Positions 1 to 33,384 of a stretch of 33,384 bases of DNA are shown one piece after another. The position numbers and the translations under genes were made by a program. The DNA lies in contig CAMWTO010000008.1 of NCBI GenBank assembly GCA_947177205.1, positions 1 to 33,384 on the forward strand, written 5' to 3'. How positions within the stretch are numbered: position 1 is the stretch's first letter; every line of letters starts with the position of its first letter. This DNA is from an uncultured Ruminococcus sp. Lineage in GTDB: Bacteria; Bacillota; Clostridia; Oscillospirales; Ruminococcaceae. The notes beneath the pieces are model-generated. The model was not told where the DNA came from. It worked only from the letters and a program-made list of their open reading frames with translations, and did no database searches.

Positions 1-1
1 T

Positions 2-322
2 ATTTTAGGTGAAACAGATGTGGAGACGTTGGCTCACTATGTCACAGCAGAAGATTTATATCAGCAGACCGTTAAGGATATAAGAACTGCACAAAAATGC
101 AAGCCAAAGAGTGGACAATTGATGGAGATGTCAGAATGGGCGAAAATGATGGATAGGCTCGACAAACGGCAAGAGAGATATTTCAAACAGGCACATACAA
201 CTGCTGCAAGCTTAGGCTTGACAATTAGTAGCAGGTGTAAGCTTGTTGTTCCGACAGCTCCAGAAGCTCCAAAAGAAAATAAATTTACTCAAATCATGAA
301 AGTTGGTGATAGTGATGGTTGA
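2..322 (+). CDS. terS: Terminase small subunit, C-terminal part (start lies at 33203 across the circular junction)
   Basis: Frame is open from position 2 and contiguous with the window end. It sits directly upstream of the large terminase. The ORF-track GTG at 20 is internal. Confidence 0.85.
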   Translation: MLGETDVETLAHYVTAEDLYQQTVKDIRTAQKCKPKSGQLMEMSEWAKMMDRLDKRQERYFKQAHTTAASLGLTISSRCKLVVPTAPEAPKENKFTQIMKVGDSDG

Positions 323-2054
323 TCGTGTAACGGATTACGCTGAAAAAGTCTGTTCAGGGCAAGTTATTAGCGGAAAATTCCACAAACTGGCTTGTGAACG
401 TCATCTCAATGACTTGGAACGGCAGAACACAGAAGATTTTCCGTATTACTGGGATTGCGAATCGTCCGAACGAGTTTTGGAATATGCGGAAATTTTAACG
501 ATTGCTGAGGGTGATAAGCCTAAGCCATTACAGCTTATGGAGTATCAGGCGTTTGACATTGGTTGCACTTTCGGATGGAAAAAATCATCGAACGATAAAA
601 GGAGATTTCGTAGAAGATACAAGTCCATTTCAAGGCAACAGGGAAAATCCATGGAAAACGGTATTTTGGGAACGTATATAGCTGGCTTTTCAGGCTATCA
701 GCACGGAAAGCTTTTCGCAGCAGCACCAAAAAGAAAACAGTCCAAAATTGCTTGGGAAGAGATGATGAAGTTTATACAAGCAGACAGTGACCTTTCTCAA
801 TTTTTCAGGATTCAAGAATACAAGCATTTGATTACAGCGTTAAACACAAATTGTACAATCGAAGCAGTTAGCCGTGATTCTGGAGCTGATGACGGTTTTA
901 GACCTATTTTTTGCTCACTAGATGAAATACATCAAATGCGTGACAACAGCATCTATAAGGCTATGTATAACGGAACACGTTCGTTGCCAGAAACTTTGAT
1001 TTCCATGATTACAACCAGAGGAAAAAGACTAAATTCTTTCTGTTTTGAAATGGACAAGTATGCACGTGATATTCTGATGGGATTGCACACAGCAGATGAT
1101 TTTTTTGTGGATATTTACTGCTTAGATGATGATGACGACATCTGGGACGAAAAAAACTGGATTAAAGCTTGCCCTTACACTTGTGCCGACCCTGAGCGTT
1201 TAAAAATTCTTCGGCAAGACGCACAGACCGCAAAAGATATGGGCGGTTCTGACTTGGCTGATTTCTTGTGTAAATCTTTGAACTTGTGGGTAAAAAATGC
1301 TGATGACAATTTCATTAATCCTGAATCGTGGAAAGCATGTGGTTCTAAGCGGAATTTACAGGAAACTTCAAAACAATATAAAAAATGCTATGTTGGTATC
1401 GACTTATCCCAAAGTGGAGATTTGACAAGCATAGCGTTAGTTTTCCCTCTTGGAAACGGCTTGTATTACATTTACAGCCACAGTTTCATGCCACGTGGTA
1501 GATTAGATGAACATCAGGAGACAGATTTAGCACCTTATGCCCTGTGGGAGCAACAAAAATTGTTGACCGTAACAGGCGGTGCTATGGACTTCATGAACGA
1601 TTACGGTTTCATTATTAGGCATTTGTCAGAGCTGAAAGAAAAATTCAAGCTAGAATTTTTAGGAATCGGCATTGACCCACATAACGCAGGCGGTGTTATG
1701 GAAAATTTAGAAAATTTTGGGTGTCCTGTTGTGACTATCACACAAAGTGCGAGAAGCTTGAACGATGCAACTAGAAAAGTGCAGTTACTAGTAAAAGGAC
1801 ATAAATGTGAATATGACGAAAAGAATGAGCTGTTGACGTGGAGTATGGTGAATGCAGCTGTTGTAAATAATTCTTTCGGCGAAATTAAGGTTGACAAGAG
1901 ACGTAGGAACGGACACAAGGAAGAATGCAAACGTATTGACCCTGTTGATGCCGTGATTGATGCATTTGCATTAGAGGACATGAACAAGCCATCCGAAATT
2001 ACTAGTCTTGACGAAAACCTTGAAAAATTCCTGAAATTCATGAATTGGAAGTGA
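315..2054 (+). CDS. terL: Terminase large subunit
   Basis: ~580 aa. SRQQGKS Walker-A-like segment, SLDEIHQM Walker-B-like, nuclease-like GIDLSQSGDLTS and DPVDAVIDAFAL. Start 303 or 315 (MVDRVTDYAEKV). Confidence 0.9.
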   Translation: MVDRVTDYAEKVCSGQVISGKFHKLACERHLNDLERQNTEDFPYYWDCESSERVLEYAEILTIAEGDKPKPLQLMEYQAFDIGCTFGWKKSSNDKRRFRRRYKSISRQQGKSMENGILGTYIAGFSGYQHGKLFAAAPKRKQSKIAWEEMMKFIQADSDLSQFFRIQEYKHLITALNTNCTIEAVSRDSGADDGFRPIFCSLDEIHQMRDNSIYKAMYNGTRSLPETLISMITTRGKRLNSFCFEMDKYARDILMGLHTADDFFVDIYCLDDDDDIWDEKNWIKACPYTCADPERLKILRQDAQTAKDMGGSDLADFLCKSLNLWVKNADDNFINPESWKACGSKRNLQETSKQYKKCYVGIDLSQSGDLTSIALVFPLGNGLYYIYSHSFMPRGRLDEHQETDLAPYALWEQQKLLTVTGGAMDFMNDYGFIIRHLSELKEKFKLEFLGIGIDPHNAGGVMENLENFGCPVVTITQSARSLNDATRKVQLLVKGHKCEYDEKNELLTWSMVNAAVVNNSFGEIKVDKRRRNGHKEECKRIDPVDAVIDAFALEDMNKPSEITSLDENLEKFLKFMNWK

Positions 2055-2058
2055 TAAT

Positions 2059-3306
2059 ATTTTTGAGAAAATATTTAATAAATTCAAGCAAGGAATCTCA
2101 AAAAAATCTGCATTTCAAAGTAAAACACTCTCACTAAATCAACTAATTGATGCTTTGGGCTTGCAAGACGTAGACAGAAGTGCGTTGAGTGAAGCAACAT
2201 ATTTCGCTTGTTTAAAAGTTTTATCAGAAAGTATCGGAAAATTGCCACTAAAAATCCAACAACAGACTGAAAATAAGGGCATTAGAATTGCAAGAGAGCA
2301 TTTATATTACAGAATGCTGAATGTCCGACCAAACAAGTACACGACAGCAACGGCGTTCTGGAGTACAATGGAGCTGTTCCGCAATCATTTTGGCAATGCC
2401 TATGCTTGGATTGATACCAGAGAGTTGACAGTTCCGCAACTATGGTTAATGCGACCGCAAGACGTGCATATTTGGTATGATAATGCCTGTATACTAGCTG
2501 ACGTGCCTGATGTTTATTATCAGTATAGCACACCAAAAGGTTTACTTGTACTCGGTTCTGAAGAAGTGTTACACGTTCGTTCCCACAACACAATTGACGG
2601 AATTGTGGGAATCAGCGTGCAGGAACAGCTTGCCGGGACAATCCAAAGTAATATCAAAGCACAAAAAATGCTGTCTAAACTTTACGATTCAGGCATGACG
2701 GCAAAGGCAGTTTTGAACTATACAGGTGGTCTCAACGACCAAAATGTCGATACACTGGTTAAAGGCTTTCACGAACATGTAAGCGGAGAAGATTATGGAA
2801 TTATCCCTGTTCCAACAGGTTTCAGTTTACAGCCGTTGAACATGAAACTTGCAGATAGTCAATTTTTAGAGATTAAGCAGTACAGTGCCTTGCAGATAGC
2901 AGCGGCTTTCGGTGTGAAACCATATCAGATAGGCGATTACACAAAATCCAGCTATGCCAGTGCAGAATCACAGCAACTGGCTTTCTTGACAGACACACTA
3001 TTATATATCATCAAGCAGTATGAAGAAGAAATTGCCTACAAGTTGCTGACCGACAAGGAAATGGCGGACGGCTATCATGTGAAATTCAATACCAAGGCAA
3101 TTCTGCGAACCGACCACAAGACCCAGGTGGAAACGCTAACAACCGGTATCGGAAACTTTCTTTATACGCCAAACGAGGCAAGAGAACAGATTGACTTGCC
3201 ATCCATTGACGGCGGTGACACGCTGATCGGCAACGGCAATGCGATTCCGATTCAAATTGTTGGACAGCAATATGTAGATCATGCGGAAACAGGAGGGAAT
3301 CCATGA
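2059..3306 (+). CDS. HK97-type portal protein (track start 2155; true N-terminus probably upstream)
   Basis: Portal pattern (LPLKIQQ...RPNKYTTATAFWSTMELFRNHFGNAYAWI...GVKPYQIGDYTKSSYAS). Coding-like sequence IFEKIFNKFKQGISKKS precedes the track start in the same frame, without ATG/GTG/TTG. Confidence 0.85.
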   Translation: MFEKIFNKFKQGISKKSAFQSKTLSLNQLIDALGLQDVDRSALSEATYFACLKVLSESIGKLPLKIQQQTENKGIRIAREHLYYRMLNVRPNKYTTATAFWSTMELFRNHFGNAYAWIDTRELTVPQLWLMRPQDVHIWYDNACILADVPDVYYQYSTPKGLLVLGSEEVLHVRSHNTIDGIVGISVQEQLAGTIQSNIKAQKMLSKLYDSGMTAKAVLNYTGGLNDQNVDTLVKGFHEHVSGEDYGIIPVPTGFSLQPLNMKLADSQFLEIKQYSALQIAAAFGVKPYQIGDYTKSSYASAESQQLAFLTDTLLYIIKQYEEEIAYKLLTDKEMADGYHVKFNTKAILRTDHKTQVETLTTGIGNFLYTPNEAREQIDLPSIDGGDTLIGNGNAIPIQIVGQQYVDHAETGGNP

Positions 3307-3962
3307 AAATTCAAAAAAATACGGCAATCAGTGAGAGTGAAATTTCAGAATCCGAGCTTGCCGTCATCAATACAATGGCAATGACGGAGCTGAAAGCAGA
3401 GGATATTTTCACATTTAAGGCAATTCTGTGTGATAATCAGGTAGACAGGGACTTTGAAGCATTTTCAGAAACAGCCCTGCATCAGCTTGCCAATTTATTT
3501 GTCGGCAAGCCCGTGATTAAAGATCATCAGCCGTCATCTGACAATCAGATTGCACGGATTTACCGGACGGAAGTCACTCAGGGGCGGTTAATTGCCTACT
3601 GCTACATGATGAGAACCGCCAGGAATGCAGACTTGATTAAAGAAATCCAGGGTGGTATCAAGAAAGAGGGAAGCGTAGGTTGTGCGATTAATGCGAGAAA
3701 ATGTAGTATTTGTAGAGCTGATCTGACAAAAAGTCATTGCAGACATATTCCAGGTAAGACCTATAGAGGACAATTATGTTACTCGGTGCTGTCTGATGCA
3801 CAGGATGCCTATGAATTTTCCCTGGTAGCTGTTCCGGCACAGCGAAATGCAGGCATTAGTAAAAATTTTGATACAGAACAGCAAAAAGCAGATGAGATCC
3901 GGATTCGTTCCAGAATTGCCGGGTTGTATGTAAAAATAGGAGGTAATTCAAATGATGACTAA
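3303..3962 (+). CDS. HK97-type prohead protease
   Basis: Position between portal and capsid. Segments VDRDFEAFSE, GKPVIKDHQPS, and EFSLVAVPAQRNAGI typical of U35/HK97 proteases. Confidence 0.75.
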   Translation: MKIQKNTAISESEISESELAVINTMAMTELKAEDIFTFKAILCDNQVDRDFEAFSETALHQLANLFVGKPVIKDHQPSSDNQIARIYRTEVTQGRLIAYCYMMRTARNADLIKEIQGGIKKEGSVGCAINARKCSICRADLTKSHCRHIPGKTYRGQLCYSVLSDAQDAYEFSLVAVPAQRNAGISKNFDTEQQKADEIRIRSRIAGLYVKIGGNSNDD

Positions 3963-5073
3963 GAAAATGCGTGAGTTGCAGACCGAAATCCTGAAAAAGA
4001 CGAACGCTGCACAAGCTTTGATGGAAGAAGAAGTCAAAGATGTAACAAAGGCGACCTCTTTGCTGGACGAAGCGGATGAACTCAAGAGAGAATTTGATAC
4101 GCTTGCCAGGATTGAAAATGCCGAAAAAGCAAGTGTTCCGAATGAGATTGCCAAAAAAACAGATAGTTCAGGTTTTGCCCTGATTTCTAAAATGCTTTCT
4201 GGTAAGCACTTGGATCAGACAGAAAAAGCCGCATTAATCACCGGAACGGATGCCGCAAATGGCGAAAATTTCTTAATTCCGGAAGATGTCCGGCTGGAAA
4301 TCAACGAACTCAGACAGTCGTACATTTCCGCCAAAGACATTGTGACGATTGTGCCGACGTTTGGCTTGACCGGTTCGGAGAACTACGAAGCAAACGCTCC
4401 GGCAGGACTGATTGCATTTGACGACGGCGAAGATGTTCCAGATGCTGCTCTTCCGAAATTCATCAAGAAGAATTTTGCAATTAAATGGTATGGCAGTCTG
4501 ATTCCAATTTCTAACATCCTGGTTGGTGCGGAAAAAGCCGGACTGATGAGCTATTTGAACAACTGGTTTGTCAAAAATGCAATTATTACAGAAAATTCCG
4601 CTATTTTTGACGCACTAAAAAGTGGCTACAATGCAGGAACACCTAAGGCGGTTGCCGGATGGCAAGCCCTGAAAAGCTCCATCAATAAGGATTTAGACCC
4701 GTCCTGCCTGATTAATGGCATGATTATTACGAATCAGAGCGGATTTGACTGCCTGGATAGTGCGACGGATGCCGATGGCAGACCAATTTTGCAGCCGAAT
4801 CCGGCAAGTGCAACAGAATTGTTATTCCAGGGATTGCCGATTAAAGTATTTCCGGATACACAGCTTGCTAATATTGATGCAACGCATTTCCCGATTTTCT
4901 ACGGTGACACCAAGGCAGGTTGTAAGTTCATTGAATACCAGTCTTTGCAGTTTGCATACTCGGAGCATTTCGGTTTTGGCAAGAACCAGAACTACATGCG
5001 TGTGATTGAGGGATTTGACATCATGAACGCTGACACGTCTGCCTACATCTATGGCAGTCTGAGTGCAGATTAA
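3952..5073 (+). CDS. HK97-fold major capsid protein with N-terminal coiled-coil scaffold domain
   Basis: N-terminal coiled coil, then FLIPEDVRLEINELRQSYISAKDIVTIVPT...FGKNQNYMRVIEGFD. Position downstream of protease. Confidence 0.85.
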   Translation: MMTKKMRELQTEILKKTNAAQALMEEEVKDVTKATSLLDEADELKREFDTLARIENAEKASVPNEIAKKTDSSGFALISKMLSGKHLDQTEKAALITGTDAANGENFLIPEDVRLEINELRQSYISAKDIVTIVPTFGLTGSENYEANAPAGLIAFDDGEDVPDAALPKFIKKNFAIKWYGSLIPISNILVGAEKAGLMSYLNNWFVKNAIITENSAIFDALKSGYNAGTPKAVAGWQALKSSINKDLDPSCLINGMIITNQSGFDCLDSATDADGRPILQPNPASATELLFQGLPIKVFPDTQLANIDATHFPIFYGDTKAGCKFIEYQSLQFAYSEHFGFGKNQNYMRVIEGFDIMNADTSAYIYGSLSAD

Positions 5074-5381
5074 TGCCGACGTTTGAAGAGGCGTTGGATT
5101 ACCTGGGGATTGATTATGCGGATGATATTGTTAGCCGGAATGTGCAGAGGGCATTGGATGCCGCTGTTGGAGTCGTTAAAGGGACTGTCGGGGATGATAT
5201 TTTTGAATATTTCCCGAATAGTCCCAAGCTCCGGGAGCTGATCTTACTACACATGGCAGATCTGTACGACGAACGAAATACTATCACACTAAAAGCAAAT
5301 GCCGTCAATCGTAGGATTATAGATTCTATGGAGTGGCAATTGAAACTGGAGCTGAAACGGCAAAAGGAGGATTCTGCTTGA
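5073..5381 (+). CDS. Head-tail connector (gp6-like)
   Basis: ~100 aa, EALDYLGIDYADDIV...LRELILLHMADLYDERN; position after capsid. Confidence 0.7.
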   Translation: MPTFEEALDYLGIDYADDIVSRNVQRALDAAVGVVKGTVGDDIFEYFPNSPKLRELILLHMADLYDERNTITLKANAVNRRIIDSMEWQLKLELKRQKEDSA

Positions 5382-5683
5382 CATATGATAAACCTGTTGT
5401 AATTCAGAAGCAAAATCAGACCACAGAAGAATGGAAAACGGTTCTGTGTCTTCATGCTAGGGTAAACAAAACAGGCGGATCACAGACGTTCGCCGCTGAT
5501 GCAGAACAATTCCACGCCCGGCTAAATTTCGATCTCCGGTATTGCAGGGCATTAGAAAAAATCAGGTATCAGCCACAAATTTACCGGCTGTTGTACAGAA
5601 ATCATCATTTCCAAGTCATAGATTATGACGACTACCAGGAACAGCATAAAACTGTTAGAATTGTAGGGGTGTTGTATGAGTAA
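5378..5683 (+). CDS. Head closure / head-tail adaptor protein
   Basis: TTG at 5378 preceded by AAAGGAGG and overlapping the previous stop is a better start than 5333. Position and size fit a head-tail adaptor. Confidence 0.6.
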   Translation: MTYDKPVVIQKQNQTTEEWKTVLCLHARVNKTGGSQTFAADAEQFHARLNFDLRYCRALEKIRYQPQIYRLLYRNHHFQVIDYDDYQEQHKTVRIVGVLYE

Positions 5684-6077
5684 TGTTGTAATTGATCCGG
5701 ATCAGCTTAGCAGTGCGATTGCTGAACAATTAGGGTTATACCACAAAAACATTGAACAGAAAATCAATAAGTGCGGTGCAGAATCCATGAAAGATCTGGT
5801 ACGTATTACGCAGGAAACAGCACCATTCAATGCAAAGCATCATGGACGGCACTACGTTAGTTGCATTGCAAGCCGGAAAGAAAACAGCAGACTAGGAATT
5901 GCAACCTATACATGGTATGTAAAAGCCCCATGCCACCGTCTGACGCATTTGCTTGTGCATGGTCATGCACTTAAGGACGGCAACAGAACGAAAAAAGACC
6001 CATTCTTGAAAAACGCCTGCGATAAAGTCATGCCAGAGTATGAGAAGAAAATCATTGAGGCGGTGCAGGACGGATGA
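5676..6077 (+). CDS. HK97 gp10-like tail component
   Basis: ~133 aa, position, APFNAKHHGRHYVSCIASRKENSRLG...HRLTHLLVHGH...KNACDKVMPEYEKKI. Confidence 0.7.
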   Translation: MSNVVIDPDQLSSAIAEQLGLYHKNIEQKINKCGAESMKDLVRITQETAPFNAKHHGRHYVSCIASRKENSRLGIATYTWYVKAPCHRLTHLLVHGHALKDGNRTKKDPFLKNACDKVMPEYEKKIIEAVQDG

Positions 6078-6400
6078 TAACCGAAATTCTGAAAAATACA
6101 GGCATTCCATTCCGGCGAACCCGGTTTTTAAAACCGCCGCCCGGAACATATGCCGTTTATGATGATGATATTGAAACGTCTGGCGGCGATCACCTGGTAG
6201 CTATCTATCATCATCAAATCACGATAGAATTGTATGAATCCGGGCTTGACGACGCAGCAGAAGAAAAAATCCAGACTATTCTTGCTGAAAAAGGTCTGCA
6301 ATTCGAGAAACAAGACCGGCTATGGCTACCCGATGAACAGCGTTATCAGGTCATTTATGAATTTAATTATTACAAAAAAAGGAGATTTTATCATGCCTGA
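6074..6400 (+). CDS. Tail completion / minor tail protein
   Basis: ATGA overlap with previous gene; ~108 aa; position before tail tube. Confidence 0.6.
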   Translation: MITEILKNTGIPFRRTRFLKPPPGTYAVYDDDIETSGGDHLVAIYHHQITIELYESGLDDAAEEKIQTILAEKGLQFEKQDRLWLPDEQRYQVIYEFNYYKKRRFYHA

Positions 6401-7007
6401 AATTAAAAGTACAGCAAAAAGAAGCAACAGAGTAATTACGTTGGGAAGTGGACACATCTATGTGAATCCGTACAGCGGAAAAATTCCGAATACCTACTCT
6501 GAAATTGCCGCATTCTGTGCGGAAGAACGCAGATTAGGCTACATCAAGGGCGGTGCATCCCTGGAATACAGCCAGGAGACATACGAAGAAAAAGATGACT
6601 TCGGCATTGTCCGTAAGATCATCACGACATCTGAAACGGCTGTCATGAAATTTGGCTTAATCACTTGGAACGGCGAAACACTGAAAACATTAATTGACCG
6701 CTGTAAGACAACTGAAATGCCCAAATCCGGAAACGATGCGGACAGTTCAAACGTCCGTGTGACAAAAATCGGTGGTGGCGGAAATGCACAGGGCGGTTAC
6801 TACCTGGCAGTTTTCCACCATGTTGACAAGATTGATGGTGATGTGTATGTTGCTATCGTCGGCAGAAACACCGCTGGGGCAACTCTCAGCTTCACAATGG
6901 ATGCCGGAACGCTGATCGAACCGGAATTTACGGCAATCCCAAGCGACGAGGATGGGACGTTGATCTTGATGTTTGAAGAGATCAAGGATGCTGATGAAGC
7001 AAATTAA
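6393..7007 (+). CDS. Major tail tube protein
   Basis: ATG at 6393 preceded by AAAAGGAG is preferred over track start 6234. Position and sequence (GSGHIYVNPYSGKIPNTYSEIAAFCAEERRLGYIKGGASLEYSQE). Confidence 0.75.
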   Translation: MPEIKSTAKRSNRVITLGSGHIYVNPYSGKIPNTYSEIAAFCAEERRLGYIKGGASLEYSQETYEEKDDFGIVRKIITTSETAVMKFGLITWNGETLKTLIDRCKTTEMPKSGNDADSSNVRVTKIGGGGNAQGGYYLAVFHHVDKIDGDVYVAIVGRNTAGATLSFTMDAGTLIEPEFTAIPSDEDGTLILMFEEIKDADEAN

Positions 7008-7026
7008 ATCCTTGGAGGTGTAAATT

Positions 7027-7362
7027 ATGGCTAAATTCGATTTTAATGCGATTTCACAACCGGTACTGGAGATCACCATGCCGGACAAGGAACACTCACG
7101 GCTTCGTTTGACAACTCCCTCGACTTCTCTTGTCGAAAGATTTGGAGCTGCCTCAGAAGAACTTGACGAAATTTTTGCTAAAAAAGATTCGTCTACGATT
7201 CAGCAAGTCTATCGGTTGATTGCCGAAATTTTGAGCTGTAACCTGGAATTTCGGAAATTTACAGCGGAAGAACTGAAAGAATATCTAAGTTACGATCATA
7301 TTGTTGCTTTTGTTCTGGCATATATGCAATTTCTTGCCGATACCAAATCGGCAAAAAACTAA
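7027..7362 (+). CDS. Tail assembly chaperone (gpG-like), zero frame
   Basis: 111 aa between tail tube and tape measure, ending ...DTKSAKN* at an A_AAA_AAC heptamer. Confidence 0.75.
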   Translation: MAKFDFNAISQPVLEITMPDKEHSRLRLTTPSTSLVERFGAASEELDEIFAKKDSSTIQQVYRLIAEILSCNLEFRKFTAEELKEYLSYDHIVAFVLAYMQFLADTKSAKN

Positions 7363-7643
7363 CAATTCCGTACTATCCATATAGCCAGAATAGTACGGAA
7401 CACAGCTATCAATACGAAATTTCTACATTCTGGAAACAGCTTGTCGCAGAGTACACCGGACTAAATTTTTTGCAGATCGGGGATCTGAATTTTTTGCAAT
7501 ACCTGGCGTGGCGGCGTGATGCGTTTATCCGTCGCCTGGAACAGTCCGAACAGGGCAGAGAATATCTGGACAACGCATGGCGGATGGAACAAACTAAACC
7601 CGACAGAAAGGCACTCCGGGAGAAACTAACAAAGGGGCAGTGA
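7359..7643 (+). CDS. Tail assembly chaperone frameshift extension (GT-like, -1 frame)
   Basis: -1 frame open without ATG from 7359 to 7643: LTIPYYPYSQNSTEHSYQYEISTFWKQLVAEYTGLNFLQIGDLNFLQYLAWRRDAFIRRLEQSEQGREYLDNAWRMEQTKPDRKALREKLTKGQ*. Confidence 0.75.
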   Translation, partial: LTIPYYPYSQNSTEHSYQYEISTFWKQLVAEYTGLNFLQIGDLNFLQYLAWRRDAFIRRLEQSEQGREYLDNAWRMEQTKPDRKALREKLTKGQ

Positions 7644-7646
7644 CAC

Positions 7647-10600
7647 ATGGCAAGTCAGACCATCAAAGGCTTGACGGTACAAATCGGCGGAGATACGACA
7701 AAATTTAGTGCTGCGATCAAACATGCAGAAGACGAATCAAAAAAACTGAGCAGAGAACTGACTGACGTCAATAAACTGCTGAAAGCCGACCCTGGAAATA
7801 TCAACCTACTAGCACAGAAACAGCAGATTTTGACAGAGAAAGTCGCTGCCACCAAGGAAAAATTAGACACTCTGAAACAGGCAGAAGCCCAAGTACAGGC
7901 ACAATTTGAAAAAGGTGACATCACTGCCGAGCAATATCGGGCATTTCAGCGTGAAATTGCTTTTACCACGAATGAAATGCAAGGCTATGAGAAACAAATT
8001 GCAACAACAACACAAAAACTCACAGAAGCTAAAGCCAAAACTGATGAGGAAGTATCTTCTTTAGAGATACTTCGGGCAAAAATTTCTTTGCAAGAAAAAG
8101 AACTTTCAGGACTGAGAGAACAATACAAAAGCACTGTTATCGCAGAGGGCGAAAATTCCGAAAAAGCAAAGGAATTAAAATCACAATACGAAGCCTTAAA
8201 TGACAAGCTTACTGAAAGTAAGCAGAAAATGAACGAAGCTGAAACAGCAGCATCTTCTTTAGGAAAAGCAGAAACAGAAGTAGCCACACCACTGGAATCT
8301 TTAAAAAATACGATTTCTGAACAAGAAAAAGAACTTTCAGAATTAAAAGACCAATACAAGAGTGCTGTGCTTGCAGAGGGTGAAAATTCTGAAAAAGCAA
8401 AAGAGTTAAAAGCAGAGTATGATGCCTTGAACAGCAAGCTTGGCGAAAGTAAGCAGAAACTGAATGAAGCGGAAACTGCTGCCGCTTCACTCAGTCAGGC
8501 AGAAGAAGCAGCTCTTTCTCCTATGGATTCTCTGAAAAAGACAATTTCGGAACAGGAGAAAGAACTTTCTGCCCTGAAAGATGAATACAAGAATGTTGTC
8601 ATGGAGCAAGGGAAAGACTCTGATGCCGCCAGACAGCTTGAAAGTCAGTTTGATTCACTGAATCAGGAACTACAAGAAAATCAACAGAAGCTAAATGAGA
8701 TAGAGCAGGAAGCAAATCAACTCGGCAAGGCGGAAGAAAAAGCCTTGACTCCACTGGAATCCCTGAAAAAATCTATTGCCGATCAGGAAAAAGAGCTTGA
8801 CCAGTTGAACACGGAATACAAAAACGCCGTTGTGCAGTATGGCAAGAACTCGGACGAAGCAAAAGAATTAGCAACAAAAATAAAAAACTTGTCCGAGGAA
8901 CACCAGAACGAAAAAGCCAAATTGCAGGAAGCGGAAAAAGCCACTCAAAGTATCACAGCGACCGAAAAAACGCTGACAGAGCAATATGAAGATCAAAAAT
9001 CAGAGCTTAGTACATTAAAACAGCAATATATCAATGTTGCTGCACAATATGGTGAAAATTCCAAAGAAGCCAAAGCACTTGCCAAACAGATTGATTCTTT
9101 GTCTGGTGAACTTGCCGAAGAAGAAAAGAAAATCAAGCAAGCTGAGAGTTCCGCAGACAAGTTTGATAAAACTTTGTCTGATACTTCCAAAGATGCTGAC
9201 AAAGCGTCTGATAATGTTAAGGATTTAGGCAATTCTGCAAAAGATGCTGAAAGCAGTTTTAGCACCGCTGCCGTAGCTGTCGGCGAATTTATGGGCAATC
9301 TAGCTATCGAGCTATTACAGAGAGCAACAGAGCTGATCAAAAATTTTGCATCCGGGACAGTTGAAACAGGCGAGACATTTGAAGCTTCTATGTCCAAAGT
9401 GAAAGCGATTTCCGGAGCGACTACTTCTGAGCTTGCCGATCTGGACGCTGTCGCACGTCAATACGGACGTGATACACAGTTCAGTGCATCAGAGTGTGCA
9501 GATGCTTTGACCTACATGGCACTCGCCGGATGGAAAGTTGATGATATGATCAAGGCACTCCCCGGCGTGCTGAATCTGGCTGCCGCCTCTGAGATGGACT
9601 TGGCAAAGGCGTCCGATGTTGTCACAGACTATATGACAGCATTCGGTTGGGAAGCCAACAGAGCCGGAGAATTTGCTGACAAAATGGCTTTTGCTATGGC
9701 AAATTCCAACACTGACACAGAAATGTTAGGCGAAGCGTACAAGAACTGTGCCTCAACAGCAGACTCCCTACATTATAGTATGGAAGAAGTAACCGCCGCT
9801 ATCATGACAATGGCAAACGCTGGTGTCAAAGGCGGTGAATCTGGCACGGCACTCAATGCTGTCATGACTCGACTTGCAACAGACACTAAGGGCTGTGCTT
9901 CTGCATTAGCCGAATATGGTGTAAATATCTATGATGAAGAAGGGAATATGCAAAGCCTGTCCAGTATCCTGACTGGCATTTCAGATGTATGGAGCGATCT
10001 GACAGACGAACAGCAGGCAAATCTTGCGAAAATCATTGCCGGACAACAGCAATACTCCAGTTTCCAGACCATCATGAAAGGCTTGTCTGATACTGCCAAA
10101 GAATCCGGAAAATCATTTGAAGATTATACAGAAGCACTTCTGAATTGTGATGGTGCGGCTGACACTATGGCAAAAACCATGACGGATAATCTGCAAGGCG
10201 ATCTCAAAAAGATGGAATCTGCTTACCAGGATCTACAGCTTTCTATCTACGATGGTGTCAACAAGCCGTTGAGAGACGTTGTGCAAACCATCACAGATAA
10301 TGTTCTTCCGGCGTTCAGCAATCTCATCAAGGGTGCTGATGGAGCAGAGAAAGAAGTCAGCGAAGCAATTGGGAAACTAGCTTCTGTCGTTCTGAAAAAA
10401 ATCAAAGATTTATTGCCAAAAATTCTGCCAACGCTATCTAAAATCATACAACAGCTTGTTTTTAAATCAATCAGCAATATCAAGAATTTGGGATATATGC
10501 TTGCCAACAGCATCCAAGCACTGACAAAAGATATCATTCCTGCTTTTTCCAGAAACTTCCCGAAATTGATTGCAAGAATTTCCAGTCTTGTCAAGAAAAA

Positions 10601-12797
10601 TCTCCCTGCAATTGTAAACAGCCTGAAAAGAATTATCAAAAATCTGACTTCTGCTTTCAAGTCAGTTGTCTCAGACTTACTTCCAGAGCTATTAAAAACA
10701 GCTGTACAGCTTTTAACTGGCGGTATTCCTTTAATAGCATCGACAGCTTCGGAACTATTTGGAGCGATTATAGATGCTTTGCCGGACTTATTAGAATCTT
10801 TAGGAACGGCTTTGCTGCAAGTCATAGATGATATTACGGATTTCTTCTCTAAAGAAGAAAATCTGGATAAGCTGAAAGATACCGGTAAGAAATTACTGGA
10901 AAAGATTGCAGTCAGCATGAAAGAAAATACCGGGGTATTGAAAAAACAAATTCCCGGAATAATGAAGAAAATCCGGGATGAATTAAAGAATGCTGTTCCA
11001 AAAATGGCTTCTGTAGCAGATAAAATCATCACAAACATAACAGATGCCTTTGATGTAAGCGACAAGTGGCAGGATTTTAAAAATGCCTTTTCCACTATCT
11101 TTGCAGGCGTTCCAGAAAATTTAGAAGAAAAATACAGAATTTTTAAAGAAACAGCCACAGAATCTTTTGACAGAATTAAAAAGTCTGCTGAAAATCTAAA
11201 AAATGCTGTAAAAAATTTATTTGACCGTCTCAAGGAATTGTTAAACATCCATGCTGGTGACGCAAATGATGCTGTCAACGCAATTGTAGAAATTGCCGGG
11301 GCAATTGCATCTATTAGCGTTGATGCGGTTAGTAGGGCAATAGAAGCTATTTCTGATTTCTTATTATGGATCTCTGGTGATAGTTTTGGAGCTGAAACAA
11401 CAAGAGATGCTATTGTTGGCGTTGTCACGGCAATTGCGACGTTTGAGACATTGAACGGGGCAATCACTATTATACAAAATCTACCTAATTTGCTATCTGG
11501 TCTTTCCGGTGCTTTTACAGGTTTCTGGGGGGTAATCGCAGCAAATCCACTTTTAGCATTAATTTCATTATTGGTTGGTCTAATCGCTGTCTTAGGAAAT
11601 GTCATGAAAACAAGCGAAGAATGGCAAATTGGTTGGCAGATGATAAAGGATGCCTTTAATGACGCTGTAGATTCCTGGAAAGTCGGCGAAAAAACACTAG
11701 AAGAATTTGGCGGAAAAGTCTATGACTTTATTCAAGATTTCAAAAATTCATGGGAAGTGGGGGAAAAATCGCTTGAAAAATTTGGCGAGAGCATCTACGA
11801 TCTGATTCACGAAGAAATTCCGAGCAAATTTAAAGAATTAATCGAAAATGCGAAACAATGGGGAAATGACTTCTTGATGAACTTCGTAGAGGGTGTCAGT
11901 GAGAAAATCAATCCATTGCATGATACATTCGAGGAACTTGGTGGATGGATTTATGACAGATTCCATTTCTCTACGCCTGACAAGGGTGTTCTGGCGGATT
12001 CCGACACATGGTTTCCGGATATGATGCAGAATTTTGCAAATGGTATCCGTGAAAATTCAGTACTTGTCATGGATCAATTAGGAAATCTGTCAAACAACAT
12101 GGCAGAACAATCCCAAAATGCAGGTAATCGGTTCTTAAATGGTATATTAAGCCTGACAGAGAAATTACCTGGAAACTTAGGGATTCACCTGTCAAACGCT
12201 GTAAACCGTGTAATCGACTTTGGAAGAAATCTACATCAAAAGGCAGATTCTGCCGCATCTGACATGGTCAATGCTATCGAGAACAGAATCCGCAGTCTGC
12301 CAGATAAAATGACCGAAGTCGGACAAAATCTGGTTCAGGGATTATGGAACGGCATTCAAGGTATGAAAAACTGGGTATTATCTCAGATTTCGGGATTCTG
12401 TAACAATATTCTTGACAGCATTTTTGCAACATTCGATATTCACTCTCCGGCGAAAACAACTATCTACGTTGGCAAAATGCTGGATTATGGCATTGCTGGC
12501 GGTGTAACCGAAAATCAGGACGAACCCATTCAGGCTATTCGCCAAATGGCACACAATTTGTTAAACGAAACTGCGGTCATCCCGGAGCGGCTACCAGTAC
12601 AGCAAACGCAATTCCAGGCATCCACAATGCAAAACGTTGCAAATATCAGTACGCTGTCCGAAAAACTAGACAACATCTTACAAGCAATCCAAAACGGACA
12701 AGTTATCATGCTAGATGGTGACAAACTGGTTGGCGGCACAGCAAACCAAATGAACGCAGCACTCGGAAAAATTCAATTACTCTCGGCAAGGAGATAA
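7647..12797 (+). CDS. Tail tape measure protein (TP901-like core, N-terminal coiled-coil repeats)
   Basis: 1716 aa. Core TGETFEASMSKVKAISGATTSELADLDAVARQYGRDTQFSASECADALTYMALAGW. C-terminal FDIHSPAKTT. Confidence 0.92.
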   Translation: MASQTIKGLTVQIGGDTTKFSAAIKHAEDESKKLSRELTDVNKLLKADPGNINLLAQKQQILTEKVAATKEKLDTLKQAEAQVQAQFEKGDITAEQYRAFQREIAFTTNEMQGYEKQIATTTQKLTEAKAKTDEEVSSLEILRAKISLQEKELSGLREQYKSTVIAEGENSEKAKELKSQYEALNDKLTESKQKMNEAETAASSLGKAETEVATPLESLKNTISEQEKELSELKDQYKSAVLAEGENSEKAKELKAEYDALNSKLGESKQKLNEAETAAASLSQAEEAALSPMDSLKKTISEQEKELSALKDEYKNVVMEQGKDSDAARQLESQFDSLNQELQENQQKLNEIEQEANQLGKAEEKALTPLESLKKSIADQEKELDQLNTEYKNAVVQYGKNSDEAKELATKIKNLSEEHQNEKAKLQEAEKATQSITATEKTLTEQYEDQKSELSTLKQQYINVAAQYGENSKEAKALAKQIDSLSGELAEEEKKIKQAESSADKFDKTLSDTSKDADKASDNVKDLGNSAKDAESSFSTAAVAVGEFMGNLAIELLQRATELIKNFASGTVETGETFEASMSKVKAISGATTSELADLDAVARQYGRDTQFSASECADALTYMALAGWKVDDMIKALPGVLNLAAASEMDLAKASDVVTDYMTAFGWEANRAGEFADKMAFAMANSNTDTEMLGEAYKNCASTADSLHYSMEEVTAAIMTMANAGVKGGESGTALNAVMTRLATDTKGCASALAEYGVNIYDEEGNMQSLSSILTGISDVWSDLTDEQQANLAKIIAGQQQYSSFQTIMKGLSDTAKESGKSFEDYTEALLNCDGAADTMAKTMTDNLQGDLKKMESAYQDLQLSIYDGVNKPLRDVVQTITDNVLPAFSNLIKGADGAEKEVSEAIGKLASVVLKKIKDLLPKILPTLSKIIQQLVFKSISNIKNLGYMLANSIQALTKDIIPAFSRNFPKLIARISSLVKKNLPAIVNSLKRIIKNLTSAFKSVVSDLLPELLKTAVQLLTGGIPLIASTASELFGAIIDALPDLLESLGTALLQVIDDITDFFSKEENLDKLKDTGKKLLEKIAVSMKENTGVLKKQIPGIMKKIRDELKNAVPKMASVADKIITNITDAFDVSDKWQDFKNAFSTIFAGVPENLEEKYRIFKETATESFDRIKKSAENLKNAVKNLFDRLKELLNIHAGDANDAVNAIVEIAGAIASISVDAVSRAIEAISDFLLWISGDSFGAETTRDAIVGVVTAIATFETLNGAITIIQNLPNLLSGLSGAFTGFWGVIAANPLLALISLLVGLIAVLGNVMKTSEEWQIGWQMIKDAFNDAVDSWKVGEKTLEEFGGKVYDFIQDFKNSWEVGEKSLEKFGESIYDLIHEEIPSKFKELIENAKQWGNDFLMNFVEGVSEKINPLHDTFEELGGWIYDRFHFSTPDKGVLADSDTWFPDMMQNFANGIRENSVLVMDQLGNLSNNMAEQSQNAGNRFLNGILSLTEKLPGNLGIHLSNAVNRVIDFGRNLHQKADSAASDMVNAIENRIRSLPDKMTEVGQNLVQGLWNGIQGMKNWVLSQISGFCNNILDSIFATFDIHSPAKTTIYVGKMLDYGIAGGVTENQDEPIQAIRQMAHNLLNETAVIPERLPVQQTQFQASTMQNVANISTLSEKLDNILQAIQNGQVIMLDGDKLVGGTANQMNAALGKIQLLSARR
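8041..9165 (+). repeat. Five tandem ~75-aa coiled-coil repeats inside the tape measure gene
   Basis: Repeating pattern xLxSLKxxIxEQEKELSxLKxxYKxAVxxxGxNSxEAKELxxxxxxLxxxLxExxxKLxEAExxAxSLxxAEE, five imperfect copies. Confidence 0.75.
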
Positions 12798-12800
12798 ATT

Positions 12801-13529
12801 ATGATAAATGGCATTACATGGCATGGCAAGCATTCACTGGTGGATTTCGGTGCAACGCTGATCGCACGAGATACTAACGTTCCGATAAGAGACCGTGTGA
12901 CGGAGCGTGTTCCGTACAGCTCCGTTACCTATGATTTTACAGCACTGTTCGGGGCTGACAGCTACCCGGAACGAAAATTGCAGTATCAGTTTGTCATATC
13001 GGATGAACACGGTATGCCGATCCTGAAACAGCGTGTCAATGCGTTCCGGCACTGGCTGTATGACCCTAGTGAAAAGTCAAAGCTTTTTGACGACAGAGAA
13101 CAGAAATATTATTTTTATGCTGTTTGCATAGAATTTACCGAAAAATATACAAATGGTGTTATGGCTGAAATTACAGTCACCTTTGCGGCTGATCCGTTCA
13201 TGATTCCAGATGTTCCACCCGAACAGCTTGCCATCCCGGCATCTGACAGCCACTATCCGGATATTGATGGAGATGGATCTGTTACTAGTGAAGATGCGGC
13301 ATTGGTCTTATCAGCCGCCGCTAATCTAAATACCGGTCTGGAATCCGGTTTAACAGAAGAACAGGAACTGCTTGCCGACGCAGACCGTGATGGCAGGATC
13401 ACAGCAAACGATGCGGCATTGATACGAACATTTGCGACACAATGTGGGGCAGGTATCTGGGATAATGATCCTCAAGGATGGGTAGATTTCTTGAATCAGC
13501 AGACCGGCAGACTGTCAGAGGTGATTTAA
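12801..13529 (+). CDS. Distal tail protein (Dit) with C-terminal dockerin-like domain
   Basis: N-terminal INGITWHGKHSLVDFGATLIARDTNVP. C-terminal duplicated Ca-binding loops DIDGDGSVTSED and DADRDGRITAND. Confidence 0.75.
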   Translation: MINGITWHGKHSLVDFGATLIARDTNVPIRDRVTERVPYSSVTYDFTALFGADSYPERKLQYQFVISDEHGMPILKQRVNAFRHWLYDPSEKSKLFDDREQKYYFYAVCIEFTEKYTNGVMAEITVTFAADPFMIPDVPPEQLAIPASDSHYPDIDGDGSVTSEDAALVLSAAANLNTGLESGLTEEQELLADADRDGRITANDAALIRTFATQCGAGIWDNDPQGWVDFLNQQTGRLSEVI

Positions 13530-15478
13530 TGTATATTATCGAAATCGAAAATAATGGTGCAACGGAGCTACTGCATGAGATGAATCCCCAGAGTCTAAGG
13601 AGAGTTGCAAGCTGTGAGTTCACGGACGACTTAGAGTCCGTGGACTCGGCAGCCATCACAATTCATCCACAAAATCCGGCATATGCTAATCTGCACGAAC
13701 TAAAGACATTAATCCGCATTATCAATACGAAAACAGGAGAAACCGAGTTTGACGGACGAATTTTGCAGATTTCGGAAGAATCTATGGACAGCAACGGCGT
13801 TATCACAAAAAGTATCATCTGTGAGGGCGTATTAGGCTATTTATGCGATACTGTGCAGTTATATCATCACTACCAGGACACCGAAGTAACTGGTTTTCTA
13901 GCCAGTTTGCTGGATTATCATAATTATATCATGGGCTGGCACAGCCCAGAGCGTTGTATTCTACTGGGGGCTGTAACCGTACACGGAGACGCAAGCAAAA
14001 CTACGGCACAGCGGTCTACTATGGATGAGATCAAAGAGAATCTAATTTCAAGATTAGGTGGCATTCTGCGTACAAGGCGAAATGAAAATAATCAGATCTT
14101 GCTTGATTATTACAAAGAAGAAGATTTTGGTCAGATTTGTGATACAAAAATAGAAATTGCGGTCAATATGAAGTCAATTTCCTCCGGCACGGATGTAACT
14201 GGTATTATTACCCGGTTATACCCGTTAGGTTGTCAGATCAACAATGAAACAGCGGAACGGCTGACAATCTCTGGAGTGAACAACGGCTGTCCGTATATTG
14301 ATGATGAGGATGCTATTATAAAATATGGCGTAAAATGCGGCACTTACACTTGGGATGATGTTACTCTGCCTGAAAATCTTCTTGCCAAAGGCAGAGAATA
14401 TCTGAAACAAGCGTGCCAGATCAAGAAAAATTATCAGGCAGTTGTTTTAGACTTATCAACCATAGGCAAGGCAGCAGACAGCTTCCGGGCAGGGAATACT
14501 TACCGGTTTATCAACAAGCTAATCAATCTTGACGAATATCTCAGGATTATCCGCCGGACTGTCAACATTTTTCATCCATATCAACCAACTATTGAAATCG
14601 GCGACAAAATCCAGCCAATCACAGATGTTGTCACGCAAGCCAGAAATTATATAGAGTACGAAGTGCCAAAACAGCGTTCTGAAATCTTGCAACAGGCAAA
14701 AACAAACGCTTCCGCATTGATTACATCTGCAACACACGGACATGTTGTCGTCGAGCCGGAAGAAATCCTGATTATGAATACTGACAGCAAGGACACCGCA
14801 ACAAAAGTGTGGCGTTTTAACATTAACGGCTTAGGCTATAGCCATAGCAACGAACCGGGTGGAGCATATAACGGAGAATACGGATTAGCCATGACAATGG
14901 ACGGAGCAATTGTTGCCGATTATATCACGACTGGTACAATGTATGCTGATCGGATCAAGGGCGGTACGCTGACAGTCGGAGGCTACAACAACGATAACGG
15001 CGTGATCGAAGTTAGAAACAATTCAGGTGACGTAATATGTCTATTCGACCAGAACGGAGCTGACATCCTGGGGACGATCAAGACCCGTTCACTAGACGGC
15101 TACTGGCTGAATCTTGAAAACGGCAATCTAATCGGCGGTCAAGGTGATAATAGATATACTACTATCAATGCGACCGGACAAATCACGGATGCTGACAACA
15201 ATATCACCTATAACGGACTTTTGGTTGAATCTGATGCAATTGATTTTAGATGCAGATTATTTGCCATTAATGGTGGCACTGGGACTTCTGGAGGCATGAC
15301 ACTGATCGACAACCTGGAGCTAAGTTATTCTGATATAGAAGTAATCACAAATGCCTGGATTGACGAAAATGGCTATTTACAAACAGAACGAGCAACAATC
15401 AGCTATCTGTCAGGCTACAGCATTAACAGTACGACATATTATTTCACAAACGGTATCATGACAACCAGCCTGAACTAG
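13529..15478 (+). CDS. Tail-associated protein / tail endopeptidase-like (Tal)
   Basis: ATG at 13529 (TAATG overlap with Dit). MYIIEIENNGATELLHEMNPQSLRRVASCEFTDDLESVDSAAITIH typical of prophage tail endopeptidase-like proteins. Confidence 0.7.
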   Translation: MYIIEIENNGATELLHEMNPQSLRRVASCEFTDDLESVDSAAITIHPQNPAYANLHELKTLIRIINTKTGETEFDGRILQISEESMDSNGVITKSIICEGVLGYLCDTVQLYHHYQDTEVTGFLASLLDYHNYIMGWHSPERCILLGAVTVHGDASKTTAQRSTMDEIKENLISRLGGILRTRRNENNQILLDYYKEEDFGQICDTKIEIAVNMKSISSGTDVTGIITRLYPLGCQINNETAERLTISGVNNGCPYIDDEDAIIKYGVKCGTYTWDDVTLPENLLAKGREYLKQACQIKKNYQAVVLDLSTIGKAADSFRAGNTYRFINKLINLDEYLRIIRRTVNIFHPYQPTIEIGDKIQPITDVVTQARNYIEYEVPKQRSEILQQAKTNASALITSATHGHVVVEPEEILIMNTDSKDTATKVWRFNINGLGYSHSNEPGGAYNGEYGLAMTMDGAIVADYITTGTMYADRIKGGTLTVGGYNNDNGVIEVRNNSGDVICLFDQNGADILGTIKTRSLDGYWLNLENGNLIGGQGDNRYTTINATGQITDADNNITYNGLLVESDAIDFRCRLFAINGGTGTSGGMTLIDNLELSYSDIEVITNAWIDENGYLQTERATISYLSGYSINSTTYYFTNGIMTTSLN

Positions 15479-15494
15479 GCTAGAGGAGCAGAAT

Positions 15495-17309
15495 ATGTGG
15501 AAATTTATTGTTAAAAGTCAAAAAATTGAAACTCTAGAACATGATGTGATTGCTTCTGATCAGATTTCTTTTGTCACTCTAAACTTCATCTTTGAAGAGG
15601 ACTGGAGGAAATTCCACAAGGTTGTGCAGTTTTCACAGTGCAATGAAACATACAATCTTGTGCTTGGTACAGATGGCACTTCCTGTCTTCTTCCATCAGA
15701 GTTACGTTCTGGTATGGTAAAAATGTCTGTGTTTGGCTACGATCCTGCAAATATGTCTGGACTTCGTGCGACAACTGTTCCGGTAATTTTGCATATTCGT
15801 CCGTCTGGATTTGTACAGGACAGTATTTCACCTGTACCACCAACGCCGGATTTGTATCAGCAACTATTAGCCGAAATGGAAAAGAAAATTGCTGAAATGC
15901 CTGGCGGTTCTGCCGGGGAATCTGGCAAGGACGGAGCAGACGGCTTGTCAGCCTATGAAATCGCCGTCCAGAACGGTTTTACAGGTTCTGCGAGCGATTG
16001 GCTGGCAAGTTTACAGGGTGAAAAGGGCGACAAGGGTGATCCTGGTGAACAAGGCATTCAGGGAATCCCCGGAGAAAAAGGAAACCCCGGAGAGCGTGGC
16101 TTACAAGGTGAAAAGGGTGAGAAAGGTGATCCGGGCGAACCAGGCAAACAGGGTGAAAAGGGCGATCCCGGAGAACCCGGACAGCAAGGCATCCAAGGAA
16201 TCCCCGGAAAAAAGGGCGAACCTGGTGAGAACGGCAAAGATGGTGCTGATGGATTCAGTCCAGTTGTCACCACAGAGCAGACCAACGACGGAGCAATTAT
16301 TATGATCACGGACGCAATCGGTGTCCATACTGTCACGCTGCATAATGGACTGGATGGGAAAGATGGTCAGGACGGACAAGCCGGAACACTTGACAGCGTG
16401 GATTTGACGAATTATGCTACAATTGACTATGTAGAAGAATTAACTGCAAATATTAGTAAAACATCACATACACATGTCAATTTTACAACGCTCAACTCAC
16501 TGAGTATCAATGATATTGATACATGGAATCTTGCTGCTTCCAAGGCACATTGGCATAAAAATGCCGAAATTCTGGACACTCTGACAGCAGACATGATTGC
16601 AAGATGGAATCAGACAGCAGAGCAATTAGCTGATACTGCTACAGTGATTGCTCAGAATCTGACAACGATGGGCGTTCCGGCTACAGCAGATGAGAATCTG
16701 AATACGCTAGCCGCAAAAATACTGGAAATACCACAGGATGGGACTTCTTCACCGGTAGGCAAAGAAATCCTGCTGAATACGCTGGACTTTTCCAGTTCGG
16801 AAGAAACTCTGGAAAATTATGCAAATTCTATCTATATCTATGAATCTTCCGCAGAAAATTTCCAGACACTTGCTGAAATTGTCGATAAATGGGGCGGTGT
16901 AGCATCCAATAATAATTTTGTCAGCAAAACAAATCCAAATTTCGGAATCAACATGGCGAACTGGTCGGAAACGAATATTGACACTGGAATTTTGTTTGCT
17001 CATAAGCTGGAATTATTCACAGGACGATTACTATTTTCCATCTATGCAAGCTTTTCTAACTGGACGAATCAGACCTTGCATTTTCATCTGATCCAGGCTG
17101 AAACGCCGGAGCAGGCTATCGAAAAAGCACTTGCCGGAGAGTATGTGCAGAGTGCAGACTATACAATGGCAGGAGCTATCGCACAGACGGATGATATTTT
17201 CGCATTCGGATCTGTATCAGCTGGGAACTATTATTTGTACATTGATGGTACGTCAAAAGGCGATAATTCTAATTTCACATATGCAAAAATTGAATATCTG
17301 AATTACTAA
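15495..17309 (+). CDS. Baseplate upper / tail fibre protein with collagen-like region
   Basis: N-terminal BppU-like sequence. Gly-X-Y repeats GEKGDKGDPGEQGIQGIPGEKGNPGERG... Unique C-terminal domain. Confidence 0.75.
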   Translation: MWKFIVKSQKIETLEHDVIASDQISFVTLNFIFEEDWRKFHKVVQFSQCNETYNLVLGTDGTSCLLPSELRSGMVKMSVFGYDPANMSGLRATTVPVILHIRPSGFVQDSISPVPPTPDLYQQLLAEMEKKIAEMPGGSAGESGKDGADGLSAYEIAVQNGFTGSASDWLASLQGEKGDKGDPGEQGIQGIPGEKGNPGERGLQGEKGEKGDPGEPGKQGEKGDPGEPGQQGIQGIPGKKGEPGENGKDGADGFSPVVTTEQTNDGAIIMITDAIGVHTVTLHNGLDGKDGQDGQAGTLDSVDLTNYATIDYVEELTANISKTSHTHVNFTTLNSLSINDIDTWNLAASKAHWHKNAEILDTLTADMIARWNQTAEQLADTATVIAQNLTTMGVPATADENLNTLAAKILEIPQDGTSSPVGKEILLNTLDFSSSEETLENYANSIYIYESSAENFQTLAEIVDKWGGVASNNNFVSKTNPNFGINMANWSETNIDTGILFAHKLELFTGRLLFSIYASFSNWTNQTLHFHLIQAETPEQAIEKALAGEYVQSADYTMAGAIAQTDDIFAFGSVSAGNYYLYIDGTSKGDNSNFTYAKIEYLNY

Positions 17310-17328
17310 ATTATGGAGAGACAAAACC

Positions 17329-17715
17329 ATGCAATATATTATCATGATTTTTATCATCACAGGACTAGCCGTTGTGGACTATCTGACCGGAATTATCAAG
17401 GCATACTGCAAGAATGCGATCAGCAGTCGCAACATGCGGATCGGCGGATTGCATAAACTTTCCGAAATCCTGATTATGACAGCGTCCTGTGGTCTAGATC
17501 TGGGGATCAACGTGCTGGGCGATTATTACAACGTAACAGAACTTTCCGTGATCACAGGGGCTGTTACGGCATTCTGTATCTTTTCCTACATTGTCATCAT
17601 GGAAATGATTAGTATTTTCGAGAATTACGCTGAAATCAATCCAGAAGCACAGTGGGCAGCTAAGATCATTAAAAGATTGAAAAATAATAGTAAGGAGAAT
17701 GATAAAAATGACTAA
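17329..17715 (+). CDS. Holin (phage_holin_4-like)
   Basis: 128 aa with multiple TM segments; VVDYLTGIIKAYCKNAISSRNMRIGGLHKLSEIL; directly upstream of endolysin. Confidence 0.8.
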   Translation: MQYIIMIFIITGLAVVDYLTGIIKAYCKNAISSRNMRIGGLHKLSEILIMTASCGLDLGINVLGDYYNVTELSVITGAVTAFCIFSYIVIMEMISIFENYAEINPEAQWAAKIIKRLKNNSKENDKND

Positions 17716-18436
17716 TGCAGAAAAAATTTGGTGCAAACTGATCTCTGCCGGTATGACAAAAGCCGGAGCTGCCGGACTGATGGGGAATTTGGAAGCAGAG
17801 TCTGCTTTAAATTCAAAAAATTTACAAAACAGCTACGAAAAAAGCCTGGGCTATACGGACGAAAGCTACACCAAAGCCGTCGATACTGGCACATATGCCA
17901 ATTTTGCGAAAGATTGTGCAGGCTATGGCTTGGCACAGTGGACGTACTGGACAAGGAAGCAAGCTCTGCTGTCTTACGCCAAATCTTGCAACAAATCTAT
18001 CGGAGATCTGGACATGCAGCTTGATTTTCTGCTGAAAGAGCTGTCCAAGAGCTATCCTGCTGTGCTGAAAATTCTGAAAACAACGGATAATGTCAAGACA
18101 GCTTCTGACTGTGTGATGTGCCAGTACGAAAGCCCAGCGGACACTTCCACAACTGCCAGATCAAATCGTGCGGCACTCGGACAGAAGTATTATGACATGT
18201 TTGCAAGCAGAACTGTTACAGGAACAGCAACAAAGAGCATTTCTGAAATCGCACAGGAAGTGCTTGCCGGACTGTGGGGAGACGGTTCTGAGAGAAAAGA
18301 AAAGCTGATCTATGCCGGATATGATTATGATATGATTCAGACGGAAGTTAATAAACTCCTGAATGAAAAACTCGGAAAATATTTTTCTATTAGTGTAGAT
18401 GGCAAGATGTATGCTGGAATACTGCAAGAAATGTAA
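17708..18436 (+). CDS. Endolysin: tail-tip-lysozyme-like domain plus CW_7-like binding domain
   Basis: MTNAEKIWCKLISAGMTKAGAAGLMGNLEAESALN...GYGLAQWTYWTRKQ. C-terminal EIAQEVLAGLWGDGSERKEKLIYAGYDYDMIQTEVNKLL. ATG 17708 has AAGGAG at good spacing. Confidence 0.82.
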   Translation: MTNAEKIWCKLISAGMTKAGAAGLMGNLEAESALNSKNLQNSYEKSLGYTDESYTKAVDTGTYANFAKDCAGYGLAQWTYWTRKQALLSYAKSCNKSIGDLDMQLDFLLKELSKSYPAVLKILKTTDNVKTASDCVMCQYESPADTSTTARSNRAALGQKYYDMFASRTVTGTATKSISEIAQEVLAGLWGDGSERKEKLIYAGYDYDMIQTEVNKLLNEKLGKYFSISVDGKMYAGILQEM

Positions 18437-18453
18437 AAATATTGAAAAATAGA

Positions 18454-18480
18454 ATGCCCTAGCAATCTGCAAGGGCATTT
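18454..18480. terminator. Bidirectional terminator hairpin between lysis gene and leftward genes
   Basis: ATGCCCT-agcaatctgca-AGGGCAT, flanked by A-rich/T-rich tracts. Confidence 0.6.
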
Positions 18481-18489
18481 CATCAATCG

Positions 18490-18726
18490 CTAAATCAAAT
18501 AAATTCCGTCATCCGCAACAATCACGGATGAATCAATAATTGGTATAGAATTGTTTTCACATTTTTTGCTTTCATTATCATCATGCAAATCAGGCATAAA
18601 CGAACACCGTCCATAATCGTAGCAGGATTTGCAATTCTCAAAACATATTCCTTCGTACCCGTCATCATCGTTGTCAAGTTCATGTTCTGCAATCCGTTGT
18701 TGCATCAATTCGTCAAATTCTGACAT
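18490..18726 (-). CDS. Small Cys-rich acidic protein of unknown function
   Basis: Start at 18726 (MSEFDELM) preceded by GGAGGTGG on the - strand; CFENCKSCYDYGRC cluster. Confidence 0.55.
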   Translation of the reverse strand: MSEFDELMQQRIAEHELDNDDDGYEGICFENCKSCYDYGRCSFMPDLHDDNESKKCENNSIPIIDSSVIVADDGIYLI

Positions 18727-18760
18727 ATGTCCACCTCCAAAGCTAAAATTCAAAAATAGT

Positions 18761-19339
18761 TTACAGACCATATTCCTTAACTTTCCTGTAGAACCTGTTT
18801 GGCTTCATGCCGAGTTTCTGCATGGTTCTTTTCGCCGTCTGCTTTCCCTCACGCCACAGTTTACACTCCATCTGTAAAGCTGTCAGATCAACTGGAATTG
18901 GTTGCCGTCCTTTGTACTTACCGGCTGCCTTTGCAATGGCAATACCTTCACGCTGACGCTCTCGAAGTGTTTCACGTTCCAACTCTGCCAATCCTGCGAA
19001 CACAGTTAGGATAAATCTGCCCTGTGGTGTAGTAGTATCAAGTTGCTCTCTCAGACTAATGATTTCCACGCCTTTCCCTTGAAGTTCATCCACAAGCCGG
19101 AGCATGTCGGCACTACTCCTGGCAAGCCTGGCATACTCACTGACTACCAGGACATCCCCATCACGAACATAGTCCAACATTTTCTTTAGCTCCGGACGGT
19201 CAGTGTTCTTGCCACTACACTTATCAATGAAGATCTTATGCATTGGTTTGCCAAAATTTTCTAATGCTTTCAGTTGTCTGGCTTCATTCTGGTCGACACT
19301 GGATACCCGAACATAGCCTATGTATGTTTTTTCTTTCAT
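18761..19339 (-). CDS. Serine recombinase (resolvase/invertase family)
   Basis: MKEKTYIGYVRVSSVDQNEARQLKAL...VVSEYARLARSSADMLRLVDEL...GRFILTVFAGLAELERETLRERQREGI; C-terminal HTH. Start 19339 more likely than 19366. Confidence 0.9.
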   Translation of the reverse strand: MKEKTYIGYVRVSSVDQNEARQLKALENFGKPMHKIFIDKCSGKNTDRPELKKMLDYVRDGDVLVVSEYARLARSSADMLRLVDELQGKGVEIISLREQLDTTTPQGRFILTVFAGLAELERETLRERQREGIAIAKAAGKYKGRQPIPVDLTALQMECKLWREGKQTAKRTMQKLGMKPNRFYRKVKEYGL

Positions 19340-19482
19340 GGACTCACCAACCCTCAGTTTTTTCATAATATAAGTCTAACATATTTCAAAATATATGTCA
19401 ATAGGAAACCTCAACTTATATAAAATGATAATCAAAAAATTTGTGGGGTCTACACAAATAGCACACGAAAGAGCTATTGATT

Positions 19483-19510
19483 AAAAAGTTGATACATATA
19501 TCAACTTTTT
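19483..19510. repeat. 28-bp palindrome AAAAAGTTGATA-CATA-TATCAACTTTTT
   Basis: 12-bp perfect arms; homologous to the palindrome at 30416-30445. Confidence 0.8.
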
Positions 19511-19544
19511 TCGTTGTAAGTAAAGATGACAAGGAAATATAAGG

Positions 19545-19993
19545 GTTGACAGATCAATTTTTATCTGACAACCATTGAAAACAAGTAATTTAGCCAAATT
19601 TTATGTAAAAAAAGAAAAAGTTGACAGATCAATTTTTTTATCCGGCAACCTCTAAAACACGTATTTAAGCCAAAATTTTAAAAAGTTGACAGATGTAGAC
19701 AAATTTTCTTTAAGAGTATAAAAAATACACGACAATCTCTAGAGATCGTCGTGTATTTTTATATTTTTTCTTATTTTACAAAGAGATCTGTCAACCTTTT
19801 AATATAAACGGCTTATTTACGTCTTTTAGAGGTTGACAGATCTAAAATTTACATCTGTCAACCTCTATGTGTAAAATGGCTTATTTACGTCTTTTAAAGG
19901 TTGACAGATTACATCTGACAACCCTATAATTTATCTGTCAACCTTTTGCTTTTTTTCAAAAAAAGTTGTCAGATGTAAATTACATCTGACAAC
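19545..19993. repeat. Cluster of 13 GTTGACAGAT/ATCTGTCAAC-type motifs in both orientations (candidate replication origin)
   Basis: Motif copies at 19545, 19563, 19620, 19640 (degenerate), 19685, 19786, 19832, 19853, 19900, 19913, 19933, 19965, 19984. Three clear copies of a 32-bp unit GGCTTATTTACGTCTTTTAGAGGTTGACAGAT. Confidence 0.85.
19721..19760. terminator. Central 40-bp near-perfect palindrome, possibly a bidirectional terminator
   Basis: AAAAATACACGACaATCTCTAGAGATcGTCGTGTATTTTT; one mismatch. Confidence 0.65.
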
Positions 19994-20017
19994 CGCCTAA
20001 CAACTGTAAGATTTTGA

Positions 20018-21883
20018 TTAATACTTTATGAATGGAAGTTCTCTTAATCTAATTACTTGTCCATGCTGTTTCTTTTTTATTTCCGGTATTCCTAATTTTG
20101 CTAATACTCGTCCAATTTGAATGGTACTGTATCTCATTAATTCGGAATATTCATTTTTAAATTCTGTTGTTGTTACATACCTATATTCTATTTTATTCGG
20201 ATTCATTCTTTCAATTCGTTCAAGAATATCTAATACTTCTGTTTCACCTTTCAATGGCTTTGTAAATTCTAAATTTCGTCTTTCAAGTTCAACTTTTTCA
20301 TCATCGCTCAAACGGAAACATCCGCCAATCGTTTCACCGCTTTCAATTTCAGCTTGTACAATACTATAAATTTGCGCCCAAAACTGCAAGCTGTCGAACG
20401 GAACGATCTGGGTCTCATAGTTCAGAGAAATTCCCTCTTTGATAGGGATTGTTGCGAAGCGTCGGTTGCCTGTTTCGTCAATCAGATATTTTTCATCATT
20501 CACAGTCCCGACGAAGCTTGTACGACGAGGGTACTTCAAAGGAGTTCTTCCATATGGCGCACGGTATTCATCCATAGACTTGGTAAGAAATGCTTTCAGA
20601 CTATCTATGTCTTTTCTCATGGTGCTTCCGATCTCACCAAGTTCCACAATCCAGTTACTTGTTACTTGGATAATATCGTCTTTATTTCTAGTGTCGATTG
20701 TATAGCCTTCACCGAAGTATTGATGATTCATAGCCAGATGTTCAAAAAAGCGTGTTTTAGCAATACCCTGTGCACCCTGAAACACCAGAACAATATCTAA
20801 AGAGAACGGACTTTCGTATTTGTTATACAGTCCTGCGATTGCTTGCATACTCCATTTCCGGAATAAAGTTCGGCTCATGGTGTCTGCTTCATCAATGCCG
20901 AACATCGTATAAATTTCTTCCAGACGGTCTTTCCCATCCCATGCAGTATTTTCAATCATGGTTCTGATGGGATTTACTTTGTTTCTGGTTGCAATGATAT
21001 TTAGAAATTTTGCAATTTTTGTAGAATTGCATCCGGATAATTCAAATTGCAGTTCATTGTAAATTAGATCTGGTGCATTTTCTTTCAGATGCTCTTGGGA
21101 TTCACCTTGAAAACCTGTGAAAATGTAATCCCTCAGAATTTCGTCATATGTGACCGTATAGCCTTTCTGACCCAGGTAGGCAGTCAGATTTTCGATTGTA
21201 AGCGAGCCAGTTCTGTCAACATCATAGTTTGACAGAAATTTTTTTCTCGCTTTTGTCGTCCGTTTCGTAGGTCTTACTGTTTTTGGAACGGCTTTCAGTG
21301 TGTAGTGTTTTGTTTTCTCAATTGCATTAGTCAGGAGCTGTTTGGTCTCGTCTTTGCCTAGAGCCTGCACAATGTCGCTGATGTCACCTTTTTCAGGACA
21401 TTCGTCCCAGATACGTTTTGCTGGGACAATCATTACGGATTCAGCAATCGGATGGACATTTTTCGCAATAAATTCTCCATACGCTGTTCCGGTTTCGTCA
21501 TTATCCGTCAGGATCATGATTGCTTTTCCGTGCAGATCCTGATTATATAAATCGGCGTTCCATCCAGATTGCCGTCCACCACTGGAAGTGCAAGTTGCTG
21601 TGAATCCGAAACAGTTTTCAAGCGTTTCTACATCCTTTTCACCCTCAGCGAACCAAACCAGGGGACTTTTGCTTGCACGGAGTTTCTCGGCGTGGTATAA
21701 CGGCATTTTCATGCCATTCAGTCCTGTGGTCTTTCTTCCAGTCTTTTGATCAATGGAATACCAGTACGTCTTTTTCTCACCGTCCGGAAGCTTTGTAATG
21801 TGTTTTTCAGCCAGTACAGCTCCGTTTCTATCTTTATAGACATGGATTCGTTTCACGCCCTGGTTGTTGAAATTATTTTCCAT
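20018..21883 (-). CDS. Primase-helicase: TOPRIM-like N-terminus with VirE-type ATPase
   Basis: WFAEGEKDVETLENCFGF...IMILTDNDETGTAYG (TOPRIM-like). VLVFQGAQGIAKTRFFEHLA (Walker A), WIVELGEIGSTMRKDIDSLKAFLTKSMDEYRAPYGRTPLKYPRRTSFVGTVN (VirE-type). Confidence 0.85.
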   Translation of the reverse strand: MENNFNNQGVKRIHVYKDRNGAVLAEKHITKLPDGEKKTYWYSIDQKTGRKTTGLNGMKMPLYHAEKLRASKSPLVWFAEGEKDVETLENCFGFTATCTSSGGRQSGWNADLYNQDLHGKAIMILTDNDETGTAYGEFIAKNVHPIAESVMIVPAKRIWDECPEKGDISDIVQALGKDETKQLLTNAIEKTKHYTLKAVPKTVRPTKRTTKARKKFLSNYDVDRTGSLTIENLTAYLGQKGYTVTYDEILRDYIFTGFQGESQEHLKENAPDLIYNELQFELSGCNSTKIAKFLNIIATRNKVNPIRTMIENTAWDGKDRLEEIYTMFGIDEADTMSRTLFRKWSMQAIAGLYNKYESPFSLDIVLVFQGAQGIAKTRFFEHLAMNHQYFGEGYTIDTRNKDDIIQVTSNWIVELGEIGSTMRKDIDSLKAFLTKSMDEYRAPYGRTPLKYPRRTSFVGTVNDEKYLIDETGNRRFATIPIKEGISLNYETQIVPFDSLQFWAQIYSIVQAEIESGETIGGCFRLSDDEKVELERRNLEFTKPLKGETEVLDILERIERMNPNKIEYRYVTTTEFKNEYSELMRYSTIQIGRVLAKLGIPEIKKKQHGQVIRLRELPFIKY

Positions 21884-21906
21884 GAAAATTTTTTCTCCTT
21901 TTTATC

Positions 21907-21935
21907 TTGATTTTATTCGGAGAATATGTTATAAT
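21907..21935 (+). promoter_or_regulatory. Predicted + strand promoter TTGATT-17-TATAAT
   Basis: TTGATT 21907-21912, 17-nt spacer, TATAAT 21930-21935. Confidence 0.55.
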
Positions 21936-21941
21936 AACACT

Positions 21942-22015
21942 GTCATATTGAGTTGGTGTTATTATACATCTTCTCCGAATCCGTTCAGTGTTGGTCTCAC
22001 TGGGCGGATTTTTTT
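21942..22015 (+). ncRNA. Predicted ~75-nt antisense small RNA opposite the primase leader
   Basis: Downstream of the promoter at 21907-21935. Ends in the hairpin AATCCGTTCAGTG-ttggtct-CACTGGGCGGATT plus a 7-T run. Confidence 0.5.
21978..22015 (+). terminator. Rho-independent terminator
   Basis: 13-bp stem (two G-U pairs), 7-nt loop, followed by TTTTTTT. Confidence 0.7.
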
Positions 22016-22043
22016 GTTTACTTTCTTTTGCGTCGATAGATTT

Positions 22044-22559
22044 TTATGCTGTTTCTCTGCGTTTAGCCTCTTCATCACATTTGCGACGCTCCAATTCTTC
22101 GCCGACCGTGCCACAATATTCCATTGGGCTTTCATTTGTAGTTTGCTGGATTTGCAATTCAGATGCGTGCGGATTTGATTCATTTTGTTTAACTGTTTCT
22201 TCGATGGTTCTAACAAATTTTTCACGTTCCGTAGGGCTGATAGCAATATAGGCTTGAACAATTGCTTTTTCTAATTCCGTAAGATTAAACTCTTGTGCCA
22301 GTCGTGTTAATATATCTGGCTCTTCCATCTTTTTTATTCCCAGAAGACAATCTATCGAGACATTATAAAAATTTGCAAGAATAATTAATGCGTCTATTGT
22401 TGGGTCAGCTTCACCATGTTCGTATTTTAAGTAGGCTTGTTGTGAAATTCCTAAGATGTCAGCAATAGTAGATTGCTTTACATTTCTTTTTTTTCTTAAC
22501 TCAAGGAGAATGTCTCCCCGTTTTTGCATTGCTTCTTTGTCTTTCTTTACCTTTGGCAT
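22044..22559 (-). CDS. XRE-family phage repressor (CI-like)
   Basis: GDILLELRKKRNVKQSTIADILGISQQAYLKYEHGEADPTIDALIILANFYNVSIDCLLG; divergent from early genes with promoter/operator region. Confidence 0.85.
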   Translation of the reverse strand: MPKVKKDKEAMQKRGDILLELRKKRNVKQSTIADILGISQQAYLKYEHGEADPTIDALIILANFYNVSIDCLLGIKKMEEPDILTRLAQEFNLTELEKAIVQAYIAISPTEREKFVRTIEETVKQNESNPHASELQIQQTTNESPMEYCGTVGEELERRKCDEEAKRRETA

Positions 22560-22588
22560 GTACTCACCTCCTCTCTCTGTTTATTTTT

Positions 22589-22617
22589 ATTATATCACTA
22601 AAAGTTAATTATGTCAA
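22589..22617 (-). promoter_or_regulatory. Repressor promoter TTGACA-17-TATAAT
   Basis: - strand TTGACA (22612-22617), 17-nt spacer containing AACTTTTAGTGA, TATAAT (22589-22594). Confidence 0.75.
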
Positions 22618-22718
22618 TATAAAGTTGTATAAAATTTATTTTTATCCTTAAAAGTTGTCAGTTTTTCACAAATAACAACTTTATTTTTAGTTAAATCTCT
22701 AAAAGTTGTTTTATGCTA

Positions 22719-22747
22719 TTGACATATACAACTTTTTGTGATAGTAT
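22719..22747 (+). promoter_or_regulatory. Early rightward promoter TTGACA-17-TAGTAT
   Basis: TTGACA 22719-22724, 17-nt spacer containing CAACTTTTTGTGA, TAGTAT 22742-22747. Confidence 0.65.
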
Positions 22748-22802
22748 ATAACTATAGCAAAGACAACAGCCCAGGCTAAATAAGAGAAAGGGGGGATGTG
22801 CT

Positions 22803-22994
22803 ATGACTTCTGATGAGAAAATTCTGAAAATTGCCGATATTACAGCCGGAACTAACATTGATGCTAAACAACTGGCTACCTTATTGGCAATAATGGGGAA
22901 ACTTAGTCCTTGCGACGTTGCAAAAGTTGTATGGATGGCTATCGGGACGGCGAATACGTTGGGATGTGTAAACGGAGAAAACGGACAGGAATAA
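22803..22994 (+). CDS. Small early protein, unknown
   Basis: 63 aa; start ATG 22803 with upstream GGGGGG-rich SD; first gene after early promoter. Confidence 0.55.
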   Translation: MTSDEKILKIADITAGTNIDAKQLATLLAIMGKLSPCDVAKVVWMAIGTANTLGCVNGENGQE

Positions 22995-23035
22995 AAATTA
23001 AGAACAGGTTCTGAGAGGCATCCAGTAAAAAAGAA

Positions 23036-23059
23036 CAGCTCCGGATCATTCCGGAGCTG
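23036..23059. other. Perfect 10-bp stem hairpin CAGCTCCGGA-tcat-TCCGGAGCTG
   Basis: T-run only on the - strand side, so it could be a - strand terminator or a structural element upstream of the repeat unit. Confidence 0.6.
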
Positions 23060-23075
23060 CAAAAAGCAAATCTGC

Positions 23076-23107
23076 GTTCCGCCCCTTGTGGGCGTGTGAG
23101 TTGAAAT
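23076..23107 (+). CRISPR. Solitary type I-C-like CRISPR repeat unit (single copy, no array)
   Basis: GTTCCGCCCCTTGTGGGCGTGTGAGTTGAAAT, 32 nt. CGCCC-cttgt-GGGCG stem; 3' end GTTGAAAT resembles the I-C GGATTGAAAY handle. Antisense translation ISTHTPTRGGTQ resembles spurious CRISPR-derived ORFs. Confidence 0.6.
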
Positions 23108-23239
23108 GACCATGCTACGTTCAGTTATAAATTGAATGGAATAAGACCATTCACATTGGAACAAGGTCTGACAATTTGGAAAACATTTTTTTATGATATT
23201 CCGATTGATGAGTTATTTTTTCACGAGGTGAAACCATGA
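23108..23239 (+). pseudogene. 5'-truncated paralog of the HTH gene at 23453
   Basis: Frame reads DHATFSYKLNGIRPFTLEQGLTIWKTFFYDIPIDELFFHEVKP*, matching ...RTFSNKLSASIGFSLEQGLTIWKTFFSDVPIDELFRKE*. No start codon or HTH N-terminus upstream. Confidence 0.75.
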
Positions 23240-23415
23240 ATGAATCTGAAAAAAGAAAAATAGAAATGCGACTTGAAAAATTGGAGAGCAGCAAGTCAAA
23301 GCTGGACAGGCATGAGTTTGTTATGGATGTTTGCATAGTTGTGCTTACAACTCTGGCAAGCTGTGTGTTGATCACCGAAGCAATTGTTGCTATAGCCGGA
23401 ATTGTATTCAACTAA
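23236..23415 (+). CDS. Small membrane protein
   Basis: 59 aa below the track threshold: MNESEKRKIEMRLEKLESSKSKLDRHEFVMDVCIVVLTTLASCVLITEAIVAIAGIVFN*; upstream GAGGTGAAA. Confidence 0.6.
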   Translation: MNESEKRKIEMRLEKLESSKSKLDRHEFVMDVCIVVLTTLASCVLITEAIVAIAGIVFN

Positions 23416-23452
23416 TCAAACGTGGTAAACCACTGTTTAGGGAGGGATTAAA

Positions 23453-23671
23453 ATGTCTGTAAGACAAAAAATCGTATATCCGACACTGGAGGCGGAAATC
23501 GCACGACGTGGTATTAAAAAATATGAAATTGCCAAATTTTTGGGTATCAGTCCAAGAACTTTTTCAAATAAGCTGAGTGCTTCAATTGGTTTCTCGTTGG
23601 AGCAAGGTCTGACAATTTGGAAAACGTTTTTTAGCGACGTTCCCATTGATGAATTGTTCAGAAAGGAGTGA
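23453..23671 (+). CDS. Cro-like / XRE-type HTH regulator
   Basis: YPTLEAEIARRGIKKYEIAKFLGISPRTFSNKLSASIGFSLEQGLTIWKTFF; GGAGGG upstream. Confidence 0.75.
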   Translation: MSVRQKIVYPTLEAEIARRGIKKYEIAKFLGISPRTFSNKLSASIGFSLEQGLTIWKTFFSDVPIDELFRKE

Positions 23672-23928
23672 AATGTGTGGAAGAAACAAGACTCGTAATC
23701 GTCCGCAAGGAGTCAGAAGACTCAAAGAACAACAATGTTACTGTGTACACGAACAATCCCCATGCCGATACAGAGGAGCTGCTTTCGATGTTGACGGCTC
23801 ATGTAGCCTATTTCATCAGGAATATGATGCTGGATCATATGCCGCCCACCGAAGTGGCGAAAATGATTGAAAATGCTGTGAAGATAGCTACTGACCGGCA
23901 TATGGATAGCAAGAAAGGAGCTGAATAA
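23668..23928 (+). CDS. Conserved-looking small phage protein, unknown
   Basis: 86 aa, GTG start overlapping the previous stop, AAAGGAG upstream. Confidence 0.55.
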   Translation: MKCVEETRLVIVRKESEDSKNNNVTVYTNNPHADTEELLSMLTAHVAYFIRNMMLDHMPPTEVAKMIENAVKIATDRHMDSKKGAE

Positions 23929-23929
23929 C

Positions 23930-24139
23930 ATGCAGGATAAAGCAAAGTTCGTCCAGATGATCGGACAGGCATTGCACGAATGTGCAACCAGAACTGAAGT
24001 CATCAAAGCGGAATACGTTCGGGACGGCTATGAGGAATTTGCAGTCATTACATTCACAGATGATAGTCAGAAGAATGTTTGCATTACTGCTGATAGCTGT
24101 CTGGCAATCATGGGCGACATTTATAAGGCACTGAGGTAG
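23930..24139 (+). CDS. Small phage protein, unknown
   Basis: 69 aa, upstream AAAGGAG; collinear with operon. Confidence 0.55.
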   Translation: MQDKAKFVQMIGQALHECATRTEVIKAEYVRDGYEEFAVITFTDDSQKNVCITADSCLAIMGDIYKALR

Positions 24140-24209
24140 TTTTCAACAGCATTTTCTACAATCTGTGGAAAAACAGGGCTAATCTAGAAATATAGAGGAT
24201 ATTGGTATA

Positions 24210-24236
24210 AGTCAGCATAGCAAAGCTATGCTGACT
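24210..24236. repeat. Perfect inverted repeat AGTCAGCATAGC-aaa-GCTATGCTGACT
   Basis: 12-bp arms, 3-nt loop, immediately upstream of the antirepressor gene. Confidence 0.8.
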
Positions 24237-24264
24237 GCTAGACACAATTATGAGGACAAAGAAA

Positions 24265-25017
24265 ATGTACGAACTGAAACTGACAAACTTCAACGGCATT
24301 GAGACCATTGACAGCAGACAGGTTGCGGAGGCAACCGGAAAGGCACACAAAAATCTTTTGCAGGATATTCGCACATATTGCGGATATTTAGCTGAGCTGA
24401 ATTTTCAGCTTAGTGATTTCTTCATTGAAAGCAACTACACAGATTCCACCGGCAGGACACTTCCTTGCTACCTCTGCACCAGAAAAGGTTGTGAGATGAT
24501 CGCCAACAAAATGACTGGACAAAAGGGTGTTACATTCACAGCATTGTACATCAACGCATTTCACAAGATGGAGCAGAAGATTGCAAAGCATTACACAGAA
24601 CTGCAAGCACTTGAAATCCGAGCAAAAGCGGACAGAGCCACAGCGATGCGGATCAATGCAGAAAACAGGCGGCTGAAAATGCTGTTAGATAATCCGCATC
24701 TTAAGGAACTATCACCGGAATCACTTGCAGCACTGGGAATCAGCAGAATGCAGGAGACTACCGGGCAGGATCTGAGCCACGCACTGCCGGAAGCCGAAAG
24801 GACTTACAGTGCCACGGAAGTCGGGCAGATGCTAGGTGTTTCTGCCAACAAGATCGGCAAGACCGCCAATGCCTACAACCTGAAAACAAAGGAATACGGG
24901 ATTTTTGTCATTGACAAGGCACGGCACAGCAGCAAGCAAGTCACCACGTTTCGCTATAACATGAACGGTGTATCACGGCTTGCGGATATTCTGGGCGTCG
25001 AGGTAGTGATAGCATGA
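24265..25017 (+). CDS. Rha-like phage antirepressor
   Basis: IDSRQVAEATGKAHKNLLQDIRTYCGYLAELNFQLSDFFIESNYTDSTGRTLPCYLCTRKGCEMIANKMTGQKGVTFTALYINAFHKME. Start 24250 or 24265. Confidence 0.8.
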   Translation: MYELKLTNFNGIETIDSRQVAEATGKAHKNLLQDIRTYCGYLAELNFQLSDFFIESNYTDSTGRTLPCYLCTRKGCEMIANKMTGQKGVTFTALYINAFHKMEQKIAKHYTELQALEIRAKADRATAMRINAENRRLKMLLDNPHLKELSPESLAALGISRMQETTGQDLSHALPEAERTYSATEVGQMLGVSANKIGKTANAYNLKTKEYGIFVIDKARHSSKQVTTFRYNMNGVSRLADILGVEVVIA

Positions 25018-25205
25018 ACATTAAAAAATATGTTGTTATTCATATGATCGAACCTTTGTCCCTAAAAGAGCTGCTCACACTGCACGAATGTTTTATTAAC
25101 ATGATTATCAAAGATATGACCGCAAAAGGAATGACAGAGCGAGAAATATTTGAAGTGATTGCAAACATTGAACTTTACAGAGATTGCCGAGATCCTGAAC
25201 ATTGA
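25014..25205 (+). CDS. Small phage protein, unknown
   Basis: 63 aa with ATGA overlap to the antirepressor. Confidence 0.5.
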   Translation: MNIKKYVVIHMIEPLSLKELLTLHECFINMIIKDMTAKGMTEREIFEVIANIELYRDCRDPEH

Positions 25206-25217
25206 AGTGGTGATGGT

Positions 25218-25361
25218 ATGAGCCAGGAGAAAAAAATCAGCTCTCCCTTTTCGGAAGGGCTGACAAAAAAGAACAAAACACCAGATTATAGTTTATATTT
25301 CGCTATTTTAATATTAGCTGTTGATTTTGTACTAATTATTGTTATTTTAGTATTGTCATAA
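25218..25361 (+). CDS. Small single-TM protein
   Basis: 47 aa: MSQEKKISSPFSEGLTKKNKTPDYSLYFAILILAVDFVLIIVILVLS*. Confidence 0.45.
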   Translation: MSQEKKISSPFSEGLTKKNKTPDYSLYFAILILAVDFVLIIVILVLS

Positions 25362-25441
25362 AATCTAGGTTCTGAGGGGCAAATCCTAAAAAGCCCCATC
25401 CCAGCCGAAAGGCTAACAGATCAAAAAAGGGGTGAAAAAGC

Positions 25442-25753
25442 ATGAAAGGCAGAACCGTCTATGCGATTGACTGGGAGGATAACGAAGAAGATTTACGCTG
25501 CGAAAACGCAGCAGAACAGGAAACAATGCCAGAGGGGCAGCGACCCGATGAAGATTTGCTTGCTTACATAAAACGTATAAATCCGGAGCTGTTTGCAAGC
25601 ATGAAATACCTTGCTGGATCTGCTTCTTCTGTTTTAAAATCAGAACAGATAGAAGAAATTTCAGAAGATCCGGAGAACATCCGACCGCCCCCCCATATGT
25701 CTGCATTAATTAAGGCAAGGAAACAATACAATTGCATTTTGAAAATTGAATAA
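25442..25753 (+). CDS. Phage protein, unknown
   Basis: 103 aa, SD AAGGGGTG upstream, collinear. Confidence 0.55.
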   Translation: MKGRTVYAIDWEDNEEDLRCENAAEQETMPEGQRPDEDLLAYIKRINPELFASMKYLAGSASSVLKSEQIEEISEDPENIRPPPHMSALIKARKQYNCILKIE

Positions 25754-25774
25754 AATAGGAGGTATTTACAAGAG

Positions 25775-26023
25775 ATGCAACAAGAAGAGTTTGAGAGTCT
25801 GACCGGGTTCAGACCGTCGCAGGGCATGTATCGTGTAATCGTAAACGAGTACATCAAATCAGCATTGGACGAGGCAGAGTTTTGTCGGCAATATAGCCTG
25901 AACATCGGTGGTATTGCCCAGAAAATTCAGCATATTACAGATATGGCGGAAATCGAACAGCAACAAGAAATTGCCAAACTCCAGGAACGGCTTGAACGAA
26001 ACATTAAAAATTCCCTTGCCTGA
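25775..26023 (+). CDS. Small phage protein (paralog of the 30019-30351 product)
   Basis: MQQEEFESLTGFRPSQGMYRVIVNEYIKSALDEAEFCRQYSLNIGGIAQKIQ; same pattern as EFEKLTGFYPPENLFAVIEEYYTQSELNVEDFCIQYRFNMNGIAEKIQ. Confidence 0.65.
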   Translation: MQQEEFESLTGFRPSQGMYRVIVNEYIKSALDEAEFCRQYSLNIGGIAQKIQHITDMAEIEQQQEIAKLQERLERNIKNSLA

Positions 26024-26084
26024 CAACAGTCAGGTAGGGAAAAAATCTCAATCTTATTCTATCAGAAAGTGAGGAATTTGTCAA

Positions 26085-26441
26085 GTGGATTTTGAAAAAT
26101 ATTTTGACAAAAAAGCTATTACTGGCAGAGTGCAGCGTGCCATTGCGGCAGAAACTGCACAGGCATTGAAACAATTCTGTGAACAGGAACAGGAATTTGC
26201 ACAGGCAATCGAACAGTCGGAGAAAAGCTTTCAGGATTGCCTTGACGCTGTCGCAAAGAATGCCGGACAGAGTATTTCTGACTTCAAAGCCTACTCCCAG
26301 GCAGCAAAATTCTATTTCCCAGGTGCAACAGTTCATTTTCGTATGGAAATTGATCTGATTGGCGATGCTGATGCGGTAGCTCCGGCACAAAACGGAACTA
26401 GGACGCTATCCGCCGTATTCCACAATCTTACAGACTGGTGA
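26085..26441 (+). CDS. PcfK-like / possible AcrIIA9-family protein (tentative)
   Basis: FEKYFDKKAITGRVQRAIAAETAQALKQFCEQEQEFAQAIEQSEKSFQDCLDAVAKNAGQSISDFKAYSQAAKFYFPGATVHFRMEIDL; immediately upstream of a PcfJ-like gene. Family call is from memory. Confidence 0.45.
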   Translation: MDFEKYFDKKAITGRVQRAIAAETAQALKQFCEQEQEFAQAIEQSEKSFQDCLDAVAKNAGQSISDFKAYSQAAKFYFPGATVHFRMEIDLIGDADAVAPAQNGTRTLSAVFHNLTDW

Positions 26442-26450
26442 GGTACTGCC

Positions 26451-27740
26451 ATGAAAAAAGCAAGAAAAGAAGAACTGCTGTGCGGTTTTCCGGCAATACC
26501 GGATGAGATCATGGAGCAGATGAAAGGCAAAGGAGCAGAAAATTTTGCTGTTATGCTCACTTGGGGCAGAGAACTGTTTGTGCGTTGCTATCATCGTTAT
26601 AGCAATGGAAAGATTGCAGAACGTCAACGTTATGTATTCGCTGATGACGGAGCTGTTCGTTACGGAAGTGATGACAGCAAGCATTGGACAGTCAGAAAAA
26701 ATTTTCGTGAACCTGTTTTCTGTAAAAGCGGCTATGGATATAGCTTTGACAACAGATATAACATACTGAACCGGAAAGTTTTGGCTGAATCCTGCATGAA
26801 ATATTCACAACTGGATAAGTACAAAGATACATTTTGCATGGAATATCTGCATTTTTACTGTAAGCACAGGAATCTGGAATATATTATGAAATCCGGCTTT
26901 GATGTTGTGCTTGGCAGAACTTATGGCGGATTTTGGAATAATCAGGCGAGTTTTTATGTGGAATCCTGTATCAACTGGAAAACAAACAACTTGCTGAAAA
27001 TGCTTGGATTAACAAAAACAGAATTTAAGAGATTGCAGGGAAATCAGGAATATTATCTGTCTTATCTGATCTGGCGTGGAACATTTCCGACATATCAGCC
27101 TGAAGAACTGCTGACGCTCTGTCGAGTCTTTGGGAATGAACATGGCACACTGGAACGGTTTTGCCGGACGACTGGACTGAAGCCCAGGCGGATAGCGGCT
27201 TATCTGGAGCAAAACAAAATTACCAGTCATGATTATAATGATTATCTTGACCAGTGCCAAAAACTTAAATATGATTTGCATGATACAGCAATTAACATGC
27301 CGCATCACTTCTGGGAAATGCACACAAGGCTGACAAAAATCATCAAGTATAAAGCTGATGAAACACACAGGCGGCAGTTTGCAGAGCATATGCTGGAACG
27401 CAGAAAACTGGAATTTCGATCCGGAAACCTGGTTATCTGTCAGCCGGACAGCATGGATAAAATTATTGCAGAGGGAAAAAGTCTTTGCCATTGTGTCGCT
27501 GGATATGCTGAACGTCATGCAGAGGGTAAACTGCATATTCTGTTCATCAGACAGAAAGAAAGCATGGAAACACCGTTCTATACGATGGAAGTCAGTAGAG
27601 AGGGAAAAATTGTGCAAGTTCGGGGGGAACGGAATCGTGATCCCACGCCGGAAGTAGCAGAATTAATTGAGGAGTATAAGAAATACCTGGAAATAATTTC
27701 TATAAAATCAGAAAGGAGCATGTTGAATGTCGGAAAATAA
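26451..27740 (+). CDS. PcfJ-like protein
   Basis: 429 aa; MDKIIAEGKSLCHCVAGYAERHAEGKLHILFIRQKESMETPFYTMEVSREGKIVQVRGERNRDPTPEV typical of PcfJ-like proteins. Confidence 0.75.
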   Translation: MKKARKEELLCGFPAIPDEIMEQMKGKGAENFAVMLTWGRELFVRCYHRYSNGKIAERQRYVFADDGAVRYGSDDSKHWTVRKNFREPVFCKSGYGYSFDNRYNILNRKVLAESCMKYSQLDKYKDTFCMEYLHFYCKHRNLEYIMKSGFDVVLGRTYGGFWNNQASFYVESCINWKTNNLLKMLGLTKTEFKRLQGNQEYYLSYLIWRGTFPTYQPEELLTLCRVFGNEHGTLERFCRTTGLKPRRIAAYLEQNKITSHDYNDYLDQCQKLKYDLHDTAINMPHHFWEMHTRLTKIIKYKADETHRRQFAEHMLERRKLEFRSGNLVICQPDSMDKIIAEGKSLCHCVAGYAERHAEGKLHILFIRQKESMETPFYTMEVSREGKIVQVRGERNRDPTPEVAELIEEYKKYLEIISIKSERSMLNVGK

Positions 27741-28731
27741 AAATGAAGTAGCTGTATCAGCTCCGGAAGTTGCCATTTTGTCGGACAGGCATAATATGGC
27801 AACCATGCTTGATAAAAGTATCAAGTCACACGCAATTATTGCACAGCAGTCATTATACGAAGTCTGCAAAGGTTTGAAAAAAATGCGAGATGACAAACTC
27901 TACATGGAGCTTGGATACAAAAATTTTGAGGATTATTGTGTAAATGAAGTTGGATTTAACAGAAATCAAGCGTATAAATACATTTCTGTTGCTGAAAATC
28001 TTTCAAATGATTTTGTATCCTCGAGGATACAAATTGGAGTGAACAAGCTTGCCTTACTTGCAAAACTGGATGAATCTGACCGGGAACAGCTCCAACAGGA
28101 AACAGATGTGGAAAGCGTAACTGTTAAGGAACTGCAAGAGAAAATCAGAGAACTGAAAGAGCAAAAGCAGAAGTTAAAGATTGCTCTCGGTGAGAGTGGT
28201 GAAAAACGCAGAAATCTGGTGAAAGAGAATGAGCAATTGACATTCGCAGTTTCGGCTAGTCATCAGGAAACAGAAAAAGTAAAAGCAAAATTTGAAGTAC
28301 ATATTGCAGAATTAGAAAAACAGCTCCGGGAGCTGGAAGATCGTCCTGTTGAAGTCATGCAATCCACAGCAGAGCTGGAAGAAATCGAGCGTTTGAAGTC
28401 TGAGTTAGAAGAAGTCAAAAACCGGGAACAGGAAGCGAAAGCAGAAGCCAAAAGAATGCAGAACACCAATGCGGAAACAACAAGCGAGATTGAAAGATTA
28501 CAGACAAGAATCAGCAAACTTGAAAATCAGCCTGTTTCGGGAGCTGTTCCCGATGCAAAGGAACTGTTCCGACCGTATTTCCAGGCTTGCACGCACAGCA
28601 TCGGCTTAATGATGGACTTTATCAGCAAACAGAAGAACAGCCCTGATTTTGCGTTCTTGACTTCCAAAGCATCCCAGATTGCAGAAGTGATTGAAAGTCA
28701 GCTCCAGGCTTTAAAAAATCAATCAGAATAA
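27727..28731 (+). CDS. HTH-plus-coiled-coil phage/plasmid-type protein, unknown
   Basis: YMELGYKNFEDYCVNEVGFNRNQAYKYISVAENLS, followed by a long coiled coil. Confidence 0.6.
   Translation: MSENKNEVAVSAPEVAILSDRHNMATMLDKSIKSHAIIAQQSLYEVCKGLKKMRDDKLYMELGYKNFEDYCVNEVGFNRNQAYKYISVAENLSNDFVSSRIQIGVNKLALLAKLDESDREQLQQETDVESVTVKELQEKIRELKEQKQKLKIALGESGEKRRNLVKENEQLTFAVSASHQETEKVKAKFEVHIAELEKQLRELEDRPVEVMQSTAELEEIERLKSELEEVKNREQEAKAEAKRMQNTNAETTSEIERLQTRISKLENQPVSGAVPDAKELFRPYFQACTHSIGLMMDFISKQKNSPDFAFLTSKASQIAEVIESQLQALKNQSE
28012..28033. repeat. Perfect 22-bp palindrome TTTGTATCCTCGAGGATACAAA inside a CDS
   Basis: Read directly from sequence. Confidence 0.85.
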
Positions 28732-28752
28732 GAACAATTTTTTTATTAAATA

Positions 28753-28788
28753 AAACATTGGTGGAATAACAGTATTCCACCAATGTTT
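28753..28788. terminator. 16-bp perfect stem hairpin AAACATTGGTGGAATA-acag-TATTCCACCAATGTTT
   Basis: Perfect inverted repeat between two + strand genes, with terminal T-run. Confidence 0.65.
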
Positions 28789-28817
28789 GAAAATCAAAAA
28801 AAAGTAGGTGAATTTCT

Positions 28818-29864
28818 ATGATGACATTTGCACAACTCGGACAACTGTCTTTGCAAATGCAGATGCTTTATGTGCAGGGAGTCAATTCCGGATCAAAGCC
28901 GGATGATCCTGTAGAATTGCCGGACAACGACCTGACATTTTCAGCTTCGGAATTTCCTGAAACACCCACAATAAAAATCTGTGCCGAAGCGTTCTTGAAT
29001 CTAAAAAAGTACACAGTAAGGCAAAGCACCTATCATAGATATATACGTTGTTTTAGAAATTCTGTGTTGCCATTCTTCGGAGATATGCAGTTAAATGCTG
29101 TCAGCGGAAAAGTGGTGCAAGAATTTGTCAATGCCATGCTCCGGCAAGGTATGAATCCGAAAGCGATTAAATATTGTGTGACGATGTTGAAAAGCGTTTT
29201 GTTGTGTGCTGAAGCTGATGGAATTATTACAATGCCGGTAATTCGCCCAAACTATCCGAAACAGTGCAAGCAGGAACGTCCGATTTTGTCCGATGAAGAT
29301 TTCAACAGGTTGAGTGAATATCTATTACAAGAAGGCAGCTCCATTTCAACGGCATTGCTGATTGTCATGCACACCGGAATCAGACTCGGCGAAGCGTGTG
29401 CCTTGCGGTGGTCTGATATGGATTTTAAGACCAACAGCATTTACATCCGGTACAGCGTCAAGCGTTACTACATACCGGAAGAAAGGCGAACCGTTTGCGA
29501 ACTCGGAGAACCAAAGACACTCAAGAGCAAACGGCGGATCTATATTTCAAAATGGCTTGTTGATGTTCTGAAACAGCGTCGGGAAACGGGTTTCATCTGC
29601 ACTGGAGTTGACAGATTTTGCAATCCCGAAACCATGCGAAACGCATTGAACAGGCGACTGAAGCAATTGAATATTCCGCACATCAGATTCCATGATTTGC
29701 GACACGGATTCGCTACCAGGGCTATCAATGGTGCAGGAGTCGATCCGAAGACGGTCGCAGAGATTTTGGGACACGAACACTGCGACATCACACTGGATAT
29801 TTACACTTCTTGCACGGCACAGATGCAAGTTGAAGCTATGGAAAAAATTCAAAAAATGAAATGA
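28818..29864 (+). CDS. int: Tyrosine recombinase integrase
   Basis: MHTGIRLGEACALRWSDMD; HIRFHDLRHGFATRAINGAGVDPKTVAEILGHEHCDITLDIYTSC. Confidence 0.92.
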   Translation: MMTFAQLGQLSLQMQMLYVQGVNSGSKPDDPVELPDNDLTFSASEFPETPTIKICAEAFLNLKKYTVRQSTYHRYIRCFRNSVLPFFGDMQLNAVSGKVVQEFVNAMLRQGMNPKAIKYCVTMLKSVLLCAEADGIITMPVIRPNYPKQCKQERPILSDEDFNRLSEYLLQEGSSISTALLIVMHTGIRLGEACALRWSDMDFKTNSIYIRYSVKRYYIPEERRTVCELGEPKTLKSKRRIYISKWLVDVLKQRRETGFICTGVDRFCNPETMRNALNRRLKQLNIPHIRFHDLRHGFATRAINGAGVDPKTVAEILGHEHCDITLDIYTSCTAQMQVEAMEKIQKMK

Positions 29865-29875
29865 GGAGTATTTAT

Positions 29876-30017
29876 AGTCCTATACAGTAGTGGCGAAGTG
29901 AATACGCCTGTAAGAATAAGGGTTGCCTGATTTTCAGGTGGAAACTGAAATACCAATCTTCTTACGAAGCCCCCACCTCTTAGCGAGTGTAACGAGCGTA
30001 GGTGGGGGAGAGTTCAC
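29876..30017 (+). mobile_element. 142-bp IS200/IS605-like mini-element (PATE/omegaRNA-like relic), no transposase
   Basis: Preceded by TTTAT. Left hairpin TACAG(tagtg)GCG...CGCCTGTA; right hairpin CCCCCACCT...AGGTGGGGG; right boundary TTCAC. Removing it rejoins TTTAT+G to an SD-spaced ATG. Confidence 0.6.
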
Positions 30018-30018
30018 G

Positions 30019-30351
30019 TTGAGAAGTGAGTTCGAGAAGCTGACAGGATTTTATCCGCCGGAAAATTTGTTTGCAGTGATTGAAGAATATTACACGCAAT
30101 CAGAATTGAATGTGGAAGATTTTTGCATACAATACAGATTCAATATGAATGGAATCGCCGAGAAGATTCAGAATGAGACAAACAGTCGATTATGTCGAGA
30201 GGCATTTCAAGCAGGAGCGATGTTGGGCGAAACTAAGCTTGAAAATGAAAAAGCTATTGTGAAAACTCTCGCTGTAATTCTGAAAAGAGCAGGCGAGATT
30301 AGTCCTGAAGATTTCAACGCCATTGTGAAACAGTGTGAGATACAAATATGA
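30019..30351 (+). CDS. Small phage protein, paralog of the 25775 gene, start codon interrupted by the mini-element
   Basis: TTG at 30019, (M)RSEFEKLTGFYPPENLFAVIEEYY. Track start 29923 lies inside the mini-element. Confidence 0.6.
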   Translation: MRSEFEKLTGFYPPENLFAVIEEYYTQSELNVEDFCIQYRFNMNGIAEKIQNETNSRLCREAFQAGAMLGETKLENEKAIVKTLAVILKRAGEISPEDFNAIVKQCEIQI

Positions 30352-30415
30352 AACATGATGTGGTATTTACGAGGTGAACAAGTACCATTTTAGAACGGTT
30401 AGTATATGTACCGTG

Positions 30416-30445
30416 AAAAAAGTTGATACTAGTATCAACTTTTTT
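30416..30445. repeat. Perfect 30-bp palindrome AAAAAAGTTGATACTAGTATCAACTTTTTT
   Basis: Read directly; arms shared with 19483-19510. Confidence 0.85.
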
Positions 30446-30849
30446 CTTTTCAGTTTAGTAGAAAAGAGATTCGGAAGATTTTCAGGTTGATGGAGTCAAC
30501 AAGAAAGTTTTGTAAAATTTTCTGTGAAAATCTTGTGAAAACTTGTCAGAGATGATTAAAGGATTTAGTTATCAATGTTGTAGACTTTGTCCAATAAATG
30601 AAGCGGAGCGGAATGCTCTGTTTTGCACTGCCGATCAGGTTGTGCAAAACAGGTATTGGGTAAACACTACCCGTTTTGTCATGAATCTATTATTTTTTTG
30701 CTTTAAAAAATTTTTTTTAAAAATTTTCTCAAAAATCATTTTCCCAAGCTGAAAAAATAATTGTGATGATTGTGTGAAAATATTTTATCCTCTTTAAGCA
30801 AGAAGCCTCCTACTTCTATAGATGGAAGATGAATTGCATTCGAAAATAC

Positions 30850-30878
30850 TTGACAAGTAAAAGAATATATGATAGAAT
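30850..30878 (+). promoter_or_regulatory. Promoter TTGACA-17-TAGAAT of the accessory gene
   Basis: TTGACA 30850-30855, 17-nt spacer, TAGAAT 30873-30878. Confidence 0.65.
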
Positions 30879-31048
30879 AAAACTAACATAAAGATATAGC
30901 AAGATGCTGTATCTTCAGTCGCCTATGCCACAAAGAGTGAAAAATCATGTCATTGGTATGGAGATTGAAAGGAATGGATTATCGGTTAGCCGTTACTGCT
31001 TATTATGAATTTGGAATAATATAATAAAAATTACAGAGGTGAAATTTT

Positions 31049-31675
31049 ATGATATATTATCATGTTTCTTCATTTTTAAAGGAAGGTCAAAAACTCACTC
31101 ATGATACTAAAAATTATAAGGAAATTTGTGAATGGATATGCTCAACTAATGTTTCATCATATAAGGAATACATAAATCTCATTAAAAATTTGGAAAGTGA
31201 AGACGTTTTTAATAAAACAAATAGAGATGCATTAAAATGGTCATGTGAAAGCATTTTTGAAATGATTAGGTCTCAGTACTATAAGCATATGCCGAGTAGA
31301 GTTTGGGGTATATTCGTATCTGAATCTCTTAAAGAGGCATATTCATTTTATAAAAATTATAGAAAAGGCGAAACTAATATTTTTGAGATTCAACCAGAAA
31401 GCGAAGTTTATAAACTTGATATGGGTATATTTACCGAGGCTGAGGAACTATTAAGACGTGAGCAAAGTGATTCAAATTATGAAAAATCTATAAAATTAGC
31501 ACATGAATATTGGAAAAAAAACATCAGAACAAAGTGTATTGAATATTTATTTGACGAAAAAGAAGTTACTGTTGGCAAAAAAGTACTGAGCATACTTCTC
31601 ACGATAGTCGACGTAGCAAATAAGTCCGATATGACAGTTGCAGAGTTTGAATCAAAGATAGGCTTGAGAACGTAG
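31049..31675 (+). CDS. AT-rich accessory protein, possibly ADP-ribosyltransferase-fold (weak)
   Basis: 208 aa; IYYHVSSFLKEG, SRVWGIFVSESLKEAYSFYKNYR, CIEYLFDEKEVTVG. SD AGAGGTGA. Confidence 0.5.
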   Translation: MIYYHVSSFLKEGQKLTHDTKNYKEICEWICSTNVSSYKEYINLIKNLESEDVFNKTNRDALKWSCESIFEMIRSQYYKHMPSRVWGIFVSESLKEAYSFYKNYRKGETNIFEIQPESEVYKLDMGIFTEAEELLRREQSDSNYEKSIKLAHEYWKKNIRTKCIEYLFDEKEVTVGKKVLSILLTIVDVANKSDMTVAEFESKIGLRT

Positions 31676-31764
31676 TAATTATTTCTGAAGAGAACGATTA
31701 CCATTATATAATTATAATTAAGAGGGAAAAGGTGCTGTGCATCTGAAAAAATGAGGTGATGTAC

Positions 31765-31986
31765 ATGCAGACAGAAACTGTTGGGGCAAGAATCCGGTAT
31801 CTGAGAAGAAAGAACGGTATTACACAGAAAAAGCTTGCCGAAATTTTGTATGTGTCAGTGTCAACGGTATCCTGCTGGGAACGTGACAGATCAGAACCAA
31901 GCATCTGTTTCATTGTAAAATTGACAATGCTGTTCTGCATATCTCTGGATTATCTGATGACTGGAAATGAAAAAACAACTCCTTGA
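31765..31986 (+). CDS. XRE-family HTH regulator
   Basis: VGARIRYLRRKNGITQKKLAEILYVSVSTVSCWERDRSEPSICFIVKLTMLFCISLDYLMTG. Start could be 31756/31759/31765. Confidence 0.75.
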   Translation: MQTETVGARIRYLRRKNGITQKKLAEILYVSVSTVSCWERDRSEPSICFIVKLTMLFCISLDYLMTGNEKTTP

Positions 31987-32011
31987 ATTTTGTCAGGGAG
32001 TTGTTTTTTTT
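31974..32011 (+). terminator. Rho-independent terminator
   Basis: AACAACTCC...GGAGTTGTT followed by T-run, overlapping the end of the HTH gene. Confidence 0.75.
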
Positions 32012-32034
32012 ACTTGACATTTTGTAGAATTTTA

Positions 32035-32062
32035 TTGACACAATTAAAAAATATGATATAAT
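32035..32062 (+). promoter_or_regulatory. Consensus promoter TTGACA-16-TATAAT upstream of the tRNA
   Basis: TTGACA 32035-32040, 16-nt spacer, TATAAT 32057-32062. Confidence 0.7.
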
Positions 32063-32131
32063 TAATATAACAGAAGCCAGCACGGCTTTTCCCCTCATTT
32101 GATGATGTTTCTAGGTTTCAGAAGCATTTCT

Positions 32132-32203
32132 GGCAGAGTAGAGCAATGGCAGCTCGCAAGGTTCATGCCCTTGAGGCAGGCGGTTCGATTCCGCCATCTG
32201 CAA
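32132..32203 (+). tRNA. tRNA with CAT anticodon (Met or lysidine-type Ile2), no encoded CCA
   Basis: Hand fold: acceptor GGCAGAG/ATCTGCA (mismatches at both ends), D-stem GAGC/GCTC with loop AATGGCA, anticodon stem CAAGG/CCTTG with loop TTCATGC, T-arm GGCGG-TTCGATT-CCGCC. Confidence 0.78.
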
Positions 32204-32301
32204 TTGAACATATAGTATAGGAACGCCTTTTCTGTAATACATAGTTATGTTATATGTAATACATGAAGGTGTTCTTTGCTTTTTTATTAGGAGATAAAAA
32301 T

Positions 32302-32646
32302 ATGAAACGGAATATTAGAACTATCAGACGTGGCGATATATATTTGATCGATTGCGGCAAGACTGTCGGATCAGAGCAAGGTGGTATCCGTCCAGCGGTT
32401 GTGATCCAGAATAACATGGGGAATCGTTATTCACCCACAACAATTGTGGCAATGATTACTTCGTCTACCAAGAAACATTTGCCGACACATGTCCAGATTG
32501 ACAGGGGACTTGAAATGCAATCCTGTGTTCTTTTGGAACAGATTCGGACAATTTCAATTGATAGATTGAAACAATACATAGTTACATTGGACAGATCTGA
32601 TATGATTCGGATTGACAATGCTCTGAGAGAAAGCCTTGCTATTTAG
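32302..32646 (+). CDS. MazF/PemK-like toxin
   Basis: IRRGDIYLIDCGKTVGSEQGGIRPAVVIQNNMGNRYSPTTIVAMITS. ATG 32302 has an AGGAG SD. No antitoxin ORF adjacent. Confidence 0.82.
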   Translation: MKRNIRTIRRGDIYLIDCGKTVGSEQGGIRPAVVIQNNMGNRYSPTTIVAMITSSTKKHLPTHVQIDRGLEMQSCVLLEQIRTISIDRLKQYIVTLDRSDMIRIDNALRESLAI

Positions 32647-32658
32647 GGGGTATCATGA

Positions 32659-33093
32659 ATGACCTATAAACCGTGTCCACGATGCAAGAAACTGATACCG
32701 CATGGCACAGCATACTGTGCAGCGTGTAAGCCAATCGTGGAACAGGCTGTGCAGGAGAAACAGCAGTATAACAAATCCATGCGGCAGAAGAAATACAACA
32801 GTCGGAGAAATCAGAAGTATGCAAAGTTCTATCATTCAAAGGATTGGAAGAATCTCAGCCGATACAAGTTAGAACAAGTCAGTTGGAAGTGTGAAGCTCA
32901 TCTTGATGACAGATGTACAGGTGTTGCGGTGGAAGTCCATCATGTCAAACCGATTCAAACGGAAGAGGGTTGGAATCTCCGGCTTGAATGGAGCAATCTG
33001 GAAGCCGTCTGCACACATTGCCACAATCTTCGGCATCCGGAAAAGTTACGCAGAGTGCAGCCTGGTGTGGTAGATATGCGAAAATTTTTGTAA
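32659..33093 (+). CDS. HNH endonuclease
   Basis: CPRCKKLIPHGTAYCAAC zinc-binding N-terminus; KCEAHLDDRCTGVAVEVHHVKPI...NLEAVCTHCHNLRH HNH motif. Confidence 0.88.
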   Translation: MTYKPCPRCKKLIPHGTAYCAACKPIVEQAVQEKQQYNKSMRQKKYNSRRNQKYAKFYHSKDWKNLSRYKLEQVSWKCEAHLDDRCTGVAVEVHHVKPIQTEEGWNLRLEWSNLEAVCTHCHNLRHPEKLRRVQPGVVDMRKFL

Positions 33094-33202
33094 CCGGGGG
33101 GCGGTCGAAATTCTGCGGCTGTCTTAGAGGAAAACGGTTACAGAAGACCTCTTTGTAGAAAAAACTCCCTAAATGAAAAAAATTTTTTTGGATGGTGATA
33201 AC

Positions 33203-33384
33203 ATGGGCAGACCAAAAGAACCAATCAATCTAATCATGACAAAAGGACAAAAACATCTGACAAAAGCCGAGATCAGGGAACGTCTTGCCTCTGAGGTCCA
33301 TCCTTGTACGGACGAAATCAGACCGCCATCCTATCTCACAGCAAAGCAAAAGAAACGATTCCAGGAGCTTGCAGAACAGCTCCT
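33203..33384 (+). CDS. terS: Terminase small subunit, N-terminal part (continues at window position 2)
   Basis: ATG at 33203 (MGRPKEPINLIMTKGQKHLTKAEIRERLASEVHPCTDEIRPPSYLTAKQKKRFQELAEQL) is open to the window end. The codon split CT|T joins in frame to ILGETDVETLAHY at positions 2-322. P27-type small terminase pattern. Confidence 0.85.
   Translation, partial: MGRPKEPINLIMTKGQKHLTKAEIRERLASEVHPCTDEIRPPSYLTAKQKKRFQELAEQL

Follow-up and report, generated by a model that had tools for sequence, protein, structure and literature searches.

Fibre-digesting Ruminococcus cells fasten enzymes and scaffolds to surface sockets, the cohesins, by means of plugs, the dockerins. In Ruminococcus flavefaciens FD-1, the group-4 dockerins of ScaB, CttA, ScaF, ScaH, ScaI and a peptidase bind ScaE, a wall cohesin anchored by sortase (PMC5301203). 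In the symmetric members of this group the recognition dyads, at positions 11/12 and 50/51, are Gly-Arg; mutating both impairs cohesin binding in FD-1 dockerins (PMC5301203). On the phage side, evolved distal tail (Dit) proteins with carbohydrate-binding modules are known (PMC7291167). In siphophages of lactic acid bacteria such proteins carry, besides the Dit ring domain, an extra module for binding on the periphery of the tail; this carbohydrate-binding module is set into a galectin-domain loop (PMC7291167, PMC10688798). The Dit of phage SPP1 (gp19.1, PDB 2x8k) pairs an N-terminal ring domain with a galectin-like C-terminal domain (PMC7291167).

The Dit analyzed here shares the ring domain with these proteins and, like the evolved Dits, adds a binding module to it. 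Unlike them, it shows no galectin domain and carries in its place a dockerin, a protein-protein module, found with cohesin-bearing hosts. It is a variant of the decorated-Dit theme with an unusual partner system. In the literature searched, which comprised few subscription papers and no bioRxiv preprints, we found neither a dockerin acting as a host-tuned virion adhesin nor a receptor-binding role for a cohesin-dockerin pair in phages. Papers that name a dockerin in connection with a phage are about different proteins, and the main text of the FD-1 dockerin survey (PMC2930009) makes no mention of phage proteins.

A distal tail protein with a C-terminal dockerin module

The window, that is, the whole stretch of DNA analyzed, is an entire 33.4-kb contig (C8) of a 2.23-Mb metagenome-assembled genome (MAG) that has Ruminococcus as its near relatives. 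The contig encodes a temperate siphophage with terminase, portal, capsid, tape measure, Dit, Tal, collagen-repeat fibre, holin, lysozyme and integrase. The Dit gene (12801..13529, + strand, 242 aa) lies between the tape measure gene upstream (7647-12797) and a Tal-like gene downstream (13478-15478), the order required of a siphophage Dit. A collagen-repeat fibre-like protein, possibly a second adhesin, is encoded downstream of Tal (15495-17309), and a putative tail tube protein (6234-7007) matches the Ig-domain phage family phrog_2175. The same contig holds both a serine recombinase with a Resolvase domain (18764-19366, - strand) and a tyrosine integrase (28818-29861, + strand).

The first-pass annotation had described a Dit-like protein bearing a dockerin, and both parts hold. 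The N-terminal ring domain (aa 1-136; 12801..13208, +) matches the distal tail protein family phrog_33 over aa 1-134 (E 5.3e-11). An AlphaFold2 model of the monomer, built with 48 homologues as input (mean pLDDT 90.7), has SPP1 Dit 2x8k as its top PDB match in Foldseek (E 1.1e-7, 138 columns). The proposed search with dockerin models was positive: Pfam Dockerin_1 (PF00404) matches aa 153-208 with 34.3 bits against a gathering cut-off of 22.9 (E 2.8e-8). The dockerin module itself spans aa 153-212 (13257..13436, +), and its best dockerin match in Foldseek is 8ajy_B, the R. flavefaciens ScaH dockerin solved with a cohesin (TMt 0.80, rmsd 1.8). In the model it forms a separate C-terminal domain outside the Dit ring domain.

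The first calcium loop (aa 154-165, DIDGDGSVTSED; 13260..13295, +) contains the recognition dyad S163-E164 and the second (aa 193-204, DADRDGRITAND; 13377..13412, +) the dyad A202-N203, both dyads being placed by alignment and from PMC5301203. In either loop, ligand positions 1 and 12 are Asp in 48/48 homologous Dits, and each loop is followed by a modelled helix (aa 163-177 and 202-216). Pfam, fold and homologues together rule out a chance motif. The two calcium-loop segments quoted in the first-pass annotation are indeed present, at aa 154-174 (13260-13322) and aa 193-213 (13377-13439). The interval it gave for the domain, 13243-13440, covers the right region from a start that is out of the reading frame. 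It had the protein ending with these loops, but a phage-specific tail of about 30 residues follows (aa 213-242; 13437..13526, +), which bears a conserved GW..F motif and, at aa 224-235, a predicted helix.

Past residue 136 the model contains the dockerin helices and this C-terminal helix, with no second beta-sandwich, so the usual galectin-like domain is absent. Pfam finds no carbohydrate-binding module in the protein. The arrangement that characterizes evolved Dits, a carbohydrate-binding module inserted in a galectin domain, is therefore not what Pfam and the model reveal here.

In sequence and fold, the nearest counterparts of the module are the R. flavefaciens dockerins of the symmetric group-4 (type III) kind and not the clostridial type I enzyme dockerins, a refinement of the first-pass annotation, which had seen the spacing of type I. 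Like the group-4 dockerins (ScaH, PDB 8ajy; PMC5301203), it has two symmetric calcium repeats, matches ScaH without gaps and bears its dyads at the same places, with host-matched residues; internal symmetry and recognition positions are common to phage dockerins and ScaE-binding dockerins. Unlike them, it is part of a virion protein, opens with PD instead of GD, and has an SGLT.EQ linker and the GW..F tail, and its dyads are SE and AN where group-4 has GR.

Host cohesins and the recognition face

The screen for host cohesins proposed in the first-pass annotation returned two cohesin loci in the window's MAG, along with 76 dockerin matches. More broadly, cohesins above the Pfam cut-off occur in 26/28 genomes with phage dockerins and in 129/392 other sampled family members (Fisher p 2e-10), a difference confounded by kinship. 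One of the cohesin-less exceptions, a "Lachnospiraceae" MAG (RGIG3774) with a Dit-dockerin phage (L113), contains no other dockerin match and no cohesin, and the phage contig is thus probably stray or misbinned. A search with PF00963, which is weak at detecting such cohesins, turned up none of the ScaE type in the window's MAG, a genome 88.5% complete. The single-cohesin proteins of about 300 aa in relatives were considered as ScaE and set aside, as the one in FD-1 is ScaC and the others look alike. Two lipoprotein-like genes carry a partial cohesin at their end (L049:24-1073 on G000:C118, and L406:1255-2193); in the former, from the window's MAG, the cohesin match continues beyond in-frame stops.

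For 16 host genomes we took 7-10 group-4-like dockerins apiece and set 17 phage dockerins against them, phage and host kinship being controlled only in part in these comparisons. Dyad identity was 0.44 with the own host and 0.22 with other hosts (permutation p 5e-5). A phage with GS/GS resides in a GS/GS host (G402) and one with SV/SV in an SV host (G416); the FD-1 phage has NR/GR, and half of the sampled FD-1 dockerins are GR/GR. A scan of every dockerin position located the own-host excess at 14, 15, 18, 24, 25 and 28 and at their equivalents 39 residues on, and found none in the linker; the excess correlates between the two repeats (Pearson 0.81). At these 12 recognition positions, placed symmetrically about the known dyads, phage dockerins were 0.53 identical to those of their own host, 0.29 to those of other hosts and 0.26 to other phages. 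At the remaining positions the order was reversed, with 0.60 between phages, 0.43 with the own host and 0.42 with other hosts. The association at the recognition positions persisted when Dit kinship and the rest of the dockerin were controlled for (partial Mantel r 0.69, p 2e-4).

Because the recognition set had been chosen after inspecting the 16 genomes, it was fixed and then tested on seven new ones. Identity there was 0.55 with the own host against 0.24 with the others, the best of all 5,040 pairings (exact p 0.0002), and 0.44 against 0.41 at non-recognition positions. Positions picked from host dockerins alone gave approximately the same set, and with them the own host ranked first for 11/24 phages, where one would be expected. 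For the window's phage, the own host came only fourth of 23, and three phages (L047, L123, L135) did not match their own hosts. Non-recognition positions also show a small own-host excess (0.43 vs 0.41, p 0.0004). The contact face of the phage dockerin thus resembles the dockerins of its own host, which suggests, at the level of sequence, that cellulosome cohesins serve as receptor.

What the dockerin may do for the phage

We consider it likely that the C-terminal half of this Dit is a receptor-binding dockerin tuned to host cohesins, most probably of the wall-anchored ScaE type. As part of the same reading, the module would be a cassette long present in phages that has been shuffled from one virion protein to another. 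Dit is hexameric in known siphophages; if this one is too, six calcium-dependent cohesin-binding modules would be displayed around the tail tip. The virion would plug them into cohesins exposed on Ruminococcus cells, the likeliest partner being the cell-wall-anchored ScaE-type cohesin used by the host's own group-4 dockerins. Attachment would then mimic the anchoring step of cellulosome assembly, and the cohesin-facing residues of the cassette would have been adjusted anew in each host species. We infer that binding takes place physically, that ScaE is the partner and that the module acts in adsorption. The first-pass proposal that the baseplate may dock onto host cohesins finds good support in sequence evidence, in the cohesin-bearing hosts and in the host-matched face on held-out genomes. 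Nothing that the annotation had named as refuting it turned up: the modelled domain looks like a dockerin, it stands apart from the Dit ring domain, and the host genome encodes cohesins.

The main rival is that the dockerin binds host cohesins as an auxiliary attachment to cellulosomes and not as the infection receptor: virions would park on released or fibre-bound cellulosomes, near growing hosts, and entry would be triggered by another protein. We regard this as rather unlikely; all the evidence for a host-matched face fits it as well. Scaffoldins away from the wall have cohesins too, the phage has a separate collagen-repeat fibre, and evolved Dits are often auxiliary binders (PMC7291167). 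What points instead to the cell surface is that the face matches group-4-like dockerins, and in FD-1 the members of this group bind ScaE, the cohesin anchored to the wall.

Readings in which no host cohesin is bound fare far worse. The module could serve the baseplate structurally, as a spacer or as the calcium-dependent switch that the first-pass annotation offered as a second role; its calcium ligands are strictly conserved and its C-terminal helix could pack against the baseplate. Such a part would have no need for its most variable surface to track the cohesin-recognition residues of the host, and its role would leave unexplained why the cassette is present in unrelated virion proteins, so that we give this idea very little weight. 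Still less probable is a link between two phage proteins inside the virion through a phage-encoded cohesin. Cohesin-dockerin pairs do build complexes in bacteria and an Ig-like domain protein is encoded upstream of Dit, but no cohesin was found among the 18 window proteins scanned, and here again the recognition face tracks the host. It is about as improbable as the switch that the module is a recently captured host dockerin without selected function, or an assembly artefact. The resemblance to the own host is real, and each host offers 55-129 dockerins to copy from. Yet outside the recognition positions 24/24 phage dockerins resemble some other phage more closely than the own host. A tree built on 53 non-recognition columns sets 30 phage dockerins, as a single clade, apart from 69 host dockerins (SH-aLRT 95; inner forks weak on so few columns), and the own-host match is therefore not a matter of recent capture. 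The phage dockerin would work like a group-4 dockerin without being a member of that group, as its clade stands apart from the host dockerins. Dit and non-Dit dockerins are intermixed within the phage clade. Phage modules open with PD and keep the GW..F tail, whereas host modules open with GD and the tail is missing after all 60 host domains inspected; together with the non-recognition positions, the tree rules out recent capture. Compared with a near relative, the module has a low dN/dS, based on few changes, which argues against a functionless capture. An assembly chimera is ruled out in turn, as Dit-dockerins occur in many independent contigs, in isolate genomes and in a second, distinct phage of the same MAG (C26; L044:3161-3892), whose Dit is 68% identical to that of the window.

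Returning to the receptor-binding reading, we think it probable, if with somewhat less assurance, that a whole guild of Ruminococcus phages attaches by mimicking the wall-anchoring dockerin, that the cohesin-dockerin code helps set host range and that phage pressure may have diversified this code, which keeps cellulosomes species-specific. If true, this would point to a candidate receptor for phages that infect major fibre-degrading bacteria of the rumen, and a sequence rule of about 12 residues may predict phage host range. Escape from phages would also be an independent reason for the diversified specificities of cohesins and dockerins.

Spread of the cassette among phages

Pattern scans recovered the cassette (about 85 aa, roughly PD..DGDG ... 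SGLT.EQ ... D..DG ... GW..F) at 56 IMG/VR loci and 39 genome loci, most of them full-length Dit-dockerins, and about 50 distinct Dit-dockerins are now recognized in phages and prophages of Ruminococcus. Nearly all loci with a named host come from this genus, among them those of R. flavefaciens FD-1 (L118, a prophage on Contig76) and SAb67 (L134). The cassette is absent from 50,697 phage records, whose nearest Dits come mostly from Streptococcus and Latilactobacillus phages and match only aa 1-142.

Besides Dit, the cassette occurs in at least four further types of virion protein. It is found in a protein of about 204 aa with a small beta-sandwich (phrog_1084; L099, L100, L102, L103, L135), in the middle of a 685-aa member of the phrog_13879 family (L098), in phrog_1220-type and phrog_18805-type virion proteins (L104, L127, L128, L130) and in a coiled-coil protein (L136). 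A BppU-like identity of the small beta-sandwich of the 204-aa proteins found no support in Foldseek, and their position in the virion is putative. A single dockerin-bearing protein was seen per locus in 36/36 loci, each covering the tail region of a genome. One Dit-dockerin (L096:6001-6864) has an insertion of about 55 residues between its two dockerin repeats. Finally, large viral contigs of 180 kb (L105), 25 kb (L106) and 152 kb (L107) encode proteins of about 100 aa in which part of a dockerin-like cassette is present, which suggests that the module has also reached large phages.

Follow-up and report, generated by a model that had tools for sequence, protein, structure and literature searches.

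What might a lone CRISPR repeat do in the early operon of a phage? The 33,384-nt contig analysed here (the window, meaning the whole stretch of DNA) comes from an uncultured Ruminococcus sp. and holds one repeat-like unit, which a sequence-only reading had proposed to be an RNA anti-CRISPR or a superinfection-exclusion unit. Solitary repeat units (SRUs) and RNA anti-CRISPRs (Racrs) have been known since 2023 and 2,103 viral SRUs have been catalogued (PMC10651486). On the comparisons set out below, the unit is probably a Racr-like RNA anti-CRISPR candidate directed against the type I-C system of its host.

The phage and its early region

The window encodes TerL, portal, capsid and tape measure proteins and a tyrosine integrase, as well as a VapE/primase, a CI-like repressor, a Rha antirepressor and a PcfJ-like protein, and is a temperate tailed phage. 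Its ends (positions 1 and 33384) join in frame to form one continuous small-terminase-like ORF, so that the contig probably is the whole phage genome in circular form. The phage also carries a tRNA-Met (anticodon CAT) at 32131-32204.

The early promoter that had been claimed upstream of the unit and on the same strand is present as a sequence match, and the six boxes found between the divergent repressor and early promoters suggest that the operon would be repressed in the lysogen and expressed early in infection; the early promoter is probably repressor-controlled. No strong promoter lies directly before the unit, the operon promoter being instead about 330 nt upstream. The first early ORF ends 81 nt before the unit, and Pfam, PHROG and NCBIfam matches named no known anti-CRISPR among the neighbouring ORFs. 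The hairpin just upstream of the unit is followed by a T-run on the minus strand only and is terminator-like for that strand, while the remnant of an HTH gene begins immediately 3' of the repeat (Table 1).

Table 1. Features of the early region of the window and of the stand-alone unit on another contig of the host assembly
Feature	Location	Strand	Basis
CI-like HTH repressor	22044-22559	-	protein family match
Six AAAGTTGT/ACAACTTT-type boxes, likely operators of the repressor, between the divergent promoters	22601-22736		positions computed, function inferred
Early lytic promoter, TTGACA-17-TAGTAT, TG before -10	22719-22747	+	sequence match (predicted)
First early ORF, 63 aa, no family match, acr-like position	22803-22994	+	ORF list, profile searches
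Conserved island (hairpin, AAAAGCAAATCTGC, repeat) common to the window and the related phage G420:C74	23023-23107	+	
Perfect 10-bp hairpin, CAGCTCCGGA-TCAT-TCCGGAGCTG	23036-23059		sequence
Solitary type I-C-like repeat unit (SRU)	23076-23107	+	repeat comparison, window scan
Remnant of a paralogue of the 72-aa HTH gene, residues 33-70, 66% identity	23108-23221	+	
Small HTH protein of 72 aa; counterpart in the G420 phage 99% identical	23453-23671	+	
Rha-type antirepressor, same early region	24250-25017	+	protein family match
Promoter, solitary GTTCC repeat and terminator-like hairpin	L124 (G000:C20) 1436-1583		

A solitary mimic of type I-C repeats

The 32-mer, GTTCCGCCCCTTGTGGGCGTGTGAGTTGAAAT, lies exactly where the sequence-only reading had placed it and, with up to three mismatches allowed, has no second copy in the window or elsewhere in the 2.23 Mb assembly. 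The best repeat-like match in the flanking 200 bp reaches just 15-16/32, which makes the unit solitary and bears out the claim that there is no second repeat at spacer distance. SRUs are delimited by the absence of a second repeat within 100 bp, and none is found there; they are also required to lie on a mobile element, here a contig with phage genes and ends that join in frame, and to share the subtype of the host, here represented by a complete type I-C locus with its array in the same assembly, subject to binning. Mini-arrays are defined by at least two repeats around one or two spacers and by a leader, and CRISPR arrays by regularly spaced repeats; the window has a single repeat, and the sequence upstream of it bears no resemblance to the leader of the host array (score 9, p about 0.7).

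Contig C11 of the assembly carries a complete type I-C locus (cas3-5-8c-7-4-1-2) and an array of 11 repeats, GTCACGCCTCTCGCAGGCGTGTGAGTTGAAAT, and its Cas5c (encoded at 3268-4098 of that contig), Cas8c, Cas7 and Cas1c score above the NCBIfam cut-offs. Hence, the earlier statement that there are no cas genes is right for the window proteins scanned and does not extend to the assembly, in which the full locus is found on another contig. The best match of the host array repeat anywhere in the window is the unit itself (26/32), and in 300 dinucleotide shuffles of the window the match never exceeded 23/32. Bases 16-32 of the unit, the last 17 nt with the whole handle, are identical to the host repeat, so that the host array, with which the sequence-only reading had proposed to compare the 32-mer, has the same 3' half and handle. 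The array repeat of G267, a genome of the same family, is closer still, with 29/32 identities end to end and a local match of 96.4% over 28/32 nt (87.5% coverage, 48.1 bits), where SRUs are defined by at least 90% identity and at least 90% coverage to a known repeat and a bit score of at least 41.1. Set against the shuffle maximum, the two array matches exclude a chance origin, and at the sequence level the unit resembles genuine type I-C repeats far beyond chance.

The phage contig was binned and is possibly a free circular genome, so the assignment to this host rests on binning and on the repeat match, and is further supported by the occurrence of the unit in a second species (see below). 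No spacer against the window phage is present among the nine unique spacers of the host's own array, and none of 96 array spacers from the genus and family gives a convincing match to this phage that would indicate self-targeting. In the host array, one repeat-spacer unit is duplicated (L049 9071-9305; 101 nt identical).

The unit is intergenic, lying between an ORF that ends at 22994 and one that starts at 23236. A minus-strand frame of 157 aa runs over it, and has little in common with its counterpart in the related G420 phage beyond the antisense of the repeat (ISTHTPTRGGTQIC), so that the frame is regarded as spurious and a coding role for the unit as ruled out; the possibility that it belongs to a conserved protein-coding gene, named beforehand as a refutation, did not hold, since the related phage has it as non-coding sequence. 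An Rfam search returned nothing but a tRNA, the GenBank phage collection gave no DNA match, and in IMG/VR neither the full 32-mer nor looser forms of it turned up a relative among the matches listed, one match being set aside because it covers the 3' half alone and looks like chance.

Recurrence in a sister species and elsewhere in the host assembly

A search for the same unit in related phages was successful. A phage on contig CAMWOX010000074.1 (G420:C74), from an uncultured Ruminococcus sp. that is a sister species, carries a near-identical unit (31/32), and in both phages the unit comes after the first early ORF and before the regulator genes, preceded by a CAGCTC...GAGCTG hairpin and GCAAATCTGC. 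The island made up of these elements is flanked on both sides by non-homologous sequence, the homology on the right stopping at the last repeat base. To the left, the repressors share 32% identity and there is no relation between the first ORFs; to the right, homology resumes at 23441 with 89-91% identity. Cas5, Cas7 and Cas8c of G420 are 93, 92 and 82% identical to those of the host, the closest among the five loci compared. When about 85,000 species' genomes were scanned for exact copies of GTTCCGCCCNNNNNGGGCGTGTGAGTTGAAA, the G420 copy alone was recovered (the unit's own genome was perhaps left out), and more relatives may be present in metagenomes.

Another solitary unit, of 33 nt (GTTCCGCCCTACGTGGGGCGTGTGAGTTGAAAT; L124 1524-1556), is found on contig C20 of the host assembly. 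A perfect TTGACA-17-TATAAT promoter lies about 60 bp ahead of it, and a terminator-like hairpin follows after 11 nt. Judging from these signals, the arrangement is the layout of a free-standing small RNA gene. It lies near a tRNA-Thr and a fragment that reads like the end of an integrase (no Pfam match). Related early regions that have no unit in G418, G401 and G411 come from genomes without a Cas8c match, and that in G408 from a genome with a different repeat lineage, all of these assemblies being incomplete.

Further single repeats, GTCGCACCTCGCAAGG..TGCGTGAGTTGAAAT, were seen at L125 (G000:C27) 1480-1557, just after a TelA gene, and at L107 (G422:C86) 1345-1514. They are preceded by a TTGCGAA...GGTTCGCAG inverted motif and, having no cas genes with them, resemble orphan leader-repeat units; the host leader also has TTTGCGAACC. 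The lone repeat of G028:C36 was not counted, being read as a chromosomal cas7-cas4 remnant: at L012/L052 1-469, the end of cas7 is followed by a cas4 broken after about 32 codons at the repeat, which looks like the deletion scar of a type I-C locus. The G028 genome has a second type I-C system with a different repeat.

Stem, handle and a shared lesion at the stem base

Between the host repeat and the window unit, the T-A pair at positions 9/15 has become C-G, and the upper five pairs of the stem are kept with this compensatory change. The two basal pairs are lost: with GTTCC, the basal C3-G21 pair becomes U-G and the one next to it C/U, leaving U3-G21 and C4/U20 where two Watson-Crick pairs stood. 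All three solitary units have GTTCC, whereas the array repeats, of which more than 100 were examined in the genus and family, have GTC(A/G)C. Folding energies are predicted to be -8.5 kcal/mol for the canonical five-pair stem and -9.1 kcal/mol for the best fold of the unit, a shifted register being favoured by a small margin, and -10.6 kcal/mol for the host repeat; these values do not decide the effect of the stem-base change.

Cas5d/Cas5c is described as recognising the repeat hairpin together with the 3' single strand and cutting at the base of the hairpin, which leaves an 11-nt handle (PMC3890593, PMC5965380). By the rule for Cas5d of B. halodurans (PMC3890593), cleavage of the unit would be expected after repeat position 21 (23096/23097), leaving the handle TGAGTTGAAAT. 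In RacrIF1, a mutation of the stem base abolished both binding and inhibition (PMC10651486), and by this precedent the change in the window unit may weaken recognition by Cas5c and reduce function. The same change is common to units in different contexts and may instead turn the RNA into an uncut trap, so that the lesion could cut either way for the candidate function.

An RNA anti-CRISPR candidate and its alternatives

The RNA anti-CRISPR reading thus draws on what the sequences contain: mimicry of the repeat, a solitary intergenic location, an early promoter match, a matching cas lineage and recurrence as non-coding sequence. With its short first ORF, its mimic and a host of the matching subtype, the unit has the anatomy of a type I-C Racr and is taken as a Racr candidate for that reason. 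On infection or induction, the early promoter would be freed from the CI-like repressor, and transcription through the unit would give an early RNA that carries the 63-aa ORF followed by the mimic. The hairpin and handle would then be bound by Cas5c, which is the repeat endoribonuclease of type I-C, and probably by Cas7; with these proteins sequestered on a non-guide RNA, fewer working Cascade complexes would form, which would amount to an anti-CRISPR activity. The array matches, the complete type I-C genes, the kept upper stem, the G420 and C20 units and the genomic background of the unit-less loci argue for this candidate, as does the Racr precedent, which includes a tested type I-C case located directly 3' of an acr gene (PMC10651486). 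The stem-base lesion, the shifted fold register, the lack of a strong adjacent promoter, a host assigned by binning and the lack of a matching host spacer argue against it.

A third related phage, G420:C235, bears on two of the alternatives. In the same early slot (L089 1046-1143), it has a mini-array of one degenerate repeat, a 34-nt spacer and one full repeat, GTCACGCCTTACATAGGCGTGTGAGTTGAAAT, and the sequence upstream shows a likeness to the leader of the host array (score 25, where 500 shuffles reached at most 24). The window unit may hence be imagined as a decayed, non-functional relic of such a phage-borne mini-array that survived by chance, and its damaged stem base and the pseudogene fragment that follows would fit. 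However, three solitary units in different contexts have the same GTTCC form with intact upper stem and handle, and the two phage units have stayed 31/32 identical although their neighbours were replaced, which makes a relic unlikely.

The spacer of this mini-array has a 31/34 match at G418:C225 827-860, in the gene for the CI-like repressor of a different phage of the group, and the repressor of G420:C235 itself has diverged at the matching site. TTC is the usual flanking trinucleotide for type I-C; the target is flanked by CTT, and active targeting of the G418:C225 phage is uncertain for that reason. By analogy, Cas5c might cut the transcript of the window unit, whose handle is identical to that of the host, and the handle plus the phage gene fragment 3' of it might serve as a crRNA-like guide against competing phages. 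There is no second repeat to bound a spacer, however, a search of the host loci gave no target for the following sequence, and the gene remnant of 114 bp is far longer than a 33-37 nt spacer; such a hybrid guide is very unlikely. Superinfection exclusion, the other role proposed in the sequence-only reading, accordingly finds no support at the window unit, which has no spacer and for which the loci searched gave no target, although a sister phage has such a mini-array in its early slot.

Still less probable is that the phage uses host Cas5c as an RNA processor, with a cut at the unit tuning the early operon when type I-C is present: its position inside the early transcription unit, after the first ORF and ahead of the regulator genes, would suit this, but the C20 unit stands alone between promoter and terminator, and no operon that it could regulate is obvious there. 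An attachment or recombination site for integration into the host CRISPR array, which the exact end of homology at the repeat would suit, is scarcely credible in a phage with its own tyrosine integrase and with only 17 contiguous bases in common with the host repeat.

Returning to the RNA anti-CRISPR candidate, a bolder version would regard the three solitary units as a distinct type, in which GTTCC makes an uncut, dead-end Cas5c trap, unlike RacrIF1, which is processed as an ordinary repeat would be, and the early slot as a hotspot in which decoys and mini-arrays against rival phages change places. We consider this version possible, though doubtful.

Relation to known systems and biological meaning

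Among the closest published systems is RacrIC1 of a Bifidobacterium pseudocatenulatum prophage, which acts behind an AcrIC5 homologue on one transcript and is likewise a prophage-borne, solitary, intergenic type I-C unit with a matching type I-C system, placed in the same orientation behind a short ORF (PMC10651486). RacrIC1 is experimentally active and starts 11 nt after a known acr homologue, whereas the candidate has an 81-nt gap and an upstream ORF without family match. RacrIF1, from a prophage intergenic region in Thiocystis, is also a solitary repeat mimic; Cas6f binds and cuts it and is trapped on it along with Cas7f (PMC10651486). In contrast to the three GTTCC units with their stem-base lesion, RacrIF1 is a type I-F element that needs an intact stem base. 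The mini-CRISPR arrays of SPV1 and SPV2 (PMC6858448) are viral repeats without Cas proteins, as is the array of the sister phage G420:C235, whereas the window unit is a single repeat that lacks both spacer and leader. The SRUs catalogued by SRUFinder are likewise intergenic and solitary with a host of the same subtype (PMC10651486); measured against the 90% coverage asked of that set, the best local match of the window unit among the repeats compared falls slightly short, with 96% over 28 of 32 nt at 48.1 bits. The unit is hence a further instance of the known class of SRUs and Racr candidates. Its less usual parts are the shared lesion at the stem base and the slot in which a mini-array can stand in place of the decoy; in the parts of the literature consulted, we found no description of either.

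Type I-C is a common subtype, and in this group of gut Ruminococcus phages the mimic and a matching host system are found together, while no matching system was found in the genomes of the mimic-less relatives. The shared basal-stem change poses a biochemical question, namely whether Cas5c binds such an RNA and fails to cut it. Counter-defence and conflict between phages are linked in this one slot, where decoy and mini-array are exchanged.

Follow-up and report, generated by a model that had tools for sequence, protein, structure and literature searches.

A small prophage gene in the window has its ATG start codon split by a 142-bp segment; the window is the 33,384-nucleotide stretch from an uncultured Ruminococcus sp. 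that was analysed (contig C8; the parts of the insertion site given below lie on the forward strand). With a probability of about 0.8, we take the segment to be the right end of a TnpB-type IS200/IS605 element or of a PATE derivative, which TnpA inserted 3' of a TTTAT pentanucleotide and whose left part was lost. It is one more right end of the TnpB type; its odd feature is the missing left end.

Pfam and PHROG searches showed that the window carries prophage genes, including those for integrase, capsid and tape-measure proteins. The tyrosine integrase gene (28818-29864; PF00589, 7.5e-23; phrog_1, 5.7e-60) is located directly upstream of the insertion. Its stop codon is followed by 9 bases, AT, the 142-bp insert (29876-30017) and then G TTG AGA AGT GAG. 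The AT of the original ATG forms the final two bases of TTTAT (29871-29875), and the G of the split codon is at 30018. The interrupted gene is an open frame at 30019-30351, with a predicted present start at TTG 30019 and no match in Pfam or PHROG. Joining the flanks in silico yields GAGGAGTATTT ATG TTG AGA AGT GAG TTC, encoding a protein that begins MLRSEFEKLTGF, and restores the order GAGGAG-TATTT-ATG TTG AGA AGT GAG, in which the Shine-Dalgarno-like GAGGAG (29863-29868) lies 5 nt upstream of the AT. The final bases of the insert are GTTCAC, and neither a target duplication nor terminal inverted repeats are present at it. When the region was compared with its own genome by BLAST, the copies returned matched 29876-30018 (for the copy on C94, 95% over 143 bp); since their homology covers this interval, the edges of 29876-30017 are repeat boundaries. 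The earlier note had proposed an insertion inside a start codon, free of terminal inverted repeats and target duplication, whose excision recreates a Shine-Dalgarno sequence and an ATG; the exact coordinates, the joined flanks and real empty sites bear this out.

Empty sites were found at three loci in two genomes of the same genus, none of which holds the segment. At G031:C194 the end of the orthologous integrase gene is followed by GGAGATATTATTTTATG TTAAGAACTGG, the junction also being given as GGAGATATTATTTTATG TTAAGAACTGGATTTGAAAA. The second locus of that genome, G031:C65, reads TTATTTTATG TTAAGAAGTGAATTTGAAAA. At G006:C49 the two orthologous genes are present, the ATG is intact and there is no insert. 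These same-genus sites indicate that the insertion is real and precise, and they rule out the case that the earlier note had set against its own proposal, namely that the segment is conserved coding sequence in all relatives. The result is a clean natural start-codon insertion with empty sites in relatives. No strain with a full-length element at the same site was found among the genomes searched, one per species, whose draft assemblies have contigs ending in repeats. A blastn search of phage records gave no match to the region, a protein search of IMG/VR gave no prophage relatives, and a pattern search of IMG/VR detected one TnpB element, whose right end is normal.

The segment is a member of a repeat family. 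BLAST detected nine further copies or right-end fragments in the same genome, the copies on C94 (95%), C55, C197, C99 and C66 and the right-end fragments on C23, C4, C27 and C1. The tnpB parents anticipated by the earlier note were recovered in genomes of the genus: at G029:C20, G016:C111, G005:C116 and G006:C65 the sequence of the segment is the 3' end of tnpB together with the right end of the element. TnpB of G029:C20 measures 416 aa and contains the domains OrfB_IS605 and TNB, and its C-terminus (...LYSSGEVDTPVRIRVA, then the stop) falls inside the segment; no tnpA adjoins this tnpB within the stretch read. The tnpB gene is broken in G005:C116 and G006:C65. The window copy retains a tnpB remnant at 29877-29930, consisting of the last 17 codons and the stop (VLYSSGEVNTPVRIRVA), in the frame shared with the end of the G029:C20 protein. 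Judged by sequence, the parent is a TnpB-only (IS1341-type) IS200/IS605 element, and the 142 bp are the end of its tnpB plus its right end. With IS1341-type elements such as G029:C20 the window copy shares the right end, the omegaRNA region, the last tnpB codons and insertion at TTTAT with no duplication, but it lacks the left end, the promoter and nearly all of tnpB. A TnpB of the segment's type was not found in its own genome (assembly 88.5% complete). One Y1 TnpA is encoded there, at C126, and none lies in cis with the insert. The C126 TnpA is part of another IS605, which encodes a TnpB itself and has the right end GGATGTCAC, so that its action on the segment's family is an assumption.

The family also includes PATEs of ~390 bp. 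In these, ~14-18 nt separate TTTAT from a strong hairpin, after which come ATGAAT, a TTGACA/TATAAT-like promoter, an RNA region and finally the right end shared with the segment. The earlier note had described the segment as an IS200/IS605-like mini-element and had pointed to non-autonomous forms (PATEs). Non-autonomous relatives do exist, but the segment is not a complete one: it consists of the final 142 bp of a TnpB/omegaRNA element, without the family's left end, whereas complete PATEs measure ~390 bp. It resembles the PATEs of PMC3119063 in being short, in carrying no transposase gene, terminal inverted repeats or target duplication, and in having a palindrome near an end. In those PATEs a palindrome lies near each end, and the core deletions described keep both termini, whereas the window copy has the right palindrome only. 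The ~390-bp PATEs L021:8820-9205, L045, L063 and L054 carry a strong sigma70-like promoter before the omegaRNA region and no TnpB; they are candidate stand-alone guide RNAs for TnpB supplied in trans.

TTTAT lies directly before 13 of the 14 left ends read, the exception being G016:C111 with TTAAT. The 13 are intact left ends from the same and related genomes (C66, C108, C48, C172, window position 30784, two in G030, one each in G001, G029 and G006, and three in G005). The left-end scan is biased, because it required T[TC]TAT; left ends read by eye agree with TTTAT apart from the same exception. This count supports the view, expressed in the earlier note, that the insertion is of the IS200/IS605 type and lies 3' of a specific pentanucleotide. 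TTTAT is also reported to precede the left ends of solo-tnpB elements in Sulfolobus islandicus (PMC10640517). At the other end TTCAC, located at 30013-30017 in the window, finishes the right end of every aligned copy without variation and corresponds to the right cleavage-site sequence. Across the family GAATA precedes the left hairpin and GAAG precedes the right one. Aligned in parallel, GAATA and TTTAT give one G-T position followed by four complementary ones, and GAAG and TCAC give a G-T position, two mismatches and one complementary position. The same alignment of the IS608 pairs (taken from PMC5934647) gives two complementary positions, a mismatch and a further complementary position for AAAG with TTAC, and for GAAT with TCAA the same pattern as our right end. 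The pairing patterns of the family ends, compared with those of IS608, are suggestive.

DNA folding showed a strong subterminal hairpin at the right end (29970-30008, CCCCCACC...GGTGGGGG, with GAAG before it), which is kept across the family and is equalled in stability by 4 of 200 shuffled sequences. The left stem of the window copy is weak (24 of 200 shuffles fold as well), while none of 200 shuffles is as stable as a true left end of the family. The claim of hairpins at both ends therefore holds for the right end only, the only palindrome of the window copy to beat shuffles; the left stem is a predicted omegaRNA stem conserved in the family and not an IS605 left-end palindrome. The family alignment contains 32 predicted pairs, 3 of them changed on both sides, with a covariation term of only -0.18.

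ISDra2 reRNA is ~150 nt long and consists of the tnpB 3' end, the right end and 16 nt of flank (PMC8612924). Its active scaffold is 116 nt, 5' trimming is tolerated, and its pseudoknot joins a UUC near the 3' end to an upstream GAA at -105 (PMC10097598). The window copy has the same composition of tnpB 3' end and right end, and its scaffold, at 142 nt, is longer than that active form. It also contains an invariant GAA (29914-29916) at distance -104, a possible pseudoknot partner of the UUC at 30013-30015; the distance from GAA to the end ranges from 80 to 105 nt across the family, and RNAalifold assigns the invariant GAA to another stem. The two systems differ in sequence and in that the assembly contains no cognate TnpB. 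Neither the window piece nor the long copies reached the threshold of any Rfam family. A group I intron (IStron) was rejected on the lack of an Rfam match, and 142 bp is far too short in any case.

By analogy with ISDra2 reRNA (PMC8612924), an omegaRNA from the window copy would carry a 16-nt predicted guide at 30018-30033 (GTTGAGAAGTGAGTTC). This predicted guide matches the window's own empty site, and it has several mismatches at the known empty sites of relatives. The interrupted gene probably retains some translation from TTG 30019 by means of GGGGGAG (30004-30010), a sequence of the element that is located eight bases upstream of this TTG and partly within the right-end hairpin. A restart there costs the gene its first codon only. 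No promoter or terminator was predicted at the element.

Long forms of the family read GTAGCGGTGTGGAC-loop-AGTCC, with loops including TTAAC, TTCAC, TTTAA and TTGAT; at C197, TTCAC, the right cleavage sequence, lies immediately 5' of AGTCC. The window copy begins in the loop of this omegaRNA hairpin (GTGGAC-TTAAC/AGTCC in relatives), yet it abuts TTTAT exactly. Because its start is AGTCC, it is devoid of the 5' arm, the promoter and the family's left-end subterminal hairpin. An exact-pattern scan of GTDB genomes, carried out once, revealed a second TTTAT/AGTCC copy, 125 bp long to GTTCAC, in R. flavefaciens UBA1190, where the locus is unrelated to that in the window; no others were present in viral contigs or 398 family genomes. 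A search for an empty site of the UBA1190 copy gave only a partial match to its left flank, in G012. A third truncated copy, of 247 bp, is located in the window's own genome (G000:C94:6854-7100, L020) with the junction TTTTTTTAT/ACGGTCGATCG (TTTAT/ACGGTCG). It is likewise without left hairpin and promoter, starts ~105 nt further upstream than the window copy, and has a matching empty site at G032:C195 (TTTTTTAT/GATAA). All three truncated copies, few as they are, begin exactly at TTTAT, a pentanucleotide that makes up 0.17% of positions in own-genome sequence, and each short form is single-copy in its genome. The truncation is recurrent and precise, the left end being lost and the target pentanucleotide kept, and it separates the two functions of the element, moving and making guide RNA. 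The window junction shows no microhomology with the common TTAAC/AGTCC.

On balance, loss of the left part in place appears the most likely course. A Y1 transposase acting in trans would have inserted an IS1341-like, TnpA-dependent TnpB-type element, or a promoter-bearing PATE derivative, 3' of the TTTAT that overlaps the ATG of the prophage gene. TnpA acting on the true left end would then have cut after TTTAT and at an internal look-alike (TTAAC, TTCAC, TTTAA or TTGAT before AGTCC) and joined the outer ends, dropping the left hairpin and the promoter. What remained would be the last 17 tnpB codons, the omegaRNA scaffold and the right-end hairpin with GTTCAC. We infer that TnpA made these junctions from the recurrence of truncations at TTTAT, given its frequency, and from the lack of microhomology. 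Loss in place does not require the short form to be mobile and agrees with its single occurrence per genome; no right-end-like hairpin stands at the normal distance from the internal site. Possibly, though less likely than not, the short form is itself mobile: TnpA would have accepted the AGTCC sequence in place of a left end, and a unit of 142 bp (in UBA1190, 125 bp) would have been excised and inserted 3' of TTTAT. This reading accounts for the same observations. The common AGTCC start at two unrelated loci of two genomes points this way, as does a conserved GGCG/CGCC stem 17 nt from the junction, where true left ends have 17-18 nt. Against it, that stem is weak as DNA, the bases 5' of it are unlike the GAATA of true left hairpins, multiple copies are lacking, and the C94 copy begins elsewhere with a different left sequence. 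In the segment tree the UBA1190 and window copies do not group, with too small a signal to join or separate them. It is also conceivable, but unlikely, that an IS200/IS605 transposase repeatedly generates or mobilises elements that have no normal left end, giving guide-RNA-only right ends fused to their target, in effect self-targeting guides that outlive the transposon, here in a prophage.

We consider it improbable that a full element inserted and then lost its left part through an ordinary deletion (by replication or microhomology) that happened to leave TTTAT at the junction: TTTAT is kept exactly in all three truncated copies, the common loop offers no microhomology, and no flanking DNA is missing compared with the empty sites. 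Deletions are nevertheless frequent in IS605 elements, core deletions mediated by repeats have been described for Haloquadratum (PMC3119063), and a parent with the loop TTGAT, as at G006:C65, would share short homology with TTTAT. Retention of the insert for a function, either as a guide-RNA source used with another element's TnpB against empty-site phages or for regulating the gene downstream, is very improbable. The scaffold length exceeds that of the ISDra2 form still active after 5' trimming (PMC10097598), the stems and the right end are conserved, and the predicted guide following TTTAT equals the empty site. These points face a genome in which no TnpB of this type was found, an element at which no promoter is predicted, and relatives whose empty sites mismatch the guide. 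Origin from a reverse-transcribed omegaRNA was considered because the insert length is close to that of mature reRNA; it is not favoured, as the start of the C94 copy is ~105 nt further upstream, and a foreign guide is lacking at the 3' end of both inserts. Abortive gap repair after a TnpB cut was rejected, since a junction exactly at TTTAT is not expected from it.

Other copies and left ends were also observed. A 63-bp single-hairpin copy (G000:C1:17898-17960, L010; TTTTAT/CAAATTTTTGGAAG-hairpin-GTTCAC) resembles the 'terminal-only' core deletions of Haloquadratum (PMC3119063). A second IS605/PATE remnant, at 30784-30981 of the window, is the opposite case to the segment: TTTAT is followed by a left-end hairpin and a TTGACA/TAGAAT promoter, an 83-bp stretch is 77% identical to the RNA-like region of the G030:C17 element, and no right end was recognised in this interval. 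Downstream of it a DUF2441 protein (9e-9) is encoded at 31049-31675. At G000:C48 (L029), an ORF starts directly after an IS605-type left end; this ORF resembles an ISAs1-type transposase.

Follow-up and report, generated by a model that had tools for sequence, protein, structure and literature searches.

The phage genome and its insert

The window, by which we mean the whole stretch of 33,384 nucleotides analysed here, carries phage genes for TerL, portal, capsid, tape measure and integrase, and looks like the circularly closed genome of a phage from a Ruminococcus-like gut bacterium. When positions 33173–33384 are joined to 1–322, a small terminase frame runs through the contig ends. A PemK/MazF-like toxin gene (32302–32646, PF02452) lies directly after a tRNA-Met gene (32131–32204), with no obvious antitoxin gene beside it.

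The integrase gene (28818–29864, forward strand, Pfam PF00589) ends 11 bp before a 142-bp insert on the same strand (29876–30017), for which it is the candidate source of a read-through transcript. The insert is followed by a phage gene (30019–30351, forward strand) whose start codon it has split from the ribosome-binding site. A paralogue of this gene with a common N-terminal domain, EFExLTGFxP, is encoded at 25775–26023, and homologues are also found at host contigs C62 and C151.

The insert is bounded by TTTAT/AGTCC on the left and TTCAC/GTTGAG on the right, where the phage DNA reads GTTGAGAAGTGAG. Its limits were defined from copies in its own and related genomes and from the effect of removing it: deletion in silico joins the flanks as TTTAT+GTTGAGAAGTGAG and yields AGGAGTATTTATGTTGAGAAGTGAGTTCGAG, comprising a ribosome-binding site and an ATG that opens the frame MLRSEFEKLTGFYPPENLFA. 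The restored start (AGGAG..ATG-TTG-AGA..) agrees with that of L057, an uninterrupted homologue from a different genome within the genus, which opens MLISEFENLTGIYPS at an ATG in the equivalent place; the two proteins begin M-L-R-S-E-F-E and M-L-I-S-E-F-E, respectively. The insertion is precise, with two flanks that fit each other, and this speaks against a chimera made during assembly. As in PATEs and MITE-like elements, it lies 3' of a target pentanucleotide without target duplication. A segment at 29920–30045 had been singled out in the preliminary description as the right end of a mini-element; that sequence is indeed present, but the true insert starts earlier and extends over 29876–30017.

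The pentanucleotide TTTAT (29871–29875, forward strand) abuts the left side of the insert. It stands exactly 19 nt upstream of the left-end (LE) hairpin in 11 of 11 family copies in which that hairpin is unambiguous, and this fixed spacing identifies TTTAT as the family insertion motif and the predicted TAM. The empty site predicted for related phages is TTTATGTTGAG. Searches based on the integrase, on the gene and on the exact pattern gave no phage with such a site, and no viral contig with the exact empty target was found; the proposed targets are for that reason hypothetical.

Cognate tnpB genes and the wider family

The first part of the insert (29877–29930, forward strand) corresponds, by comparison with the intact TnpB proteins P0001 and P0002, to the last 17 codons of tnpB (VLYSSGEVNTPVRIRVA) and a TGA stop. 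With the 3' ends of intact tnpB genes in sister species, such as the one at locus L013 in G029, the insert shares about 95% identity. In G029 and G016 its sequence forms the 3' end of intact 416-amino-acid tnpB genes, whose products match guided_TnpB (NF040570) with 196–198 bits against a cut-off of 100, so that the insert has its 3' end in common with a TnpB gene of the RNA-guided family. In the family TnpBs, the expected RuvC motifs retain D195 and D382, and E290 in at least 90% of the proteins. The C-terminal tail of the protein (..GEVDTPVRIRVA, residues ~398–416) is nearly invariant across genera in P0001, P0002 and nine relatives, probably because the same DNA also encodes RNA stems 0–2.

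Copies of the family are present in seven of 38 genomes of the genus. The host genome contains nine full or partial copies. Apart from the insert, four near-complete TnpB-less copies are found in its assembly. A pattern scan of genome and viral contig collections returned 51 further loci, mostly from Ruminococcus and related gut Firmicutes and also from Peptostreptococcus, Oribacterium, Sharpea and Acetitomaculum. These fall into tnpB-bearing elements, TnpB-less elements of ~0.37–0.4 kb with a left-end hairpin, a sigma70-like promoter and an omegaRNA region, and rare shorter forms. The shorter forms comprise the 142-bp insert, L079, L002 and L111, the last having its left end fused into the scaffold. 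In L002 (host contig C94) the left boundary after TTTAT lies at a different internal point, just before the hairpin ACGGTCGATCGTACCGT. L009 (host contig C1) is a solo right end of ~62 bp after TTTAT that lacks the scaffold core. The 142-bp form is rare: sampling of 396 genomes of the family and 197 of the order, and a search of viral contigs, brought no further example.

Nine TnpB-less copies (L008, L014, L020, L068, L073, L083, L095, L099 and L112) share a conserved non-coding leader of approximate sequence CAGTTAGTCTTCTGTAAAAA..GAA.TCAGG. This leader lies upstream of the omegaRNA region, mostly behind a promoter-like TTGACA-TATAAT.

An omegaRNA scaffold in the insert

The insert can be folded into a series of stems, all on the forward strand. 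Comparative alignment places the 3' arm of stem 0 (GUCC) at 29877–29880; its partner 5' arm, GGAC, is missing here. Stem 1 (29892–29908) pairs GGCG at 29892–29895 with CGCC at 29905–29908, and its loop contains the 5' strand of a pseudoknot, GUGAA (29898–29902), which is complementary to the terminal UUCAC (30013–30017), at once the right-end terminus and the pseudoknot 3' strand (compare the ISDra2 pseudoknot, PMC10097598). In stem 2 (29910–29965), GUAAGAA (29910–29916) is paired with UUCUUAC (29959–29965), supported by an A-U to C-G double change among others, and an inner pairing joins GGU (29921–29923) to ACC (29952–29954). Stem 3 is a CCUGA/UCAGG hairpin (29926–29938), and stem 4 is the right-end hairpin itself, CCCCCACCU/AGGUGGGGG with a loop of ~20 nt (29970–30008).

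Across 38 aligned copies, 93% of cells in stems 0–4 and the pseudoknot are paired, versus 44–47% when partners are slid by 1–3 columns; 15 pairs have changed in both partners. In 500 shuffles, the pairing, the count of double changes and the covariation score of the real alignment were never reached. RNAalifold, run independently, returns identical nested stems. Conservation of these stems is borne out by covariation and by the controls. A held-out covariance model, built from 26 sequences that left out the insert, all sequences of its genome and L079, gives the insert 142.4 bits (E 4.7e-30 over 78 kb; E 1.3e-28 over the host genome), well outside what chance would produce. In the pseudoknot, the stem-1 loop (GUGAA or GUGGA) complements the five terminal bases, UUCAC. 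The pseudoknot is 95% paired and largely invariant with one-sided changes only, so that its pairs agree with the structure while covariation tests them weakly; in five relatives just GUG/CAC is left.

A search of Rfam, which the preliminary description had put forward as a check on its proposal, gave no relevant match to the insert at gathering or permissive thresholds. No Rfam family matches even the copies beside intact tnpB (L013 and L017), which indicates a gap in the library and not counter-evidence. The likeness to IS605 tnpB right ends and omegaRNAs that had been suggested is otherwise upheld, both by cognate tnpB genes with the same 3' end and by the comparative pairings including the pseudoknot, and the insert is almost certainly a TnpB omegaRNA scaffold.

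The ISDra2 scaffold measures 116 nt, and the RNA can do without its longer 5' part; omegaRNA trimmed of the 5' region stays active (PMC10097598). Stem 1 is flanked by ACAG, and the insert starts 8 nt before this sequence. As judged from sequence, the insert is the equivalent of the ISDra2 core and little else, and the sole loss is the 5' arm of stem 0.

RNA structure in relatives that lack TnpB

All four pairs of stem 0 are formed in each of 15 TnpB-less copies, in about nine combinations of arms (among them GGAC/GTCC, GGGC/GCCC, AGGC/GCCT, GAGC/GCTC, GGAT/ATCC and GTGT/ACAC), a count that is slightly favourable because the best-pairing arm was chosen within loops of 3–10 nt. Of the cells in the remaining stems, 93% are paired, and shuffles never reach this pairing or the number of doubly changed cells; in this small set, the number of pairs with a double change and the number of pair types are not significant against shuffles. 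These patterns suggest that the TnpB-less elements are, or were, used as RNA after loss of the nuclease, and part of their divergence could predate the loss of tnpB.

The left edge

The boundary TTTAT/AGTCC recurs identically in L079, a mini copy in Ruminococcus flavefaciens UBA1190, the left edge of which may be a misassembly. In full-length relatives AGTCC is mostly preceded by CTTAAC, CTTATC or CTTGAT. Had an ancestor carried TTTAT in its stem-0 loop, the transposase would have found an internal cleavage site beside stem 1; no source copy of this kind was seen. Deletion by microhomology (TCCTAT in the LE and in the scaffold) was rejected as the origin of the edge, since it would leave TTTATCCTAT and the observed sequence is TTTATAGTCCTAT.

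Supply of transposase and nuclease

Neither tnpB nor tnpA is encoded in the 33,384-nt phage contig, and the canonical LE hairpin is absent from the insert, which therefore lacks the genes (tnpA and/or tnpB) and the full pair of LE and right-end (RE) hairpins of an autonomous IS200/IS605 element. The host assembly contains one Y1 TnpA (L010, 139–552), associated with an element of a different terminus (GGATGTCAC).

Action in trans by a host TnpB had been envisaged in the preliminary description. No TnpB of the insert's family, and none with a matching right end, was found in the host assembly, which is 88.5% complete; the same query recovers members in nine genomes of the genus, and cognates occur in sister species. 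Given this completeness, and three host copies (L005–L007) that end at contig edges, a hidden full tnpB copy in the host is possible. Two other host TnpBs were rejected as the cognate. The right end of the one at C126 differs (GGATGTCAC) and scores merely 22.8 bits with the model, and that of the one at C5 also differs (GACGGTGGGTAGTTCAC) and gives no score at all.

Guide and proposed action

TnpB trims the 5' side of its RNA and uses flanking DNA as the guide (PMC8612924; PMC10278001). By analogy with ISDra2 (PMC8612924), the predicted 16-nt guide of the insert is GTTGAGAAGTGAGTTC (30018–30033, forward strand), which is phage DNA. The RNA 3' of the scaffold would read GUUGAGAAGUGAGUUCGAGAAG, and this matches the reconstructed empty site beside TTTAT, as had been noticed from the letters alone. 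The guide thus lies directly after the right end, with its target 3' of the TAM in the reconstructed empty site. No second GTTGAGAAGTGAGTTC target occurs in the host assembly at up to three mismatches.

We consider that the insert is probably what is left of an IS200/IS605 element: a non-autonomous guide-RNA unit, moved in trans by TnpA and dependent on a cognate TnpB. An element of the IS200/IS605 type would have been stripped of its canonical left end, and of tnpB except for 17 codons, while keeping one complete module, the minimal omegaRNA scaffold with stems 1–4 and the pseudoknot. Mobilised in trans by TnpA, it would have entered the phage directly behind the integrase gene, 3' of TTTAT, and read-through transcription of that gene may supply the omegaRNA. 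A cognate TnpB acting in trans would load the scaffold and trim its 5' side, and the following 16–20 nt of phage RNA would guide it to TTTAT-GTTGAGAAGTGAGTTC, that is, to the same phage without the insert. Cleavage of insert-free relatives would then result in homing. In the insert-bearing copy TTTAT and the target no longer adjoin, and this would protect it.

That a cognate TnpB could use the scaffold in trans is, in our estimate, slightly better than an even bet; that the omegaRNA is actually active in this host seems improbable. Homing or exclusion in trans is accordingly best described as plausible by analogy, and in this host as probably conditional on TnpB from elsewhere. It is unlikely that the 142-bp unit is itself a mobile, guide-RNA-only selfish element, one that borrows TnpA, uses the internal left end TTTAT/AGTCC and eliminates element-free phages with a borrowed TnpB. 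If it were, a guide-RNA-only element would be editing phage competition.

Alternative explanations

Several observations count against the guide-RNA unit: the host assembly offers no family TnpB, no promoter-like site was found on the forward strand upstream of the insert in a scan of 28700–30500, the 5' arm of stem 0 and the standard LE hairpin are missing, no known viral contig has a matching empty target, and the 142-bp form is seldom seen. The want of a cognate TnpB would equally suit an inert relic, in which a dead, 5'-truncated TnpB transposon has an intact 3' end through youth and has neither RNA function nor mobility. The reduction of tnpB to 17 codons and the solo right end in the same host (L009) fit such a remnant as well. 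The retained segment coincides, however, with the minimal omegaRNA core, the exactly equal left edge of L079 beside TTTAT would not be expected from random truncation, and TnpB-less relatives keep their stem pairings. We regard a relic as a serious but less probable account.

The remaining explanations carry far less weight. The insert parts AGGAG from the phage gene at 30019, and the right-end hairpin places GGGGGAG ~8 nt before a TTG at 30019, with an open frame running through the insert from the TTG at 29923; the insert might thus act as a 5' leader that alters translation. This is very unlikely to be its main role, since the sequence belongs to a mobile family found at unrelated sites and GGGGGAG is buried in a stable stem, and any change in translation may be a side effect. 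Restoration of the gene at the RNA level by a self-splicing IStron or other intron would suit the precise position in the gene start, but Rfam finds no intron and a group I intron would need more than 142 nt, which leaves this idea with almost no probability. Hardly more credible is a guide for a nuclease-dead, TldR-like repressor in place of cleavage. Phage-encoded TldRs with guide RNAs exist (PMC13418256); the family TnpBs nevertheless keep their catalytic-motif residues as given above, the guide position holds DNA of a phage gene and not a host promoter, and no such protein was found in the 33,384-nt contig or the host.

Comparison with known systems

The guide-RNA unit illustrates how far a TnpB transposon can shrink with an apparently intact guide-RNA module kept. 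The module sits in a phage, and its guide would point at rival phages free of the insert. Intact cognate TnpBs (P0001 and P0002) have been identified, which makes the ideas of action in trans and of phage exclusion testable. TnpB-less, promoter-bearing copies with compensatory changes suggest in addition that guide RNAs can persist under selection without a nuclease in cis.

The closest parallel is the ISDra2 omegaRNA (PMC8612924, PMC10097598), which likewise overlaps the tnpB 3' end and the right end, takes the first ~16 nt of flanking DNA as guide, pairs its stem-1 loop with the right-end terminus (ISDra2 nucleotides -5 to -3) and has stems 2–4. Both insert 3' of TTxAT, the motif being TTTAT here and TTGAT in ISDra2. 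Unlike ISDra2, the insert has no tnpB or tnpA, and its full-length family has an extra 5' hairpin (stem 0) that is broken in the insert. With PATEs and MITE-like IS200/IS605 derivatives it shares IS605-type ends without genes, presumably mobilised by TnpA in trans, whereas it keeps an entire guide-RNA scaffold inside and has an internal boundary where the canonical left-end hairpin would stand. For IscB, Altae-Tran and colleagues reportedly described stand-alone omegaRNA loci acting in trans in 2021. There too the guide RNA is encoded away from the nuclease, but the insert is of the TnpB class, is phage-borne and would have its guide set by the insertion site. Finally, when TnpB cuts plasmids that lack an element, those that carry it can go to fixation (PMC11870625); the predicted logic, cleavage of element-free copies of the same replicon, is alike, with the difference that TnpB is supplied in cis in the plasmid gene drive described there and would come in trans here.
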